A stretch of DNA of 64,000 nt, taken from assembly GCF_009720365.1 (NCBI RefSeq), contig NZ_WBZD01000044.1, positions 62,001-126,000 on the forward strand. The letters are read 5' to 3'. The translations under genes and the position numbers were made by a program. Each line of letters opens with the position of its first letter. Within the stretch, counting starts at the first letter, position 1. Of the stretch, positions 1 through 64,000 are shown in pieces. The stretch is from Catellatospora paridis. GTDB taxonomy: Bacteria > Actinomycetota > Actinomycetes > Mycobacteriales > Micromonosporaceae. The notes beneath the pieces were generated by a model. That model did not search any database, was not told where the DNA came from, and saw only the letters and a list, made by a program, of their open reading frames with translations.

Positions 1-2
1 AC

Positions 3-59
3 CGCACGCTGGCGGCATACGGGGAGACGATCATCCCGGCGATCAAGGCGCTGGACTGA
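3..59 (+). CDS. C-terminal end of a truncated protein, possibly a luciferase-like flavin oxidoreductase
   Basis: Only the last 18 codons are inside the window; the frame enters from the left edge and stops at TGA 57-59. The tail contains YGETIIPAIKAL, which resembles the closing helix of F420/FMN-dependent luciferase-like monooxygenases. That similarity is weak and rests on about a dozen residues, so the family is a guess. What is seen directly is an open, codon-biased frame ending just before a region that otherwise lacks a good gene. Confidence 0.4.
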   Translation, partial: RTLAAYGETIIPAIKALD

Positions 60-484
60 GCCCGACGGCGACCTGCTCGATCAGGGTGCGATACGCATCC
101 TTCATGGGCAGCTCGCGTTCGACCCGGATGCGGCGGCGGGTCGCGGTGACGTCGATGCCGCGCACCGGGTCGTGGCCGGGCCGCTCGTACGTCTCTCACC
201 ACGCCGAGATCGAGACCAGCTTCTCCACCCTGCGGCCGGGGCAGCCGACGACCACGGTCTGACCGTCACCGCGCCCCGGCGGCGTTGCGGTTGCGCGGCC
301 GCCGGGCTGCCCTCGCCGGCCGCGTCCGACCGCGGGTCGGACGTCCGCCTCGACCGCGCGCCGGCACGCACGCGGCGGGCGCCGTCGGGCCCGGTGGCGG
401 CACCGGCCGCGGCCGGCACCGGCGCCTGGCCAGTACCGACGTCAGCAAGGCGAGCAGCCCGGCCGTCAGCGCGCCCCAGGACAT
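43..484 (-). pseudogene. Possible decayed gene, no intact reading frame
   Basis: On the minus strand a plausible N-terminus with one membrane segment (MSWGALTAGLLALLTSVLAR, ATG at 484) runs into low-complexity Pro/Arg sequence and stops at 266. In another frame, protein-like sequence (VVVGCPGRRVEKLVSISAW) reaches an in-frame TGA at 196-198. It then resumes with RGIDVTATRRRIRVERELPM and ends at 43. The two halves would need a frameshift and loss of a stop to join. I do not recognise the family. It could equally be two unrelated short frames in noncoding DNA. Nothing else is visible between 60 and 537. Confidence 0.25.
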
Positions 485-537
485 GTCCGCTTCCTCCCTG
501 AGCCCGCACCGTCCCGGGTGTTCATGCGCGATGAGTG

Positions 538-2097
538 TCAGACCTTGGCCAGCGCGGGCGCGGACTCCGGCTCGGCTGCGGGCAGGTCGACGCTTGACCG
601 CAGCGTGATCTTCGGCAGGGCCAGCGCGGCGATGACGCCGACGACGCCGATGGCAGCGGAGACCAGGAAGATGTGGCCGGTGGCGTCGCCGTACGCCTCC
701 CGCACGATCGCCTGGGCGGCGGGGGGCAGGGCCTGGAGGTTGAGCGATCCGCCGCCCGCCCCGGCCGGCAGGCCCGCTGCCGCGAGGTGGGACAGGATGC
801 TCGTCTTGACCCGCTCGGCGAGGATCGCGCCGAGCACGGACACGCCGATGGTGCCGCCCAGGGAGCGGAAAAAGGTGACCGCGCCGGTGGCCGCGCCCAG
901 GTCCTTCATGGCGGCGGTGTTCTGCACCGCGAGCACCAGGTTCTGCATGGTCATGCCGACGCCGAGACCGACCAGCAGCATGCCCACGCTGAGCACGGGC
1001 AGCGGTGTGGCGTGGTCGATGAAGGACAACCCGAGGAACCCGGCGACCAGGATGATCGCGCCGGTGACGATGTAGGGCTTGACCTTGCCGGACTTGGTGA
1101 CCATGCGGCCGGTGACCGTCGAGGAGATCAGGACGCCGAGCATCAGCGGCATGGTGAGCAGACCCGCCTCAGTCGGCGTGTACCCGCGCCCGACCTGGAA
1201 GTACTGGCCGAGGAACACCGCGCCGCCGAACATCGCCATGCCCACGGCGAGACTGGCGAGGATGGCGAGGGCGGGCACCCGCTGACGGATCACGTCCAGC
1301 GGCACGACGGGCCGCTCGGCACGGCGTTCGACCACCACGGCGAGGCCGAGCACGACCAGCGCGGACAGCACCATGTCGGCGGTCTGCCAGGACAGCCAGG
1401 CGAACGAGTTGCCGACGAACGACACCCAGATCAGCAGCGTGCTCACGCCGACGGCGATCAGCCCTGCCCCGAGGTAGTCCACCTTGCCCTTCGACCGGGC
1501 GCCCGCCGGCAGGTGCAGGGTGAACTGCAGCAGGAAGAAGGCGATGACGGCGATGGGCACGCCGATGAAGAAGCACCAGCGCCAGCCCAGCCACGAGGTG
1601 TCCACGATCAGGCCGCCGAGCAGCGGCCCGGCCAGCGTCGCCACGGCCATCACGCCGCCGAGGTAGCCGTTGTAGCGGCCGCGCTCGCGCGGCGGGATCA
1701 TCGCCGCGATCACGATCTGCACCAGGGCCTGCAGGCCGCCGACGCCGATGCCCTGGACCGCGCGCGCGGCGATGACCTGCGGAGTGTCCTGGGCGAAGCC
1801 GCTGATCAGCGAGCCCAGCACGAAGATGCCGATGGCGATCTGGACGAGCAGCTTCTTGCTGAACATGTCCGCCAGACGGCCCCACACCGGCGTGGTGGCG
1901 GTCGCGGCGAGCAGAGTCGACGTGACGACCCAGGTGTACTGCGTCTGGGTGCCGTTCAGCTCGCCGACGATGCGCGGCAGTGCGGTCGACACGATGGTCG
2001 AGCTGATCATGGCGACGAACAGCACGAGCAGCAGCCCGCTCAGGGACTCCAGGATCTCGCGGTGGTTCATGCGTACGGGTGGGGACACGGTGCTCAT
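538..2097 (-). CDS. DHA2-family MFS multidrug exporter (EmrB/QacA type)
   Basis: This 519-residue membrane protein should export drugs or other hydrophobic compounds by proton antiport at the cytoplasmic membrane. Hydrophobic segments run along its whole length, consistent with the 14 helices of the DHA2 branch. The first helix is followed by STIVSTALPRIVGEL, the usual motif D1 region (normally with Asp: IVxxALP), and WGRLADMFSKK matches the motif A loop. The ATG at 2097 starts MSTVSPPVRMNHRE; the frame is open far upstream, but that extension is not protein-like. A near-perfect palindrome 17 bases upstream of the start is probably its operator. No regulator gene lies next to it, so its repressor must be encoded elsewhere. 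Confidence 0.93.
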   Translation of the reverse strand: MSTVSPPVRMNHREILESLSGLLLVLFVAMISSTIVSTALPRIVGELNGTQTQYTWVVTSTLLAATATTPVWGRLADMFSKKLLVQIAIGIFVLGSLISGFAQDTPQVIAARAVQGIGVGGLQALVQIVIAAMIPPRERGRYNGYLGGVMAVATLAGPLLGGLIVDTSWLGWRWCFFIGVPIAVIAFFLLQFTLHLPAGARSKGKVDYLGAGLIAVGVSTLLIWVSFVGNSFAWLSWQTADMVLSALVVLGLAVVVERRAERPVVPLDVIRQRVPALAILASLAVGMAMFGGAVFLGQYFQVGRGYTPTEAGLLTMPLMLGVLISSTVTGRMVTKSGKVKPYIVTGAIILVAGFLGLSFIDHATPLPVLSVGMLLVGLGVGMTMQNLVLAVQNTAAMKDLGAATGAVTFFRSLGGTIGVSVLGAILAERVKTSILSHLAAAGLPAGAGGGSLNLQALPPAAQAIVREAYGDATGHIFLVSAAIGVVGVIAALALPKITLRSSVDLPAAEPESAPALAKV

Positions 2098-2113
2098 GCC
2101 ACGCAGCCTCGCA

Positions 2114-2138
2114 TAATCTTGCGCAGTGCGCAAAATTA
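2114..2138 (-). promoter_or_regulatory. Palindromic operator upstream of the DHA2 exporter
   Basis: The core TTGCGCAGTGCGCAA (2119-2133) is a perfect 7+1+7 palindrome. It extends outward as TAAT...ATTA with a single mismatch. Size and placement fit a TetR- or MarR-type dimer controlling the exporter at 538-2097. The rest of the 2098-2421 gap holds no convincing gene. Confidence 0.6.
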
Positions 2139-2421
2139 CACTGCGCGCAACTATGCCGTGACGGCACGAATTCCTCCGATGACCGCGGCGTCCATGGCGG
2201 ACTGTGACACGGCCGCCCGGCGAGCGCCGGTCAGGCCGCGCAGCGGATACCGCGAGCTCAGCCGGCCAGTGCCGACGGGTGCACGGTCGCGGCGCTGAGG
2301 TCCTGGTCGCGTCGGGTACACGCCATGGCGTTTTGTCCATGTTAGGGATACGTCGCCGGTAAACTGAGCCCGACAGCTGTGCCCCGGACGGGCTGCGCCC
2401 CGAAAGGACGGGGGAACGGGT

Positions 2422-3570
2422 GTGAAGACCTGGCACATGGTGGCGGCGCTGGCCGCCGCGGCCGTGCTGACCCTGACCATCGGGTTGTTCCCGGCCCGCG
2501 CGGCGGGCCCGGACGGCTGCCCGCAGGCGGCCTTCGGCTTCTCGACAGACGAGCGCGACCGGATGCGCGCCGCCGTCGACAAGACCCGCGCCGACGCGAA
2601 GTCTCCCGGGATCGCCGCCGGGGTGTTCGTGCCGGGCCGCGGCAGCTGGATCTGCGTGATCGGCGTGTCCGATCAGGAGACCGGGCGGACGATGAACGCC
2701 GCCGACCGGTTCCGCGTCGGCAGCATCACCAAGACGTTCACCGGGACCGCCGTGCTGCAACTGGTCGACCGCGGGCTGATCGGCCTGGACGAGCCGCTCA
2801 GCCGGTACGTCGACTGGCCCGACGGCAACGCGATCACGATCCGGCAGCTGCTGAACATGACCGCCGGCGTCTACGACTACACCGAGGACCCGGAGTTCCA
2901 GAAGCGCTACCAGGCCGATCCGGCGGGCTCCTTCGGGCCGCGCGACGCGCTCGACATCGCCCGCAACCACGAGCCCTACTTCCCGCCGGGCAAGGGCTTC
3001 CACTACTCGGACACCAACTACATCCTGCTGGAGACGGTCGTCGAGCGGGTCACCGGCCGGGCGATCGGCGATCTGATCGAGGAGGGCATCGTCGACAAGC
3101 TCGGGCTGGCCTCGACCGGTTACCCGACCACCCCCGCGCTCGAACCGCCGTACGCGCGCGGCTACGACGAGACACCCGACCCGGGTGACGGCGAGACGCT
3201 GCGCGACGTCACCGAATCCAACCCCGGCTACGCCGGGGCCGCCGGGGCGATGACGTCCAACCTGGGCGACCTGCGCATCTGGGCCGCGGAACTGGCCAAC
3301 GGCGCGCTGATCAGCGAGCGCCTGCAGCGCGAGCGGCTGCAGACGGTGCCGCTGGCCCAGGGCGCCCAGGTGTCGTACGGGCTGGGCATCGCCGACTGGG
3401 GCGGCTGGCTCGGCCACAACGGCACCATCCTGGGCTACAACACGGCGATGTTCTACCTGCCGGAGACCGGGGCGGTCATCGTGGTCGAGGTCAACCGGTC
3501 CGCCCTGGACACCGACCATGCGACGCCGCTGTTCGGCGAGCTCGCGAAGATCCTCTATCCGGACCGGTGA
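2422..3570 (+). CDS. Secreted serine hydrolase, beta-lactamase class C / D-Ala-D-Ala carboxypeptidase fold
   Basis: A 382-residue exported hydrolase of the AmpC/EstB superfamily, acting on peptidoglycan stem peptides, beta-lactams or small esters; the substrate cannot be told. An N-terminal signal sequence (about residues 1-28, ending PARAAG) precedes the domain. The catalytic SxxK motif is S101-I-T-K104. The second motif is Y195-S-D, where Asn is more usual at the third position, and the third is GHNG near residue 330. It starts at GTG 2422, with the purine-rich stretch GAAAGGACGGGGG about 8 bases upstream. The next gene begins 4 bases after its stop, so the two are probably cotranscribed. 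Confidence 0.9.
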   Translation: MKTWHMVAALAAAAVLTLTIGLFPARAAGPDGCPQAAFGFSTDERDRMRAAVDKTRADAKSPGIAAGVFVPGRGSWICVIGVSDQETGRTMNAADRFRVGSITKTFTGTAVLQLVDRGLIGLDEPLSRYVDWPDGNAITIRQLLNMTAGVYDYTEDPEFQKRYQADPAGSFGPRDALDIARNHEPYFPPGKGFHYSDTNYILLETVVERVTGRAIGDLIEEGIVDKLGLASTGYPTTPALEPPYARGYDETPDPGDGETLRDVTESNPGYAGAAGAMTSNLGDLRIWAAELANGALISERLQRERLQTVPLAQGAQVSYGLGIADWGGWLGHNGTILGYNTAMFYLPETGAVIVVEVNRSALDTDHATPLFGELAKILYPDR

Positions 3571-3574
3571 CCCC

Positions 3575-4696
3575 GTGTCGCAGGCGTCGCAGGCGCCCAC
3601 CGCGTGGCAGGCGGTCCCGCTCGACGAGCGCATCGCGTGGGCCCGCCGCAACATGGTGCTGACCGCGCGCACGGCGGCGGCCCTGCCGCCGATGCACGGG
3701 GTGCGGCTGGCCTGCACCGTGCACCTGGACCTGAAGATCCTGCTGGCGATCGAGGCATTCGTGCGGGCGGGCGCGCAGGTGGCGGTCGTGCCCGCCAACC
3801 CGCACACCACGCAGTGGGACGTGGTCGGCTGGCTGCACGCCGAGGGCGTGGAGACGGCGTTCACCCGGTTCGCCGAGGAGGAGCGGGCGGCCGCGGCGTG
3901 TGTGGAGTGGGCCCCGACGCACGCACTGGAGATGGGCGCGGTGGTGATGACCGCGGCCGCGCGGGCGGGATACACCGGGTTGTCGGCCGGTGTCGAGGTC
4001 ACCCGCACCGGTGTCGACCGGCTGTTCCGGGTCGAGGTGCGCCATCCGGTGTTCGACCTGGACGCGGTGCCGCTCAAGACGGTCCTGCACAACCGCTTCG
4101 CCGTCGGGACCAGCACCTGGGCCACCCTGACCGCGCGCACCAACGTGACGCTGCACGCCAAGTCGGTGCTGGTGGTCGGCTACGGCGAGGTGGGCGCGGG
4201 GCTGGCTCGCACCGCGCGGGCGTACGGCGCGCAGGTCCTCGTCGCCGAACCCGACCCGTCCCGCCGCGCGGTCGCCTCCTACGAGGGCTACCGCGTCGGC
4301 ACGGTCGACGAGCTGATCGCCGACGCCGACGTCGTCGTCACCGCGACCGGCCGCCCCGGCTCGGTGCCCGCCCGCCTGCTCGGCCAGGCCAAGGACGGCT
4401 GCCTCCTGCTCAACTCCGGCCACACCGACGACGAGATCGAGGTCGACGCGCTCGGCCCCGGCCGCCCCGTCATCCCCCACCTCACCGCCCACCGCTACGG
4501 CGACCGCGAACTGTTCCTCTTCGCCGGCGGCCGCATCGCCAACCTGGTCGCCGGCGACGGCGACAGCCTCAACGTCTTCGACACCACCGAAGCCCTGATG
4601 ATCGCCTCCCTCGCCTGGACCATCACGGAAGGCTCCACCTACCCACCCGGCCTCCACCCCCTCCCCACCACCGCCTGGCGCTCCGCCACCCCCTGA
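3575..4696 (+). CDS. Adenosylhomocysteinase-like NAD-binding protein
   Basis: A 373-residue protein related to S-adenosylhomocysteine hydrolase but about 60-120 residues shorter than authentic enzymes. The Rossmann motif GYGEVGAGLA is clear, and CTVHLDLKILLAIEAF aligns with the N-terminal active-site His region. However, the family Asp-rich substrate motif (DDGGD) is not seen. The Lys/Asp motif around NVNDSVTKSKFDN appears as PLKTVLHNRF, with Lys kept and Asp replaced by Asn. It may therefore be an inactive or altered-specificity paralog. The start is GTG 3575, four bases after the hydrolase stop; an upstream ATG at 3518 would overlap that gene by 53 bases. Confidence 0.78.
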   Translation: MSQASQAPTAWQAVPLDERIAWARRNMVLTARTAAALPPMHGVRLACTVHLDLKILLAIEAFVRAGAQVAVVPANPHTTQWDVVGWLHAEGVETAFTRFAEEERAAAACVEWAPTHALEMGAVVMTAAARAGYTGLSAGVEVTRTGVDRLFRVEVRHPVFDLDAVPLKTVLHNRFAVGTSTWATLTARTNVTLHAKSVLVVGYGEVGAGLARTARAYGAQVLVAEPDPSRRAVASYEGYRVGTVDELIADADVVVTATGRPGSVPARLLGQAKDGCLLLNSGHTDDEIEVDALGPGRPVIPHLTAHRYGDRELFLFAGGRIANLVAGDGDSLNVFDTTEALMIASLAWTITEGSTYPPGLHPLPTTAWRSATP

Positions 4697-4719
4697 CAGG
4701 CGATGCCACCCCCTGACCT

Positions 4720-4796
4720 GCGACGATCTTGCGTGGACGGTGGGGATGGCACACTCGAAAGCCCCATAAGTGCAACAGTTCGCGCAAGATCGTCGC
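4720..4796. repeat. Long-loop inverted repeat with CGATCTTGCG arms
   Basis: Arms GCGACGATCTTGCG (4720-4733) and CGCAAGATCGTCGC (4783-4796) are perfect 14-base complements separated by 49 bases. They lie between the stop of the preceding gene and aroA. The role is unknown; it may be a mobile hairpin remnant or a terminator without a T-tract. Confidence 0.6.
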
Positions 4797-4871
4797 GATC
4801 ATGAGTGCGGGTGATCTCAGTGCGTGGTCAGCGGGCGTTGCCAAGGTCGTCGGCGGCGCATACTGGCGGCC

Positions 4872-6152
4872 GTGTCTGAGACCTCGTTGCCGTCCGTGAT
4901 CGCACTGTCGCCGGTGGAGCAGCCGCCGGACGCCACGGTGCGGTTGCCGGGTTCCAAGAGCATCACCAACCGGGCGCTGCTGTGCGCCGCGCTCGCCGAG
5001 GGGACGAGCACGCTGACCGGGGTGCTGTTCGCCGACGACACCCGGGCCATGCTGGGCGCGGTCGCCGCGCTGGGCGCACACGTCACGGCCGACGAAGAAG
5101 CGGCCGAGGTGACGGTGCGGGGCACCGATCCGCGTGCCGCGACCGGGCCGGTGACGGTGCACGCCAACCAGTCCGGCACCACTTCCCGTTTCGTGCTTCC
5201 CGCGCTCGCGCTGCGCCCGGCGCGCGGGGTGCTCGACGGCGACGCACAGCTGCGCGCCCGACCCTTCGGCCCGCTGGTCGAGGCGCTGCGCACGCTCGGG
5301 GCGCGGGTCGAGGAACCGGCCGAGGCGGGCCGGCTGCCGCTGGCCGTGACCGGCCCGGTGCACGGCGGCCGGGTCCCGCTGCCGGGGCACCTGTCCAGCC
5401 AGTTCCTGTCCGGGCTGCTGATGGCGGGGCCGCTGATGCGCGACGGGCTGGCCGTGGAGCTGACCTCGCCGCTGGTCTCGGTGCCGTACGTGACCATGAC
5501 CGCCGCGGTGATGGCCGCGTTCGGCGTGCGAGCCGACGGGCTGGGCGTCGCCCCGGGCCGCTACCGGGCCGCCGAGTACGCGATCGAGCCCGACGCGAGC
5601 GCCGCGTCGTACTTCCTGGCCGCGGCGGCGATCACCGGCGGGCGGATCACCGTGGCCGGGCTGGGCGCGGGCAGCCTGCAGGGAGACGTGCGCTTCGCCG
5701 ACGTGCTGGAGCGGATGGGCGCGCGGGTGTCGCGGACCGCCGACGGCATCACGGTGACCGGCGGCGGCCCGCTGCGCGGCGTCGACGTCGACATGGCCGA
5801 CATCTCCGACACGGCGCAGACCCTGGCCGCGGTGGCGGTGCACGCCGACGGGCCGACCCGGGTGCGCGGCATCGGCTTCATCCGTGAGAAGGAGACCGAC
5901 CGGCTAGCCGCGGTCGTCACCGAGCTGCGCCGGGCCGGCATCGACGCGACCGAGCATGAGGACGGCTTCACCGTCCGGCCGGGCCGCCCCGCGCCGACGC
6001 GCTTCGACACGTACGGCGACCACCGGATGGCGATGAGCCTGTCGCTGCTGAGCCTGCGCTCGCCCGGCATCGAGATCGACAATCCGCGGTGCGTCGCGAA
6101 GACCTACCCGGGTTTCTTCGCGGACCTGTCGCGGGTCACCGCCCGAGCGTGA
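4872..6152 (+). CDS. aroA: 3-phosphoshikimate 1-carboxyvinyltransferase (EPSP synthase)
   Basis: This 426-residue cytoplasmic enzyme transfers enolpyruvyl from PEP to shikimate-3-phosphate, the sixth step of the shikimate pathway. The N-terminal LPGSKSITNRAL carries the shikimate-phosphate-binding Lys29 and Ser30 and Arg34. NQSGTTSRF is the PEP-loop equivalent, SSQFLSGLLMAGPLM follows, and the C-terminal REKETDRLAA and GDHRMAMSLSLL motifs are intact. Length is normal. GTG 4872 is chosen because the protein-like sequence begins there. No clear ribosome site precedes it, and a CATACT box seven bases upstream suggests a leaderless transcript. Confidence 0.95.
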   Translation: MSETSLPSVIALSPVEQPPDATVRLPGSKSITNRALLCAALAEGTSTLTGVLFADDTRAMLGAVAALGAHVTADEEAAEVTVRGTDPRAATGPVTVHANQSGTTSRFVLPALALRPARGVLDGDAQLRARPFGPLVEALRTLGARVEEPAEAGRLPLAVTGPVHGGRVPLPGHLSSQFLSGLLMAGPLMRDGLAVELTSPLVSVPYVTMTAAVMAAFGVRADGLGVAPGRYRAAEYAIEPDASAASYFLAAAAITGGRITVAGLGAGSLQGDVRFADVLERMGARVSRTADGITVTGGGPLRGVDVDMADISDTAQTLAAVAVHADGPTRVRGIGFIREKETDRLAAVVTELRRAGIDATEHEDGFTVRPGRPAPTRFDTYGDHRMAMSLSLLSLRSPGIEIDNPRCVAKTYPGFFADLSRVTARA

Positions 6153-6165
6153 AGGATCAAACGGT

Positions 6166-7143
6166 ATGGAGTACGTGAAGCTGGGCCGCACCGGCCTTGA
6201 CGTGTCCCGGCTGAGTCTGGGCTGCATGAGCTACGGCGAGCCGAACCTCGGCAGCCACACCTGGACGTTGCCCGAGGACGAGTCCCGCCCGTTCATCAAG
6301 CGGGCGCTGGAGCTCGGGGTCAACTTCTTCGACACCGCCAACGTGTACTCGCTGGGCAGCAGCGAGGAGATCCTGGGCCGGGCGCTGCGCGACTTCGCCG
6401 ATCGCGACGAGGTCGTCATCGCCACCAAGGTGTGGGGTCCGATGCGCGAGGGTCCCAACGGCCGCGGCCTGTCCCGCAAGGCGATCATGACCGAGATCGA
6501 CCACAGCCTGCGCCGGCTCGGCACGGACTACGTCGACCTGTATCAGATCCACCGGTTCGACCCGCACACGCCGCTGGAGGAGACCCTGGAGGCGCTGCAC
6601 GACGTCGTCAAGGCTGGCAAGGCGCGCTACCTCGGCGCGTCCTCGATGTACGCCTGGCAGTTCGCCAAGGCCCTGCACACCGCCGACGCGCACGGCTGGA
6701 CCAGGTTCGCCACCATGCAGAACCACTACAACCTGATCTACCGCGAGGAGGAGCGGGAGATGCTGCCGCTCTGCCTCGACGAGGGCATCGGCGTGATCCC
6801 GTGGAGCCCGCTGGCCCGCGGCCGGCTGACCCGCGAGCCCGACACCGTCACCGCGCGCACCCAGGACGACGCCTTCGGCGAGGGCCTGTACGCCGCGACC
6901 GAGGCAGCCGACCGGGCGGTGATCGCCGAGGTCGGCCGGATCGCGCGTGAGCGCGGCGTGCCCCGCGCCCAGATCGCGCTGGCCTGGGTGGCGAGCCGGC
7001 CGGGCGTGGTCGCGCCGATCGTCGGCGCGACGAGACCGCAGCATCTGGAGGACGCGGTGGCGGCATTGGACCTCACGCTGAGCGCGGACGAGGTGGCCGC
7101 GCTGGAGAAGCCCTACGAGCCGCACCGGATCGCCGGGCAGTGA
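6166..7143 (+). CDS. Aldo/keto reductase
   Basis: A 325-residue NADPH-dependent oxidoreductase with the (beta/alpha)8 fold of the AKR superfamily, related to the voltage-gated K channel beta-subunit-like and YajO/Tas-type reductases. The catalytic tetrad is visible as Asp56 (FFDTANVY), Tyr61, Lys88 (IATKVWG) and His129 (LYQIHRFD). The C-terminal cofactor motif IVGATRPQHLEDAV is present. The substrate is unknown. ATG 6166 follows GAAGGAT 7 bases upstream. The gene lies 13 bases after the aroA stop, suggesting readthrough from aroA without implying a shikimate role. Confidence 0.93.
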   Translation: MEYVKLGRTGLDVSRLSLGCMSYGEPNLGSHTWTLPEDESRPFIKRALELGVNFFDTANVYSLGSSEEILGRALRDFADRDEVVIATKVWGPMREGPNGRGLSRKAIMTEIDHSLRRLGTDYVDLYQIHRFDPHTPLEETLEALHDVVKAGKARYLGASSMYAWQFAKALHTADAHGWTRFATMQNHYNLIYREEEREMLPLCLDEGIGVIPWSPLARGRLTREPDTVTARTQDDAFGEGLYAATEAADRAVIAEVGRIARERGVPRAQIALAWVASRPGVVAPIVGATRPQHLEDAVAALDLTLSADEVAALEKPYEPHRIAGQ

Positions 7144-7236
7144 CGCGCGCGGACCGGCGCGTGAACCGGTAGCGTGTGCCCAGCCGTGGCAGGTGCCACA
7201 CGACAGACATGACGGTCGGCGGAGATTCGAGGATTC

Positions 7237-7926
7237 GTGAGCGGACAGGTGAAGGACCAGACGGAAGCCCGGCGGGCGACCAAGGCGGAGCGGCGGGAGG
7301 CCCGGGTCGCCGCGGCACGGGCGGCCAAGCGCAGGAAGATCGTGTACGGCATGCTCGGCACGTTCTTCGGCACGATCCTGCTGATCGGCTTCGCCTTCGT
7401 GGTGTTCAAGGACGGTGGCGACAACTCCGCGGCCGCGCAGCCCAACGCCTCGGCCAGCCCCGGTACGACCCCGGCGGCGGACCCCAACGCCCCCGCCGAC
7501 CCGAATGCCCCCGCGCCCGATGCGAAGTTCCCGCCGCTGCCCCCGGGCGCCGACCCCGCGCTGGGCACCAAGCCGGTGGTCACCAAGGGTGAGGGCACCC
7601 CGAAGGAGCTGAAGGTCACCACGCTGATCCAGGGCAAGGGTGCCACGGTCAAGTCGGGCGACAACATCACGGTGAACTACGTCGGCGTCAAGTACCCCAC
7701 CGGCGAGCAGTTCGACGCGTCCTGGGACAGCAAGCAGGCGTACCCGGTGACCATCGGGGTCGGCCAGGTCATCCCCGGCTGGGACCAGGGTCTGGTCGGC
7801 GTGAAGGTCGGCAGCCGGGTGCAGCTCGACATCCCGTCCAACCTGGCGTACGGCGACGGCCCGGACTCCCGGCTGCCCGGCCCGCTGCGCTTCGTCGTCG
7901 ACGTGCTCGGGGTCAACCCCGCCTGA
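7237..7926 (+). CDS. Membrane-anchored FKBP-type peptidyl-prolyl isomerase
   Basis: A 229-residue protein with a basic, Ala/Arg-rich cytoplasmic N-terminus (1-34) and one membrane helix (about 35-57). A Pro/Ala/Asn-rich linker (61-110) leads to an extracytoplasmic FKBP domain (about 120-229). The domain motifs VNYVGVKYPTGEQFDASW, VIPGWDQGLVGVKVGSR and IPSNLAYGD are well preserved, so proline isomerase activity on secreted proteins is likely. It begins with GTG 7237; the upstream GAGG is only a modest ribosome site. A strong hairpin terminator lies 19 bases after the stop, so it is probably monocistronic. Confidence 0.93.
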   Translation: MSGQVKDQTEARRATKAERREARVAAARAAKRRKIVYGMLGTFFGTILLIGFAFVVFKDGGDNSAAAQPNASASPGTTPAADPNAPADPNAPAPDAKFPPLPPGADPALGTKPVVTKGEGTPKELKVTTLIQGKGATVKSGDNITVNYVGVKYPTGEQFDASWDSKQAYPVTIGVGQVIPGWDQGLVGVKVGSRVQLDIPSNLAYGDGPDSRLPGPLRFVVDVLGVNPA

Positions 7927-7945
7927 TCCGCGTCCCTCGCGGTGT

Positions 7946-7978
7946 TCCGCCCCCGGCTGCCCGGCAGCCGGGGGCGGA
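7946..7978 (+). terminator. Strong GC hairpin after the FKBP gene
   Basis: The arms TCCGCCCCCGGCTG and CAGCCGGGGGCGGA pair around a five-base loop. There is no T-tract, as is usual for high-GC actinomycete terminators. It ends the transcript of the 7237-7926 gene. Confidence 0.8.
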
Positions 7979-8150
7979 GTCGTCTGCGACCCGAGTGGTG
8001 GTCGGGCGGCGTAGCCGAATGCGCAAATCGCCTCATATCTGCTCCCTTCGGGCTATGGTCGAGCAGCGGAACATGGCTCGTCCGGTGCGCCGCCACGCTC
8101 GCGGCTCGGCGGCCCGTCCACGTTCCGCGGGCGGCACGAAGGAGAGGGCG

Positions 8151-8396
8151 ATGGCAACGAGCAAGATCAGCTGGATCACCGCCGGGCTGGTGTCCGCGGC
8201 GGCCGCGGGCGTGGGCGCCGTGATGGCGTACCGGCGCCGCCGCACCCAGGCGACCGAGGACAGCTACACGGCACTGGCCGGGCTGAGTTCACACCAGAAC
8301 GGCAAGCACAAGAAGGAACGGATCCCGCGCAAGCTCAAGAAGAGCCGCGCGCACGCCGAGGCGCTGGCCTCCGGGCACGGCGGCCAGCACTGGTGA
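8151..8396 (+). CDS. Small single-pass membrane protein of unknown function
   Basis: An 81-residue protein with one hydrophobic segment (residues 6-27, ending at AYRRRR) and a basic cytoplasmic tail rich in Lys, His and Ser. ATG 8151 has an excellent ribosome site (AAGGAGAGG, four bases upstream). The frame is open further upstream, but that part is not protein-like. I do not recognise a named family. Its stop is 3 bases from the end of the convergent DUF1684 gene. Confidence 0.75.
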   Translation: MATSKISWITAGLVSAAAAGVGAVMAYRRRRTQATEDSYTALAGLSSHQNGKHKKERIPRKLKKSRAHAEALASGHGGQHW

Positions 8397-8399
8397 GGC

Positions 8400-9191
8400 T
8401 CAGCGGGGCGTACGCTCCCCCGCCTCCACCGCGATGGCCAGCACGTTCTCCGGCGGCGGCAGCGGGCACGTGCCGTACTCGGTGAACGCGCACGGCATGT
8501 TGACGGCGCGGTTGAAGTCGACGACCGCCGCGCCGTCCATGCCCGGCTCGGGCACCGACAGCGAGCGGGCTCCGCCGTGCGTCGACAAGCCGCTGGTCGC
8601 GTCGCGGAACAGCACGGACAGGCTGCCGTCACCGGCGTCCATGGCGGTCAGCGCCAGCTGCGCTCCGTCGAGCTCGAAGCGCAGCACGCCACGGGCGATC
8701 TGGTCGTGGGTGAGCCCCGGGATCACGGCGCCGACGGTTACCGGGCGAGGCGTGTCGTAGGCCTCGAAGACCGCGTCCAGCGCCCAGCGCGCGTCGAGTG
8801 CGAACATCGGCACGCCGGTGAAGCCGGTCCGGGTCGGCGCCTGGGGGTCTCGCACGCGCAGGGCGTACGCCCCGCCGCGCTGGATGATCTCGATGAGCCG
8901 GTCGCCGTGTTCGAGCGTGATGCCGGCGCCGCCCTCGACCGGGCTGAGCACCAGGTCGCCTTCGACGGGTTCACCCGCATGGCTGAGCCCGTCGGCGACG
9001 TCGGCCAGCAGCAGCGCGCCGTCGGCGTGCACGCCCCAGCGCGCCGGCACGCCGGGCAGCGCGACCTCCTCGGCTGGCAGCCAGTGCAGTGCGGTGAGGC
9101 TCAGCCAGCCGTGCGGTTCACGCAGCTCCTGCTCACGGGCGGCACGCCAGGCGTCCCACTCCTCGACCAGCGTCTGGGGGTCGACGGCCAT
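8400..9191 (-). CDS. DUF1684 family protein
   Basis: A 263-residue cytoplasmic protein of the DUF1684 family, whose biochemical function is not established. The hallmark C-terminal block is visible: DFNRAVNMPCAFTEYGTCPL followed by PPPENVLAIAVEAGE. The N-terminus has the usual W.A.RE..L....GWLSLTALHWL pattern. ATG 9191 is preceded by GGAGGAGGG at good spacing, which decides the start over upstream options. The 192 bases between it and the next upstream gene contain only a short palindrome. Confidence 0.85.
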   Translation of the reverse strand: MAVDPQTLVEEWDAWRAAREQELREPHGWLSLTALHWLPAEEVALPGVPARWGVHADGALLLADVADGLSHAGEPVEGDLVLSPVEGGAGITLEHGDRLIEIIQRGGAYALRVRDPQAPTRTGFTGVPMFALDARWALDAVFEAYDTPRPVTVGAVIPGLTHDQIARGVLRFELDGAQLALTAMDAGDGSLSVLFRDATSGLSTHGGARSLSVPEPGMDGAAVVDFNRAVNMPCAFTEYGTCPLPPPENVLAIAVEAGERTPR

Positions 9192-9350
9192 GTCGTGCCC
9201 TCCTCCTCGGCGACGGCGCTCCCGGCAGCCTGCCACGGTCGCAGCGCTCCCGCAAGATCAGCACATGCGCCCAACGGGTTCCTCCGAGTGACCGGGAACG
9301 ACTCAGCCGAACCGGCCACCTCCGGCCGCGGGCCGGACTCGCCTGCCACA

Positions 9351-9363
9351 ACTCTTGAAGAGT
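9351..9363. repeat. Short perfect palindrome in the 9192-9428 gap
   Basis: ACTCTTGAAGAGT is a perfect 6+1+6 palindrome, about 160 bases upstream of the DUF1684 start and about 65 bases past the rhodanese stop. It could be an operator or chance; nothing else is visible in this gap. Confidence 0.35.
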
Positions 9364-9428
9364 CGCGAGGTCGTCCCGGCCTGGTAGCCGCGAGTCGTCA
9401 GGAGTCGCGGCGGGTGGGGGCGGGCTGG

Positions 9429-9842
9429 TCAGGGGGTGGTGGGCAGGCCCGCGGTCTGCCAGGCGGCGAAGCCGCCCGCGAGGTCGGTGGCCCGGTGCAG
9501 GCCCAGGTCCTGCAACGCCGCCGCCGCCAGCGACGACGTGTAACCCTCCTGACAGAAGACCACGACCGGCAGGTCGTACCGGCCGGCGACCGGCAGCCGG
9601 GCGTCGCTGCGCGGGTCGAACCGCCATTCGAGGACGTTGCGCTCGACGATCAGCGCGCCTGGGATGCCGCCGTGCGCGGCACGCTGCGCGGCGGGCCGGA
9701 TGTCCACCAGCAGCGCCCCGTCCCCCTGGGCGGCCGCGGCCTGCGCCGCGTCGAGGCGGTCCAGCCGGGAACGGGCCGCGGCGAGGATCTCGTCGATGCC
9801 GCGCGATCCGGCGGGCGCGATCGATTCGGTCTGCACGCTCAC
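9429..9842 (-). CDS. Rhodanese-like sulfurtransferase
   Basis: A 137-residue single-domain rhodanese that probably carries sulfane sulfur as a cysteine persulfide. The catalytic Cys97 sits in VVFCQEGYTSSLAA, the active-site loop, and LLVDIRP marks the N-terminal CDC25-like signature. GTG 9842 overlaps the stop of the cysteine dioxygenase gene by four bases (GTGA), showing translational coupling. GGGAG seven bases upstream supports this start. With its partner it fits a cysteine-sulfur oxidation or detoxification pair. Confidence 0.9.
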   Translation of the reverse strand: MSVQTESIAPAGSRGIDEILAAARSRLDRLDAAQAAAAQGDGALLVDIRPAAQRAAHGGIPGALIVERNVLEWRFDPRSDARLPVAGRYDLPVVVFCQEGYTSSLAAAALQDLGLHRATDLAGGFAAWQTAGLPTTP

Positions 9843-10312
9843 CACTGTGCTCCCGCCCGATCGACGGCCGCCACCAGCAACCGTCCATGCTGGAGCCGGT
9901 AGCGGGTCATGCTCGTCAGCTCGGGCCCGTACACGTGCACGCTGACGGCGGGCTCCGGGCCGGCGTTGACGATCTGGTGCACGTGGTGCTCGCCGAACTG
10001 GCGGGCCGCGCCGGCGCTCAGTGCGCGACCGGTGAGCGCGGCGGAGCCGTCGGCTCCGGTCACGGTGCGCTCGGTCAGCGTGCCGGAGACCACCACGAAC
10101 GCGCCCGCGCTGCCGCCGTGGTCGTGCAGGTCGGTCTCCTGGCCGGGCAGCCAGGTCAGCAGCCACGCCTCGACGCCGGACCCGGCGAGCAGCCGGTGAT
10201 ACCAGCGCTGCACCGGGTCGAATCGCGGCGCGACCGGCCAGTCGGCGGGGTTGTCGGCCAGTCGGCGGGCCGTGCTCAGATGGTCGGCCCGGACCCCGGT
10301 GGCGACGATCAT
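9839..10312 (-). CDS. Cysteine dioxygenase type I (cupin)
   Basis: A 157-residue cupin that should oxidise cysteine to cysteine sulfinate using O2 and a 3-His Fe(II) centre. The iron ligands are visible as His63 and His65 (DLHDHGGSAGAF) and His112 (HHVHQIVN). The C-terminal YGPELTSMTRY matches the conserved Tyr region of bacterial enzymes. ATG 10312 is preceded by GCAGGTGATCTGAA. It is the first gene of a two-gene operon with the rhodanese. A TTCCTA-N9-TAGGAA inverted repeat sits 17 bases upstream. Confidence 0.88.
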   Translation of the reverse strand: MIVATGVRADHLSTARRLADNPADWPVAPRFDPVQRWYHRLLAGSGVEAWLLTWLPGQETDLHDHGGSAGAFVVVSGTLTERTVTGADGSAALTGRALSAGAARQFGEHHVHQIVNAGPEPAVSVHVYGPELTSMTRYRLQHGRLLVAAVDRAGAQW

Positions 10313-10328
10313 TTCAGATCACCTGCTT

Positions 10329-10349
10329 TTCCTAGCGGCTTTGTAGGAA
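10329..10349 (-). promoter_or_regulatory. Inverted repeat upstream of cysteine dioxygenase
   Basis: TTCCTA (10329-10334) and TAGGAA (10344-10349) are perfect complements around nine bases. The pattern resembles binding sites of Rrf2-family sulfur regulators such as CymR; that link is inference. Confidence 0.55.
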
Positions 10350-10440
10350 TTACACCACCAGGTCGGGCCGGGCACAACAGGAAACGCCGATCCGGTTCGT
10401 GGCGCGGGCCACGATCCGGATCGGCGTACGCGGAAAGGGG

Positions 10441-11589
10441 TCAGTCCTTGGCGAGGGACCGGGCGATCACCATGCGCTGGATCTGGTTGGTGCCCTCGAC
10501 GATCTGCAGCACCTTGGCCTCGCGGAAGTACCGCTCGACCGGGTGGTCGGCCACGTAGCCGGCCCCGCCGAGCACCTGCACCGCGTCGGTGGCGACCTGC
10601 ATGGCCATGTCCGTGGCGAACAACTTGGTCTTGGCCGCCTCGATCGAGTACGGCAGGCCCGCGTCGCGCAGCCGGGCCGCGTGCAGCATCAGCGCCCGCG
10701 CCGCGGAGATCTGCGTCGCCGAGTCGGCCAGCATGAAGCCCAGACCCTGCAGGTCGATGATCGGCTTGCCGAACTGCACCCGCTCCCGGGCATAGCCGAC
10801 CGCGTAGTCGAGCGCACCCTGGGCCAGACCGATCGCACACGCGGCGATGCCCAGGCGGCCCGAGTCCAGCGCGCCCATCGCGATCCGGAAACCCTCGCCC
10901 TCGCCGCCGATGAGCCGCTCGGCGGGCACCACCGCGTCGTCGAACGCGATCTGGGCGACCGGCGACGAACGCAGGCCCATGGTCTTCTCCCGCGTCTGCG
11001 GGTTCAGGCCGGGCGTGTCCGCGGGAGCCAGCAGGCAGGAGATGCCCTTCGGTCCGGGGCCGCCGGTGCGGCAGAAGACGTTGTAGAAGTCGGCCACGCC
11101 CGCGTGGGTGATCCACGCCTTGGTGCCGCTCACCCGGTAGGAGTCGCCGTCGCGCGTCGCCTTCGTGGCCAGGTTGGCCGCGTCGGAGCCGCCGGCGGGC
11201 TCGGACAGGCAGTACGCGCCGAGCAGCTCGCCGCCGAGCAGGTCGGGCAGCCAGCGTTCGCGCTGCTCCGCGGTGCCGTGGTGGGCCAGCGGGTAGCAGG
11301 CCAGGGTGTGCACGCTGACCGTCTCGGCGATGGCGACCCAGCGGCTGGCGAGGATCTCCAGCACCTGCAGGTAGACCTCGTACGGCTGCTCCGCGCCGCC
11401 GTACTCGGCGGAGTAGGGCAGGCCGAGCAGGCCGGAGCGGCCCAGGGTGCGGATCAGCTCGCGGGGGAACTCCCCGCGCGCCTCGAAGTCGTCGGCGTGC
11501 GGCGCGAGCTCCTTGTCCGCGATCTCGCGGGTGAGTTCGAGCAGGTCGTGTGCTTCGGGGGTGGGAAGCAGTCGGGTAACGCTGGGCAT
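10441..11589 (-). CDS. Acyl-CoA dehydrogenase
   Basis: A 382-residue FAD enzyme performing alpha,beta-dehydrogenation of acyl-CoA thioesters in fatty-acid or branched-chain catabolism. The FAD/substrate signature AYCLSEPAGGSDAANL, the C-terminal VQVLGGAGYVADHPVERYFRE and the catalytic Glu365 in VEGTNQIQR are all present. Length is normal. ATG 11589 starts MPSVTRLLPTPEAHDLLELT. No electron-transfer flavoprotein or thiolase gene is adjacent. A TAACG-GT-CGTTA palindrome 11 bases upstream suggests TetR-type control, common for acyl-CoA dehydrogenases. Confidence 0.95.
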   Translation of the reverse strand: MPSVTRLLPTPEAHDLLELTREIADKELAPHADDFEARGEFPRELIRTLGRSGLLGLPYSAEYGGAEQPYEVYLQVLEILASRWVAIAETVSVHTLACYPLAHHGTAEQRERWLPDLLGGELLGAYCLSEPAGGSDAANLATKATRDGDSYRVSGTKAWITHAGVADFYNVFCRTGGPGPKGISCLLAPADTPGLNPQTREKTMGLRSSPVAQIAFDDAVVPAERLIGGEGEGFRIAMGALDSGRLGIAACAIGLAQGALDYAVGYARERVQFGKPIIDLQGLGFMLADSATQISAARALMLHAARLRDAGLPYSIEAAKTKLFATDMAMQVATDAVQVLGGAGYVADHPVERYFREAKVLQIVEGTNQIQRMVIARSLAKD

Positions 11590-11599
11590 GCAGCCAGCT

Positions 11600-11611
11600 T
11601 AACGGTCGTTA
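11600..11611 (-). promoter_or_regulatory. TAACG-N2-CGTTA operator upstream of acyl-CoA dehydrogenase
   Basis: The perfect dyad TAACGGTCGTTA begins 11 bases before the start codon. Its form is typical of TetR-family regulators of fatty-acid catabolism (inference). No regulator gene is adjacent. Confidence 0.55.
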
Positions 11612-11657
11612 GGTGCATCCGCCCGGCCGGTTCCCGGCGTCCCTCCGCCCACCGGTC

Positions 11658-11722
11658 AAGATCGGCGTCTCGTGTCGAAAACTGCGGTCAGACCCGAGGT
11701 CTTGACACCGAACACCGATCTT
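11658..11722. repeat. Imperfect hairpin, same family as 37740-37800
   Basis: The outer arms AAGATCGG...CCGATCTT pair perfectly. Inner blocks (TCGTGTC with GACACCGA; TGCGGTC with GACCCGA) pair imperfectly. The wording ATCGGCGT.TCGTGTCG is shared with the better-preserved copy near 37740, so this looks like a decayed copy of a dispersed element. Confidence 0.55.
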
Positions 11723-11809
11723 GCGGGGACCCCGACGGCGCCGTTTCCGACCAGACGGGGGCGGGAAAGGACATAGTGGAAGTGAGTTGAGGGGGCAGGG
11801 AGGCGGGCC

Positions 11810-12706
11810 ATGGGCGTCGGGCTGACCGGGCCGATCGTGGTGGGCGTGGACGGTTCACCGGCCGCCACGACGGCGCTGCGCTGGGCAGCCGACGAGGCCG
11901 CACTGCGCGGACTGCCCCTGAAGATCGTCTACGTGAGCGAGGACCCCGGGCCGCGGCTCGGCGACGGCGTCGCGGAGGCGGCCCTCTCCTCGGCGGGCCA
12001 CTCGGTGACCGAACACGCGATGACCGAGGTCCGCGCGATGCGGCCGGAGATCACCCTCACCAGCGAGGTGCTGCGCGACGATCCCGCGCACGGCCTGATC
12101 AGGGAGTCGGCATCGGCGGCCGTGGTGGTCGTCGGCAGCCGGGGGCACGGCGGATTCCACGACCTGATGCTCGGCTCGACGAGCTTGCAGGTGTCCATGC
12201 ACGCCCGGTGCGCGGTCGCGGTGGTGCGCCCGCCGGCCGCTCCGGAGCAGGCGGGCGTGGGCGCGGTGGGCCGGATCGTGGTCGGCGTGGACGGCTCGCC
12301 GCAGTCGGGCGCCGCGCTGGCGTTCGCCTTCGACGAGGCCGACCGGCGCGGCTGCGGCATCACCGCCGTGCACGCCTGGCTGGGACCGATCACCACCGGC
12401 GCGGCGGGGATGCCGTTCGTGTACGACGTCGACACGCTGCGCGCCCAGGAGGAGTCGGTGCTGGAGACGGCGGTGGCGGGCTGGCACGACCGTTACCCGC
12501 ACGTCGACCTGCAGCGGATCACCATGGAGTCGTCGGCGGCGGCCGCGCTGACCGAGCAGTCCATGGGCGCGCTGCTGGTGGTGGTCGGCTGCCGGGGACT
12601 GGGCGGGTTCACCGGCCTGCTGCTGGGGTCCGTGAGTCAGGCGCTGATCCACCACGCGGGGTGCCCGGTGGTCGTCGCGCACCACCGCGGCGAGGCTAAG
12701 AAATAA
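11810..12706 (+). CDS. Universal stress protein with two USP domains
   Basis: A 298-residue cytoplasmic protein made of two tandem UspA domains (about 8-140 and 152-293). Each begins IVVGVDGSP and ends with an ATP-binding loop: GSRGHGGFHDLMLGSTS and GCRGLGGFTGLLLGSVS. Both loops keep the G-x2-G-x9-G-S/T pattern of the ATP-binding class. Such proteins act in dormancy, hypoxia and stress responses in actinomycetes. ATG 11810 has GAGGCGGG directly upstream. A bidirectional hairpin follows 49 bases after the stop. Confidence 0.95.
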   Translation: MGVGLTGPIVVGVDGSPAATTALRWAADEAALRGLPLKIVYVSEDPGPRLGDGVAEAALSSAGHSVTEHAMTEVRAMRPEITLTSEVLRDDPAHGLIRESASAAVVVVGSRGHGGFHDLMLGSTSLQVSMHARCAVAVVRPPAAPEQAGVGAVGRIVVGVDGSPQSGAALAFAFDEADRRGCGITAVHAWLGPITTGAAGMPFVYDVDTLRAQEESVLETAVAGWHDRYPHVDLQRITMESSAAAALTEQSMGALLVVVGCRGLGGFTGLLLGSVSQALIHHAGCPVVVAHHRGEAKK

Positions 12707-12755
12707 TCCAGGCCAAGAGTTGACATGACGGATATGCCGGTCTAACCTGAGAAGT

Positions 12756-12795
12756 GAAGCCCGACCGATCTCATAAGTGAGATAAGCCGGGCTTC
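12756..12795. terminator. Bidirectional terminator hairpin
   Basis: The outer arms GAAGCCCG and CGGGCTTC enclose a second hairpin TCTCA-TAAG-TGAGA. It lies between the convergent USP gene and the DUF6328-like gene and can serve both. Confidence 0.75.
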
Positions 12796-12809
12796 CCGTA
12801 TGTCCGGGC

Positions 12810-13301
12810 TCAGTCGCCCGGCTGCGACGGCTTGGTGGCCAGCGGCAGCACGTACCAGAGCAGGATGTAGATCAGGGCCATGCCGCCGCCCAGGAAGCCC
12901 GCCCAGCGCACCCCCGCCACCACGTCCACCACCAGGTAGATCGCCAGCACGATCGCGGTCATCTCGAAGAACAGGCCGAACTGCGCCAGCACGTGCGCGG
13001 TGCGCACGATCTGCGGCTTGCGCCCCTCCCGGAAGGACAGCCGGTGGTAGCTGACCGGGGCGATGAGCAGGGACGCGGCGAGCGCGCTGCAGACGAACGT
13101 GACCACGTACAGCACCCGCTCGGTGCCGTTGATCTTCTCGAAGCCCACCGAGAACGGCAGCGTCAGCAGGAACGCGAACAGGATCTGCACGCCGGTCTGT
13201 GCCACCCGCAGCTCCTGCAGCAGCTCCGAGTAGTTGCGGTTCCACCGCTCGTCCGGGTCCTCCGTCGGCTCCGGCCGCCGGTCGCCGTCGATGTCAGTCA
13301 C
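12810..13301 (-). CDS. Four-helix membrane protein, DUF6328-like
   Basis: A 163-residue membrane protein with an acidic, hydrophilic N-terminus (about 1-30) and four hydrophobic segments between about 40 and 155. The block RWNRNYSELLQELRVAQTGVQ and the following helix FAFLLTLPFSVGF resemble an actinobacterial DUF6328-type family. The function is unknown. GTG 13301 is preferred because GGAGG lies six bases upstream; an upstream ATG at 13316 lacks a ribosome site. The tail ends ATKPSQPGD. Confidence 0.8.
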   Translation of the reverse strand: MTDIDGDRRPEPTEDPDERWNRNYSELLQELRVAQTGVQILFAFLLTLPFSVGFEKINGTERVLYVVTFVCSALAASLLIAPVSYHRLSFREGRKPQIVRTAHVLAQFGLFFEMTAIVLAIYLVVDVVAGVRWAGFLGGGMALIYILLWYVLPLATKPSQPGD

Positions 13302-13369
13302 TGTCAGCCTCCGCATCCCCAGGGTATGCCCGCGGAAGCGGAGGTCCATGCCGACTCGGCGACGGGCGT

Positions 13370-14299
13370 TTACCCGGCGTTGCCCGCAGCGTTGCCCGCC
13401 AGGGCGTCGACCAGCCGGCGGCACGGGCTCGCCAGGTTCCACTGCTCGGCCAGCGCCAGCAGCCGGTCCGGGTCGCGCGGCGCCGCGGGCAGGGTCAGGT
13501 CGTGCTCGGGCAGCTTCAGGTCGGTGGCCACCCGGACCACCTTCGGCGCGACGGCCAGGTAGCCGGCGGCCGCCTCCAGCTTGGTGCGCAGGCCCGGCGC
13601 GAAGTCGGCCGCCGGGTCGGCCACCGCCGCGACGATCGCGTCCAGGCTGCCGTAGCGCTCGATCAGCCGGGCCGCGGTCTTCTCCCCCACGCCCGCCACG
13701 CCGGGCAGGCCGTCGCTCGGGTCGCCGCGCAGCGCCGCGAAGTCGGCGTAGCCGCCCGCCGGGACGCCGTACTTGGCCAGCACCGCGGCCTCGTCGCAGT
13801 CCTCCAGCTTGGCCACGCCCCGCCCGACGTAGAGCAGCCGCACCCCGCGGGTGTCGTCGACCAGCTGGAACAGGTCACGGTCGCCGGAGACCACCTCGAC
13901 CGGCGCGGCCTGGGTCGCGGCGAGCGTGCCGAGCACGTCGTCGGCCTCGTTGCCGTCCACCCCGTAGGCGACGATGCCGAACGCGTCCAGCACCTCCAGC
14001 AGCAGGTCGACCTGCGGCACCAGCTCGTCGGGCACCTCCTCGCCGCCCGCGGGGGCCACCCGGTGCGTCTTGTACGTGCCGATCAGCGCCACCCGCCAGG
14101 CGGGCCGCCAGTCGTAGTCCAGCGCGCACACCAGCCGCCCCGGCCGGCGGCCCTTCACCAGCGTGGTGACCATGTCGAGAAAACCGCGCACCGCGTTGAC
14201 CGGGGTGCCGTCCGGGGCCATCGCCGCTTTGGCGGGCACACCGTGGAAGGCGCGGAAGTACAGGCTCGGCGCGTCGATGGCGAGCAGGGGTGCGGTCAT
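13370..14299 (-). CDS. 5'-3' exonuclease (PolA N-domain / FEN family)
   Basis: A 309-residue stand-alone nuclease of the family that forms the N-terminal domain of DNA polymerase I, likely acting on 5' flaps in repair or replication. The N-terminal PLLAIDAPSLYFRAFHG holds the first metal-binding Asp. DGNEADDVLGTLA and VVSGDRDLFQLVDD hold the acidic cluster, and LRGDPSDGLPGVAGVGEKTA is the helix-three-turn-helix. ATG 14299 gives the usual N-terminus; the frame upstream is not protein-like. It is separate from any polymerase gene here. Confidence 0.92.
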   Translation of the reverse strand: MTAPLLAIDAPSLYFRAFHGVPAKAAMAPDGTPVNAVRGFLDMVTTLVKGRRPGRLVCALDYDWRPAWRVALIGTYKTHRVAPAGGEEVPDELVPQVDLLLEVLDAFGIVAYGVDGNEADDVLGTLAATQAAPVEVVSGDRDLFQLVDDTRGVRLLYVGRGVAKLEDCDEAAVLAKYGVPAGGYADFAALRGDPSDGLPGVAGVGEKTAARLIERYGSLDAIVAAVADPAADFAPGLRTKLEAAAGYLAVAPKVVRVATDLKLPEHDLTLPAAPRDPDRLLALAEQWNLASPCRRLVDALAGNAAGNAG

Positions 14300-14446
14300 G
14301 CCTGACAGCCTGCCACAAGGCCCGGACACCCACCGCGCACGCGGCCGCCCCGACGGCCGCGACCCCGGCGGCGCAAACGGCAGCAGCCCGCCCGAGCCAC
14401 CGTGGCGGCACGGGCGGTCTGCGAAGTCAGCCGACGGGTCGGGCGT

Positions 14447-15295
14447 TCATTTTCCGCGCGGGGTGAACGCGGTGGGACGGCGCACGGTGCCGCGCTGCTG
14501 CCCGATCGCGGCCTCCTCGCGGGCGGCCTGCACCCGGTCGAGGTACTCGCGGGCGGCCATGTCCTCCTCGGTGGGGGCCGCGCCGATCGAGAAGACCAGG
14601 CCGCCGATCACCAGCAGGACCAGCACGCCGATCGGCACCAGCAGGTTCGCCGCGGACGTGCCGCCGGCCCCGCCGCCCAGCGTCGGCGCGGTGAGCCGCA
14701 CCGACATCGCGGCCATGCCGGTGTAGTGCATGCCGCACACCGCGACGCCCATCAGCAGGGCCGCACCGGCGATCGCCAGCGGCCGCCTCAGCACGACGGT
14801 GAACCACAGCGCCACCGTCGCGGCCACCACCGCGATGATCACCGAGGCGGCGACCAGGCCGGCGTCGTACGACACCTCCCCGTCCAGCCGCATCGCGAAC
14901 ATGCCCAGGTAGTGCATGCCGGCCACGCCGACGCCCGTGAAGACGCCGCCGACGACGATGCGGCCGACGTTCGGCTTACCGAACCCGACGATCCACAGGC
15001 CGAGGCCGACGACGACGATCGCGACCAGCGCGCTCAGCGCGGTCCACGGGATGTCGTAGCGGATCTGCGCCCCGGCCACGCTGAAGCCCAGCATGGCCAT
15101 GAAGTGCATGGCCCAGATCGCCGTGCCGCCCAGCGCCCAGGCGGCCAGCACGATCCACCAGAATCGCTGCTTGCCGGTGGTCGCGGTGCGCATGCGGGCC
15201 GTGCAGATCAGGCCCAACGACGAGCCGAGGATGGACAGCGCGTACGCCACACCGGGCGTCACCAGTCCGTGGGTGAAGTGATACACGTCGGCCAT
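14447..15295 (-). CDS. MHYT-domain integral membrane protein
   Basis: A 282-residue protein with seven predicted membrane segments and the three characteristic motifs AMHFMAM, GMHYLGM and GMHYTGM, proposed to bind a metal that senses O2, CO or NO. There is no output domain; the C-terminus is a short cytoplasmic tail (about 240-282) with EEDMAAREYLDRV. ATG 15295 begins MADVYHFTHGL. The gene lies 85 bases downstream of the helicase gene on the same strand and may share its transcript. In many actinomycetes such MHYT proteins have no known ligand. Confidence 0.92.
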   Translation of the reverse strand: MADVYHFTHGLVTPGVAYALSILGSSLGLICTARMRTATTGKQRFWWIVLAAWALGGTAIWAMHFMAMLGFSVAGAQIRYDIPWTALSALVAIVVVGLGLWIVGFGKPNVGRIVVGGVFTGVGVAGMHYLGMFAMRLDGEVSYDAGLVAASVIIAVVAATVALWFTVVLRRPLAIAGAALLMGVAVCGMHYTGMAAMSVRLTAPTLGGGAGGTSAANLLVPIGVLVLLVIGGLVFSIGAAPTEEDMAAREYLDRVQAAREEAAIGQQRGTVRRPTAFTPRGK

Positions 15296-15379
15296 GGCGG
15301 TCGACCCCTTCGGTTCGCATACAGTGAGCGGCGCTCGCTTTCGCATGATCCCGGAAGAGTGTTTGCCCTGGCAACTCGG

Positions 15380-18157
15380 TCAGACGACCGCAGTATACGC
15401 AAGTACCCCTCTATTGACCGCGTCCATTGCCGTCCGCGCGGTCTCACGCAGCGACAACGGCGCGCCCTGCGCGTCGGCAATCTGTCCGAGAAGATCTATG
15501 ACCTGTCTCGCCCAGCGGACGAAGTCGCCCGCCGGCATGTCGCCGTCCAGGCTGTGCCCGCTGGCCAGCACCTTCGCCAGCGGCTCGCCCTTGGCCCAGC
15601 GGTACATCGGCCACACGAAGCCCAGATCCGGCTCCTTGGTCTGCGTCAGGCCGAGCCGCCGCTCGTCCACGCCCAGCTGGTAGAAGGTGCGCACGGTCGC
15701 ATCGACGGCCGAGGCCACCGGACCGCGCGGCACCGACGCCTGCTCGTCCACGTCCCGGCGGGCCTCGTAGAGCACCACGGAGACGGCCGCGGCCAGCTCG
15801 TGCGGCTCCAGGCCCTCCCACACCCCGGTGCGCAGGCACTCGGCGACCAGCAGGTCGGCCTCGGTCCAGATCCGCGCCAGCATCCGGCCCGGCGCGGTCA
15901 CCTCGCCGTCGGCACCCAGGTAGCCGCGCTCGGTGAGCAGCTCGCAGATGCGGTCGAAGACCCGTGCCAGCGACCCGGTGCGGTTGCTCACCTTGTCGCG
16001 CAGGTTCTCGGTGTCCCGGAACAGCCGCTGCCGGCGCTCGGCCCAGCGGGCGTGGTCCTCGCGCTCCGGGCAGGCGTGGCACGGGTGCGCCCGCATCGCC
16101 TTGCGCAGCGCCAGCAGCTCGCGGTCCTCGTGGCTGCCGTTGCCGCCGCGGCGGCGCCGCCCGGCGCCCCGGGCCACGTCGAGGTTGCGCAGCGAGGAGG
16201 CCAGGTCGCGCCGCTCGGCCGGGGCGCGGTGGTTGAAGTGGCGCGGCACCCGCACCCGGCCCACCACCTCGACCGTCCCGGCGAACTCGCCGGCCGAGAT
16301 GCGCCCCGCCCAGCGGTCCTCGGTCAGCACCACCGGGCGCGGCTCGCCGAACCCGCCCACGCCGGGGTCGAGCACGATGGCCAGGCCCGAATGCTTGCCG
16401 GACGGGATCTTGATCACGTCACCGACCTTGAGCTGCTCCAGCGACTCGACCGCGGCGGCGCGGCGCTCCTGCTGGCTGTTGCGGGTCAGCTGCTTCTCCC
16501 GGTCGGCGATGGCCACCCGCAGCGCGAAGTACTCGGCGAAGTCGCCGTGCTCGCAGGCCAGCTCGGTGTCGTACACCGCCAGCACCTCGTTGTTGCGCTG
16601 CACCTGGCGGGCCAGGCCGACCACGGAGCGGTCCGCTTGGAACTGCGCGAACGACGACTCCAGCAGGTCGTGGGCACGCGCCGCGCCGACCGAGCCGACC
16701 AGGTTCACTGCCATGTTGTACGACGGCCGGAAGCTCGACCGCAGCGGATACGTCCGGGTGGAGGCCAGACCGGCCACGTGGCGCGGGTCCACCTCCGGCC
16801 CCCAGACCACGACCGCGTGGCCCTCCACGTCGATGCCGCGCCGCCCTGCCCTGCCTGTGAGCTGCGTGTACTCCCCCGGTGTCAGGTCGACGTGGGCCTC
16901 GCCGTTGTACTTGACCAGCCGCTCCAGCACCACGCAGCGGGCCGGCATGTTGATGCCCAGCGCCAGCGTCTCCGTGGCGAACACCGCCTTGACCAGTCCG
17001 CGGACGAACAGCTCCTCGACGACCTCCTTGAACGCCGGCAGCATGCCCGCGTGGTGGGCCGCCAGGCCTCGCTCCAGCCCGTCCAGCCAGTCCCAGTAGC
17101 CCAGCGCGGCCAGGTCCTCACCGGGGATGTTCGCGATACGCCGCTCGACCACCTGGCGGATCTCGGTGCGCTCCTCGGGCGAGGTCAGCCGCATGCCCGA
17201 CTGCAGGCACTGCTGCACGGCCGCGTCGCAGCCCGCCCGGCTGAACACGAACAGGATCGCCGGCAGCAGCCCCTCGCCGTCGAGCTTGTCGACGATCTCG
17301 GGGCGGTTCGGGCCCGGCCCGCGCCGCCCCCGGCCGCCGCGCCCGCGGCGCAGGTCGACCGCGTCCATCCGGCGGGCCATCTCCCGGGTCTGCCGCAGCA
17401 GCTCAGGGTGCACCTCGTGGGCGCGGGCCGCCTCGGAGTCGTGGAACAGGTCGTACATGCGCTTGCCGACGAGCATGTGCTGCCACAGCGGCACCGGACG
17501 GTGCTCGCTCACCACGACCTCGGTCCGGCCGCGTACGGTGACCAGCCAGTCGGCGAACTCCTCGGCATTGGACACGGTCGCCGACAGCGACACCAGCGTG
17601 ACCGAGGCGGGCAGGTGGATGATGACCTCCTCCCACACCGCGCCGCGGAACCGGTCGGCCAGGTAGTGCACCTCGTCCATGACCACGTACGACAGTCCGG
17701 TCAGCGCGGACGAGCCGACGTAGAGCATGTTGCGCAGCACCTCGGTGGTCATCACGACCACCGGCGCGTCGCCGTTGATGGAGTTGTCCCCGGTGAGCAG
17801 GCCGACCTTGTCCGCGCCGTAGCGAGCCACCAGGTCGTGGAACTTCTGGTTGGACAGTGCCTTGATCGGCGTCGTGTAGAAACACTTGCGACCCTGCTGC
17901 AGCGCCAGGTGCACGGCGAACTCGCCGACGACGGTCTTGCCCGCGCCGGTGGGCGCGCACACCAGCACGCCGCTGCCGCGCTCCAGCGCCGCGCACGCGG
18001 TCCGCTGGAACGGGTCCAGGGCGAAGCTGAGCCCGGCGGCGAACTCGTCGACCAGTGGGGAGGCGGCGGGGGTCTTACGGCCTTCGGAGGTGGTCGCTGG
18101 TCGGGCGGTTCCGGCGTCCGACCCGGTGCCGGGTCGCCGCTCGGCGGGGCTCGTCAT
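15380..18157 (-). CDS. helY: Ski2/Mtr4-like DExH RNA helicase, HelY type
   Basis: A 925-residue ATP-dependent superfamily 2 helicase, probably acting on structured RNA in RNA processing or decay. Walker A is APTGAGKT (68-75), motif II is DEVH (161-164), SAT is in VSLSATVSN, and the motif VI region is TQLTGRAGRRGID. The C-terminal third matches the DSHCT domain of Mtr4/Ski2 proteins. ATG 18157 (MTSPAERRPG) is chosen; the long open frame beyond it is antisense to the HAD gene. In Mycobacterium tuberculosis helY follows tatC; here about 4 kb of other genes separate them. Confidence 0.95.
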   Translation of the reverse strand: MTSPAERRPGTGSDAGTARPATTSEGRKTPAASPLVDEFAAGLSFALDPFQRTACAALERGSGVLVCAPTGAGKTVVGEFAVHLALQQGRKCFYTTPIKALSNQKFHDLVARYGADKVGLLTGDNSINGDAPVVVMTTEVLRNMLYVGSSALTGLSYVVMDEVHYLADRFRGAVWEEVIIHLPASVTLVSLSATVSNAEEFADWLVTVRGRTEVVVSEHRPVPLWQHMLVGKRMYDLFHDSEAARAHEVHPELLRQTREMARRMDAVDLRRGRGGRGRRGPGPNRPEIVDKLDGEGLLPAILFVFSRAGCDAAVQQCLQSGMRLTSPEERTEIRQVVERRIANIPGEDLAALGYWDWLDGLERGLAAHHAGMLPAFKEVVEELFVRGLVKAVFATETLALGINMPARCVVLERLVKYNGEAHVDLTPGEYTQLTGRAGRRGIDVEGHAVVVWGPEVDPRHVAGLASTRTYPLRSSFRPSYNMAVNLVGSVGAARAHDLLESSFAQFQADRSVVGLARQVQRNNEVLAVYDTELACEHGDFAEYFALRVAIADREKQLTRNSQQERRAAAVESLEQLKVGDVIKIPSGKHSGLAIVLDPGVGGFGEPRPVVLTEDRWAGRISAGEFAGTVEVVGRVRVPRHFNHRAPAERRDLASSLRNLDVARGAGRRRRGGNGSHEDRELLALRKAMRAHPCHACPEREDHARWAERRQRLFRDTENLRDKVSNRTGSLARVFDRICELLTERGYLGADGEVTAPGRMLARIWTEADLLVAECLRTGVWEGLEPHELAAAVSVVLYEARRDVDEQASVPRGPVASAVDATVRTFYQLGVDERRLGLTQTKEPDLGFVWPMYRWAKGEPLAKVLASGHSLDGDMPAGDFVRWARQVIDLLGQIADAQGAPLSLRETARTAMDAVNRGVLAYTAVV

Positions 18158-18211
18158 ACCGCAAAGGCTAGGCGAAAGAGGCCAGTCGGCGCAGGTCGGT
18201 ATCCTGCTGAC

Positions 18212-18964
18212 GTGCCCGAGTCCCCGCCGCAGCCGTACGCCCACCCGGCACGGATCGACGGTCACCGTGCCCTCGACGCCGTGTTCTTCGACTTCCACGG
18301 CACCCTGGCCACGACCGTGGACCCGGTGGCCTGGGTCAGCGCCGCGGCCGCCGACTGCGGCGTCACGCTGGACCGCGGCAAGGCCACGGTGTTGGCCGAC
18401 CGGCTGGCCACGGCCGGTGCGCTGCCGGGCGTGGCGCCCCCGGTGCGGGTGCCCCCGCAGCTGGCCGAGGCGTGGGCCGACCGCGACCTGTACGAGCACG
18501 CCCACCGTCAGGTGTACACCGGGCTGGCCGCGACCGTGCCCAACGACGTCCCCGGGCTGGCCGACGCCCTCTACGCCCGGGTGCTGACGCCGGCCGGCTG
18601 GACGCCGTACCCCGATGTGATGAACACGCTGACGACCCTGCGGACCGCCGGGGTGCGCACCGCGCTGGTCAGCAACATCGGCTTCGACCTGCGACCGCTG
18701 CTGGACGCCTGGGGGCTGACCGCACTGTTCGACACGCTCGTCCTGTCGTACGAGGTGGGCTGCACCAAGCCCGATCCCAAGATCTTCCTGAGGGCCTGCG
18801 GCCTGCTGTCGGTCGACCCCGAGCGCGTCCTCATGATCGGCGATACCCCCGCCGACGCGGGCGCGGTCAATGCCGGCTGCGCCGCCCTGGTCGTGCCCGC
18901 CGCTTCCCCCGGCCGCCCCAACGGCCTTCATCGCGCCGTCTCCCTCGCTCTCCCCCGCAGCTGA
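18212..18964 (+). CDS. HAD-family hydrolase with a DxH catalytic motif
   Basis: A 250-residue haloacid-dehalogenase-fold hydrolase with a C1-type cap. Motif I is D27-F-H29-G-T, where the second catalytic Asp is replaced by His. Motif II Ser/Thr is in ALVSNIGFD, the Lys is in CTKPDPKIF, and the acidic motif IV is IGDTPADAGA. The nucleophile Asp27 is kept, so catalysis or phosphate binding is possible but acid/base chemistry may differ. GTG 18212 lacks a strong ribosome site. It is divergent from helY with 54 bases between starts. Confidence 0.85.
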   Translation: MPESPPQPYAHPARIDGHRALDAVFFDFHGTLATTVDPVAWVSAAAADCGVTLDRGKATVLADRLATAGALPGVAPPVRVPPQLAEAWADRDLYEHAHRQVYTGLAATVPNDVPGLADALYARVLTPAGWTPYPDVMNTLTTLRTAGVRTALVSNIGFDLRPLLDAWGLTALFDTLVLSYEVGCTKPDPKIFLRACGLLSVDPERVLMIGDTPADAGAVNAGCAALVVPAASPGRPNGLHRAVSLALPRS

Positions 18965-19025
18965 TCCCAGCAGCAAATTGCCTGATTCGGGCCGGTTCGA
19001 GGCGTCCGGCGCGAACAATGAGGCC

Positions 19026-20636
19026 ATGCGTGTGGTGGTGGATCTGACCAAGTGTCAGGGGTACGCGCAGTGCGCGTTCCTGGCTCCCGAGGCGTTCCGG
19101 ATGGTCGGCGACGAGGCGCTCATGTTCGACCCCGCGCCGTCGGCCGACCAGCGGGTGAAGGTGCTGCGTGCCGCGGCGGCCTGCCCGGTGCAGGCGCTGC
19201 AGGTCGACATGGCCGACCTGCCGCAGCAGCCGCCCGCCGAGCCGCTCGTGGCGGCCAAGGGCGACCGGTTGCGCCGCGACGGGCGCATCGTGATCGTCGG
19301 AGCGTCCCTGGCCGGGCTGAAGGCCGCCGAGCAGCTGCGCGCCGATGGGTTCACCGGCACGCTCACCGTGATCGGCGACGAGCCGGAGGAGCCCTACGAC
19401 CGGCCGCCGCTGTCCAAGCAGGTGCAGACCGGCTTCGTCGCCTCGGCCGACACCACGCTGCCGCGGCGGCGCGACATCGCCGCCGACTGGAAGCTCGGCG
19501 TCGCCGCCACCGGCCTGGACCTGGAACGCAAGCGCGTCGTGCTGGCCGACGGGCAGGAGGTCGAGTTCGACCGGCTGCTCGTCACCACCGGGGTGCGCGC
19601 CCGGCCGTGGCCGGTGCCGGAGGAGGCCGCGCTGGACGGCGTGTTCACCATCCGCACCCGCGGCGACGCCGCCGGGCTGCGCGAGCGGCTGCTGGCGCAC
19701 CCGAAGCGGGTGCTGGTCATCGGCTCCGGGTTCACCGGCTCCGAGATGGCCTCGGTCTGCGTCGAGCTGGGCATCCCGGTCACCGTCGCCGAGGCCGGAC
19801 CGGCGCCGCTGTCGGGGGCGCTGGGCGGGGTCATCGGCCGGATCTCGGCGGGCATCATGCGCGAGCACGGCGTGGATCTGCGTACCCACACGAAGGTGAG
19901 CTCCCTGCAGGGCGAGGACGGGAAACTGCGCCGGGCGGCGCTGTCCGACGGCACCACGCTGGACGTGGACGTGGCCGTGGTCGCCCTGGGCGGCATCCGC
20001 AACGTGGAGTGGCTGGAGAGCTCCGGGCTCGCCGTGGGCGTATGGGGCCTGGCCTGCGACGCCGGCTGCCGCGCGTTCACCGCCGCGGGGCTGGTCACCG
20101 ACGACGTCTTCGTCGCCGGGGACGTGGCCCGCCAGCCGCAGCCGATGTTCGGCTACCAGTTCCTGGCGATGGAGCACTGGGGCAACGCGGTCACCCAGGC
20201 CGAGGTCGCCGCGCACAACATGATCAGCAGCGAGACCGACCGCTGGCCGCACCTGGAGATGCCCGCGTTCTGGTCACTGCAGTTCGGCCACAACATCAAG
20301 TCGGTGGGCGTGCCGCCGATCGCGGACCAGATCGCGATCACGCAGGGGTCCGTGGAGAGCCGGCAGTTCGTCGCCGCATACGGCTACAAGGGCCGGGTCG
20401 TCGGCGCGGTCAGCTGGAACCAGGGCAAGTGGCTGGACTTCTACCAGCAGCTGATCGAGCAGGCGGCGCCGTTCCCGCTGCCGTACGACATGACCAACCC
20501 GCCGCCGGACCCCGTGCCGGTCCCGGCGGAGTTCCCGGATCGGCAGTACCCAGGCCGCGAGGCGACCGTCGTGGTCACCGGGCACGACCCCAGCGAGCGC
20601 CGGGCCACCCTGGTCCGGCCGTCCCGGCGGCGCTGA
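19026..20636 (+). CDS. Ferredoxin-ferredoxin reductase fusion (P450 redox partner)
   Basis: A 536-residue fusion. The N-terminal 65 residues are a [3Fe-4S]-type ferredoxin with Cys10, Cys16 and Cys53-Pro. After a short linker comes a FAD/NAD(P)H ferredoxin reductase: FAD motif IVIVGASLAGLKAAEQL, NAD motif VLVIGSGFTGSEMA and late FAD motif DDVFVAGDVA. It should pass electrons from NAD(P)H to the P450 encoded 65 bases downstream. ATG 19026 begins MRVVVDLTKCQG. Natural fusion of both partners in one chain is less common than separate genes. Confidence 0.93.
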   Translation: MRVVVDLTKCQGYAQCAFLAPEAFRMVGDEALMFDPAPSADQRVKVLRAAAACPVQALQVDMADLPQQPPAEPLVAAKGDRLRRDGRIVIVGASLAGLKAAEQLRADGFTGTLTVIGDEPEEPYDRPPLSKQVQTGFVASADTTLPRRRDIAADWKLGVAATGLDLERKRVVLADGQEVEFDRLLVTTGVRARPWPVPEEAALDGVFTIRTRGDAAGLRERLLAHPKRVLVIGSGFTGSEMASVCVELGIPVTVAEAGPAPLSGALGGVIGRISAGIMREHGVDLRTHTKVSSLQGEDGKLRRAALSDGTTLDVDVAVVALGGIRNVEWLESSGLAVGVWGLACDAGCRAFTAAGLVTDDVFVAGDVARQPQPMFGYQFLAMEHWGNAVTQAEVAAHNMISSETDRWPHLEMPAFWSLQFGHNIKSVGVPPIADQIAITQGSVESRQFVAAYGYKGRVVGAVSWNQGKWLDFYQQLIEQAAPFPLPYDMTNPPPDPVPVPAEFPDRQYPGREATVVVTGHDPSERRATLVRPSRRR

Positions 20637-20701
20637 AGGGTCGTCATGAGGCAGGCAGTCCCCGTACCGCATGGCGGTCACGATCGAAGCGAGGAACCGT
20701 C

Positions 20702-21931
20702 ATGACCGAGCCCAGCGTGTTCGACGAGATCGTCGACTTCCACAACCGGGCCAACCCGTGGCCGCTCTACGACAAGCTGCGCACCCAGCCGGTATGGCAG
20801 GAGGCCGACGGCACCTTCGTGGTCAGCACGTTCCGGGAGATCTACGCGCTGTTCCACGACCCGCGGATCAGTTCCGACGCGGCCAACCTGCTGCCCGAGT
20901 TCGCCCACAAGGCCGGGCCGCTTTCCGACGGCGGGGGCGCGCTGCCGCCCAGCTTCATCCGCACCGACGCGCCACGACACGACACGCTGCGCCGCATCGC
21001 GATGCGCCAGTTCGGCCCGCCGCACCGCCCCGACCGCATCGACAAGCTGGTGCCCGCGCTGGAGGCAATCGTGACGCGGCTCGTCGACGGCCTCGTCGGC
21101 AAGGACCAGTGCGACCTCGTCGACGACGTGGCGTACCCGTTCCCGGTGGCGGTGATCTGCGAACTGCTCGGCGTGCCGGAGGAGGACGAGCCGCGCTTCA
21201 GCGCCTGGGTCGACCCGATCGTGAACTCGGCGGGACAGCCCACGCCCGAGAGCAAAGAGCAGGCCAAGGAGGCGTTTCAGCAGCTCGGTATGTACATGTT
21301 CCAGCTGGCGCAGCGCCGCAAGGCCGATCCCGGCGACGACATGCTGTCCGGATACGTCACCGACGACGGCCCGGACGGGCAGCTGGAGGGCGGCGACCTG
21401 TTCGCCACGCTGATCCTGCTGCTCATCGCCGGACACGAGACGACGGTCAACCTGATCGCCAACGGCTGGCTGACGCTGCTGCGCCATCCTGAGGCGCTGC
21501 AGCGGCTGCGCACCGAGCCCGACTTCAGCATCCGCATGGTCGAGGAGCTGCTGCGGTACGAGCCGTCGGTGCACTTCGTGCCCAACCGCATCGCGGTCGC
21601 CGACATCGAGATCGGCGGCACCACGATCAGGAAGGGCCACCCGGTCGTGCTGGTGCTCGCGTCGGGCAACCGCGACGGCGAGTGCATCCCGCACGCCGAC
21701 CGGTTCGACCCCGACCGCGCCGACAACGTGCACCTGGCCTTCGGCAACGGCGTGCACTACTGCTTCGGCGCTCCGCTGGCCCGCCTGGAGGCCCAGCTCG
21801 CGCTGACCCAACTGGCCAAGCGCCTGCAGAACCCGCGCCTGCTGGCCGACCCGCCGCCGTACCGCCCCAGCCCCGTGCTGCGCGGTCCGATCCACCTCCC
21901 GGTGGCCTACGACGGCGTGCTCCCGGCCTGA
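20702..21931 (+). CDS. Cytochrome P450
   Basis: A 409-residue soluble bacterial P450 for monooxygenation of an unknown substrate. The I-helix oxygen motif is AGHETT, the K-helix ExxR is in MVEELLRYEPS, and the heme-thiolate loop is FGNGVHYCFGAPLARLEA. The substrate-recognition region cannot be assigned by eye. GAGGAACCGTC precedes ATG 20702. It forms a two-gene unit with the upstream ferredoxin-reductase fusion, giving a self-sufficient electron chain. No biosynthetic core enzyme is nearby, so a catabolic or tailoring role is open. Confidence 0.96.
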   Translation: MTEPSVFDEIVDFHNRANPWPLYDKLRTQPVWQEADGTFVVSTFREIYALFHDPRISSDAANLLPEFAHKAGPLSDGGGALPPSFIRTDAPRHDTLRRIAMRQFGPPHRPDRIDKLVPALEAIVTRLVDGLVGKDQCDLVDDVAYPFPVAVICELLGVPEEDEPRFSAWVDPIVNSAGQPTPESKEQAKEAFQQLGMYMFQLAQRRKADPGDDMLSGYVTDDGPDGQLEGGDLFATLILLLIAGHETTVNLIANGWLTLLRHPEALQRLRTEPDFSIRMVEELLRYEPSVHFVPNRIAVADIEIGGTTIRKGHPVVLVLASGNRDGECIPHADRFDPDRADNVHLAFGNGVHYCFGAPLARLEAQLALTQLAKRLQNPRLLADPPPYRPSPVLRGPIHLPVAYDGVLPA

Positions 21932-21972
21932 CCTGTCGCACCGCCGGGCGCCGGCCCTCCCTCCCGCTGATA

Positions 21973-22031
21973 GACGTCGGCCTATCTGGATGAGAAATCT
22001 TCGATCGAAGTCATCCAGATAGGCCGACGTC
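21973..22031. repeat. Perfect 21-bp nested hairpin, possible bidirectional terminator
   Basis: The arms at 21973-21993 and 22011-22031 are perfect 21-base complements (starting GACGTCGGCC). The 17-base loop contains a second perfect palindrome, CTTCGATCGAAG. It lies between convergent genes. It is more AT-rich than neighbouring terminators and so may be an inserted palindromic element. Confidence 0.65.
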
Positions 22032-22055
22032 ATTGTCAGGCGGGGCGGCGCCGAC

Positions 22056-22949
22056 TCAGCCGAGCAGGTGGACCGCCCGCAGGACGGCGGTGATGGTCAC
22101 CGGCAGCGGGCCGATGCGCTCGCCGTCGGCGTAGCAGACGATGCCCTCGGCGGCGAGCGTGATCTCGCGGGCGCGCAGCGAGCGCACCTTCGGGTGGGTG
22201 ATGTGGGTGCCCTGGTAGACGCGGGGCTTGATGCGGATCAGGGTGGCCCGGGAGACCGGCTCGGCCCAGACCATGTCGAGCAGGCCATCGGTGGCGTCGG
22301 CGTCGGGGCAGATGCGCATGCCCCCGCCGTACGCCGCGGTGTTGCCGACGGCCAGCAGCACCGCGTCCAGCACGCTGGTCTGCCCGTCGACGGTCACCGT
22401 GTAGCGGCGGGGCCGCAGCCTGACCAGTTCCAGCAGCACCGCGAGGTCGTACCGGATCGGCCCGCGGGGCCAGCGCATGCGGTTGCCGCGCTCGTTGACG
22501 ATGGCGTCGAAGCCGGCCGCGAGCACCGCGCCGTACCAGCGCACGGTGCCGTCGAGGCAGGTGATGCGGGCCAGGTCCAGGGCCCGGGTGCGGCCCTCGC
22601 GCAGCGCGGCGGCGATCGCGTCCGCGGCCGCGTACAGGTCGGCGGGCACCCCCACGCTGGTGGCGAAGTCGTTGCCGGTGCCGGCGGGGATGACGCCCAG
22701 CGGCACGCCGGTGCCGGCCACGGCCTGCTGGGCCAGGTGCACGGTGCCGTCGCCGCCCATCGCGACCAGCGCGCCCGCGCCCGCGGCGACGGCGTCGCGG
22801 CAGGCCTGCTCGGCCTCGACGGCGGTCGGCGCGTCGAGCACGCGGACCGGGCGGCCGGCCGCGCCGAGGCGTTCCAGCACTCCAGGCAGAGAACCCCGGT
22901 GCCGGCCTCTGCCGGCGCCGGGGTTCCTCAGCACCACGATCTCGCTCAT
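22056..22949 (-). CDS. Diacylglycerol/lipid kinase family protein
   Basis: A 297-residue DAGK-catalytic-domain protein that probably phosphorylates diacylglycerol or another membrane lipid with ATP. The N-terminal VLRNPGAGRGR is the nucleotide-binding lead-in, ALVAMGGDGTVHLAQQAV the GGDGT signature, and GVIPAGTGNDFA the second motif. The C-terminal region contains NTAAYGGGMRICPDADATDG as in the family. ATG 22949 starts MSEIVVLRNPG. It follows tatC on the same strand by 35 bases and may be cotranscribed with the tat genes. Confidence 0.92.
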   Translation of the reverse strand: MSEIVVLRNPGAGRGRHRGSLPGVLERLGAAGRPVRVLDAPTAVEAEQACRDAVAAGAGALVAMGGDGTVHLAQQAVAGTGVPLGVIPAGTGNDFATSVGVPADLYAAADAIAAALREGRTRALDLARITCLDGTVRWYGAVLAAGFDAIVNERGNRMRWPRGPIRYDLAVLLELVRLRPRRYTVTVDGQTSVLDAVLLAVGNTAAYGGGMRICPDADATDGLLDMVWAEPVSRATLIRIKPRVYQGTHITHPKVRSLRAREITLAAEGIVCYADGERIGPLPVTITAVLRAVHLLG

Positions 22950-22984
22950 GCCCGCTCCTCGTGCCGCGGGACGAGCCGCCGCGA

Positions 22985-23905
22985 TCAGGTCATGTCGTCG
23001 AAGCGCCGCTCGATCGGCTCCGCGGAGGCGACCGGCGCGACCGCTTCGATGCGCTCGCCGGGCGTGATGCTATCGGTGTCGTAGTCGTCGAGTGAAGACG
23101 TCTCGTCGTCCTCGATGCCCTCGTAGATCGACTTGCCGCGGTTGCGGCGCTTGTCGTTCAGCATCGACACACCGACGACGATGAAGTAGAGCACCGCCAT
23201 GGCCAGCGCGAGCGCGGTCATGCCGAACGGGTCCGGCGTGGGCGTCACGATGGCGGCGAACAGGAACATCAGGAAGATGGCCACCCGCCACCAGCCGAGC
23301 ATCCGCTTGCCGGTGAGCACCCCGGCCACGTTGAGCATCAACAGGATCAGCGGGAACTCGAACCCGAAACCGAAGAGCAGCATCACTCCGGTGACGAAGT
23401 CGAAGTACCCGGTCAGGTCGACGTTGATCTCGTAGCCGTCGGAGATCTGCAGGAAGAACACGAGACTCTTCGTGACGACGAAGAAGGCCAGGAACGCGCC
23501 CATCGCGAACAGCGGCACGGCGATGGCCGTGAACAGGTAGCTGTAGCGCTTCTCGTGCTTGTGCAGGCCGGGGGCGATGAACGCCCACAGCTGGTAGAGC
23601 CAGATCGGCGACGCGATGATCAGTCCCGCGTACAGCCCGATCTTCAGCTGCAGCAGGAACGGGTCGACCGGCGACGTCGAGTTGAACTGGCAGATCACAT
23701 CGCCCTTGAAGTTGCAGTAGGGCGCGTTGATGAAGTCCTGGATGGGCTCGGCGAAGTACAGGCCGACCATCAGACCCGCGATGATGCCCAGCGAGGCCTT
23801 GAACAGCCGGCTGCGCAGCTCCCGGATGTGCTCGATGAGAGTCATCGAGCCGTCCGCAGCGCGGTCACGCTGGGACGGCCCGCGACGTGCCAGGGGGTTC
23901 TTCAC
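22985..23905 (-). CDS. tatC: Sec-independent protein translocase TatC
   Basis: A 306-residue six-helix membrane protein, the twin-arginine signal receptor of the Tat pathway. The N-terminal MTLIEHIRELRSRLFKA is the signature cytoplasmic segment with the conserved Glu. The periplasmic loop after helix 1 is followed by FIAPGLHKHEKRY and FGFGFEFPLILLML. An acidic tail (about 255-306) extends beyond the core. It starts at GTG 23905, 22 bases after the tatA stop, without a strong ribosome site, suggesting translational coupling. No tatB-like gene is next to it. Confidence 0.97.
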   Translation of the reverse strand: MKNPLARRGPSQRDRAADGSMTLIEHIRELRSRLFKASLGIIAGLMVGLYFAEPIQDFINAPYCNFKGDVICQFNSTSPVDPFLLQLKIGLYAGLIIASPIWLYQLWAFIAPGLHKHEKRYSYLFTAIAVPLFAMGAFLAFFVVTKSLVFFLQISDGYEINVDLTGYFDFVTGVMLLFGFGFEFPLILLMLNVAGVLTGKRMLGWWRVAIFLMFLFAAIVTPTPDPFGMTALALAMAVLYFIVVGVSMLNDKRRNRGKSIYEGIEDDETSSLDDYDTDSITPGERIEAVAPVASAEPIERRFDDMT

Positions 23906-23927
23906 GTCTTCAGCCCGGGGAGGGGGT

Positions 23928-24197
23928 TCAGGACTGCTGGCGCTGGACCGGGTCCACGACCGGCTTGGCGGAGGCCTGGCCGTCGAGCGGCTGCTGCGCC
24001 GTCACCTGGGCGTCGGCCTTCTCGGCGGTCGCGTCCTTGCCGTCCTTGCCGTCCTCGGACAGCGCCTTGGTCTCGGCCTTGAAGATGCGCATCGAGCGAC
24101 CGAGCGAACGGGCCGCGTCCGGCAGCTTCTTCGAGCCGAAGAGGATCACCAGCACCACGACCACGAGGATGAGGTGCCACGGCTTAAGGGCGCCCAT
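23928..24197 (-). CDS. tatA: Sec-independent protein translocase TatA
   Basis: An 89-residue pore-forming subunit of the Tat system. The N-terminus [20 protein letters not shown] is the single membrane helix. [21 protein letters not shown] is represented by the FG hinge and amphipathic helix, followed by a hydrophilic Lys/Asp/Gln tail. ATG 24197 has GGAG seven bases upstream. It precedes tatC in the same transcript. Confidence 0.95.
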
Positions 24198-24329
24198 GAT
24201 TGCTCCAGTCAGAAAGATGAGGGGGTTGAACCAACTTGTTCCGGACTAATGGTACGCGGCCCGGCGGGGTGTGCCCGCAGGTGAAGTGTCGACCATCACC
24301 GGAAGCAGCGTCAACGCGATGCGGGAGGT

Positions 24330-24347
24330 GCTGCAGATTCCTGCAGC
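24330..24347. terminator. Small hairpin between tatA and the upstream membrane gene
   Basis: GCTGCAG-ATTC-CTGCAGC forms a 7-bp stem with a 4-base loop, 40 bases after the stop of the 24388 gene. It may weakly separate the paf and tat transcripts. Confidence 0.4.
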
Positions 24348-24387
24348 AACGGTAGTGACCAGCCATCGACCGCCGGATGAACCGGGA

Positions 24388-24654
24388 TCAACCTCGTTTG
24401 ATCTTGAGGGAGTCCTTGCTCTCCTTGATCAGGTTGAGCCGCTCCTGGGTCAGCTCGACCCGGACGCGCAACGAGTCGCCGTGCGCCTGCAGCCCCTCGG
24501 CGACCTTGGCCAGCTCCTGCGCCCGAACGGCGACGAGCTGGAGCTCGGCTGCGGCCTCCTTGAGCCCCGCCAGGCGCCAGAGCAGCACGCGCAGCACCAG
24601 CCCCAGGAACACCAGGCTCAGCAACACCACGGCCACCACGATCCACGCCACCAC
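24388..24654 (-). CDS. Small membrane protein with a coiled-coil tail
   Basis: An 88-residue protein with one N-terminal hydrophobic helix (about 3-26) and a charged helical tail (about 28-88: LKEAAAELQLVAVRAQELAK...) with heptad-like spacing, likely coiled coil. There are two adjacent GTG codons at 24654 and 24651; either may be the start. I do not recognise a named family. It lies between pafC and tatA on the same strand, a position where other actinomycetes also carry a small membrane gene (inference). Confidence 0.75.
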   Translation of the reverse strand: MVAWIVVAVVLLSLVFLGLVLRVLLWRLAGLKEAAAELQLVAVRAQELAKVAEGLQAHGDSLRVRVELTQERLNLIKESKDSLKIKRG

Positions 24655-24707
24655 GTCAGCAGCCTAACGCGTGCGCCGCGCGGCGCGGACCGCCGTGCCG
24701 CCGTGGC

Positions 24708-25655
24708 CTACGCGTACGCCGCGAGCGCCTGCACCGCGCTGTCGCGCACCGCCTCGGCCAGCTCCGCCGGAGCGACCACGACCACCTGCGGCCCGAGCCC
24801 GAGCACCAGCCGGCGCGCCCAGTCCATGTCGTTGACGCGCAGCGAGACCAGCCACTCCTCCGGCGTCACCTCGACCACCGACTCGCACGGGTAGTACTCG
24901 GTGATCCAGCGCCCGCCCCGGCCCACCCGCAGGGTGACCGTCGGCGCGTCCGGGTCGGGCTGGAACACGCCCTCGGCGACGTCACCGGACTGCGCCTCGG
25001 CCGGCGGCGCAGCCCGCTCGTCCAGCTCGACCAGCGCGTCGATGCGGTCCACCCGGAACATGCGCACCGCGCCCGCCGAACGGCACCAGGCCTCCAGGTA
25101 CGAGCGCCCGGACACCGACAGCAGCCGCATCGGGTCCACGACCCTCTCGCTGGACACGTCCCGCGCCGCCGAGTAGTAGCTCAGCCGCAGCGCGTTGCCG
25201 CGCTCCAGCGCCGAGCGCAGGTCGGCCAGCCGGTCGTCGTTGCCGGGCAGCCGCACCGCGACCGGCGCGTCGATCTCGCCCGCGGCCTGCTCGATCTTCG
25301 TCAGGGCGCGGTGGATCGCGTCCCGGTCGGCCACGCCCGGCGTCTCGGCCAGCATACGCAGCGCCACCACCAGCGCGGTCGCCTCGTCGGGCGTGAGCCG
25401 CAGCGGCCGGTCGATACCCGCGTCGTAGGTGATGGTCACCCGGTCCCCGTCGAACGACATGTCGATCAGGTCACCCGGTCCGTAACCCGGCAGGCCGCAC
25501 ACCCACAGCAGCTCCAGGTCCTCGCGCAGCTGCCGCTCGGACACCCCCAGGTCGGCGGCGGCCTCGACCAGCTCGATACCCGGCCGGGCGAGCAGGTAGG
25601 GCACCAGGTTCAGCAGCCGGGCGAGCCGGTCGGCGGACGTCTTGGCGCTGCTCAT
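24708..25655 (-). CDS. pafC: WYL-domain transcriptional regulator PafC
   Basis: A 315-residue regulator, partner of PafB. In mycobacteria the PafBC pair activates the LexA-independent DNA-damage regulon. An N-terminal winged-helix (LARLLNLVPYLLARPGIELV, about 10-55) precedes the WYL region (about 145-220), where LRLSYYSAARDVSSERVVDP and YLEAWCRSAGAVRMFRVDRI are recognisable. A WCX-like C-terminal extension ends the protein. ATG 25655 overlaps by four bases the stop of a 20-codon mini-ORF that bridges it to pafB, so translation is probably coupled through that element. Confidence 0.95.
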   Translation of the reverse strand: MSSAKTSADRLARLLNLVPYLLARPGIELVEAAADLGVSERQLREDLELLWVCGLPGYGPGDLIDMSFDGDRVTITYDAGIDRPLRLTPDEATALVVALRMLAETPGVADRDAIHRALTKIEQAAGEIDAPVAVRLPGNDDRLADLRSALERGNALRLSYYSAARDVSSERVVDPMRLLSVSGRSYLEAWCRSAGAVRMFRVDRIDALVELDERAAPPAEAQSGDVAEGVFQPDPDAPTVTLRVGRGGRWITEYYPCESVVEVTPEEWLVSLRVNDMDWARRLVLGLGPQVVVVAPAELAEAVRDSAVQALAAYA

Positions 25656-25714
25656 GCCTTCTCCTCGCTGCGCTCGTCGGCGGCATCACCGAGCCTGCTG
25701 ATTCGCTCGCTCAT
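25652..25714 (-). repeat. Mini-ORF linker element bridging pafB and pafC
   Basis: A 20-codon frame begins at ATG 25714, overlapping the pafB stop by one base (TGATG). It ends at TGA 25654-25652, overlapping the pafC ATG by four (ATGA). The peptide begins MSERISRLG and ends ADERSEEKA. The end of the element supplies GAGGAGAAGG as the pafC ribosome site. The same design occurs twice in tandem at 56002-56147. It looks like a mobile or spreading repeat that keeps operons translationally connected; whether the peptide matters is unknown. Confidence 0.75.
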
Positions 25715-26709
25715 CAGGCCACCTCCGCCAGCTCGGCGGCGGCGCTCACACCGGCGATCTCGCGCAGCCGGGCGATGGTCGCCTCGCGCACCTCGGCCGG
25801 CTCCAGCACCGTCACATCCGCGCCGTAGCCGACCAGCCAGGCGGCGAAGCCGTCCGCGTCGGCGTAGCGCAGCTCCAGCACGTCGCCCTCGGGGGTGGAC
25901 GTGCAGTTCGCCGCCCAGCGACGCACGCCCGCCGCGCGGCCGGGCCGCACCAGCACCCGGGTGGTGCGGTTGCGCTCCACCGGCCCGGACCAGCGGGCCA
26001 CGTAGCTGATGAGGTCGAGGTCGGCCGGCGGCTCGAAGGCGCGCTCCTCGCCGACCTGGCGCACCGGGCCGACGATGCGCGACAGCCGGAAGCAGCGCGG
26101 CGCGTCGCGGACGGTGTCGTGGCCGACGACGTACCACCGGCCGCGCCAGCAGACCACGCCCCACGGCTGCAGGTGCCGGGTGGTGGGCGCGTCGTCCTCG
26201 GGCACCCGGTAGGGGAAGGTCACCTCGCGGCGGGCCCGGGCTGCGCCGGTCAGCGGCTCGAACGCGGCGTCGACGGCGAGCACCGGCTCGACGCCCAGGG
26301 TCGCGTGCGGGTCGACGTCGACCCCGCCGGCGCGCAGCTTGGCCAGACCCGAGGTCGCTGCGGCGGCCAGCCCGGCGTGACGCCACAGCCGCGCCGCGAC
26401 GCCGACCGCGGCGGCCTCGTCGGGCCCCAGCGGGATCGCGGGCAGCGCGTAGTCGCGCCGGGCGATGCGGTAACCGGGCTCGGTGTCGAAGACGCTGGCG
26501 GTGCCGGTCTCCAGCGGCACGCCGAGCGCGCGCAGCTCGGCCTTGTCCCGCTCGAACTTGCGCTGGAACGCCTCGTGCTCACGGGCGTCGTCGGCATTGT
26601 GCTCGTATCCGGGCACGGTGGCGGCGATCTGCGCGGCGGTCAGGAAGCGCCGCGTGGACAGCAGACAGATCACAAGGTTGACCAGGCGTTCGGTTCGACT
26701 GCGCGACAC
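25714..26709 (-). CDS. pafB: WYL-domain transcriptional regulator PafB
   Basis: A 331-residue regulator with an N-terminal helix-turn-helix (TERLVNLVICLLSTRRFLTA, about 5-25, then AAQIAATVPGY). A middle region and a WYL domain follow, around HLQPWGVVCWRGRWYVVGHD and CFRLSRIVG. With PafC it forms the DNA-damage regulator studied in mycobacteria. GTG 26709 gives VSRSRTERLVNLV; GTG 26718 is an alternative, and neither has a clear ribosome site, so a leaderless mRNA is possible. The 245 bases upstream hold no gene. Confidence 0.95.
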   Translation of the reverse strand: MSRSRTERLVNLVICLLSTRRFLTAAQIAATVPGYEHNADDAREHEAFQRKFERDKAELRALGVPLETGTASVFDTEPGYRIARRDYALPAIPLGPDEAAAVGVAARLWRHAGLAAAATSGLAKLRAGGVDVDPHATLGVEPVLAVDAAFEPLTGAARARREVTFPYRVPEDDAPTTRHLQPWGVVCWRGRWYVVGHDTVRDAPRCFRLSRIVGPVRQVGEERAFEPPADLDLISYVARWSGPVERNRTTRVLVRPGRAAGVRRWAANCTSTPEGDVLELRYADADGFAAWLVGYGADVTVLEPAEVREATIARLREIAGVSAAAELAEVA

Positions 26710-26954
26710 GTCCGCCACGCTAGCAGCGCAAGCGCTCGGAGCGGTAACCGGCAAGCGCCTGTTCCCCCACCCGCGCACCGATTGTCCGACACCTGCTCAC
26801 CCCCCGTCGGCCACCCCACCACACCCCGTCACGACCCCTCGCCTCGGCACGCCGCCCACCGCCCGCCCCGCCATGACGGCCAGGGCGCGCGTCGGGGCGC
26901 GGCCGCTGGGGCGTCGTGGGCGGGGGGCAGCGGGCGGGCCGATAGGGTCGGGGC

Positions 26955-28040
26955 GTGATTCGGTGGCGGACAGGCACGGTGGAGCGGCTCGGCCGCAGTT
27001 GGCACGGCGCGCAGGAACTCACCGTCGCCCTCGTCGCCCGCACCCCCGACGACCCCGCGACGGTACGCGCGCTCGCCTACCCCGACCTGGTCGGGCAGCC
27101 CGAAGTCGGCGACGAGGTGCTGCTGAACACGAACGCCCTCGCCCTCGGCCTCGGCACCGGCGGCTACGCCATGGTCGTCGCGCTGCCGGGGCGGCTGCCC
27201 GAGGACACACCCGTGCCGGGGCACATCGTCAAGGCCCGCTACAGCCCCCTGCAGACGATCCGGGTGGCCGCCGACGAGGAGGCCTCCCCGCACCGCGCGG
27301 TGCTCGCCGCCGCACAGGACCTCGGCGGCATGCCGGTCGTCGTGGCCGACCTGCACTCGGCGCTGCCCGCGATCCTGGCCGGCATCCACGCCGACGCGCC
27401 GACCGCCCGGGTGGCCTACCTGCTCACCGACGGCGGCGCACTGGCAGCCGGCTTCTCCCGCACCCTCGACGCGCTGCGCGACCGGCTGGCGGGCACGGTA
27501 TCGACCGGGCAGGCCTGGGGCGGCGACCTGGAGGCCGTCAACGTGCACACCGGGCTGCTCGCCGCCCGGCACGTGCTGCGCGCCGACATCACCATCCTCA
27601 GCCAGGGCCCCGGCAACCTCGGGACGGGTACGGCCTGGGGATTCTCCGGCGTCGCCGCCGGGGAGGCGGTCAACGCCGCAGCCGTGCTCGGCGGACGGCC
27701 CGTCGGCGCGCTGCGCATCTCCGACGCCGACCCGCGCCCCCGCCACCGCGGCGTGTCGCACCACAGCCTGACCTCTTTCGGCCGGGTCGCCCTGGCCCCC
27801 GCGGACCTCGTGGTCCCGGCTGACCTGCCCGAGCCGCTCGCCACCGACGTCGCCCGCGCCCTGGCGCCCCTCGCGGTCCGCCACCGCATCGTGACCGTGC
27901 CCACCACAGGCCTCGACGAGGCACTGCGCGCCGCACCCGTCAAATTGTCGACCATGGGCCGCGACCTGGACGGCGACCACGCCTACTTCCTGGCCTGCGC
28001 AGCCGCCGGCCGCCACGCCGCCGCCCTCGCCACCCCCTGA
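26955..28040 (+). CDS. DUF3866 family protein
   Basis: A 361-residue cytoplasmic protein of the DUF3866 family, whose function is not known. Recognisable family features are the early VLLNTNALALGLGTGGYAMV, PGHIVKARYSPLQT, and SPHRAVLAAAQDLGGMPVVV. A Gly-rich middle (ITILSQGPGNLGTGTAWGFS) precedes RHRGVSHHSLTSFGR, whose His-rich motif suggests metal or nucleotide binding. GTG 26955 lies on the plus strand inside an otherwise minus-strand paf region. GAAGGGCACCTTC repeats follow its stop. Confidence 0.85.
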   Translation: MIRWRTGTVERLGRSWHGAQELTVALVARTPDDPATVRALAYPDLVGQPEVGDEVLLNTNALALGLGTGGYAMVVALPGRLPEDTPVPGHIVKARYSPLQTIRVAADEEASPHRAVLAAAQDLGGMPVVVADLHSALPAILAGIHADAPTARVAYLLTDGGALAAGFSRTLDALRDRLAGTVSTGQAWGGDLEAVNVHTGLLAARHVLRADITILSQGPGNLGTGTAWGFSGVAAGEAVNAAAVLGGRPVGALRISDADPRPRHRGVSHHSLTSFGRVALAPADLVVPADLPEPLATDVARALAPLAVRHRIVTVPTTGLDEALRAAPVKLSTMGRDLDGDHAYFLACAAAGRHAAALATP

Positions 28041-28041
28041 A

Positions 28042-28086
28042 GGAAGGGCACCTTCTTAACGCCGGGCGTAGAGGAAGGGCACCTTC
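28042..28086. repeat. GAAGGGCACCTTC repeat pair
   Basis: Two copies of GGAAGGGCACCTTC (28042-28055 and 28073-28086) in the same orientation flank a GC-rich centre. Each copy is nearly self-complementary, so the pair still folds as a hairpin with three central mismatches. It directly follows the DUF3866 stop. Confidence 0.7.
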
Positions 28087-28135
28087 CCATCCGCCGGAGG
28101 CGGCTGAGCTGCGGATTCAGTGGCGCAAGCCGGGC

Positions 28136-28342
28136 CTACTTGAGGACGACCAGCGCGACCCAGCCGGCGACGAACAGGCCGAGCAGCGCGGCCAGCACCC
28201 AGGTCGGCACGGTGTACTCGCCGCGCCGGTTGGCGGAGATCTCGTTGTAGATCTTGTCCCGGCGGCGCTGGACCCAGTTGGATCGCACTTCCTCGCCGGT
28301 GCGCTCGACCGATTCGGTCCGCGGATCGTGGTGCTCGCTCAT
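28136..28342 (-). CDS. Small tail-anchored membrane protein next to pafA
   Basis: A 68-residue protein: a charged N-terminal half (HHDPRTESVERTGEEVRSNW and VQRRRDKIYNEI) and one hydrophobic segment at the C-terminus (about 47-67, VPTWVLAALLGLFVAGWVAL), suggesting a C-tail anchor. ATG 28342 is used; the ribosome site is weak. It is downstream of pafA, separated by a strong hairpin at 28421-28470. I do not know its function. Confidence 0.75.
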   Translation of the reverse strand: MSEHHDPRTESVERTGEEVRSNWVQRRRDKIYNEISANRRGEYTVPTWVLAALLGLFVAGWVALVVLK

Positions 28343-28420
28343 AGTGCAGCGAGCTTAGCCAGCCCCACCCCGCCCCGACCACCGGCCGCCCTGTCCCACC
28401 ACACCGCCCCACGGACCACC

Positions 28421-28470
28421 GAGGAAGGGCACCTTCTACATCGCGGAGCGATAAGAAGGTGCCCTTCCTC
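28421..28470. terminator. GAAGGGCACCTTC hairpin after pafA
   Basis: The arms GAGGAAGGGCACCTTCT and AGAAGGTGCCCTTCCTC are perfect 17-base complements, and the loop pairs further (ATCGC with GCGAT). It starts 3 bases after the pafA stop and probably terminates pafA. Related copies lie at 28042-28086 and 50622-50665. Confidence 0.8.
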
Positions 28471-28473
28471 ACG

Positions 28474-29832
28474 TCACATGCTGGCGATGAGGCGTTCCAC
28501 GCGCTCGTCGTGGGCGCGGAACGGGTCCTTGCACAGGACGGTGCGCTGGGCCTGGTCGTTCAGCTTCAGGTGGACCCAGTCGACGGTGAAGTCGCGGCGC
28601 TTCTCCTGGGCGTGCCGGATGAACTCGCCGCGCAGCCGCGCCCGGGTCGTCTGCGGCGGAGTCTCCTTCGCCTCGAACGTGCGCAGGTCGGTCACCACCC
28701 GGTCGACCTTGCCGCGCTTCTCCAGCAGCGGGTAGAGCCCCCGGCCGCGGCGCAGGTCGTGGTACGCCAGGTCCATCTGCGCCACCCGCGGGCTCGACAG
28801 CGGCAGATCATGCTTGCGCTGGTACGCCTCGATGACCCGCAACTTGGTCACCCAGTCGATCTCCCGGCCCACGTCGCCCAGGTTGCCCGACTCCACCGCG
28901 GTGAGCACCCGGCCCCACAGGTCGATGATCCGCTGCGCGGCGGGGTCGCCGTTGCGGCGCGCCACGAACTCGGTCGCCTTCTCGTGGTAGATCCGCTGGA
29001 TCTCCAGCGCGCTGGCCTCCTTGCCGCTGGCCAGCCGCACCTTACGGCGCCCGGTGATGTCGTGCGACACCTCCCGGATGGCCCGGATCGGGTTCTCCAG
29101 CGCCAGGTCGGGCATGGCCACCCCGGTCTCGATCATCCGGAGCACCAGGTCCGCGCTGCCCACCTTCAGCAGCGTGGTGACCTCGTTCATGTTCGAGTCG
29201 CCGACGATCACGTGCAGCCGCCGGTAACGCTCGGCGTCGGCGTGCGGCTCGTCCCGGGTGTTGATGATCGGCCGCGACCGGGTGGTCGCCGAGGAGACGC
29301 CCTCCCAGATGTGCTCGGCCCGCTGCGACAGGCAGTAGACCGCCCCTCGCGGGGTCTGCAGCACCTTGCCCGCACCGCAGATCAGCTGCCGCGTCACCAG
29401 GAACGGGATCAGCACGTCCGCCAGCCGGCCGAACTCCCCGTGCCGCGACACCAGGTAGTTCTCGTGGCAGCCGTAGGAGTTGCCCGCCGAGTCGGTGTTG
29501 TTCTTGAAGAGGTAGATCTCACCTGCGATCCCCTCGTCGTGCAGCCGCTTCTCCGCGTCGACGAGCAGACCCTCCAGGATCCGCTCCCCGGCCCGGTCGT
29601 GCGCCACCAGGTCGACCACCGAATCGCACTCGGGGGTCGCGTACTCGGGGTGGGAACCGACGTCTAGGTAGAGGCGTGCGCCGTTGCGCAGGAACACATT
29701 GCTGGACCGTCCCCATGAGACGACCCGACGGAAGAGGTAGCGCGCCACCTCATCGGGCGACAGCCGTCGCTGTCCCCGATAGGTGCAGGTGACGCCGTAC
29801 TCGGTCTCGAGTCCGAAGATTCGTCGGTCCAT
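28474..29832 (-). CDS. pafA: Pup-protein ligase PafA
   Basis: A 452-residue ligase that phosphorylates the C-terminal Glu of Pup and joins it to target lysines, marking proteins for the proteasome. The glutamine-synthetase-like fold shows in the N-terminal [19 protein letters not shown] with the metal-binding Glu, the [18 protein letters not shown] block holding the catalytic Asp, and [18 protein letters not shown] sequence as [19 protein letters not shown]. Length matches characterised PafA. ATG 29832 has no ribosome site and a TAGTGT box six bases upstream, suggesting leaderless expression separate from prcBA. Confidence 0.97.
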
Positions 29833-29838
29833 ACACAG

Positions 29839-29867
29839 ACACTAGCCGCCCGAACGCCCAAGGTCAC
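29839..29867 (-). promoter_or_regulatory. Probable leaderless promoter of pafA
   Basis: On the minus strand GTGACC (29867-29862), a 17-base spacer and TAGTGT (29844-29839) resemble -35 and -10 boxes. The -10 ends six bases before the ATG. The remaining gap to 30098 shows nothing else clear. Confidence 0.5.
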
Positions 29868-30098
29868 TCTCGTACGGTCTGACGTCGCCGGTGTAATCGC
29901 GACGGATCCCCGACCACCGCCGCAACCGCAGGTCGCGCACGGGTCGCCACGGAACGTGACTTCAACTTCCGTTGTCAGGAAACTCGGGCCACCGGCGGCG
30001 CGGGCTTCCTCGGCGCCCCATCACGTGCGCACCCGGCTCGCCACGCCCGGCGGCCACACCCCGCAGACCACCCACCGCGGCGACCCACCCTCGGCAAC

Positions 30099-30137
30099 GA
30101 GCTGACGCCCGTGCCTACTCGGCACGGGCGTCAGCTC
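30099..30137 (-). terminator. Terminator after prcA
   Basis: The arms GAGCTGACGCCCGTGCC and GGCACGGGCGTCAGCTC are perfect 17-base complements with a five-base loop. It lies 19 bases past the prcA stop and ends the dop-pup-prcBA transcript before pafA. Confidence 0.82.
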
Positions 30138-30156
30138 GTCTGATCGTCGGGCGCGG

Positions 30157-30942
30157 CTACTCCGCCGCGGGCGGTTCCGTCTTGGGCGGCTCGGCCTTCG
30201 GCGCCTCCGCCTTAGGCGTATCAGCCTTCGGCGCATCAGCCTTCGCCGGGTTCACCAGCGCGGTCAGCGCCGCGCCCGTCACGCGCCGGAACTTGCGGCC
30301 CGGCCGGGCCCGCTCCAGCACCGCGACCTCCAGCTGCTCGGGAGCCAGCGTACGCGCCGCGCCGCCCTCGCCACCGACGCTGCTCAGCGCCTTGACCGCC
30401 AGCTTCAGCGCGTCGCCGAGGGTATGCGACACGCTGTGCTCAGCGCGCAGAATGTTGCCGATCGCCTCGGCCTGCCCGCCCATCGCCATGAACCCCGGCT
30501 CGTCCTGCACCGAGCCGTCATAGGTCAGCCGGTACAGCTCGTCGTGCTCCGGCGCGGTCCCCACCTCGGCGACGCAGATCTCCACCTCGTACGGCTTGCC
30601 CTGCTCGCTGAAGATCGAGCCCAGGGTCTGCGCGTACGCGCTGGCCAGCGCCCGCCCGGTGACGTCCCGGCGGTCGTAGGAGTAACCCCGCAGGTCGGCC
30701 ATGCGCACGCCGGCGTTGCGGAGGTTCTCGAACTCGTTGTAGCGGCCCACGGCCGCGAACCCGATCTTGTCGTAGATCTCGCTCACCTTGTGCAGCGTGG
30801 TGGAGAGGTTCTCCGCCACGAACAGCACACCACCGGCGTACGTCAGCACGACCACGCTGCGACCGCGCGCGATGCCCTTGCGGGCGTACTCCGAGCGGTC
30901 CCGCATGATCTGCTCAGGCGAGGCGTAGAACTGCATGGCCAC
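30157..30942 (-). CDS. prcA: Proteasome alpha subunit PrcA
   Basis: A 261-residue structural subunit of the 20S core; its ring gates substrate entry and docks Mpa. The N-terminus [20 protein letters not shown] and [18 protein letters not shown] align closely with mycobacterial PrcA, as does [20 protein letters not shown]. After LTALVN the C-terminus carries a Lys/Ala/Pro/Glu repeat ([15 protein letters not shown]...), so it is slightly longer than the mycobacterial protein. GTG 30942 is supported by AAGGAG eleven bases upstream. It starts 43 bases after the prcB stop. Confidence 0.97.
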
Positions 30943-30985
30943 GGCGTGTCTTCTCCTTATGGAGTTTCGGGAGAGCGGATGAGGG

Positions 30986-31828
30986 TCAGGCGCCCGGCTG
31001 CAGAGCCCGCGCCGCGATGACGGTCTGGGCCATGGCCGCCGTCTCCTCGTCGGTCAGGCGCTGCGTGCCCTCTGCCGTCGCGGTCATGACCACGGGGAAG
31101 ATCTTGCGGATGACGTCGGGGCCGCCGGTGGCGGTGTCGTCGTCGGCCGCGTCGAACAGCGCCTCCACCGCGAGCTGCGCCGCCTCGGCGATACCCAGCC
31201 CCTGCTTGTAGCGCTTCTTCAGCGACGACTTCGCGAACAGCGAACCGGAGCCGATCGCGTCGTAGCCGCCGTGCTCCTCGTACAGGCCCCCGGCGATGTC
31301 GAAGCTGAAGATGCGCCCCACCTTGCCGGGCGTCTTCGCGTCGAGGTCGAACCCGGCGAACAGCGGGATCACGGCCAGCCCCTGCATGGCCGCGCCGAGG
31401 TTCTGCCGGATCATCGTGGCCAGCCGGTTGGCCTTGCCGTCGAGCGAGAGCATCGCGCCCTCGATCTTCTCGTAGTGCTGCAGCTCCACCTGGAACAGTC
31501 GCATCAGCTCGATGCCGACGCCGGCCGTGCCCGCGATGCCGATCAGCGAGTACGGGTCGGCGGGGTGCACCTTCTCGATGTCGCGGCTCGCGATGAGGTT
31601 GCCCATGGTGGCGCGCCGGTCACCGGCCATCACGACGCCCTCGTTCGTGCTGATCGCGACGATCGTGGTGGCGTGGGGGGCCAGGTCGGCGTTCATGCCC
31701 GCGGGCAGGGTCCGTCGGCCGGGCAGCATCTCCGGCGCGACCTGGGTCAGGAAGTCCGTGAAAGACGACGTTCCCGGCGTGGTGAAACTAGCTGGTAGAC
31801 GCCCGGGTGAACCAAGACCAGCTGACAC
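30986..31828 (-). CDS. prcB: Proteasome beta subunit PrcB
   Basis: A 280-residue proprotein whose catalytic Thr becomes N-terminal after removal of a propeptide of about 55 residues. The mature enzyme should start at [20 protein letters not shown], with Thr1, Asp17 and Lys33-equivalent residues. [19 protein letters not shown] and [20 protein letters not shown] are family blocks. GTG 31828 is chosen because AAGGAGACAGC gives a strong ribosome site. This site lies inside the upstream endonuclease-like gene, which overlaps prcB by 82 bases in another frame. Confidence 0.97.
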
Positions 31829-32418
31829 GCTGTCTCCTTCAGATACTCGATCGCCCTGGCAAGTGACTGGTCGTTGTCCTTGAACTGTCCAAGACCGCCG
31901 TTGCAGTTGAAACACAGGATGCCACGTACGTTACCGAATTCATGGTCATGGTCAACGTGCTCGGGGTCCGGTGCGCCGCAGATGGCGCACACGCCGCCCT
32001 GCCACGCGAGCCGCGTCTCGAAGTCCTCCTGCGTCATGCCGTACCGACGCCGGAGGTGGTATTCGCGTGTACTGCCGTGGTGCTTTTCCTTAGTTGTCAC
32101 ACCTCGCCGATTGTGGCAATCAAGGCAGTAGGAGTGCAGCCCGCTGGCTTTCGTCCGCGACTTGGCGAACTCTGCGATCGGCTTGATCTGAGCACAGTCC
32201 GGACACCACTTGGCACCATCGGGCACCTCACGGTCTGCCTTCTTCTGCGGAGCGACACCGTTGGCCCGGCGGTAGCCCTCCAGCCGCGCCCTGGTACAGG
32301 ATCGGCAGTAGTAGCTGCGACCGTCGGGCCGACTTTTGTTGCTGTAGAACTGGCTGCTGGAGAGCATCCGTTCGCACTGGGGACACTTCTTCTGCGCCTC
32401 ATCCGGTGAAACGGACAT
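31747..32418 (-). CDS. Endonuclease VII-like zinc-binding protein inside the proteasome operon
   Basis: A 223-residue protein with two N-terminal Cys4 zinc ribbons: C12-x2-C15 with C38-x2-C41, and C72-x2-C75 with C98-x2-C101. They are followed by a recombination-endonuclease-VII/HNH-type domain with C144-x2-C147, HVDHDH (154-159) and C169-x2-C172. Such domains cut branched DNA or nick DNA; the target here is unknown. It starts six bases after the pup stop and its last 27 codons overlap prcB. Base composition is visibly lower in GC than its neighbours, suggesting separate origin. Confidence 0.87.
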
Positions 32419-32424
32419 TCGGGA

Positions 32425-32637
32425 CTATTCCCCCCCTTTTTGAACATAGCCCCTAATGAATTCCTCGGCGTTCTCCTCGAGGACGGCGTCGATCTCGTCG
32501 AGGATGTCGTCGACGTCCTCGCCGATCTTCTCGACGCGCTCGGCAACCTCGGGGTTCACCTCGGGCGCGACCGACTCGGCCTCCTGCTCACCTTTCGAGC
32601 GGCCCGACTGTGACTGTCCACCGTCCTGCGTGGCCAT
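32425..32637 (-). CDS. pup: Prokaryotic ubiquitin-like protein Pup
   Basis: A 70-residue disordered tag joined by its C-terminal Glu to lysines of proteasome substrates. The C-terminal half (VEKIGEDVDDILDEIDAVLE, then ENAEEFIRGYVQKGGE) contains the Mpa-binding helix. The chain ends Gly-Gly-Glu, not Gly-Gly-Gln, so no deamidation is needed before ligation. The end is coded by a homopolymer-rich stretch (A5 G6). ATG 32637 lies 61 bases after dop. Confidence 0.97.
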   Translation of the reverse strand: MATQDGGQSQSGRSKGEQEAESVAPEVNPEVAERVEKIGEDVDDILDEIDAVLEENAEEFIRGYVQKGGE

Positions 32638-32698
32638 CTGCGCCTCCCTGACGTCGCCTGTGGGCCTTAAACGTAGCGCGCGGGACCGACGAAAGCGA

Positions 32699-34216
32699 TC
32701 ACCCGGCGGTGATCACTTCAAGAAGATCCTTTGCGCTGGGGCAACGGTCGAAAAGCGCGCCGACGTGTTTCTTCGTGCCGCGCTCGGGCTCCATCATGGG
32801 CACCCTGACCAGGGCCTCGCGGCCCACGTCGAAGATGACCGAGTCCCAGCTCGCGGCGACCACTTCGGACGCGTACTTGGCCAGGCAGCGACCGCGGAAG
32901 TACGCCCGCGTGTCGTCCGGCGGCTCGGTCATCGCGGCGCGGGTCGACTCGGGGTCCAGCAGCGTCTTCATCGCGCCGCGGGCCACCAGGCGGTGGTAGA
33001 GGCCCTTCTCCGGGCGCACGTCGCTGTACTGCAGGTCGACGAGCTGGAGCTTGGACGACGCCCAGCCCAGGTTCTCCCGCTCGCGGTAGCCCTCGAGCAG
33101 GCGCAGCTTGGCCACCCAGTCCAGCTCGTCGGCGAGCTGCATCGGGTCGTCGCCGAGCCGGCTCAGCACGCTCTCCCAGCGCTCGAGCACGTCGCGGGTC
33201 TGCTCGTCAGTGTCGGCGCCGGTGCGTGCCTCGACGAAGGCGTGTGCCCGCTCGAAGAAGGCCCACTGCAGGTCGAGTGCGGTGAGCCGGCGGCCGTCGC
33301 GCAGCCGCATGGTGTGCTTGAGGGTCGGGTCGTGGCTGACCGCGCGCAGCTCGGCGACGGGGTCGGCGATGCCGAGGTCGGCGGTGAGCGCCTTCTCCTC
33401 GATCATGGTGAGGATGAGCGCGGTGGTGCCGACCTTGAGGTAGGTCGAGATCTCCGACAGGTTCGCGTCACCGATGATCACGTGCAGGCGGCGGTACTTG
33501 TCCGCGTCGGCGTGCGGCTCGTCGCGGGTGTTGATGATGGGCCGCTTCAGCGTGGTCTCCAGGCCCACCTCGACCTCGAAGAAGTCGGCGCGCTGGGTGA
33601 TCTGGAACCCGGCCTGGCTGCCGTCCTGGCCGATGCCGACCCGGCCGGCGCCGCAGAAGATCTGCCGCGTCACGAAGAACGGGGTCAGGTACGTGACGAT
33701 GTCCGCGAAGGGGGTCTGCCGGCGCATGAGGTAGTTCTCGTGCGCGCCGTACGAGGCGCCCTTGTTGTCGGTGTTGTTCTTGTAGAGGTGGATCTGGTGG
33801 CTGCCCGGGATGGTCGCGGCGCGGCGTGCGCCCTCGGCCATCACCTGCTCGCCGGCCTTGTCCCAGCGCACCACGTCGAGTGGGTTGGTCACCTCGGGGG
33901 TGGAGTACTCCGGGTGGGCGTGGTCGACGTAGAGCCGGGCGCCGTTGGTCAGGATGACGTTGGCCAGGCCCAGGTCCTCGTCGGCGAGCGCCTCCGCCGG
34001 GTCGTACGCCGCGCCGGTGTAGCTGAAGCCCCGCGCGTCGCGCAGCGGCGACTCCTCCTCGTAGTCCCAGCGGGCACGGCCGCCGCGGGCCAGTTCGGGG
34101 CGGGCCCCGTAGGCGTTCACGACCTGGGACGAGGTCACCATCGGGTTGGCCCCGGGCTGTCCCGGTACGGAGATCCCGTACTCGATCTCGGTACCCATGA
34201 TCCGCCGCACGCTCAT
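32699..34216 (-). CDS. dop: Pup deamidase/depupylase Dop
   Basis: A 505-residue paralog of PafA that removes Pup from modified proteins and, where Pup ends in Gln, deamidates it. Shared fold motifs are [14 protein letters not shown] at the N-terminus, [18 protein letters not shown] with the catalytic Asp, and [20 protein letters not shown]. The Dop-specific insertion (about 45-75, [17 protein letters not shown]) is present. ATG 34216 (MSVRRIMG) is preferred, with GAGAGG upstream. Because this Pup already ends in Glu, depupylation is probably its main task. It is the first gene of the dop-pup-nuclease-prcBA operon. Confidence 0.97.
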
Positions 34217-34400
34217 GCAACGAAGCCTCTCACACCCTGACCGGTGAGACGAGGAGAGCATCCGTGTTCGGGCCAGCCTGGGAGGTTCAGCGCCTTTCGT
34301 ACACCCGCATGCCACCTGCGATCGCCACCCTCCCGCGGGCGGCGGGCGACCGGGATACCATCCCCGTTCTGTACTCGGCACTGCAATGAAGGACCCCGCG

Positions 34401-35357
34401 ATGACCCCTCCGACGCTGTCTGTCGTAATCCCCATGTACAACGAGCAGGAGGTGCTCCCCCTGCTCATCGCGCGGCTGCGCCCGCTGCTGGACGGAGCCG
34501 GGCTGGACTACGAAGTCGTGGCGGTCGACGACGGCAGCTCGGACGCGACCGCGCCGATGCTGCTGCTGGCCTGCCGGGAGTGGGCGCGGCTGCGGGTGGT
34601 GCGGCTGCGGCGCAACAGCGGCCACCAGGCGGCCCTGACCGCGGGCCTGCACCGGGCGCGGGGCGAGTACGTGGCGAGCATCGACGCGGATCTGCAGGAC
34701 CCGCCGGAGAAGATCCTGGAGATGCTGGCGCTGGCGCGGGCCGAGTCGCTGGACATCGTGTACGGGGTGCGCGACGACCGGACCACGGACACGTTCTTCA
34801 AGCGGCACACCGCGCAGGCCTACTACCGGGTGATGCGGCGGCTGGTCGGCAAGAAGGTGCCGCACAACGCGGGCGACTTCCGGCTGCTGAGCCGGGCCGC
34901 GGTGGAGGCGCTGCGCACGATGCCGGAGAGCCAGCCGGTGTACCGGCTGCTGGTGCCGTGGCTGGGCTTCCCGAGCGGCGAGGTGACCTACCGCCGGGAC
35001 GTGCGTGCCGCGGGCAGCACGAAGTATCCGCTGAGCAAGATGGTCAAGCTGGCGATCGACAGCATCACGAACTTCTCCGCCGCGCCGCTGCGCCTGGCGA
35101 CCTGGTCGGGGCTGCTGAGCTTCTTCGCGTGCTTCGTGCTCGGCTGCTACAGCGTGGCGCGTTTCGTCATGCACGACACGGTCAGCGGCTGGACGTCGCT
35201 GTTCACCGCGATCCTGTTCCTGGGCGGGGTGCAGCTGCTGTGCCTGGGCCTGCTGGGTGAGTACATGGGCCGGTTGTACGCCGAGGTCAAGGGCCGTCCG
35301 ACGTACATCGTCGGGTACGACTCGGCGGAGGCTGCCGAGCCGGTCCTCGCGCGCTGA
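34401..35357 (+). CDS. GT2-family membrane glycosyltransferase (GtrB/DPM1-like)
   Basis: A 318-residue glycosyltransferase that probably moves a sugar from a nucleotide donor to polyprenyl phosphate. The catalytic domain (about 1-230) has [30 protein letters not shown] and the DxD-containing [16 protein letters not shown]. Two membrane helices follow (about 230-255 and 265-290). ATG 34401 is preferred over ATG 34386, because AGGA lies eight bases before it. It sits alone on the plus strand between dop and mpa, interrupting the usual minus-strand proteasome order. Confidence 0.93.
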
Positions 35358-35375
35358 CCGCGGCCCGCGGACGGC

Positions 35376-35410
35376 GATGGCGCCCGCCCCGGAAGGGGAC
35401 GGGCGCCATC
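35376..35410. terminator. Bidirectional terminator between glycosyltransferase and mpa
   Basis: The arms GATGGCGCCCG and CGGGCGCCATC are perfect complements; the loop also pairs CCCC with GGGG. TTT follows on the plus strand. It separates the two convergent genes. Confidence 0.87.
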
Positions 35411-35423
35411 TTTGCGCCTGCGG

Positions 35424-37190
35424 TCAGAGGTACTGACCGGTGTTGCTGGCGGTCTCGATCGACCGGCCCGACTCGGTGCCCTTGCCGCCGGAGACCAGCG
35501 TGCGGATGTAGACGATCCGCTCGCCCTTCTTGCCGGAGATGCGGGCCCAGTCGTCGGGGTTGGTGGTGTTCGGCAGGTCCTCGTTCTCGCGGAACTCGTC
35601 CAGGCAGGCGTCCAGCAGGTGCTGGAGGCGCAGGCCCTTCTTGCCCGAGGACAGGAACTCCTTGATCGCCATCTTCTTGCCGCGGTCCACGATGTTCTGG
35701 ATCATGGCGCCGGAGTTGAAGTCCTTGAAGTAAAGGACCTCCTTGTCACCGTTGGCGTAGGTGACCTCCAGGAAGCGGTTCTCCTCGGTCTCCGAGTACA
35801 TCCGCAGCACCACCGAATTGATCATCGCGTGCACGCACGCCTCGGCGGAGCCACCGTGCTCGGCCAGGTCGTCCGGAGACAACGGCAGGCCGGTCAGGAT
35901 GTACTTGCTGAAGATGTCCTTGGCCGCTTCGGCGTCCGGACGCTCGATCTTGATTTTGACGTCGAGTCGCCCCGGCCGCAGGATGGCCGGGTCGATCATG
36001 TCCTCGCGGTTCGAGGCGCCGATGATGATGACGTTCTCCAGGCCCTCGACACCGTCGATCTCGCTGAGCAGCTGGGGAACGATGGTGTTCTCCACGTCCG
36101 AGGAGACACCCGAGCCACGGGTACGGAAGATCGAGTCCATCTCGTCGAAGAACACGATCACCGGCGTGCCTTCCGAGGCCTTCTCCCGGGCCCGCTGGAA
36201 GATCAGCCGGATGTGCCGCTCGGTCTCGCCGACGTACTTGTTGAGCAGCTCCGGACCCTTGATGTTGAGGAAGTAGCTGGTCTTCTTCTCCTCGCCGCGC
36301 CGCTCGGCGATCTTCTTGGCCAGGGAGTTCGCGACCGCCTTGGCGATCAGCGTCTTGCCGCAGCCGGGAGGACCGTAGAGCAGCACGCCCTTCGGCGGGC
36401 GCAGCTGGTGCTCGCGGAACAGCTCCGCGTGCAGGAAGGGCAGCTCCACGGCGTCGCGGATCTGCTCGATCTGGGAGACCAGGCCACCGATGTCGTGGTA
36501 GTCGACGTCCGGCACCTCCTCCAGAACCAGGTCCTCGACCTCGCTCTTGGGGATGCGCTCATAGGCGTATGCGGACCGGGGTTCGATCATGAGGGAGTCG
36601 CCGGACTTCAGCGCACCGCCGATCAGGCCCTCCGCCAGGAGGACGATCCGCTCCTCGTCGGCGTGCGAGACGACCAGTGCCCGGTCGCCCCCGTCGAGGA
36701 TCTCCTTCAACGTCACCACCTCGCCGGCCCGCTCGAAACCGAGCGCGTCGACGATGTTGAGGGCGTCGTTGAGGAGCACCTCCTGTCCCCGTTGCAGCGC
36801 ATCGACGTCAAGCGACGGCGACACTGCCACCCTCAGCTTGCGCCCGCCCGTGAAGACGTCCACCGTGCCGTCCTCGTGCCGCGCGAGGAAGACGCCGTAC
36901 CCGCTGGGCGGTTGCGCCAGCCGGTCGATCTCCTCCTTGAGCGTCACGATCTGGGCGCGCGCCTCCTTGAGCGTGGCCACCAACCGCTCGTTGTTCTCCG
37001 TGAGCCGCGACAGCTGGGCCTGGGTCGCGGCGAGCCGCTCCTCCAGTTGCCTCACGTGCCGCGGGCTCTCACTCAACTTGCGCCGCAACAGGGCGAGCTC
37101 CTCTTGCAGGAACGCGACCTGAGTGGAGAGATCGTTGGCTTCCTTCTCCCACCGCGCGGCGCGCGCATCCGCGTCGTCGCTCTTTGCCAC
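35424..37190 (-). CDS. mpa: Proteasome-associated AAA ATPase Mpa/ARC
   Basis: A 588-residue hexameric unfoldase that binds Pup and feeds substrates to the 20S core. The N-terminal coiled coil (about 10-95) recognises Pup. Two OB folds follow, then an AAA domain with Walker A GPPGCGKT, Walker [11 protein letters not shown] and the Arg-finger region [11 protein letters not shown]. The chain ends GQYL, the motif that docks into the PrcA pockets. GTG 37190 has GGGGAGG seven bases upstream. It is separated from dop by the inserted glycosyltransferase, so it is transcribed on its own. Confidence 0.98.
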
Positions 37191-37244
37191 GTCCCACCTC
37201 CCCGGGGGTGTCCTCCCGCCGGTCCTACCTCGTTCGGCCGACGT

Positions 37245-37259
37245 TTAGGGTGCTCCTAA
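37245..37259. promoter_or_regulatory. Short dyad in the mpa-ferredoxin divergent region
   Basis: TTAGG-GTGCT-CCTAA lies between the divergent starts at 37190 and 37385. It resembles half of an iron box but lacks the 19-base spacing, so the regulator is unknown. Confidence 0.3.
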
Positions 37260-37384
37260 CACTAGCGGCTGATCGCCTCAGTTGAACCCTCCCGACACCC
37301 CCGTACCCAGAACTCGATCGAGAATCTGCCCTGTCGGCCGACCTCCCCCGGATCCGCTCGGAGCGGGGCGCTAGGGTCGGACAC

Positions 37385-37669
37385 GTGAGTGAGCTGAGGG
37401 TGCGAGTGGATCAGGACCTCTGCACGGGCGACGGCCTGTGCGTGCAGTACGCCCCCGAGGTGTTCGAGTTCGACGTCGACGGCCTCGCGTACGTGAAGGG
37501 CGACGACGGGGAACTGCTGCTCAGCCCGGGTGCGACCGTCGAGATTCCGGCCCATCTGCGCCTGGAGGTCATCGATGCCGCCCAGGAGTGCCCCGGCGAG
37601 TGCATCCACATCCAGCGCACCCATGACGGGGAACCCCTGTCCGAGGAAGAACGCGCCACGCTCCGCTGA
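37385..37669 (+). CDS. Ferredoxin, [3Fe-4S] type
   Basis: A 94-residue electron carrier. Cys13, Cys19 and Cys69-Pro fit the C-x5-C...CP pattern of actinobacterial [3Fe-4S] ferredoxins that serve P450s. The position where a fourth ligand would sit is Gly16, and an extra Cys73 occurs in ECPGEC. It starts at GTG 37385, divergent from mpa with 194 bases between. No P450 is adjacent; the one at 20702 has its own fused ferredoxin. Confidence 0.9.
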   Translation: MSELRVRVDQDLCTGDGLCVQYAPEVFEFDVDGLAYVKGDDGELLLSPGATVEIPAHLRLEVIDAAQECPGECIHIQRTHDGEPLSEEERATLR

Positions 37670-37739
37670 CCTTCCCCCGTCCCACCATCCGGACACCCGG
37701 ACCCCCGCCGTCACCCACCGCCCCCGGGCCGGTGTCCAT

Positions 37740-37800
37740 GATCGGCGTTTCGTGTCGGAAAGTACGGTCTGACCGCACTTTCCGACACGAACCAGCGATC
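37740..37800. repeat. Long palindromic intergenic element
   Basis: The arms TTCGTGTCGGAAAGTACGGTC (near 37749-37769; 21 bases, one bulge when paired) and the complementary GACCG-CACTTTCCGACACGAA fold into a hairpin flanked by GATC on both sides. It lies between convergent genes, and a decayed relative lies at 11658-11722. Confidence 0.7.
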
Positions 37801-37842
37801 TCCACCCGGCGGCGGGTCAGCGGCCTGGCGGCGCGGCGGCCG

Positions 37843-38403
37843 TCAGAGCATCGGGCGGCCGGCGAGGGATGCGACCAGCTGGGCGAACTCCTCCAGCCGG
37901 GCGATCTGGCCGGAGCCGCCGTCTTCGAGGGTCTTGCCGAAGCGGAGCGCGTCCTGGCGGACCACGTGCTGCGGGTCGTCCAGCGGATGGCCGTTGCTGG
38001 ACTCGTCCAGCGAGCTGAGCAGCAGGTACACGTCGACGCTGTCAACGCGCAGGTGGTTGCCGGCGGTGCGGCTGAGGCGCCGGCGGCAGCCGACCTCGGT
38101 GATGACCGACAGCGGGACCACCCGCAGCGACGAGATCATCGAGCCGGCGGGCCCGTCCCCGGGGGCCGTGTCCTCGCCGTGCCACAGCAGCAGCCGGGAG
38201 CCGTCGCAGACGACGACCTCCTGCCACACGCCGTTGAACTCGTTGACGAATCGCTCCAGCGTGAACCCGAGCACCTGGGTGCCGCGCAGGACGCCCTCCA
38301 GGGCGTCCAGCGCGACCTCCGGATCACGCAGGTATGCCCGGGCCGCGCTGTCCAGGTCCGGGTACGGCGACCAGTCGGGGAACACGGCCGAGGGCACGTT
38401 CAC
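37843..38403 (-). CDS. Conserved hypothetical protein, possibly DUF5998
   Basis: A 186-residue soluble protein with no signal or membrane segment. It has an N-terminal helical part (DLDSAARAYLRDPEVALDAL) and a mixed alpha/beta middle (EVVVCDGSRLLLWHGEDTAP, SMISSLRVVPLSVITEVGCR). The C-terminus contains DPQHVVRQDALRFGKTLED. I associate it tentatively with DUF5998 from the actinobacterial context beside trmI, but cannot verify it. GTG 38403 follows GGAGAGA at good spacing and lies 11 bases after the trmI stop, so the two are cotranscribed. Confidence 0.8.
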   Translation of the reverse strand: MNVPSAVFPDWSPYPDLDSAARAYLRDPEVALDALEGVLRGTQVLGFTLERFVNEFNGVWQEVVVCDGSRLLLWHGEDTAPGDGPAGSMISSLRVVPLSVITEVGCRRRLSRTAGNHLRVDSVDVYLLLSSLDESSNGHPLDDPQHVVRQDALRFGKTLEDGGSGQIARLEEFAQLVASLAGRPML

Positions 38404-38414
38404 GGGTGTCTCTC

Positions 38415-39443
<1,029 letters not shown>

Positions 39444-39461
39444 TCAGGTTCCTGTCTCACG

Positions 39462-40622
39462 TCAGTCTGCGGCTTTGAGCGCCGCGGGGTCGAGCACCTG
39501 CACCACGTCCATGACGGTGAGCACGCCCAGCACATTCTCCCCGTCGACCACGAGGTAAGGAGTGGCCGGGTCCCCCCGCAAGAGCTTGATCACGTCCGCG
39601 CCGCGGGCGCCCGAGGGGATGGTGGCCACCGCGTCGATGGCGCGGGCCAGCGTCTCCACGGTCACCCAGGGCCTGCGCTGCTCCGGCACGGCCGCCGCGC
39701 GCTCCGGCACGACCAGGGCGATCAGTCGCCCGTCCGGGTCCGCGACGCCCAGCACCGGGGCGGTGTGCCCGGCCTCGGCCGCGCGCCGGCTCGCCTCGGC
39801 CAGCGAGGTGCCGGTCGGCACCGTGAACAGCGGCCGGGCCAGGCGCACCGGGTCGACCAGCGGGTAGCGCGAGCGCACCCGGGCGGTCATCACCGCGCCC
39901 GCCGCGCCCTGCCAGATGCTGAACGCGACGAACAGGCCGACCAGCACCCCGGCCAGCTGGTACCAGCCGGTGAAGTAGAGCCACACCGAGATCAGCACGG
40001 TGGCCACCGCGACGACCCGGCCCGACCAGCCCGCCACCATCAGGCCCGCGTCCCGGTCGCCCTTGATGCCCCAGACCACGGCTCGCAGCGCCCGGCCGCC
40101 GTCCAGCGGCCAGCCTGGCAGCGCGTTGTAGATCGCGACGATGATGTTGCACAGCGCGAGCTGGAAGGCGATCTGGTCGGCGATGGTGCCGTTGGGCAGC
40201 AGCAGCGTGGCGATCACCGAGCCGATGCCGAGCAGCGCGGACACGGCGGGCCCGGCCAGCGCGGTGGCCAGCTCGACGCCGGGCCGCGGGGAGTCGTGGT
40301 CGAACTCGGTGTAGCCGCCGAGCAGGTCCAGGGTGATGCCCTTGACGCCGATGCCGTAGTGGCGGGCCGTCAGCGCGTGGCCGAGTTCGTGTAACAACAC
40401 CGACAGCAGCAGGCAGGCCACGAAGCCGAGCCCGGCCAGGTAACGCGCCGCGCCTTCCAGGTGGAGCGTCTCGCCGAGACGGTCGGCGTACCAGACGGTG
40501 ATCAGCACCGACATGATCACCCAGGAGACGCTCAGACGCAGCGGAAAGCCGAGGATGCGGCCGACCTGGAAGCCGGATTTCCGCTCGCCACGCGAAGCGG
40601 ACTTGGGTGTCGAATCGCTCAC
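39462..40622 (-). CDS. M50 site-2-protease-like membrane metallopeptidase with CBS domains
   Basis: A 386-residue intramembrane zinc protease of the SpoIVFB/CBS type. The zinc motif is HELGHA near residue 78 and the third-ligand motif is LPGWPLDGGRALR. About six hydrophobic segments precede two C-terminal CBS repeats (about 260-380; VVDGENVLGVLTVMDVVQVL). CBS domains suggest gating by an adenine nucleotide. The substrate, probably an anti-sigma factor or membrane regulator, is unknown. GTG 40622 follows GGAG; the gene is divergent from the RecB-type nuclease. Confidence 0.95.
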   Translation of the reverse strand: MSDSTPKSASRGERKSGFQVGRILGFPLRLSVSWVIMSVLITVWYADRLGETLHLEGAARYLAGLGFVACLLLSVLLHELGHALTARHYGIGVKGITLDLLGGYTEFDHDSPRPGVELATALAGPAVSALLGIGSVIATLLLPNGTIADQIAFQLALCNIIVAIYNALPGWPLDGGRALRAVVWGIKGDRDAGLMVAGWSGRVVAVATVLISVWLYFTGWYQLAGVLVGLFVAFSIWQGAAGAVMTARVRSRYPLVDPVRLARPLFTVPTGTSLAEASRRAAEAGHTAPVLGVADPDGRLIALVVPERAAAVPEQRRPWVTVETLARAIDAVATIPSGARGADVIKLLRGDPATPYLVVDGENVLGVLTVMDVVQVLDPAALKAAD

Positions 40623-40700
40623 GACGTCGTCTCCATCGTGACCATGCTATGTCGTGCGGCGAGCTCGGCCCCGTCGTACCGCTCCCCTAACCTGTGGGTC

Positions 40701-41585
40701 ATGACCGAGCAGGCACGTCTCCCCCTCCCCTCGCTGTCGCCGTCCCGTGCGGCCGACTTCAAGACCTGTCCCCTGCTCTACCGGTTCCGCAGCATCGACC
40801 GCATTCCCGAGCAGCCGACCCCCGAGCAGGTGCGCGGCACGCTGGTGCACGCGGTGCTGGAGAAGCTGTTCGACTCCCCCGCGGCCCAGCGCACCCGGCC
40901 GGTCGCCGAGGAGATGGTCACGCCGCAGTGGGAGCGGCTGGTCGAGGAGCAGCCAGAGCTGGCGACCCTGTTCGACGCCGAGGAGTCGATGAGCCGCGAG
41001 GAGTTCCTGTCCTCGGCCACCGACCTGCTCGGCGGCTACTTCGCGGTGGAGGACCCGCGGCGGCTGGAGCCGGCCGAGCGCGAGCAGCTCATCGAGGCCG
41101 TGCTCGGCGCCGAGGGCGAGCAGCAGCTGCTGATCCGCGGTTACATCGACCGGCTCGACGTGTCCCCGGACGGCGCGATCCGGGTGGTCGACTACAAGAC
41201 CGGCGGCGCGCCGCGCGAGGCGTTCGAGGCGCGGGCGCTGTTCCAGCTGAAGTTCTACGCGCTGGTGCTGTGGCGCACCCGGGGCGTGGTGCCGCGGGTG
41301 CTGCGGCTGCTCTACCTCAAGGACGCCGAGGTGTGCGACTACACCCCGGACGCCGAGGAGCTGACCCGGTTCGAGAAGACGCTGTTCGCGCTGTGGAAGG
41401 CGATCGAGACCGCGACCACCGCGCAGGACTTCCGGCCCAAGCCCAGCAAGCTGTGCGCGTGGTGCAGCCACCAGCAGCGCTGCCCGGAGTTCGGGGGCAC
41501 CATGCCGCCGTTCCCGCAACAGGTGACGGTGCAGACGGTCGACAGCCGGCAGGCCCGGCTGGCCGCGGCCCAGCCCGAGGCGTGA
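40701..41585 (+). CDS. RecB-family PD-(D/E)XK nuclease with a probable Fe-S cluster
   Basis: A 294-residue nuclease of the PDDEXK_1 class. The catalytic core is IRVVDYKTGG, with upstream Asp and Glu in LIRGYIDRLDVSPDG. Cys23 near the N-terminus plus Cys252-x2-Cys255-x5-Cys261 near the C-terminus form the staple arrangement of [4Fe-4S] Cas4 and AddB nucleases. It probably resects or repairs DNA ends; there is no CRISPR array or helicase partner beside it. ATG 40701 is chosen; upstream frame is antisense to the M50 gene. Confidence 0.92.
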   Translation: MTEQARLPLPSLSPSRAADFKTCPLLYRFRSIDRIPEQPTPEQVRGTLVHAVLEKLFDSPAAQRTRPVAEEMVTPQWERLVEEQPELATLFDAEESMSREEFLSSATDLLGGYFAVEDPRRLEPAEREQLIEAVLGAEGEQQLLIRGYIDRLDVSPDGAIRVVDYKTGGAPREAFEARALFQLKFYALVLWRTRGVVPRVLRLLYLKDAEVCDYTPDAEELTRFEKTLFALWKAIETATTAQDFRPKPSKLCAWCSHQQRCPEFGGTMPPFPQQVTVQTVDSRQARLAAAQPEA

Positions 41586-41607
41586 CCCGACCAGGTAGCC
41601 TGCCCGC

Positions 41608-42909
41608 GTGCCCCTGACCCCGCTGACGCAGCGCCTGAGCTGGTGGAAGCCTGCCTGGTGGACGCCGCTGCGCGCGGACGCGGCGCTGGCCGCCGGGCTG
41701 TTCGGGGTGCAGGTGCTGCTGGCGTACGCCCAGCCGGGCTGGCGGATGCGGACCGACCTGACCACGGTGCTGTGGAGCGCGGTCACCCTGCTGCCGGTGG
41801 TGATCCGCCGCACCCACCTGTGGCTCGCGATCGGCGCGACCGCGGCGTTCACCGCGGTCGGCCTGCTGTGGCCGGACTCGCTGCTGGGCGGGCAGGGCGT
41901 CGCGCTGTGGGTGCTGGCCTACACCGCGGCGGCGCACCAGCGCTGGTGGCGGGCCCTGCTCGGCACCGCGGCGCTGTGGCTGGTCAACGACCTGATCTGG
42001 GTCTGGGCGTACCAGCACGACTTCATGGTCGCCGCCGACGGCACCAAACTGATCTCGATGTCCGCGGGCATCGTCATCAACCTCGTGGTGATGGTGATCA
42101 CCTTCCTGATCGGGCGCACCGTGCGGGCACACCGGGAGGCGTCGGCGGCGCTGGCCGAACGGGCCCTGGCCGCCGAGGGCAGCCGGCAGGCGCACGCCGA
42201 GCAGGCGGTCGCCGAGGAGCGCCGGCGGATCGCCCGGGAGCTGCACGACGTGGTGGCCCACCACGTCAGCGTGATCGGCGTGATGTCCACCGGCGCGCGG
42301 CGCATGCTGCACCGCGACCCGGCCGCCGCCGACGAGGCCCTGGCGACCATCGAGCAGACCAGCCGCACCACCCTGCGCGAGCTGCGCCGGCTGCTGTTCG
42401 TGCTGCGCTCCGAGGGCGCCCGGGACGACGACGCCGACCGCAGCCCGCAACCGGGCCTGTCCGCGCTGCGCACGCTGGTCGAGCAGGTCTGCGAGGCGGG
42501 GCTGTCCACCTCGCTGCGGGTCGACGGCGAGCTGGGCGAGGTCGACCCGGGCGTGGCGCTGACGGCGTACCGGATCGTGCAGGAGGCGCTGACCAACGCG
42601 CTCAAGCACGCCGGGCCGGCGCGGGCCGAGGTGCGGCTGACCGTCGACGGCCGGCTGCTGACGATCGAGGTGTTCGACACCGGCCGGGGACCGTACGCGC
42701 GTACCCTGTCCGCGGACGGGATCACGATCGGCGCGGTCACCGGCCACGGCCTGCTCGGCATGCGCGAGCGCGTCGCGGTGTACGGCGGCACCCTGCGCAC
42801 CGGGCCCCGGCCCGGCGGCGGGTTCCGGGTGCACGCGCGGATCCCCATCGAACAGGCAGGGGCGGCCGGCGCGGCGGCCCCCGAGGCGGAAGCGGAGGTC
42901 GCAGGGTGA
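41608..42909 (+). CDS. Membrane sensor histidine kinase, NarL/DesK class
   Basis: A 433-residue sensor with about five N-terminal hydrophobic segments (20-170) and a coiled linker with QAHAEQAVAEERRRIA. The HisKA_3 domain has His213 in RELHDVVAHHVSVIG. The HATPase has YRIVQEALTNALKHAG and TGHGLLGMRERVAVYGG. No large extracellular loop is seen, so it may sense the membrane, like LiaS/DesK. GTG 41608 lies 23 bases after the nuclease stop. The response regulator follows 10 bases later. Confidence 0.93.
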   Translation: MPLTPLTQRLSWWKPAWWTPLRADAALAAGLFGVQVLLAYAQPGWRMRTDLTTVLWSAVTLLPVVIRRTHLWLAIGATAAFTAVGLLWPDSLLGGQGVALWVLAYTAAAHQRWWRALLGTAALWLVNDLIWVWAYQHDFMVAADGTKLISMSAGIVINLVVMVITFLIGRTVRAHREASAALAERALAAEGSRQAHAEQAVAEERRRIARELHDVVAHHVSVIGVMSTGARRMLHRDPAAADEALATIEQTSRTTLRELRRLLFVLRSEGARDDDADRSPQPGLSALRTLVEQVCEAGLSTSLRVDGELGEVDPGVALTAYRIVQEALTNALKHAGPARAEVRLTVDGRLLTIEVFDTGRGPYARTLSADGITIGAVTGHGLLGMRERVAVYGGTLRTGPRPGGGFRVHARIPIEQAGAAGAAAPEAEAEVAG

Positions 42910-42919
42910 CGGTGGTGGC

Positions 42920-43594
42920 GTGGTGAAGCCGATCCGGGTGCTGCTCGCCGACGACCAGCCCCTGCTGCGCAGCGGTTTCCGGATGGTGCTGGGCGCCGAG
43001 CCGGATCTGGACATCGTCGGCGAGGCCGCCGACGGCGCGGAGGCCGTGGACCTGGCCCGGCGGCTGCTGCCCGACGTGGTGCTGATGGACGTGCGCATGC
43101 CGCGCCGGGACGGGGTGGCCGCCACCCGGGACATCACCGCGGCGAAGCTGCCGGTGCACGTGCTCATCCTGACCACGTTCGACCTGGACGACTACGTGGT
43201 CGGCGCGCTGCGCGCCGGGGCCAGCGGCTTCCTGGCCAAGGACGTGCCCGCCGACGAGCTGGTGGCCGCGATCCGCACCGTCGCCGCGGGCGAGGCGGTG
43301 GTCGCGCCGCGGATCCTGCGCCGCCTGCTGGACCGCTTCGCCGGGCTGCTGCCCGACCCGGACGCGACCGTGCCGCACTCGCTGAGCACGCTGACCGAGC
43401 GCGAGCGCGAGGTGCTGGTGAACGTGGCCCGCGGACTGTCCAATGCGGAGATCGCGCGGGCGCTGACGGTGAGCGAGACCACGGTCAAGACGCACGTCGG
43501 GCACATGCTTACCAAGCTGGGATTACGTGACCGGGTGCAGGCCGTGGTGCTGGCCTACGAGACCGGCCTGGTACGACCCGGCTCTACTACCTGA
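42920..43594 (+). CDS. LuxR/NarL-family response regulator
   Basis: A 224-residue regulator with a receiver domain (about 5-120): acidic pair DD11-12, phosphoacceptor Asp57 (VVLMDVRMPRRDG) and Lys near 107 (FLAKDVPADE). A LuxR helix-turn-helix follows (about 155-215, LTEREREVLVNVARGLSNAE and IARALTVSETTVKTHVGHML). Its kinase is the preceding gene. Two consecutive GTG codons (42920, 42923) could start it. The ABC exporter genes 75 bases downstream are the likely regulon. Confidence 0.95.
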   Translation: MVKPIRVLLADDQPLLRSGFRMVLGAEPDLDIVGEAADGAEAVDLARRLLPDVVLMDVRMPRRDGVAATRDITAAKLPVHVLILTTFDLDDYVVGALRAGASGFLAKDVPADELVAAIRTVAAGEAVVAPRILRRLLDRFAGLLPDPDATVPHSLSTLTEREREVLVNVARGLSNAEIARALTVSETTVKTHVGHMLTKLGLRDRVQAVVLAYETGLVRPGSTT

Positions 43595-43668
43595 GGAGGA
43601 GGCCGCCGCCCGCAAGACCGTCCCGAGGTCTGAGGGAGGGGTGGACAGGCGCTGACAGCCTGTGGGGC

Positions 43669-44520
43669 ATGACTTCTCCGGTAATCGACACACCCGCCGC
43701 GGGCGCCGGCGCCGCGGCCCGCGCGGCAGATCTTTGGAAGGTGTACGGCTCGGGCGAGGCGCAGGTGATCGCCCTGCGCGGGGTGAGCGTCGAGCTCGAA
43801 CGCGGCCGGTTCACCGCCATCATGGGCCCCTCCGGCAGCGGCAAGTCCACCCTGATGCACTGCATGGCGGGCCTGGACTCGGCCACCCGGGGCCACCTCA
43901 CGATCGGCGACACGGCCCTGAACGGGCTGGGCGACGCGGGCCTGACCCGGCTGCGCCGGGAGAAGGTCGGCTTCATCTTCCAGCAGTTCAACCTGCTGCC
44001 GACGCTGACTGCGGAGGAGAACATCCTGCTCCCGCTGGCCATCGCCGGGCGCAAAGCGGACCCGCAGTGGTTCCAGACCGTCATCGACACCGTCGGCCTC
44101 GGCGACCGGCTCGGCCACCGCCCCAACCAGCTCTCCGGCGGCCAGCAGCAGCGCGTCGCGTGCGCCCGCGCGCTCGTGTCGCAGCCCGAGGTCATCTTCG
44201 CCGACGAGCCGACCGGCAACCTGGACAGCCGGTCCGGTGCGGAGATCCTGAGCTTTTTGCGCCGCAGCGTCACCGAGCACGGCCAGACCATCGTCATGGT
44301 CACCCATGACGCGAACGCGGCCAGCTACGCCGACCGGGTCATCTTCCTGGCCGACGGGCAGATCGTCGACGAGCTGCTCGAACCGACCGCCGACGCGGTG
44401 CTGGACCGGATCAAGCGCCTGGACGTCATGTCTTCGCCAACGGCTCGTCCCGACGGCCCGCCTGGACAGCGGACCGTCGAGGACTCCCCGTCAGCGACCG
44501 CCACGGGGGCCACGGAATGA
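43669..44520 (+). CDS. ABC exporter ATPase, MacB/LolD type (system 1)
   Basis: A 283-residue ATPase driving the adjacent FtsX-like permease. Walker A is GPSGSGKST, the Q-loop QQFNLLPTL, the signature LSGGQQQRVACARAL, and Walker B VIFADEPTGNLDS, the last typical of the LolD/MacB group. It carries an extra hydrophilic C-terminal tail (about 250-283) lacking in its paralog at 47268. ATG 43669 is used. Its stop overlaps the permease start by four bases. It is probably induced by the upstream two-component system. Confidence 0.95.
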   Translation: MTSPVIDTPAAGAGAAARAADLWKVYGSGEAQVIALRGVSVELERGRFTAIMGPSGSGKSTLMHCMAGLDSATRGHLTIGDTALNGLGDAGLTRLRREKVGFIFQQFNLLPTLTAEENILLPLAIAGRKADPQWFQTVIDTVGLGDRLGHRPNQLSGGQQQRVACARALVSQPEVIFADEPTGNLDSRSGAEILSFLRRSVTEHGQTIVMVTHDANAASYADRVIFLADGQIVDELLEPTADAVLDRIKRLDVMSSPTARPDGPPGQRTVEDSPSATATGATE

Positions 44521-47069
44521 TCAAGGCCAGCCTCCGCGGCCTGCTGCAGCGCAAACTGCGCCTGTCGCTGGCCGTCTTCGCCATCGTGCTGTCGGTGGCG
44601 TTCCTGGCCGGCAGCCTGGTGCTGTCGGACACCCTGAACGCGCGGTTCACCGCCCTGTTCAGCACCATCAACCAGAACGTGTCGGTGGTGGTGCAGGCCA
44701 AGGACCCGCAAGCGGTCGAGCCTGCCCGGCTGACCGACGCGCAGCTGCGCGCCCTGTCCGAGGTCGACGGCGTCAGGGCGGTCTCGCCGGACGTCAGCGC
44801 CCAGGGCGTGATCCCGTTCCGGGCCACCGACGGCGAGCCGGTCAGCGCCGACGCGGCGCTCGGCTTCGGCGTGGACGGCAACGACGACCCGCTGGGCCTG
44901 GTCGAGCTGCGCGAGGGCCGCTGGCCGACCGCCGAGGGCGAGGTCGCGATCACCGCGCACACCGCCGAGCTGGCCAAGGTCAAGCGCGGCGAGCAGTTGA
45001 AGGTGTACCTGCCGGTGCTCAACGAGCCGCGCACGTTCACCGTGGTCGGCGTGGCCGGCTACTCCGGCGGCCGGGACAGCCTCGCCGGCGAGGTCGTGGT
45101 CATGTTCCAGCAGTCGTTCGCGCAGCAGACCTTCTACGGCGCGACCGGCCTCTACGGCGGCGCGTCCTTCGCCGCCGAGGAGGGCGTCAGCGACGACGCG
45201 CTCAAGCAGCGGATCGCCGCTCAGCTGCCGGACGGGTTCAAGGCGCTGACCGGGCAGGAGAGCAGCGAGGAGCAGTCGGCGCAGGTCGGCGTGCTGTTCG
45301 ACGTGTTCAAGTACATCCTGATCGGGTTCGCGGTGGTCGCGGGTGTGGTCGGCATCTTCCTGATCTTCAACACCTTCAACATCATCGTCGCGCAGCGCAC
45401 CCGGGAGCTGGCGCTGCTGCGTGCGCTGGGCGCCGGGTGGGGTCAGGTCGCCGGCTCGGTGCTGCTGGAGGCGCTGGTGGTCAGCCTGGTCGGCGCGACC
45501 GTCGGCCTCGCCGCCGGCATCGGCGTCGCCGCGGCGGGCGAGGCGGCGATCACCAGCGAGGTGGCGCTGCCCAGTGCCGGGCTGGTCGTCGCGCCGCTGA
45601 CGGTGATCCTGGCGTACCTGCTGGGTGTCGTGGTGACGCTGGTGGCCGCGTTCGTGCCCGCGGTGCGGGCCTCGTCGGTGCCGCCGGTCGCCGCCATGCG
45701 CGACGTGGTGCGCCCCGACAAGTCGCTGACCGCACTGTCGATCGTCGGCGCGGTGTTCGCGCTGCCCGGCGTCGGCCTGGTGCTGTTCGGCGCGTTCGCC
45801 GACCTGGGCGGCACCGCGTTCCTGGTGCTGCTCGGCGGCGCGGTGCTGGTGTTCATCGGGGCGCTGCTGCTGTCGCCGCTGCTGGCCCGCCCGATCGTGC
45901 GAGGGCTGGGCGCGCTGGTCGGCCGGGGCTCCGCGGGCAATCTCGGGGTGCGCAACGCGGCGCGCAACCCGCGCCGCACCGCCGTCACCGCCGCCGCGAT
46001 CATCATCGGCGTGACCGTGATCGGCATGACCGCGACCGTGGTCCAGTCCTTCAAGACGAGCCTTACGGACATCATGGGCGACAACATCGGCGTGGAGGTG
46101 ATGATCCAGGCGAGCGTCACCGCCGCGCCCGACGGGCGGCAGGGCTTCAACCCGAAGGCGCTGGAGCAGGTGCGCGCCATTCCAGGCGTAAAGGAGGCCG
46201 CGGCCTGGCACTTCGACGCGCTGGGGGTCAGCGTGGCGGGGCAGCCGCAGGCGTTCGGCATCTTCGCCACCGACGTCGGCCAGGCCGCGCGCATGTTCCC
46301 GATCGACGCGACCGACGGCACGATCCGCACCCTGGCCGCGCAGGAGCTGGTGCTCGACGACAACATCGCCGAGACGCTCAAGCTCAAGGCGGGCGACCGG
46401 ACCCCGGTGGTGATCGGCGGGGTGACCCGCGACTACACGGTGGTCGGCGTGTACCGGGCGACCCCGCTCATCCAGGGCATCCTGGTCGGCGAGCCCGCGG
46501 TCGCGGACTTCCCCGGGCCGCTGGCGTTCCAGGGCTTCGTCTCGCTGAACGACGGCGTCGACGCGGCCCCGGTGGTCACGCAGATCGAGACGATCATGAA
46601 GGACTACCCGGGCGTGCAGGTCGGCGACCGGCAGTCCTACGTCGACCAGGCCACCGCCAGCTACGACTTCCTGCTGATCGCGGTGCAGATCCTGCTGCTG
46701 GTGGCCCTGGTCATCGCGCTGCTGGGCATCCTGAACACGCTGGTGCTCAGCATCGTCGAGCGCACCCGCGAGCTGGGCCTGGTCCGCGCGGTCGGGCTGA
46801 GCCGCGGCGGCCTGGTCTGGATGGTCACCGTCGAGTCGGTGCTGATCACCGTGTTCGGTGTCTTCCTCGGGTTGGCTCTCGGGGTCGGTCTAGGGGCCGC
46901 GTTCACCAAGGCGCTGATGACGCTGGAGTTCGCGACGGTGATCGCGATCCCGTGGCTGGAACTGGCGCAGTACCTCCTGGCCGCGGTCGTGGCCGGGGTG
47001 CTGGCGGCGGTCATCCCCGCGCGGATGGCGGCCCGCCTCAACGTGCTGGACGCCATCTCCTACGAGTGA
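44517..47069 (+). CDS. FtsX-like ABC exporter permease (system 1)
   Basis: An 850-residue permease with two FtsX units. An N-terminal helix (about 15-37) leads to a large extracytoplasmic domain (about 40-255), three helices near 260-395, two further helices, then a second extracytoplasmic domain (about 535-715) and three C-terminal helices. NIIVAQRTRELALLRALGA and VLSIVERTRELGLVRAVGLS are the coupling-helix motifs. In actinomycetes such large permeases export lipids or peptides or give antibiotic resistance; the substrate here is unknown. The ATGA overlap with its ATPase shows coupling. Confidence 0.95.
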   Translation: MIKASLRGLLQRKLRLSLAVFAIVLSVAFLAGSLVLSDTLNARFTALFSTINQNVSVVVQAKDPQAVEPARLTDAQLRALSEVDGVRAVSPDVSAQGVIPFRATDGEPVSADAALGFGVDGNDDPLGLVELREGRWPTAEGEVAITAHTAELAKVKRGEQLKVYLPVLNEPRTFTVVGVAGYSGGRDSLAGEVVVMFQQSFAQQTFYGATGLYGGASFAAEEGVSDDALKQRIAAQLPDGFKALTGQESSEEQSAQVGVLFDVFKYILIGFAVVAGVVGIFLIFNTFNIIVAQRTRELALLRALGAGWGQVAGSVLLEALVVSLVGATVGLAAGIGVAAAGEAAITSEVALPSAGLVVAPLTVILAYLLGVVVTLVAAFVPAVRASSVPPVAAMRDVVRPDKSLTALSIVGAVFALPGVGLVLFGAFADLGGTAFLVLLGGAVLVFIGALLLSPLLARPIVRGLGALVGRGSAGNLGVRNAARNPRRTAVTAAAIIIGVTVIGMTATVVQSFKTSLTDIMGDNIGVEVMIQASVTAAPDGRQGFNPKALEQVRAIPGVKEAAAWHFDALGVSVAGQPQAFGIFATDVGQAARMFPIDATDGTIRTLAAQELVLDDNIAETLKLKAGDRTPVVIGGVTRDYTVVGVYRATPLIQGILVGEPAVADFPGPLAFQGFVSLNDGVDAAPVVTQIETIMKDYPGVQVGDRQSYVDQATASYDFLLIAVQILLLVALVIALLGILNTLVLSIVERTRELGLVRAVGLSRGGLVWMVTVESVLITVFGVFLGLALGVGLGAAFTKALMTLEFATVIAIPWLELAQYLLAAVVAGVLAAVIPARMAARLNVLDAISYE

Positions 47070-47076
47070 GCCGCCC

Positions 47077-47106
47077 GCCCGGGTCAGGGTCGCCCCTGAC
47101 CCGGGC
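47077..47106 (+). terminator. Hairpin after the first ABC exporter
   Basis: The arms GCCCGGGTCAGGG and CCCTGACCCGGGC pair perfectly around a four-base loop, eight bases after the permease stop. It probably separates the two exporter operons, though partial readthrough is possible. Confidence 0.78.
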
Positions 47107-47267
47107 GTGGGGCCTTCCCCGCGTGCGGAAGCCCGGGGAGGCTCACCCCGCGGGCCGAGGTCCGCGGGCGTTTCCCCGCCGACGATGAGTACACCGGCCG
47201 GTCGCGTGCCCCGCCTTGGCAACGCGGCCGGCCGGTCCATGTCGCCGACCGGCCGAGGGAAGAACTC

Positions 47268-48056
47268 ATGACAACAGCAGCCCCGCCCCTGATCCGCCAG
47301 CGCGCGGAGACCTCCGCCGCCCGCGCATCCCAGGTGTGGAAGGTGTACGGCACCGGCGAGGCCCAGGTCGTCGCCCTGCGCGGGGTCGACGTCGAGCTCG
47401 AACGCGGCCGCTTCACCGCCATCATGGGCCCGTCCGGCTCCGGCAAGTCCACCCTCATGCACTGCCTGGCGGGCCTGGACTCGGTCAGCCGCGGCCAGGT
47501 GTTCGTCGGCGACACCGAGGTCACCGGCCTCAACGACGCCGGGCTGACCCGGCTGCGCCGCGAGAAGATCGGCTTCATCTTCCAGCAGTTCAACCTGCTG
47601 CCGACGCTGACCGCGCAGGAGAACATCCTGCTCCCGCTGGCCATCGCCGGGCGCAAGCCGGACCAGCAGTGGTTCCAGACCGTCATCGACACCGTCGGCC
47701 TCGGCGACCGGCTCGGCCACCGCCCCAACCAGCTCTCCGGCGGCCAGCAGCAGCGCGTCGCCTGCGCCCGCGCTCTCGTCTCCCGGCCGGAGGTCGTCTT
47801 CGCCGACGAGCCGACCGGCAACCTGGACAGCCGTTCGGGCGCCGAGGTGCTCGGCTTCCTGCGCCGCAGCGTCACCGAGTACGGCCAGACCATCGTCATG
47901 GTCACCCACGACGCCGTGGCCGCCTCGTACGCCGACCGGGTCATCTTCCTCGCCGACGGCCAGATCGTCGCCGAGCTGACCGGCCCGACCCCGGAGCGTG
48001 TGCTGGACACCCTCAAGAGCCTGGACCGCACCGCGCAGCCGGGGACCGAACTCTGA
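47268..48056 (+). CDS. ABC exporter ATPase, MacB/LolD type (system 2)
   Basis: A 262-residue ATPase nearly identical over its core to the one at 43669: shared blocks include LRREK.GFIFQQFNLLPTLT, ATDP-like DTVGLGDRLGHRPNQLSGG and FADEPTGNLDSRSGAE. Walker A is GPSGSGKST. The two pairs therefore arose by tandem duplication. ATG 47268 has GAGGGAAGAACTC upstream. Its TGA overlaps the next ATG by one base (TGATG). Confidence 0.95.
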   Translation: MTTAAPPLIRQRAETSAARASQVWKVYGTGEAQVVALRGVDVELERGRFTAIMGPSGSGKSTLMHCLAGLDSVSRGQVFVGDTEVTGLNDAGLTRLRREKIGFIFQQFNLLPTLTAQENILLPLAIAGRKPDQQWFQTVIDTVGLGDRLGHRPNQLSGGQQQRVACARALVSRPEVVFADEPTGNLDSRSGAEVLGFLRRSVTEYGQTIVMVTHDAVAASYADRVIFLADGQIVAELTGPTPERVLDTLKSLDRTAQPGTEL

Positions 48057-50599
48057 TGCTGCGCGCCACCCTGAAGAGCCTGCTCGCCCGCAAGCTGCGC
48101 CTGGTCCTGTCGGGCCTGGCCGTGCTGCTGGGCGTGATGTTCGTGTCCGGCTCGTTCGTGCTGACCGACGCGCTGGGCCGCTCGTTCGACAACATGTTCT
48201 CCTCCGCGATGGCCGAGACCGATGTGCTGGTCACGGCCCGGCCGGCCATCGACGTGTCCGAACTGGAGGGCGAGTCGGTGCCCGGCATGCTCGCCGCCGC
48301 CGACCGCGACGCGGTGGCCGCCGTGCCCGGCGTCGCCGAAGTCGTCGGCGTGGTGCAGGCCGACGGCGCCCGCGTCATCGGCACGGACGGCAAGGTCGTC
48401 GCCTCGTTCGGGCCGCCCCGCTTCGGCGCGAACTGGACCGGCGAGACCGGCGGCCTGGAGCTGCGCGAGGGCCGCGGCCCGACCTCCGCCGACGAGATCG
48501 CCGTCAACGTGACCCTGGCCGAGCTGAGCAAGCTCAAGGTCGGCGACCGGGTCGGCGTGCTGACCACCCAGCCCAAGAAGCTGTTCACGCTGGTCGGTGT
48601 CTTCGGCTACGAGGGCGGGCTGCCCGGCCAAGGGCCCGTGCACGAGGTCCGGTTCACCGAGCCGGTGGCCCAGGAGCTGATGCTGGGCGCGCCGGGCGCG
48701 TACACCAGTCTCAGCGTGACCGCCGCGCCCGGCACCGACCCCGCCGCCCTGCGCGATGCGATCAAGTCGCGGCTCGGCGACAAGTACGTCGTGCAGACCG
48801 GGCAGGAGGCCGCCGCGGCCATCGCCGGCGACTTCAAGACGATCCTGTCGCTGTTCAACAACATCCTGCTGGGCTTCGCCGGAGTGGCGCTGTTCGTCGG
48901 CACCTTCCTCATCCTCAACACGTTCTCGATCATCGTGGCGCAGCGGACCCGGGAACTCGCGCTCAGCCGGGCGCTGGGTGCGAGCCGCCGCCAGGTCATC
49001 GGCTCGGTCATGGTCGAAGCCCTGGCCATCGGACTGCTCGCCTCGGTGCTGGGCCTGGCCGCGGGCGTCGGCGTCGGCGCGCTGCTGGCAAAGCTCGCCG
49101 CCGACTTCAGCAGCCTCGTGCTAGCCTCGATCAGCCTGCCGCTCGCCGCGGTGATCAGCGCGTTCGCGGTCGGCATCGGCGTCACGGTGATCGCCGCGCT
49201 GCTGCCCGCGCTGCGCGCCTCCCGGGTGCCCCCGGTCGCCGCGCTGCAGGAGGTCGCCACCCCGGACCGCCCGCTGACCAGGCTGACGGTCAGCGGCGCC
49301 TCGATCGGCGCGCTGGGCGCGGGCGCGATCGCGTTCGGGCTCGCCACCAGCGGCGACGCGGTGATGTGGCTGCTACTGGGCGGGGTGCTCGCCACCTTCA
49401 TCGGGGTGTCGCTGCTCAGCCCGGTGCTGGCCCGCCCGGTGGTGTCGGTGCTGGGCAGGCTGTTCTCGTGGTCGGTGCCGGGACGACTGGGCCGGCTCAA
49501 CTCCGGCCGCAACCCGCGCCGCACCGCGATCACCGCGGCCGCGCTGATGGTCGGCGTGGCCCTGATCACCGGCGTGAACACCACGATCTCCTCGGCCGAC
49601 CGCAGCCTGCGCGGAGACGCCGAGACCGGCTTCCAGGCCGACCTGATCATCTCGGGTCAGGAGTCGCCGGGGGTGCTGCCGACGTTCGACGAGGCGCTGC
49701 TGCCGCGGATGCGGGCGGTGCCCGGCATCGGCACGGTCACCGCCGAGTACAACGACCAGGCCCTGATCAACGAGGAGCCGAGCTGGGCGGCCGCGGTGAC
49801 CGACCTGCCCGCCGTCGTGCGGGACCTGTCCCTGGTGGCGGTCGCGGGCTCGCTGGCCCAGCCGGGTCCGGGCGAGGTGGTCGTCGACGACCAGAACGCG
49901 ACCGAGGCCGGGTTGACGGTCGGCAGCACGGTGACCGTGAAGCTGCCCAAGGGCGAGCCGGCGTCCTACCGGATCAGCGGCGTCTACCAGCGGGCGCCGT
50001 TCTACGGCGGCTACATCTTCGGCACCGACGTGGTGCCGGGGATGCGCTTCCCGCAGCCGTCGTTCGCCTACGTGCGGCTCGCGGACGGCGCGGACGACGC
50101 GGCGGCCCGCAAGGGTCTGGAGGCGCTGCTGGTCGACAGCCCGGAGATGCTGGTCGAGGACAAGCAGCAGTATCTGGACCGGGAGCTGGGCGAGGGCGCG
50201 CAGCTGCTCCTCATGATTCAGATCCTGCTGGGCCTGGCCATCGTCATCGCGGTGCTGGGCGTCATCAACACCCTTGCGTTGTCGGTGCTGGAGCGCACCC
50301 GTGAGCTGGGCCTGCTGCGGGCCATCGGGCTGAGCCGGGCGGCGACCATGCGCATGATCACCGTCGAGGCCGTGGTGATCACGGTGTTCGGCGTGCTGCT
50401 CGGCGTGGCCGTCGGCATCGGACTCGGCGCGGCCGTCGTCCAGGGCCTGGCCGACGAGGGCCTGAGCACCCTCTCCATCCCCTGGCCCGCCATCGGCCTC
50501 TACCTGGCCGCCGGCGCCGCCCTCGGCGTCCTCGCCGCCGTCCTCCCCGCCATCCGCGCCGCCCGCATCAACGTCCTAACCGCCATCGCCCACGAGTAA
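48056..50599 (+). CDS. FtsX-like ABC exporter permease (system 2)
   Basis: An 847-residue permease with the same two-unit FtsX architecture as the one at 44517. An N-terminal helix (about 12-34, KLRLVLSGLAVLLGVMFVSG) leads to an extracytoplasmic domain, a central helix bundle with SIIVAQRTRELALSRALGAS, a second extracytoplasmic domain and a C-terminal bundle with ALSVLERTRELGLLRAIGLS. The extracytoplasmic domains differ much more from system 1 than the ATPases do, suggesting a different substrate. A GAAGGGCACCTTC hairpin follows. Confidence 0.95.
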   Translation: MLRATLKSLLARKLRLVLSGLAVLLGVMFVSGSFVLTDALGRSFDNMFSSAMAETDVLVTARPAIDVSELEGESVPGMLAAADRDAVAAVPGVAEVVGVVQADGARVIGTDGKVVASFGPPRFGANWTGETGGLELREGRGPTSADEIAVNVTLAELSKLKVGDRVGVLTTQPKKLFTLVGVFGYEGGLPGQGPVHEVRFTEPVAQELMLGAPGAYTSLSVTAAPGTDPAALRDAIKSRLGDKYVVQTGQEAAAAIAGDFKTILSLFNNILLGFAGVALFVGTFLILNTFSIIVAQRTRELALSRALGASRRQVIGSVMVEALAIGLLASVLGLAAGVGVGALLAKLAADFSSLVLASISLPLAAVISAFAVGIGVTVIAALLPALRASRVPPVAALQEVATPDRPLTRLTVSGASIGALGAGAIAFGLATSGDAVMWLLLGGVLATFIGVSLLSPVLARPVVSVLGRLFSWSVPGRLGRLNSGRNPRRTAITAAALMVGVALITGVNTTISSADRSLRGDAETGFQADLIISGQESPGVLPTFDEALLPRMRAVPGIGTVTAEYNDQALINEEPSWAAAVTDLPAVVRDLSLVAVAGSLAQPGPGEVVVDDQNATEAGLTVGSTVTVKLPKGEPASYRISGVYQRAPFYGGYIFGTDVVPGMRFPQPSFAYVRLADGADDAAARKGLEALLVDSPEMLVEDKQQYLDRELGEGAQLLLMIQILLGLAIVIAVLGVINTLALSVLERTRELGLLRAIGLSRAATMRMITVEAVVITVFGVLLGVAVGIGLGAAVVQGLADEGLSTLSIPWPAIGLYLAAGAALGVLAAVLPAIRAARINVLTAIAHE

Positions 50600-50621
50600 C
50601 CAACCCCCGGGGGGATGAAAG

Positions 50622-50665
50622 GAAGGGCACCTTCACATCGCTATGCGATGTAGAAGGTGCCCTTC
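50622..50665. repeat. GAAGGGCACCTTC palindromic element, third copy
   Basis: GAAGGGCACCTTC (50622-50634) and GAAGGTGCCCTTC (50653-50665) pair perfectly; the centre ATCGC-TAT-GCGAT extends the stem with one bulged base. It lies 22 bases after the exporter permease and likely serves as its terminator. Confidence 0.8.
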
Positions 50666-50749
50666 TCAACGTTCCCCCGGCGATCCCCCGCTGAGCCGAG
50701 CTGGGCGGTCGGCTCGCGCCCAGGCGTCGCGAGCGCGGGAGAACACCGA

Positions 50750-50781
50750 TTGCCAAGATGTCTTTGCAAAGATATCTTGGC
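50750..50781 (+). promoter_or_regulatory. Promoter overlapped by a 30-bp palindrome upstream of the ArsR regulator
   Basis: The halves GCCAAGATGTCTTTG and CAAAGATATCTTGGC (50752-50781) are complementary with one mismatch. TTGCCA (50750-50755), a 17-base spacer and TATCTT (50773-50778) form -35 and -10 boxes inside it. The ATG at 50786 is seven bases past the -10, so the mRNA should be leaderless and autorepressed. Confidence 0.75.
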
Positions 50782-50785
50782 GGTC

Positions 50786-51352
50786 ATGGCCGCCGAACGC
50801 GTCACCCTCGATCCGCGAACCCTGCGCGGGCTCGCCCACCCCCTGCGCGTGCGCCTGCTGGGGCTGCTGCGCGAGCGTGGTCCCTCCACCGCCACCCTGC
50901 TCGCCGCCCAGCTCGGCCAGTCCAGCGCCGCCACCAGCTACCACCTGCGCCAGCTGGCCCTCTACGGCTTCGTGATCGACGAACCGGCCCGCGGCAACAA
51001 CCGCGAACGCTGGTGGCGGGCGGCGCACCGCGGCACCACCGTGGACCACGTCGAGCCCGAGTCCTTCGGCGACTTCGAGGCCTACCTGCGCGCCGTCGCC
51101 GCCCAGTACGCCGCCCGCGTCGACCGCGCACTCGACGAGTACGCCACCCGCCCCCCGCAGTGGCAGCGCGTCGGCACCATCAGCGACTGGACCGGCCAGC
51201 TCACCCCCGACGAGACCAAAGAGCTGCAGGCCGACCTGTTCGCGGTGTTCGAGCGCTACCGCCGCTTCGACCTCGACGCCGAAGCGCCCGAGGGCACCGC
51301 CCGCGTCCACGTGCAGTTCCAGGTGCTGCCGTTCCCCGAGGAGTCGGCGTGA
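50786..51352 (+). CDS. ArsR-like winged-helix transcriptional regulator
   Basis: A 188-residue regulator. The N-terminal winged helix (about 10-85) reads TLRGLAHPLRVRLLGLLRER, then TLLAAQLGQSSAATSYHLRQ and LALYGFVIDEPARGNNRERW. The C-terminal part (about 95-188) is a helical effector or dimer domain without metal-binding Cys residues, so it probably senses a small organic compound. The palindrome at 50752-50781 should be its own operator. Its TGA overlaps the GTG of the MFS exporter by four bases, making the exporter its likely target. Confidence 0.93.
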   Translation: MAAERVTLDPRTLRGLAHPLRVRLLGLLRERGPSTATLLAAQLGQSSAATSYHLRQLALYGFVIDEPARGNNRERWWRAAHRGTTVDHVEPESFGDFEAYLRAVAAQYAARVDRALDEYATRPPQWQRVGTISDWTGQLTPDETKELQADLFAVFERYRRFDLDAEAPEGTARVHVQFQVLPFPEESA

Positions 51353-52644
51353 AAGGCCTGGTCGGCCTGCTGATCGCGGGCACCGTGTCGAAGGTCGGCA
51401 GCGTGCTGACGTTCCTGGCCATCCCGTGGCTGGTGCTGGTCACCACGGGCAGCCCGTCCCGGATGGGCCTGGCGGCGGCGGCCGAGCTGCTGCCGTACGT
51501 CCTGATCGGTCCGCTCGGCGCGCCCCTGGTCGACCGGATCGGGCCGCGCCGGGTGTCCATCGTCGCCGACCTGGCCAGCGCCGCCGTGATGGCGGCGGTG
51601 GCGTTCGGCCAGCGCGGCGGGTTCGGCGTGCTGCTGGTGCTGCTCGTGCTGGCCGGGGCGCTGCGCGGGCTCGGCGACTGCGCCAAGCGGGTGCTGCTGC
51701 CCTCGACGATCGCCGCATCCGGGGTGGACATGACCCGCGCCACCACCGTGTACGACGGCGCGAACCGGCTGGCCGGGCTGCTCGGCGCGGCCCTGGGCGG
51801 GGTGCTGATCGCCGCGCTGGGCGCACCGCGCACGGTGCTGCTGGACGGCGTCTCGTTCGTGGTGTGTGCGGTGCTGGTGGCCGCGCTGGTGCCCGCCCGC
51901 ACCGCGGACAACGCCGCCGACGCCCCGCCGCCGGAGCCGTACCTGGCCGCGCTGCGCGGCGGCGTCGACTTCATCCGTGGCGAACCGCTGATGCTCGGCA
52001 TCCTGGCCATGCTGTTCGTGACCAACCTGGCCGACCAGGCCAACGCCGCCGTGTTCGTGCCGGTCTGGATCGACGAGGTGCTCGGCTCGCCGGAGGCGCT
52101 GGGCTGGGTGAGCGCGGCGTTCGGACTCGGCGCGGTGCTGGGCAACCTGGTCTTCACCGCGCTCGCGCCGCGCGCGCCCCGCTACGCGGTGTTCACCGTC
52201 GGGTTCCTGATCGGCGGCTCGCCCCGGCTGGCCGTCATGGCGCTGTCCGACGACCTGACGCCGGTGCTGGTCGCCGCATTCGCCTCCGGGCTGGCGATGG
52301 CCGCGGTCAACCCGATCCTCGCCGCGACCATGTTCGAGCGGGTGCCCGCGCACCTGCAGGCCCGGGTGCTCTCCCTGTCCAACGCGATCGGGTTCGCGGG
52401 CATCCCGCTGGGCGGCCTGCTCGGCGGCTGGGCGGTGGAGCACATCGGACTGACCCCGGCCCTGCTGGTCTTCGGCGCGTGCTACCTCGGCGCGACACTG
52501 CTGCCGGTGATCTCACCCGGCATGTGGCGGCAGCTGGACCGCCTCCCGGCAGCCCCACCTGCGCCCCATCCACGCGATGGGCGACCTGCCGGCTCCGTGG
52601 CCCCCGCCGGCGCGGTCGCGACGGCACCTGTCAACCAAGGTTGA
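51349..52644 (+). CDS. MFS exporter cotranscribed with the ArsR-like regulator
   Basis: A 431-residue, 12-helix transporter of the major facilitator superfamily, similar in layout to enterobactin/macrolide exporters (DHA3-like). The motif A-type loop is APLVDRIGPRRVSIVADLAS, and NAIGFAGIPLGGLLGGW is the second-half counterpart. It starts at GTG 51349 inside the regulator stop (GTGA), with GAGGAG upstream. The last codons and stop overlap an operator copy for the next gene (52630-52645). Substrate unknown. Confidence 0.93.
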   Translation: MKGLVGLLIAGTVSKVGSVLTFLAIPWLVLVTTGSPSRMGLAAAAELLPYVLIGPLGAPLVDRIGPRRVSIVADLASAAVMAAVAFGQRGGFGVLLVLLVLAGALRGLGDCAKRVLLPSTIAASGVDMTRATTVYDGANRLAGLLGAALGGVLIAALGAPRTVLLDGVSFVVCAVLVAALVPARTADNAADAPPPEPYLAALRGGVDFIRGEPLMLGILAMLFVTNLADQANAAVFVPVWIDEVLGSPEALGWVSAAFGLGAVLGNLVFTALAPRAPRYAVFTVGFLIGGSPRLAVMALSDDLTPVLVAAFASGLAMAAVNPILAATMFERVPAHLQARVLSLSNAIGFAGIPLGGLLGGWAVEHIGLTPALLVFGACYLGATLLPVISPGMWRQLDRLPAAPPAPHPRDGRPAGSVAPAGAVATAPVNQG

Positions 52645-52674
52645 CGTCCTTCGCGGTTGTCAACTAAGGTTGAC
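52630..52674 (+). promoter_or_regulatory. Tandem operators covering the monooxygenase promoter
   Basis: GTCAACC-AA-GGTTGAC (52630-52645) is a perfect dyad and GTCAACT-AA-GGTTGAC (52659-52674) has one mismatch; their centres are 29 bases apart. The first supplies a -35 TTGACG (52641-52646) and the second a -10 TAAGGT (52665-52670), with an 18-base spacer. Bound repressor would block both boxes. Confidence 0.75.
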
Positions 52675-52698
52675 ACCAGCGATCGAGGGAGGCCGGCG

Positions 52699-54294
52699 AT
52701 GGACGCCGACGTGGTGATCTCCGGTGGCGGCCCCACCGGCCTGCTGCTCGCCGCCGAGCTGCGCCTGGGCGGGGTGCGGGTGGTGGTGCTGGAACGCCGC
52801 GCCGAACCCGACCCGGTGCCTCGCGCCAACGGCCTGGTCGGCCAGGTGGTGACCGTGCTGTACCGGCGCGGGCTCTACCGCGCCCTGGCCCGCCACGACC
52901 GCGGCCCCCGGGCCCTGGTCCAGCGCTGGTTCACCGGGGCGCTCGGCGACCGCCCCCGCCCCGTGCGCGGCTTCTCGCACGCCGGGTTCCGGCTCGACCT
53001 GCGCCGCCTGCGCGACGCCAACCCGCTGCACGTGCTCGCGGTGCCGCAGCGGCGGATGGAGCAGGTCTTCGAAAGGCACGCCCGCAGGCTCGGCGCGGAC
53101 GTCCGGCGTGGACACACGTTGGCCGGGCTCGCCCAGGACACCGACGGCGTCACGGTCGAGGTCGACGGCCCGGACGGGCGCTACCGGCTGCGGGCGGCGT
53201 ACCTGGTCGGCTGCGACGGGTCGCACAGCGCCGTGCGCAAGGCCGCCGGGATCGGCTTCCCCGGCGAGACCAGCCGTGAGGTGGTCATCCGGATGGCGCA
53301 CGTGGTGCTGCCCCGCGCCGCGCTCACCCCCGCCGGCGCGCTGCGCGCCGCCGACGGCGCCGTGTACCGGCCCTACCAGCTGCACCGTACGGCGCACGGC
53401 GCGTTCTCGTTCGCCTCGTTCATCCCCGGCGTGCACGTGCTGAGCACCCACGAGTGGGACGCGCAGGCACCCGGCGAGCAGGTGCCGATGTCCGTCGCCG
53501 AGGCCCGGACCAGCCTGTCCCGGGTGGTCGGCGCGGACGTCCCGGTCGCGGAGCCGCCCACCGACGGCAGGCCGTGGATCCTGCGCCGGCTCACCGACCG
53601 CAACAACCGGCTGGCCGACCCGTACCGCGCGGGCCGGGTGTTCGTCGTCGGCGACGCCGCGCACGTGTTCGCGGGTTTCGGCGGGTCCAATCTCAACCTC
53701 GGCCTGCAGGACGCGGTCAACCTGGCCTGGAAGCTGGCCCTGGTGGCCCGCGGCCGGGCACCGGACGCGCTGCTCGACACCTACCAGTCGGAGCGGATGC
53801 CGCAGGCCTGGCAGGCCCTGGACCGCACCCGGGAACAGGCCGAGCTGATGGCCCCCGGCGACGAGGTGACCACCCGCCGGGAGGCGTATGCGGCGCGCCT
53901 GCGCGAACCCGGGTTCCTGCGCGAGGTCGCCGACGCCGTCGCGGGCCTGGATCTGCCGTACCCGATGGGCCCGGGTCCTGCCCTGCTCGGCCGGATGTCG
54001 CCCGACCTGCGGCTGACGCACGGCGGCCGGCGCATCCGGCTCGCGTCGCTGCAACACGGCGCGCGGCCGCTCCTGCTCGACCTCACCGGCGACCCGGCCT
54101 TGGCCGCCGCGGCCGCCCCGTGGCGCGACCGCGTCGACCTGGTGCGGGCGACGCCCCGCGACCCCGGCACTCCCCCGGCCCTGCTGATCCGCCCCGACGG
54201 CTACGTCGCCTGGGTCGGCCCCGCCCCGGACGACCCCACCGGACTCCCCGAGGCCCTCACGGCCTGGTTCGGCCCGCCCGTCACCGCATCATGA
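52699..54294 (+). CDS. FAD-dependent aromatic monooxygenase (PHBH/rifampicin-monooxygenase fold)
   Basis: A 531-residue class A flavin monooxygenase. The FAD motif is VVISGGGPTGLLLAAEL, the DG motif AYLVGCDGSHSAVRKAAG, and the GD motif RVFVVGDAAHVFAGFGG with NLNLGLQDAVNLAWKLAL. The C-terminal thioredoxin-like domain (about 400-531) is that of the phenol/rifampicin hydroxylase group. Such enzymes hydroxylate polyketide or antibiotic rings, including rifampicin and tetracyclines. ATG 52699 follows GAGGGAGG. Twin operators upstream imply induction by its substrate. Confidence 0.95.
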   Translation: MDADVVISGGGPTGLLLAAELRLGGVRVVVLERRAEPDPVPRANGLVGQVVTVLYRRGLYRALARHDRGPRALVQRWFTGALGDRPRPVRGFSHAGFRLDLRRLRDANPLHVLAVPQRRMEQVFERHARRLGADVRRGHTLAGLAQDTDGVTVEVDGPDGRYRLRAAYLVGCDGSHSAVRKAAGIGFPGETSREVVIRMAHVVLPRAALTPAGALRAADGAVYRPYQLHRTAHGAFSFASFIPGVHVLSTHEWDAQAPGEQVPMSVAEARTSLSRVVGADVPVAEPPTDGRPWILRRLTDRNNRLADPYRAGRVFVVGDAAHVFAGFGGSNLNLGLQDAVNLAWKLALVARGRAPDALLDTYQSERMPQAWQALDRTREQAELMAPGDEVTTRREAYAARLREPGFLREVADAVAGLDLPYPMGPGPALLGRMSPDLRLTHGGRRIRLASLQHGARPLLLDLTGDPALAAAAAPWRDRVDLVRATPRDPGTPPALLIRPDGYVAWVGPAPDDPTGLPEALTAWFGPPVTAS

Positions 54295-54314
54295 TCGCTC
54301 GACAGGCCGGGACG

Positions 54315-55289
54315 TCAGCGGCGGAGGACGGCGTAGACGTCCTCGGGTGTGAGGATGCCGAGGACGTCGGTCCCGTCGCGGACCTCGACCCAGCCGGTGT
54401 CGCCCTCCAGCAGCGCGGCGAGCGCGTCGCGCAGTGAGCCGTCCACCGGCACCGACGGCGCTTCCCGGCCGGCGGACTCGCCGTCGGGCATCGGGCGCAG
54501 TCCCTCGCGCGGGATCGGGGTCACCGCCAGCAGCTTGATGCCGCGATCCGCGCCGACGAACTCGGCGACGAACGTGTTCGCCGGCTTCGCCAGCAGCTCC
54601 GCCGGTGGCGCGAACTGCTCCAGCCGGCCGCCCTCGGACAGCACCGCGATCCGGTCGCCGAGACGCACCGCCTCGTCGACGTCGTGCGTGACGAAGACGA
54701 TGGTCTTGCGGACCGTCTGCTGCAGGCGCAGGAACTCGTCCTGCAGCCGCCCGCGCACGATCGGGTCGACGGCCGAGAACGGCTCGTCCATCAGCAGCAC
54801 CACCGGGTCGGCGGCCAGCGCCCGGGCCACCCCGACGCGCTGGCGCTGCCCACCGGACAGCTCATGCGGGTAGCGGCCGGCGTAGCCGGCCGGATCGAGG
54901 CCGACCAGGTCCAGCAGCTCCGCGGTGCGCTCGGCGACCTGGCCCTTGGGCCAGCCGAGCAGCTTCGGCACGGTGCCGACGTTGTCGCGCACGGTCTGGT
55001 GCGGGAACAGGCCCACGTTCTGGATGACGTATCCGATGCGCCGGCGCAGCGCGATCGGGTCGACCGCGGTGATCTCGTCGTCGCCGAGCCACATCCGCCC
55101 GCCCGACGGCTCGATCAGCCGGTTGACCATCCGCAGGATGGTGGACTTGCCGCAGCCCGACGGCCCGACCAGCACGGTCAGCTCGCCGGCGGGCAGCTCC
55201 AGGCTCAGCTCGCGGACCGCGACCGTGCCGCCGTCGTACTGCTTACGTACGCCGTCCAACCTGATCGACACCGCAGCGGTACGGTTCAC
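54315..55289 (-). CDS. Osmoprotectant/betaine ABC importer ATPase with CBS domain
   Basis: A 324-residue ATPase of the OpuA/OpuC type. Walker A is GPSGCGKST, the Q-loop IQNVGLFPHQTV, the signature LSGGQRQRVGVARAL, and Walker B VLLMDEPFSAVDP. A C-terminal CBS-like part (about 285-324, LGILTPEDVYAVLRR) may sense ionic strength or nucleotides. GTG 55289 has GGAGG six bases upstream. That site lies within the first codons of the divergent permease gene, whose ATG is only two bases away. Confidence 0.93.
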   Translation of the reverse strand: MNRTAAVSIRLDGVRKQYDGGTVAVRELSLELPAGELTVLVGPSGCGKSTILRMVNRLIEPSGGRMWLGDDEITAVDPIALRRRIGYVIQNVGLFPHQTVRDNVGTVPKLLGWPKGQVAERTAELLDLVGLDPAGYAGRYPHELSGGQRQRVGVARALAADPVVLLMDEPFSAVDPIVRGRLQDEFLRLQQTVRKTIVFVTHDVDEAVRLGDRIAVLSEGGRLEQFAPPAELLAKPANTFVAEFVGADRGIKLLAVTPIPREGLRPMPDGESAGREAPSVPVDGSLRDALAALLEGDTGWVEVRDGTDVLGILTPEDVYAVLRR

Positions 55290-55291
55290 CT

Positions 55292-56005
55292 ATGCCCTCC
55301 AAGGTCAACGACGCCGTGCTCGGCCTGGGCGCACCGGGCGACGATCCGCGCAACCCCTGGTTCTCCTGGAGCTACGTCAGCCAGAACACCGACACCCTGC
55401 TCGCCGCGCTACGCGAACACCTCTTCCTGACCTTAGTCGCTGTGGTGCTGGCGACGGTGATCGCGATCCCGCTGGCGATCCTGGCGTACCGCGTCGGCTC
55501 GCTGGCCGGGCCGATCCTGGGGTTCACCGGCGTGCTCTACACCATTCCCTCACTGGCGCTGTTCGCGTTCCTCGCCCCGTTCACCGGCATCGTCAAGCCG
55601 ACCACGGTGCTGATCGGACTGACGATGTACGCGCTGCTGACCATCGTGCGCAATACGCTGACCGCGCTGCGCCAGGTGCCCGCCGACGTGCTCGACAGCG
55701 CCCGCGGCATGGGCTACGGCAAGCGGGCCATGCTGTGGCGCATCGAGCTGCCGCTCGCGCTGCCTGGCATCATGACCGGTCTGCGCATCGCCACCGTGTC
55801 GACGGTGGCGCTGGTCACGGTCGGCGAGCTCGCCGGCTGGGGCGGCCTCGGCGAGCTGATCATCGGCGGCTTCAACAGCAACTACTACCGTCCGCAGATC
55901 ATGACGGCGACGCTGCTGTGCGTGGCGCTCGCCCTGGTCCTCGACCTGGTCCTGCTCGCCGTGGGCCGCGTCATCATGCCCTGGACCCGCCGGAGAGCCG
56001 CATGA
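55292..56005 (+). CDS. Osmoprotectant ABC importer permease 1
   Basis: A 237-residue permease (OpuBB/OpuCB-like) with about five or six helices. The EAA cytoplasmic loop reads VLDSARGMGYGKRAMLWRIE followed by LPLALPGIMTGLR. ATG 55292 has no ribosome site; a TACGGT box ends six bases upstream, so it may be leaderless. GTG codons a few residues in are alternatives. Its TGA overlaps the first mini-ORF of the repeat at 56002 by four bases. It should pair with permease 2 and the ATPase. Confidence 0.92.
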   Translation: MPSKVNDAVLGLGAPGDDPRNPWFSWSYVSQNTDTLLAALREHLFLTLVAVVLATVIAIPLAILAYRVGSLAGPILGFTGVLYTIPSLALFAFLAPFTGIVKPTTVLIGLTMYALLTIVRNTLTALRQVPADVLDSARGMGYGKRAMLWRIELPLALPGIMTGLRIATVSTVALVTVGELAGWGGLGELIIGGFNSNYYRPQIMTATLLCVALALVLDLVLLAVGRVIMPWTRRRAA

Positions 56006-56147
56006 GCGAGCGTGAGCGAGCGAATCAGATGCCCACCGCCCATGCCGCCGACGAGCGCAGCGAGGAGAAGGCATGAGCGAGCGTGAGCGAGCGAATCAGA
56101 TGCCCACCGCCCATGCCGGCGACGAGCGTAGCGAGGAGAGGGCATGA
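56002..56147 (+). repeat. Two tandem 71-bp mini-ORF linker elements between the permeases
   Basis: Two near-identical units (56002-56072 and 56073-56143). Each opens with ATG, codes 24 residues beginning MSERERANQMPTAHA and ending DERSEEKA or DERSEERA, and ends GAGGAGA(A/G)GGC. The frames overlap as ATGA with permease 1, with each other and with permease 2, forming an unbroken relay of start and stop codons. The element family is shared with 25652-25714. Tandem duplication of one unit is evident from only a few base differences. Confidence 0.82.
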
Positions 56148-56869
56148 GTGTCATCGACGACGCGATCGTCTGGCTCAACGATCCGCTGAACTGGACCAAC
56201 CCTGACGGCATCTTCGCGCGTACGGCAGAGCACCTGTGGATCTCCGCGGCGGCGGTGGCGCTGGGCTGCGCGGTCGCCTGGCCGCTGGGCGTGTTGATGG
56301 GACACCTCGGCCGCGGCGGCCCCGCCGTGGTGACCGTGACCAACCTCAGCCGCGCCGTGCCCACGGTGGCCCTGCTCACCATCTTCCCGCTCACCGCGAT
56401 CGGCTTCGGCCCGAAGGCGATCATCCTGGCGCTGTCGCTGTTCGCGATCCCGCCGCTGCTGGCCAACGCCTACCTGGGCCTGCGCGAGGTCGATCCGGAG
56501 GTGCGCGACGCGGGGCGGGGCATGGGCCTGTCCGGCTGGCAGCTGCTGCGCAAGGTGGAGCTGCCGCTGGCGGTGCCATATCTCGCCAACGGGTTCCGCA
56601 TCGCCGCGGTGCAGGTGGTGGCGACCGCGACGCTGGCCGCGTACGTCAACGGCGGCGGCCTCGGCATGATCATCAGCCGCGGCTTCGGGCTGGGCCTCGC
56701 CTCGGGCGGCGGCCAGGTGCTGGCCGGCGGCCTGCTGGTGGCGCTGCTCTGCCTGATCGTGGAGGGCGTCCTCGCCCTCGCCGAGAGGGCGCTGCTGCCG
56801 AAGCCGCTGCGCCGCGTCAAGCACCGCCCGCCGGCCTCGGTCGCCGACGCGCTGCCCGCCAGGTCCTGA
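56144..56869 (+). CDS. Osmoprotectant ABC importer permease 2
   Basis: A 241-residue permease with about six helices. The EAA loop is VDPEVRDAGRGMGLSGWQLL then RKVELPLAVPYLANGF. It is a distant paralog of permease 1, giving a heterodimeric channel as in OpuB/OpuC systems. ATG 56144 is preceded by GAGGAGAGGGC from the linker element and overlaps the second mini-ORF stop. The C-terminal tail is basic. The binding protein is encoded 667 bases downstream, with a HAD gene on the opposite strand between. Confidence 0.93.
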   Translation: MSVIDDAIVWLNDPLNWTNPDGIFARTAEHLWISAAAVALGCAVAWPLGVLMGHLGRGGPAVVTVTNLSRAVPTVALLTIFPLTAIGFGPKAIILALSLFAIPPLLANAYLGLREVDPEVRDAGRGMGLSGWQLLRKVELPLAVPYLANGFRIAAVQVVATATLAAYVNGGGLGMIISRGFGLGLASGGGQVLAGGLLVALLCLIVEGVLALAERALLPKPLRRVKHRPPASVADALPARS

Positions 56870-56913
56870 ACGGCGGACGGATCCGGCCGGGACACCTGCC
56901 GGCCGGGTCCGTC

Positions 56914-57318
56914 TCACCACAGGCCGCGGGCGCGCAGCAGGTCGAACAGCTGGGCGTTGTCGCGGAACAGCACGCTGTCGATCCCGGCCGCCGTGCCGCC
57001 CGCGACGTAGCGGGGCTTGTCGTCGACGAACAGGCACTGCTCCGGCCTGCGCCCGATCTCGGCCAGGGCCCGCTCGAAGAACTCCCGCTGCGGCTTCAGA
57101 AAACCCATCTCGTACGACACCAGCACCCCGCTGATGCCCGGCCGCCCGCCCAGCAGCTCGCGGATCACCGCCGCGCGCCGCGGGTTCTGGTTGGTGACCA
57201 GGTACACGCCGTCGACCGCGAGCCGGGGCAGCACGGCCAGCAGCTCCTCGTTGGGATCGAGGCTGCCCGCGGGCACCAGCAGCACGCCGTCCACGTCCAG
57301 CAGCAGCGTCGTCACCAC
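56914..57318 (-). CDS. Short HAD-family hydrolase
   Basis: A 134-residue HAD-fold protein without a cap domain. Motif I is D8-V-D10-G-V, motif II is VTNQN, the Lys is in GFLKPQREF, and motif IV is FVDDKPRYVAGG. Cap-less HADs this small act on large phosphorylated substrates or are regulatory. Two adjacent GTG codons (57318, 57315) can start it. It lies within the osmoprotectant locus but on the opposite strand, so a transport role is not implied. Confidence 0.85.
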   Translation of the reverse strand: MVTTLLLDVDGVLLVPAGSLDPNEELLAVLPRLAVDGVYLVTNQNPRRAAVIRELLGGRPGISGVLVSYEMGFLKPQREFFERALAEIGRRPEQCLFVDDKPRYVAGGTAAGIDSVLFRDNAQLFDLLRARGLW

Positions 57319-57536
57319 GCGATCAGCCTAGGCCCGCACGGGCGGTGTCCCGCATGACGTCGATCACCCCGCGGTTTCCGCGACAAGCCGCTGACCTGGG
57401 GATGTGAACGGTTTGCGAACTGTCCGACGCGGGTAGGCGAGCGGGGTTCACAAATTCATCGCAAGGATGTCTCAGGTACGCGGTAAGAAGGACCTTTGCA
57501 CTTCATTTCGCAAATGCATACGACGGAAGGCTGAAT

Positions 57537-58541
57537 ATGGCAACGCACACCCGGAGGGCGTCCGTCCTCCTGCTGGCCGGTGTCACCGCGGCGGCGTTCG
57601 CGCTGACCGGCTGCGGGCAGGCCGGCTCCTCGGGCACGGAGGCCCCGGCCACCGCCTCGGGCGCCGGCTGCGCGCCGGTCGCCGGCGACCAGCTCGTGGT
57701 CCTCGACGACGACAAGCACCTGCAGAACACCGACAACATCGTCGCGGTCGCCAACGCCAAGCGGGCCACCCCCGCGCTGCTGGCGGCGGTCGACAAGGTC
57801 GGGGCCGCGCTGGACACCCCGAAGCTGATCGCGCTCAACAAGGCCGTCGAGGTCGAGCGCAAGACCTCCGAGGTCGCGGCGCAGGAGTTCGCGGCGCAGG
57901 CGGGCCTGACCACCGGCCTGTCCGGCGGGGCCGGCCCGGTCGTGGTCGGCGCGGCGAACTTCCCGGAGAGCAAGACCCTCGCCGAGCTGTACAAGATCGC
58001 GCTGAACGCGGCGGGCTTCCAGGCCACCGTGCAGGTCGCCGGCAACCGCGAGCTCTACGAGCCCGCCCTCGAGCGCGGCGAGCTGACGGTGTTCCCGGAG
58101 TACGCCGCGACCCTCACCGAGTTCCTGAACCAGAAGCAGAACGGCAAGGAGGCCGCGGCCAAGGCCAGCGGTGACGTCAACGCCACCGTGGCGGCCCTGA
58201 AGGAGCTGGCCACCAAGGCCGGGCTGACCGTGGGCACGCCGTCGGCCGCCGCGGACCAGAACGCGTACGCGGTGACCAAGGCGTTCGCCGACCAGCACCA
58301 GGTCAAGACGCTGTCGGACTTCGCCGCCAAGTGCTCCGGCAAGGCCACCGTGCTGGCCGGTCCCCCGGAGTGCCCGCAGCGCTCGTTCTGCCAGCCGGGC
58401 CTGGAGAAGACCTACGGCATCACGTTCGGCTCGTTCCAGCAGGCCGACGCCGGCGGCCCGCAGAGCAAGACCGCGGTGACCACCGGCAAGGCCACCCTCG
58501 GCATGGTCTTCTCGTCCGACGGCAGCCTCGCCACCAACTGA
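57537..58541 (+). CDS. Osmoprotectant ABC substrate-binding lipoprotein with circularly permuted order
   Basis: A 334-residue lipoprotein: signal peptide with lipobox L23-T-G-C26, then a linker. Residues 52-123 (QLVVLDDDKHLQNTDNIVAV, then PKLIALNKAVEV and EVAAQEFAAQAGL) match what is normally the C-terminal end of OpuAC domains. Residues 135-334 hold the normal N-terminal part (VVVGAANFPESKTLAELYKI, FPEYAATLTEF) and stop at LGMVFSSDGSLATN, just where LVVL-DDK usually follows. The domain is thus circularly permuted. GGAAGG precedes ATG 57537. It should bind betaine or choline-like solutes. Confidence 0.93.
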   Translation: MATHTRRASVLLLAGVTAAAFALTGCGQAGSSGTEAPATASGAGCAPVAGDQLVVLDDDKHLQNTDNIVAVANAKRATPALLAAVDKVGAALDTPKLIALNKAVEVERKTSEVAAQEFAAQAGLTTGLSGGAGPVVVGAANFPESKTLAELYKIALNAAGFQATVQVAGNRELYEPALERGELTVFPEYAATLTEFLNQKQNGKEAAAKASGDVNATVAALKELATKAGLTVGTPSAAADQNAYAVTKAFADQHQVKTLSDFAAKCSGKATVLAGPPECPQRSFCQPGLEKTYGITFGSFQQADAGGPQSKTAVTTGKATLGMVFSSDGSLATN

Positions 58542-58556
58542 CCCACCACGCCACCA

Positions 58557-58596
58557 GCGGCGGCGGCCCGGTTGACCTCAACCGGGCCGCCGCCGC
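58557..58596 (+). terminator. Terminator after the binding protein
   Basis: The arms GCGGCGGCGGCCCGGTTG and CAACCGGGCCGCCGCCGC are 18-base perfect complements with a short loop, 15 bases past the stop. Confidence 0.87.
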
Positions 58597-58607
58597 GTTA
58601 CCGCGTC

Positions 58608-58662
58608 GATCATGAACTTATGGGCCGGCGCGACGGCGTGTCATGGCCACAGCTTCATGATC
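58608..58662. repeat. GATCATGAA long-loop inverted repeat
   Basis: GATCATGAA (58608-58616) and TTCATGATC (58654-58662) are perfect complements; the inner arms pair partially (ATGGGCC with GGCCAC). It lies between convergent genes and may be another dispersed palindrome. Confidence 0.6.
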
Positions 58663-58683
58663 ACGCTCAGCGGCGGGGCGGGT

Positions 58684-59334
58684 TCAGGTGAACTGGAAGA
58701 GGCGGCCGCTCGGGCCGAGTGGCTGGGGGGCGGCGGTGAGCCGGTGCACACCCACCGAGAACAGCACCCCGTCCGGGGCATGGAAGGCCTGCTCGGCGAA
58801 GCCCGCCTCGGCGAACCACGCCCGGATCGACGGGGTCAGGTCGGGTACGCGCCGGGTCCGTGTCCAGATCACGGTCGCGCCGGGCGCGCACAGCCGCGGC
58901 AGCGCTGCGACGGTCCGCCGGACGTCGGCCTCGCCGATGTTGCCGAAAACCCCCGCGAACAGCACCAGATCGGCCGGAACGGCCCCGGCATAGGACTCCG
59001 GCAGTCCGGCGTCGGCGCATCTCGCCGCGACGGCCACGCCGAGGCGGTCGGCCTCCGCACGCGCCAGCTTGGTGTTGCGGGGGTCGTACTCGATCAGCGT
59101 CGCGCGCACCCGGGACGCGTCCGGCCGCCGCGCGAGCACCCCGAGCAGGTCGCGCCCCTGACCCGCGCATGCGCTGACCACGGTCAGCACCGGCTCCGGG
59201 CGCTCGTCCAACCACTCGTCGACGTGCTCCTGCACCAGCCGCAACCGGTGCGACAGCGGCGATTCCGGATCGTCGTACGGCCGATGCCAGTCGTGCCAGT
59301 CCTTCGCAGCGCTCACGGGCGACCAATCTGCCAT
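58684..59334 (-). CDS. SAM-dependent class I methyltransferase
   Basis: A 216-residue Rossmann-fold methyltransferase. SAM motif I is VVSACAGQGRDLLGVLA, motif II the acidic IEYDPRNTKLA, and the later motif ADLVLFAGVFGNIGEADV. The N-terminus WHDWHRPYDDPESPLSHRLR is characteristic of a small family whose substrate I cannot name. ATG 59334 is the protein-like start; the ribosome site is weak. It is divergent from the acetyltransferase gene with 77 bases between starts. Confidence 0.87.
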   Translation of the reverse strand: MADWSPVSAAKDWHDWHRPYDDPESPLSHRLRLVQEHVDEWLDERPEPVLTVVSACAGQGRDLLGVLARRPDASRVRATLIEYDPRNTKLARAEADRLGVAVAARCADAGLPESYAGAVPADLVLFAGVFGNIGEADVRRTVAALPRLCAPGATVIWTRTRRVPDLTPSIRAWFAEAGFAEQAFHAPDGVLFSVGVHRLTAAPQPLGPSGRLFQFT

Positions 59335-59411
59335 GACCCCGGGGTTTTCGGGGACCCGCGCGGTCCGCCGTTGCGGCATGATCGGTGCTCACCACGCCCC
59401 GGGAGCCGACC

Positions 59412-60137
59412 GTGTTCGACCGCATCACCGCCAACTGCCACAGGACCGGCCTGCATGTCGCGAAGACGCGCCGGTTGTGGGTGATCAGCTCCCGCGCCGA
59501 CGACCTGGCGCATCACGTCTTCTTCCAGGCAGACGAAGCGGCTCGGCACTGGCAGGGCTGGTGGCCCGAGGAGGAGCCGCCCGCACCGGCGGAGAGGTTG
59601 GCCCGGCCGCCTGCCGACACGACCGGCGCGCTGACGCCCGTGGTCGAGATGCTGTACTTCACCGCCGTGGAGCGCCGGACCCGGATCCCGGTGGCGGGTG
59701 TGTCGATCACGGCCGCGGAGGACGGCGCACACCACATCGGCGGCAGCGTCCACCTCGTTCACCGCGGCAGGGGTTACGGCCGGGAGATCATGACCACGGC
59801 GTGCCGACTCGCGCACCGGCACTTCGGCATCGCCACGCTGCACGCCGGGTGCGAGGTCACCAACACGGCCAGCATGCGATGGCTGGCCGGGTGCGGGTTC
59901 GCCCCCGACGGCCCGACCCGCCCGCACCTGCTGCCCAACAGGCGCGAGATCGACTCCCAGTGGTGGACCCGGACCGACCGGCGAGCCCGCCGGCGCTGCG
60001 CGCACCTGCGCACCCTGCAGGAGGCGACCCAGCTCGCCGCGAGCCTGGCAGCGGCCGCGCAACCCCGGGGCCCGGTGGCGCACCAGCGGCCGACGGGCCC
60101 CGGGGCGAATCTGCGGCCACCGGCACCGGGCCGTTAG
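59412..60137 (+). CDS. GNAT-family N-acetyltransferase
   Basis: A 241-residue protein with a GNAT core (about 75-180). The acetyl-CoA loop is VHRGRGYGREIMTTACRLA (R/Q-x2-G-x-G/A type), preceded by IGGSVHLV and followed by GCEVTNTASMRWLAGCGFAP. The C-terminal 50 residues are Ala/Pro/Arg-rich and probably disordered. GTG 59412 has GGGAG seven bases upstream and is preferred to GTG 59385. Its stop overlaps the convergent HAD gene by four bases. Substrate unknown. Confidence 0.83.
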   Translation: MFDRITANCHRTGLHVAKTRRLWVISSRADDLAHHVFFQADEAARHWQGWWPEEEPPAPAERLARPPADTTGALTPVVEMLYFTAVERRTRIPVAGVSITAAEDGAHHIGGSVHLVHRGRGYGREIMTTACRLAHRHFGIATLHAGCEVTNTASMRWLAGCGFAPDGPTRPHLLPNRREIDSQWWTRTDRRARRRCAHLRTLQEATQLAASLAAAAQPRGPVAHQRPTGPGANLRPPAPGR

Positions 60138-60784
60138 ACCGCCGTAGCGGCCAGCGTGGCGAGGGTGACCCCGGTGAGTGTGGTGAGCAGCGTCAGGCCG
60201 GTCATCGGCTTCAGTGACACCGCGTTGGGGACGCCGAACACGCGAGTACCCGCGGCCAGCGCGCTGGCCACACCCGTGGGCGAGTCCTCGATGACCAGGC
60301 AGTCGGCGGGCTCGACGCTCAGCAGCTTCGCCGCGCGCAGGTACGGGTCCGGGTGCGGCTTGGTGAACGCGACCTCGTCGCCGCAGACCACGGCGTCGAA
60401 GTTGTGCCGGCCGAGCGTGTCGAGGGCCACCTCCACGGCCTTCCGGTTGGTGGAGGTGACCAGGGCCGTGGGCAGGCCGGCGGCGCGGACCTCGTGCAGC
60501 AGTTCCCGGGCGCCCGGGCGCCACACCAGGTCGGTGGCGAAGAGCCCCACGACGCGCTCGTAGATCCAGGCCGAGCTGACTGCGGCGTCCCGCCAGGGCT
60601 GGCCGATGCCCTCGTGGAACAGCAGCATCGACTCGTCGACGGAGCGCCCGACCATGTTCAGCCGGACCTCGACCGAGATCTCGCCGCCGTACTCGCGGGC
60701 CAGCTCCTCGATGGCGAGGTCCCACAGCGGTTCGCTGTCGAACAGGGTTCCGTCCATGTCGAAGAGCACTGCCGCCGGAGTCAT
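60134..60784 (-). CDS. HAD-family phosphatase, beta-phosphoglucomutase-like
   Basis: A 216-residue HAD phosphatase with a helical C1 cap. Motif I is D9-M-D11-G-T, motif II is ALVTSTNRKAV, the Lys is in FTKPHPDPYL, and motif IV is VIEDSPTGVASALAAG. It is a typical sugar-phosphate or small-metabolite phosphatase; the C-terminus ends in a Leu/Thr-rich stretch. ATG 60784 gives MTPAAVLFDMDGTL. The stop overlaps the convergent acetyltransferase stop. Confidence 0.92.
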   Translation of the reverse strand: MTPAAVLFDMDGTLFDSEPLWDLAIEELAREYGGEISVEVRLNMVGRSVDESMLLFHEGIGQPWRDAAVSSAWIYERVVGLFATDLVWRPGARELLHEVRAAGLPTALVTSTNRKAVEVALDTLGRHNFDAVVCGDEVAFTKPHPDPYLRAAKLLSVEPADCLVIEDSPTGVASALAAGTRVFGVPNAVSLKPMTGLTLLTTLTGVTLATLAATAV

Positions 60785-61004
60785 GGCACGATCATCCCCG
60801 GCCACGGCTGGGAGCGCCGCCGACCGTGGCTGACATCACGCCCCACGGCCGCCGCGGACCAGCCAGGACCCGCTGCGGCCCGCGCGGGCACGAGCGTGGC
60901 TGGGCGGGCCGACCGATCTTGGTTTGCCGCGCAGCGCGGTGTCGGGGGCGGCGGATACGGTGTGGCCGAAGCGCTCCCCTCCCGCGAGAGAAGGCCCCTT
61001 CCCC

Positions 61005-62429
61005 ATGCCCGCTGAGACCACCTACCTCGAACTGTCCGAAGCCGACGGCGGCTCGCACAAGTTCTACGAGGTCGTCGTCGACGACACCGAGCTGACCATC
61101 CGCTACGGCCGCATCGGCGACGCCGGGGCCACGACGAAGAGCACGTTCGCCGACAACGCCAAGGCCCGGGCGGCCGCGGCGAAGAAGATCGGCGAGAAGG
61201 TGCGCAAGGGGTACGCCCCCGCGGTGCCGGGCGCGCGGGGCAAGCGCGCGGTGTCGCGGCGCGCCATCGTCAGCACTCGCTCGACCGCGAAGACCGCGCC
61301 GGTGCTGTGGCGCTACCGCTCGGGCACGTCCGCGTTCGGCATCTTCGTCGACAGCAAGGTCTGCATGGTCGGCAACGAGGCCGGCGTGATCACCACGCTG
61401 ACCCACGACGCCGAGGTGATGCAGCAGTTCAAGCTGCCCGACGGGGTCAAGTGCATCGTCGCCGACGACGCCTGGCTCTATGCCGGCTGCGACGACGGCA
61501 ACGTCTACGACCTGTCCGGCAAGGTGCCGCGCCTGGCCTACCGGATCGCGCCCGACATCGACATCTACTGGCTGGACATCCACGACGGCGTGCTGGGCGT
61601 GTCCGACGCGGGCGGCGGCGTGGCCGCGATCGACCACGAGGACGAGTTCCTGTGGCGGCGCAAGAGCACCGGCTCTTCGGGCTGGATGGTCCGCTGCGAC
61701 GCCGACGCCGTGCACCACGGCCACTCCGGCGGCGTGACCAGCTACGACTGGCGCACCGGCGAGCAGCTGTGGACCCGGAGCACCGGTGCGGTGCTGTTCG
61801 GCTGGCAGGAGCAGCACACGCTGTACGCGGGCACGTCCACCCGCAAGGTCGTCGAGCTGGGCAAGGACGGCACGCCGCGGCGGGAGTACCAGTGCGACGC
61901 CGCCGTGTTCTCGTGTGCGACCAGCCCCGACGGCAGCTACGTGTTCGCCGGCGACAACAGCTCCTCGGTGTACTGCTTCGACAGCTCCGGCACCCGGCTG
62001 TGGAAGCTCGGCACCGGCTGCGGCTCGGCGTACTCGATGCAGTACCACGACGAGCGGCTCTACATCGTGACCACGGACGGCTCGCTGGCCTGCATCGACG
62101 CCACCGAGTCGGCGATCCGCGCGGCCGAGTCCGGCACCGTCCCCGTGGTCGTCGACGTCAAGGCCTCGCACATCGAGGCGGTCGCCGCGTCCACCACGGT
62201 CGAGGTCGTCACCGCCGAGGCGGGCGGCGACGGCATCGTGCTGGAGTGCTTCGAGGAGGGCGGGCGCCTGCGGGTGCGGGTGGTGTCCGAGGGCTACCAG
62301 CAGTCGTGGCAGGTGCAGTTCCCCAAGGGCATCCGCGAGGCCGGCGCGCGATACGTCGTGCCCGAGGTGCGCCAGGCCAGCCGGGGCGGGTTCTACCGCG
62401 CCTTCGGCGAGATCCGCCGCCTGGCGTGA
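61005..62429 (+). CDS. WGR-domain protein fused to a beta-propeller
   Basis: A 474-residue protein. The N-terminal WGR domain (about 4-70) reads YLELSEADGGSHKFYEVVVD then TELTIRYGRIGDAGATTKST, with Tyr in place of the usual Trp of WGR. A basic linker (about 75-105) leads to repeated PQQ/WD-like blades: CDDGNVYDLSGKVP, GGGVAAIDHEDEFLWRRKST, YDWRTGEQLWTRSTGAVLFG, AGDNSSSVYCFDSSGTRLWK and TDGSLACIDATES. WGR domains bind nucleic-acid ends in PARPs. There is no signal peptide. Function unknown. ATG 61005 is the clear start. Confidence 0.87.
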   Translation: MPAETTYLELSEADGGSHKFYEVVVDDTELTIRYGRIGDAGATTKSTFADNAKARAAAAKKIGEKVRKGYAPAVPGARGKRAVSRRAIVSTRSTAKTAPVLWRYRSGTSAFGIFVDSKVCMVGNEAGVITTLTHDAEVMQQFKLPDGVKCIVADDAWLYAGCDDGNVYDLSGKVPRLAYRIAPDIDIYWLDIHDGVLGVSDAGGGVAAIDHEDEFLWRRKSTGSSGWMVRCDADAVHHGHSGGVTSYDWRTGEQLWTRSTGAVLFGWQEQHTLYAGTSTRKVVELGKDGTPRREYQCDAAVFSCATSPDGSYVFAGDNSSSVYCFDSSGTRLWKLGTGCGSAYSMQYHDERLYIVTTDGSLACIDATESAIRAAESGTVPVVVDVKASHIEAVAASTTVEVVTAEAGGDGIVLECFEEGGRLRVRVVSEGYQQSWQVQFPKGIREAGARYVVPEVRQASRGGFYRAFGEIRRLA

Positions 62430-62594
62430 CCCGAAACTCCCGCCGCCGCGCCCGGGTGCCACCGGGCCGCGGCGGCGGGCCGTCCTCGCCGGGCCGTCCG
62501 CGCGGGGCGGGCCGGGCGGCGGGGCAGGATGACCGCACCGGATCTTCACGAGTCCACCACCGGCGGGACCGGGCGGGCTCCGTACCATCGGCGG

Positions 62595-62996
62595 ATGCCC
62601 CGCACCGACTGGTCCCGCCGCCTGGCCGCGCTCGCCGCCGCCAGCGCCGTCCTGGCGATCGCCCTGCTCATCCGGGCCATGGCGGACGGGCCGCTGGAAC
62701 AGCACTCCGGCACCGCGCTCTACGCCTCGATGATCTACGCCGGGGTGTTCTTCCTGTGGCCGCGTGCGACTCCCCTGGTCGCGGGTGCGGTCGCGATCGC
62801 GTTCTGCTGGCTGGTCGAGCTGTCACAGCTGACCGGCGTGCCCGCGTACCTGTCGGAGCGCAGCGTGCTGGCCCGGCTGGCGCTCGGCATCGCGTACGAC
62901 CCGCTCGACATGCTCTGGTATCCGGCCGGCGTGCTGCCGCTGGTCGCCCTGCACCTGCTCCTGCGGCCGCGCACCGCGGCCCGGGTGACCGGCTAG
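62595..62996 (+). CDS. DUF2809 family membrane protein
   Basis: A 133-residue membrane protein with about four hydrophobic segments. The motif FCWLVELSQLTGVPAYLSER and the closing LGIAYDPLDMLWYPAGVLPL fit the DUF2809 (YjgA-like) family, whose function is unknown. ATG 62595 begins MPRTDWSRRL. Its TAG overlaps the opposite-strand TAG of the VapC gene within one CTAG. Confidence 0.83.
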   Translation: MPRTDWSRRLAALAAASAVLAIALLIRAMADGPLEQHSGTALYASMIYAGVFFLWPRATPLVAGAVAIAFCWLVELSQLTGVPAYLSERSVLARLALGIAYDPLDMLWYPAGVLPLVALHLLLRPRTAARVTG

Positions 62997-63424
62997 GACA
63001 CCGAGCCGCGCGGCACGACCCAGCGCGTCTGCAGGCCGGACACTGCGGCGATGTGGTCGAAGTCGGAGTCGTAGTGCAGGACGATGGCCCCGTAGTGCTC
63101 GGCGATGGCGGCGGTCAGCAGGTCGGGGCAGCCCGCGGCGCGGTGCTGGCTGCGCCTGGCCAGCATCGCCTGGATCTCCCGGGCGCGCCGGGCGATCTCG
63201 GGGGTCGGCGGCAGGTCGACGAAGCCCGCCGCGCGCAGCGCCGCGGTCCGTGCGTACTCGGCGGGGGTCCGGGCGGAGTACAGGACTTCGAGGTCGACGA
63301 CGACGCAGGTGGCCAGCAGCCCGGCCTTGCCGAGCCGGGTCAGCTCGGCGCGCACCGGCTCGTGCTGCACGCGCGCGATGGCGCTGGTGTCGGCCAGGTA
63401 GAGCCCGGCGGGGACCCCGGTCAC
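62993..63424 (-). CDS. vapC: VapC-type PIN-domain ribonuclease toxin
   Basis: A 143-residue PIN-domain toxin that should cleave RNA (often tRNA or rRNA) when free of its antitoxin. The acidic site is visible in YLADTSAIARV, VVDLEVLYSART, GCPDLLTAAIAEHYG and LHYDSDFDHIAAV. GTG 63424 overlaps the antitoxin stop by four bases (GTGA), the standard coupled arrangement. Confidence 0.93.
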   Translation of the reverse strand: MTGVPAGLYLADTSAIARVQHEPVRAELTRLGKAGLLATCVVVDLEVLYSARTPAEYARTAALRAAGFVDLPPTPEIARRAREIQAMLARRSQHRAAGCPDLLTAAIAEHYGAIVLHYDSDFDHIAAVSGLQTRWVVPRGSVS

Positions 63425-63627
63425 CGGCGGGCGCTCGCCCGGATCTCCGGATCGGCCAGGTCGGGACTGCCCCACACGAGCGGGTCGTCGAAGACCTCGG
63501 CCCGGCGGCGGCGCTCGGCCACGAAGGCCAGCGCGGCGTTCACCGTGTCGACCTTGGTCTTGGTGCCCAGTTCCCGGGCCGCCGCGTCGAGCTTCTCGTC
63601 GTCGATGTCGATGACAGTACGTGACAT
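63421..63627 (-). CDS. vapB: VapB-type antitoxin
   Basis: A 68-residue antitoxin. The N-terminal half (MSRTVIDIDDEKLDAAAREL) is a ribbon-helix-helix DNA-binding fold of the VapB/DUF2191 type. The C-terminal half (AERRRRAEVFDDPLVWGSPD) should cover the toxin active site. ATG 63627 abuts a GATATC site and has no ribosome site nearby, so the mRNA may be leaderless. It precedes vapC and probably represses the pair. Confidence 0.91.
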   Translation of the reverse strand: MSRTVIDIDDEKLDAAARELGTKTKVDTVNAALAFVAERRRRAEVFDDPLVWGSPDLADPEIRASARR

Positions 63628-63657
63628 GATATCAAGTATGCTGCACTAGATATCAAG
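63628..63657 (-). promoter_or_regulatory. Probable VapB operator: two GATATCAAG copies
   Basis: Direct copies of GATATCAAG (63628-63636 and 63649-63657) are 21 bases apart, two helical turns, immediately upstream of the antitoxin ATG. This fits cooperative ribbon-helix-helix binding. A CATACT box seven bases before the ATG may be the -10. Confidence 0.5.
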
Positions 63658-63708
63658 ATCGCCACAGTGGGCCCGGCGGCGGCCGATCGACCGCCACCGG
63701 ATCCCAGG

Positions 63709-64000
63709 TCAGACCCGCGTCACCCGGATCGCGTCGGCGATGACGTATCCGGTGCCGCTGGTCCAGCGGCTGACGCCGACCTTGTTGGCGTCGCCCGCGG
63801 TGAGGTTGAAGGTGCCCAGGACGCGCCACTGCCCACCGGTCACCCGCTGGTCGACGGTCACGGTCTGGTTGCCGCCGCTGGTGACGACCACGTACGGCGT
63901 GGCGTTGTTGTAGCCCGGGTCGGCCGGCCACCACGCCTCGACGCGGTAGTTGCCCGTCTCCGGGATGGCGAACTTGTACCAGGCGGCGTCGCTGGCCGCG
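63709..64000 (-). CDS. C-terminal golvesin-like domain of a secreted protein (partial)
   Basis: The last 96 codons of a larger protein that begins beyond the right edge. The sequence WYKFAIPETGNYRVEAWWPA, then YNNATPYVV, TVDQRVTGGQWRVLGTFNLT and IADAIRVTRV is the golvesin C-terminal-like beta-sandwich found at the end of secreted amidases, lyases and peptidases. The catalytic part is outside the window, so the enzyme type is unknown. The frame stops at 63709. Confidence 0.83.
   Translation of the reverse strand, partial: AASDAAWYKFAIPETGNYRVEAWWPADPGYNNATPYVVVTSGGNQTVTVDQRVTGGQWRVLGTFNLTAGDANKVGVSRWTSGTGYVIADAIRVTRV

Follow-up and report, generated by a model that had tools for sequence, protein, structure and literature searches.

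The window analysed here, the whole stretch of 64,000 nucleotides from Catellatospora paridis, contains at 55292-56869 two genes for ABC transporter permeases, between which lie two tandem repeat units (Table 1). According to the initial annotation these are 71-nt units, each holding a complete 24-codon frame and its own ribosome site, and linked to one another and to both permease genes by ATGA overlaps. The window sequence and a repeat search bore this out. The units are direct repeats of 96 % identity, placed by the repeat finder at 56000-56070 and 56071-56141 (the ORF register used below starts at 56002), and each forms 24 codons and a stop in one open frame. GAGGAG ends 5 nt ahead of each next ATG, and all three ATGA overlaps (permease 1 with mini-ORF 1, mini-ORF 1 with mini-ORF 2, mini-ORF 2 with permease 2) are present. 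The GGAGAG inside permease 1 has a counterpart in relatives without the insert, where a similar sequence in the same placement precedes the downstream permease gene (empty sites L124 and L125). A spacer of this kind, in which mini-ORFs run without a break from the upstream stop to the downstream start, is called a relay in what follows.

Table 1. Positions in the window of the repeat units, their mini-ORFs, the adjoining genes and the ribosome-binding-site-like sequences
Feature	Position	Strand	Remarks
Single copy, 59 nt	25656..25714	-	Between a WYL/WCX gene and a PafC-like gene; absent from the initial annotation
ABC transporter permease 1 (PF00528), upstream gene	55292..56005	+	Stop TGA 56003-56005 overlaps the start of mini-ORF 1
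Native Shine-Dalgarno-like GGAGAG within permease 1	55992..55997	+	Precedes mini-ORF 1
Repeat unit 1, 71 nt	56002..56072	+	Mini-ORF 1, 56002-56076, translation MSERERANQMPTAHAADERSEEKA and stop
Ribosome-binding-site-like GAGGAG, unit 1	56062..56067	+	Precedes mini-ORF 2
Repeat unit 2, 71 nt	56073..56143	+	Mini-ORF 2, 56073-56147, 24 aa, MSERERANQMPTAHAGDERSEERA and stop
Ribosome-binding-site-like GAGGAG, unit 2	56133..56138	+	Precedes permease 2
ABC transporter permease 2 (PF00528), downstream gene	56144..56869	+	Start overlaps the stop of mini-ORF 2 by ATGA

The third copy in the window is a single one. Its mini-ORF (25714-25652, minus strand, translation MSERISRLGDAADERSEEKA and stop) overlaps the preceding gene by TGATG and the following gene by ATGA. 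Tandem units within one species were observed to have species-specific bases in common (window 56002-56143, L119 and L121), as a result of either concerted evolution or repeated duplication, so an array may behave as a variable-number repeat.

The units had been taken for a spreading DNA element, and their dispersal was confirmed: the 18-nt tail of the unit, GACGAGCGNAGCGAGGAG, has 85 exact matches in the 8.97-Mb genome that contains the window, against none for the reversed control. Eleven Catellatospora genomes contained 85, 14, 0, 60, 77, 2, 66, 38, 10, 0 and 0 exact matches, which gives 352 for the genus. Two of the genomes without the tail hold inserts with the same head and another tail (L245 in G002 and L255 in G010); these are in relay, at junctions J7 and J25, and are probably sub-families. 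The copies are unevenly spread in the window's own genome (G000), with none of the 85 tail matches in contigs C1 (1.10 Mb) and C5 (0.56 Mb) and two in contig C2 (0.93 Mb). Four copies were seen in one gene cluster, probably a his operon (L045, 7712-10355), where three of them precede genes for an aminotransferase, imidazoleglycerol-phosphate dehydratase and a glutamine amidotransferase; copies 1-3 share 4 nt with the upstream stop, whereas copy 4 lies approximately 50 nt past it.

The seven closest named orthologs of permease 2 (81-93 % identity) all belong to Catellatospora. The tail was present in 57 of 300 genomes of the family, taken as Micromonosporaceae from the names of the closest permease 2 orthologs, and in several copies in some genera only. 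When two such multi-copy genera, g10 and g11, were read, a recognisable element was found in g11 (L019); the tandem tail matches of g10 (L010 and L030, spacing 58 and 60 nt) stand in another setting and were rejected as copies of the element. In the survey of 397 genomes of the order, the tail together with xTGA was present in 71, mostly in one or two copies and in genus g4, and 15 genomes of two other families (f13 and f16) had one to three copies. Genus g4, a sister genus, is probably Micromonospora, since the second repeat found in it (described below) also occurs in named Micromonospora loci (L155 and L198).

The architecture of the copies was analysed in 81 sources, comprising the window and 80 stretches of 20 kb, 62 of them around copies and 18 serving as controls. 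Tail matches with at most two mismatches numbered 114; in 19 of them no head or no downstream start could be recognised, and without these 95 measurable units remained. The length from the head to the next start was 3n-1 in 90 of these (one third would be expected), with values of 44, 59, 62, 65, 68, 71, 74 and 83 nt, mostly 59-74 nt. When all 114 matches were grouped, they formed 91 arrays, of which 62 are unbroken chains from the upstream stop to the downstream start and 18 further ones chain from the element's own start. The frames inside the copies, which the initial annotation had expected to be generally intact, are therefore not often broken: in 80 of 91 arrays an intact chain extends as far as the downstream gene. 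The other 11 are broken or could not be scored. L113 and L050 at 7523 look like chance tail matches, the element at L054 is fused in frame to the downstream gene, L075 by our own reading is a read-through from a GTGCACGAG start, outside the starts accepted by the script, and the rest are decayed. The 75 clean arrays comprise 63 single, 10 double and 2 triple ones. In 35 clean 71-nt units the middle part was hypervariable, with an identity of 0.50 compared to 0.76 and 0.84 at the ends.

The position of the copies relative to gene starts is not random, as had been predicted. In 51 of the 75 clean arrays the upstream stop and the element start share exactly 4 nt, compared to 11 of 103 same-strand gene pairs in the control stretches, counted by two scripts that differ in detail (Fisher 1e-15; since related genomes and overlapping pairs entered the counts and are not independent, this and the other p-values are indicative only). 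The stop lies between -30 and +1 of the element start in 60 of the 75; among the 24 arrays without the 4-nt overlap it is more than 30 nt away in 15. Start-stop insertion sites of this type are termed DTGA. The start letters at the left and right ends of the 75 arrays were AA in 55, GG in 7, GA in 9 and AG in 4 cases (Fisher p=0.001), an agreement beyond chance, to be expected if a DTGA target is duplicated. The match between the start letters and those of the empty sites was imperfect at individual junctions (for example J2, J17 and J23).

The orthologs of 26 downstream genes were located in ten congeners. Of the places listed for them 160 were used (60 loci given by ortholog searches and 100 fetched), of which 157 were classified, the remaining ones having no aligned neighbour. 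A site was regarded as empty when an in-frame ATG or GTG overlapping the stop was found between -60 and +72 nt of the projected start. For the 19 junctions with a 4-nt overlap in the window's genome, 123 ortholog stretches were obtained: 83 have no insert and show the bare overlap of 4 nt, 37 contain an insert in exact relay, one contains an insert that is not in relay (L351, in which the upstream stop has moved) and two were unclassed. The head motif was recognised in 30 of these 38 inserts (29 in relay) and was lacking in 8, all in relay. The seven other junctions gave 34 stretches, of which 4 are empty with the overlap, 7 have spacers in relay and 23 have spacers that are not, so that a chain starting at the upstream stop is present in 7 of 30 spacers. 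The empty congener sites bear out the proposal of an element shaped to insert between operon genes, as they point to insertion into a 4-nt overlap that already existed.

At junction J2 (L043 9939, minus strand), ahead of a FabH-like gene, the window's genome alone has a copy; the orthologous site is empty in all nine fetched congeners. The best match of this copy among the other clean copies is 86 %, and it is apparently an insertion of this genome's own, of no visible source.

From these data the array between the permease genes is very probably a tandemly doubled copy of a short dispersed Catellatospora element, inserted at the xTGA of a 4-nt operon overlap in such a way that translational coupling is preserved. 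The element begins with its own start codon (xTGAGCGAGCG...), keeps a frame open for 3n-1 nt and ends with a Shine-Dalgarno sequence and xTGA. Once it is inserted, the upstream stop overlaps the start of the mini-ORF, and the mini-ORF stop the downstream start. Since stop-start overlaps are present at both ends of the element, a ribosome leaving gene 1 could re-initiate on the mini-ORF, near the native Shine-Dalgarno sequence that lies within gene 1, and afterwards on gene 2, there with the Shine-Dalgarno sequence of the element, passing from gene 1 through the mini-ORF or mini-ORFs to gene 2. The mini-ORF would serve to hand ribosomes on rather than to encode a functional peptide. The anatomy, dispersal, target site, empty sites and frame conservation are read directly from the sequences, which also give no sign of selection on the peptide; that the mini-ORFs are translated, that ribosomes re-initiate on them and that a mover is or was active is what we infer.

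An alternative that needs neither mobility nor a mover is host selection alone: non-mobile spacers would have grown between coupled genes and been retained solely where they formed relays, and their similarity would be due to gene conversion. Spacers unrelated to the element do form relays at the same junction (see below), the identity of dispersed clean copies does not exceed 94 %, and the hypervariable middle of the 35 units of 71 nt also agrees with such an origin. However, a conserved head and tail are seen at approximately 90 places, close relatives offer clean empty sites for comparison, and both the correlated start letters at the two ends and the J2 copy, with its nine empty sites out of nine, fit insertion better. 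We regard host selection alone as unlikely, though it deserves more weight than the other alternatives discussed here.

The complementarity to the anti-Shine-Dalgarno (anti-SD) sequence of the ribosome agrees with the proposed insertion. The pairing energy was -8.9 kcal/mol for the element tail (n=89), -8.35 kcal/mol for the host sequence ahead of the mini-ORF (n=75) and -8.5 kcal/mol for empty sites (n=87; 14 host bases used), compared to -3.45 kcal/mol for random sequence of the same origin (n=1080). Such like energies indicate that the insert leaves the native Shine-Dalgarno sequence in front of the mini-ORF and supplies an equal one for the displaced gene.

RNA structure as the function of the element was rejected, since the mean fold z was -0.44 (45 of 89 elements), which means no excess structure, and Rfam gave no match at E up to 1 within 54800-57300. 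None of the four inverted-repeat pairs found falls inside a unit, so no palindrome was detected in it. These results bear on the possibility that the frame is incidental and the units are plain non-coding repeats of a dispersed kind, such as REP, BIME or MITE-like hairpins, terminators or RNA stability elements. Their shortness, dispersal, tandem copies and intergenic position lend themselves to this idea. Besides the lack of excess structure and of an Rfam match, it is opposed by the 3n-1 lengths of 90 of 95 units and by the strict orientation of the arrays. In 75 of 75 clean cases a coding frame on the same strand has its end between -300 and +75 nt of the array, and in 70 of them the array is followed by an ORF of 80 aa or more, as scored from ORFs. 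We consider a non-coding repeat very improbable.

To see what is conserved in the mini-ORFs, 15 orthologous pairs of Catellatospora elements were compared, the members of each pair being equally long and no less than 75 % identical; some of the pairs have a common member. The differences were distributed 37:33:35 over codon positions 1:2:3, and 19 of the 81 changed codons were synonymous (62 nonsynonymous), a share close to the 0.215 expected for random changes. The downstream genes of 10 pairs, used as a positive control, gave 28:9:121, with 119 synonymous and 33 nonsynonymous changes. No purifying selection on the mini-ORF amino-acid sequence was seen in the 15 pairs. As substitutions are equal at the three codon positions, the peptide looks neutral while the frame and the ribosome site are kept; the reading phase is thus conserved and the amino-acid sequence drifts.

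The results from genus g4 are in line with this. One copy, with the tail GAGCGNAGCGAGGAGNNGTCATGA, was found in 33 of the 61 g4 genomes searched. The 30 loci that were read, one per genome (L408-L437), all precede the same 501-codon gene (141 codons of it read in L425), and all 30 are intact relays, of 26, 50, 59, 68, 71, 74, 131 or 191 nt, each of them 3n-1. This copy is apparently an old fixed insertion, and its persistence as a relay over eight lengths suggests lasting selection on the frame.

The same comparison weakens the view that the mini-ORFs are a family of functional microprotein genes whose Arg/Glu-rich peptide has spread as a gene. The conserved ends of the peptide (MSERSER... and ..DERSEEKA before the stop) and the maintained frame speak in its favour, as does the most variable base of the conserved 18-nt tail, which is the 4-fold degenerate third base of CGN. 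On the other side stand the lack of codon-position bias and the neutral synonymous share of the mini-ORFs, compared to the values of the adjacent genes, as well as the finding that the same junctions can be occupied by unrelated sequences or by short remnants, down to VKEETA or MSERSEEKA. The one peptide tried gave no Pfam match. A microprotein family is therefore, in our view, highly improbable.

The permease junction of the window was followed in relatives. It contains two units in C. sichuanensis, two units joined in one frame after the loss of the inner ATG in C. vulcania (140 nt, which is 3n-1), one unit in C. methionotrophica and a 26-nt remnant, MSERSEEKA and stop, with the coupling overlap retained, in C. 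coxensis. Catellatospora sp. KI3 and C. tritici have no insert at this place, where the overlap is ATGA and GTGA, respectively. C. bangladeshensis was observed to carry a different insert (L122, approximately 5897-6000), with inverted arms recognised by eye (GCAGTTTCGGGGAAACTGC...), that is also a relay.

The 80 named permease loci comprise 54 direct overlaps, 24 relays and 2 cases of neither. Relays account for 24 of the 26 spacers at this junction, although these are not 24 events since the Micromonospora species among the 80 loci have a common ancestry, and approximately 18 of the 24 have mini-ORFs which, judged by eye, are unlike the element. Of 17 non-overlapping pairs ending in xTGA in the control stretches, 3 were relays (Fisher 8e-7 for the comparison with 24 of 26, with the reservation that the test at the named loci also accepted TTG, used once, and the control test did not).

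A second dispersed repeat, unrelated to the element (GTGAGCGCG...GCGAGCCCCGCAGTCGCGAACGA, tandem spacing 56-62 nt), was noticed in 30 of 31 g4 genomes searched (L438-L467) and also at L155, L198, L410, L411 and L425. Of 29 loci scored, 17 have same-strand coding frames on both sides; 10 of these are mini-ORF relays and 7 are not.

A further alternative is that the triplet lengths are purely mutational, arising by slippage in an internal 9-nt repeat (AGCGAGCGC/AGCGAGCGA) with no selection for coupling. In support of slippage, orthologs differ by 9 nt: 62 compared to 71 nt at J10 and J15, and 59 compared to 68 nt at J16. But the lengths fall into three classes modulo 9 (for example 68, 71 and 74), so other 3-nt steps must have occurred; spacers without the 9-nt repeat can be relays as well (24 of the 26 spacers at the permease junction are relays, approximately 18 of them unlike the element by eye), and the sister-genus copy exists in eight lengths, all 3n-1. 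Slippage could contribute part of the triplet indel pattern. As the whole explanation we consider it very improbable.

The preferred reading, insertion with preserved coupling, can be extended to a more general proposal, for and against which we find the balance even. In Micromonosporaceae, DNA gained between translationally coupled genes would be kept only if it forms a chain of mini-ORFs that hand ribosomes on, so that coupling acts as a selective filter. This filter would be strong enough for repeat families unrelated in sequence (the element described here, the second family of the sister genus and the hairpin-bearing insert of C. bangladeshensis) and spacers that are not repeats to have arrived at one relay design, their peptides being neutral.

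Among 89 clean copies of the window's genome no two dispersed ones are more than 94 % identical, which gives no sign of very recent copying; taken together with the 86 % best match of the J2 copy, this means that copying may be old, imprecise or from outside. No mover was found for the element, and a Y1-type transposase is a weak lead. Y1_Tnp genes are present in 6 of the 11 genomes of the genus and are loosely tied to copy number (Mann-Whitney p=0.011, phylogeny not corrected for); the window's genome has fragments only and in two other genomes the gene has an internal stop. A phage origin was rejected: the 18-nt tail occurs in 49 viral contigs (50 matches), none of them with the head, and the 8 viral tail matches with xTGA nearby have settings unlike that of the element.

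The closest known system is that of the mycobacterial interspersed repetitive units (MIRUs; Supply et al. 1997, as cited in PMC12548453). By its anatomy the Catellatospora element appears MIRU-like, a likeness drawn on description. Both are short repeats (approximately 50-100 bp in MIRUs, mostly 59-74 nt in the 91 arrays here), dispersed as well as tandem, that lie between genes of the same direction and are oriented with them. In both, an internal ORF shares 4 nt with the ORF on either side (-4 nt), and insertion is at DTGA start-stop sites, though 24 of our 75 arrays lie elsewhere. According to a 2025 review, MIRUs appear to be mobile, to insert at start codons and to couple at -4 spacing, with a likely minimal impact on the target gene (PMC12548453). 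The idea of relay insertion is thus not new, as MIRUs are described there in these terms. As to the hosts, the review refers to many mycobacteria (PMC12548453), and another paper to M. leprae and the M. tuberculosis complex only (PMC4213456). According to that paper the MIRU units of the senX3-regX3 region are 77 and 53 bp long and lie in series (PMC4213456); by our own arithmetic both sizes are 3n-1. The present element differs from MIRUs in its host family, its hypervariable middle, the conservation of frame rather than peptide and the occurrence of unrelated spacers with the same behaviour.

Translational coupling through 4-nt ATGA or GTGA overlaps, and through short upstream ORFs, has the same junction geometry and, in the review, the same proposed hand-over (PMC12548453); here, unlike in plain coupling, the ORF that would couple the genes belongs to a module that is repeated and can be inserted, in some cases two or three times in series. 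REP and BIME sequences and their RAYT systems are likewise short dispersed repeats whose copy number varies between relatives. The element differs from REP/BIME in having no palindrome or excess structure and in its strict orientation to genes, and from RAYT systems in the weak link of Y1_Tnp to copy number. The enterobacterial RU repeats with ORFs, 103-168 bp long and similar to MITEs, are also small mobile-looking repeats with open frames, but the start-stop relay is not mentioned for them in the available part of that paper (PMC2759123). The literature matches listed contain no report of such elements in Micromonosporaceae, nor of an empty-site series, a frame-not-peptide result or a rule for unrelated spacers. 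Apparently new, therefore, are the hosts, the empty-site series, the conservation of frame and not peptide, and the relays formed by mostly unrelated spacers (24 of 26).

The MIRU-like logic is in this way extended to another actinobacterial family. The most constant property of the element, beside its ends, is its reading phase, and operons of basic metabolism can take in a selfish-looking sequence of this kind and stay unbroken; the Pfam domains of the downstream genes include imidazoleglycerol-phosphate dehydratase, ketoacyl-ACP synthase III and AICAR formyltransferase. The units are ready-made modules for tests of ribosome hand-over, and the 352 tail matches in one genus represent a natural experiment on whether 4-nt overlaps matter to the cell.
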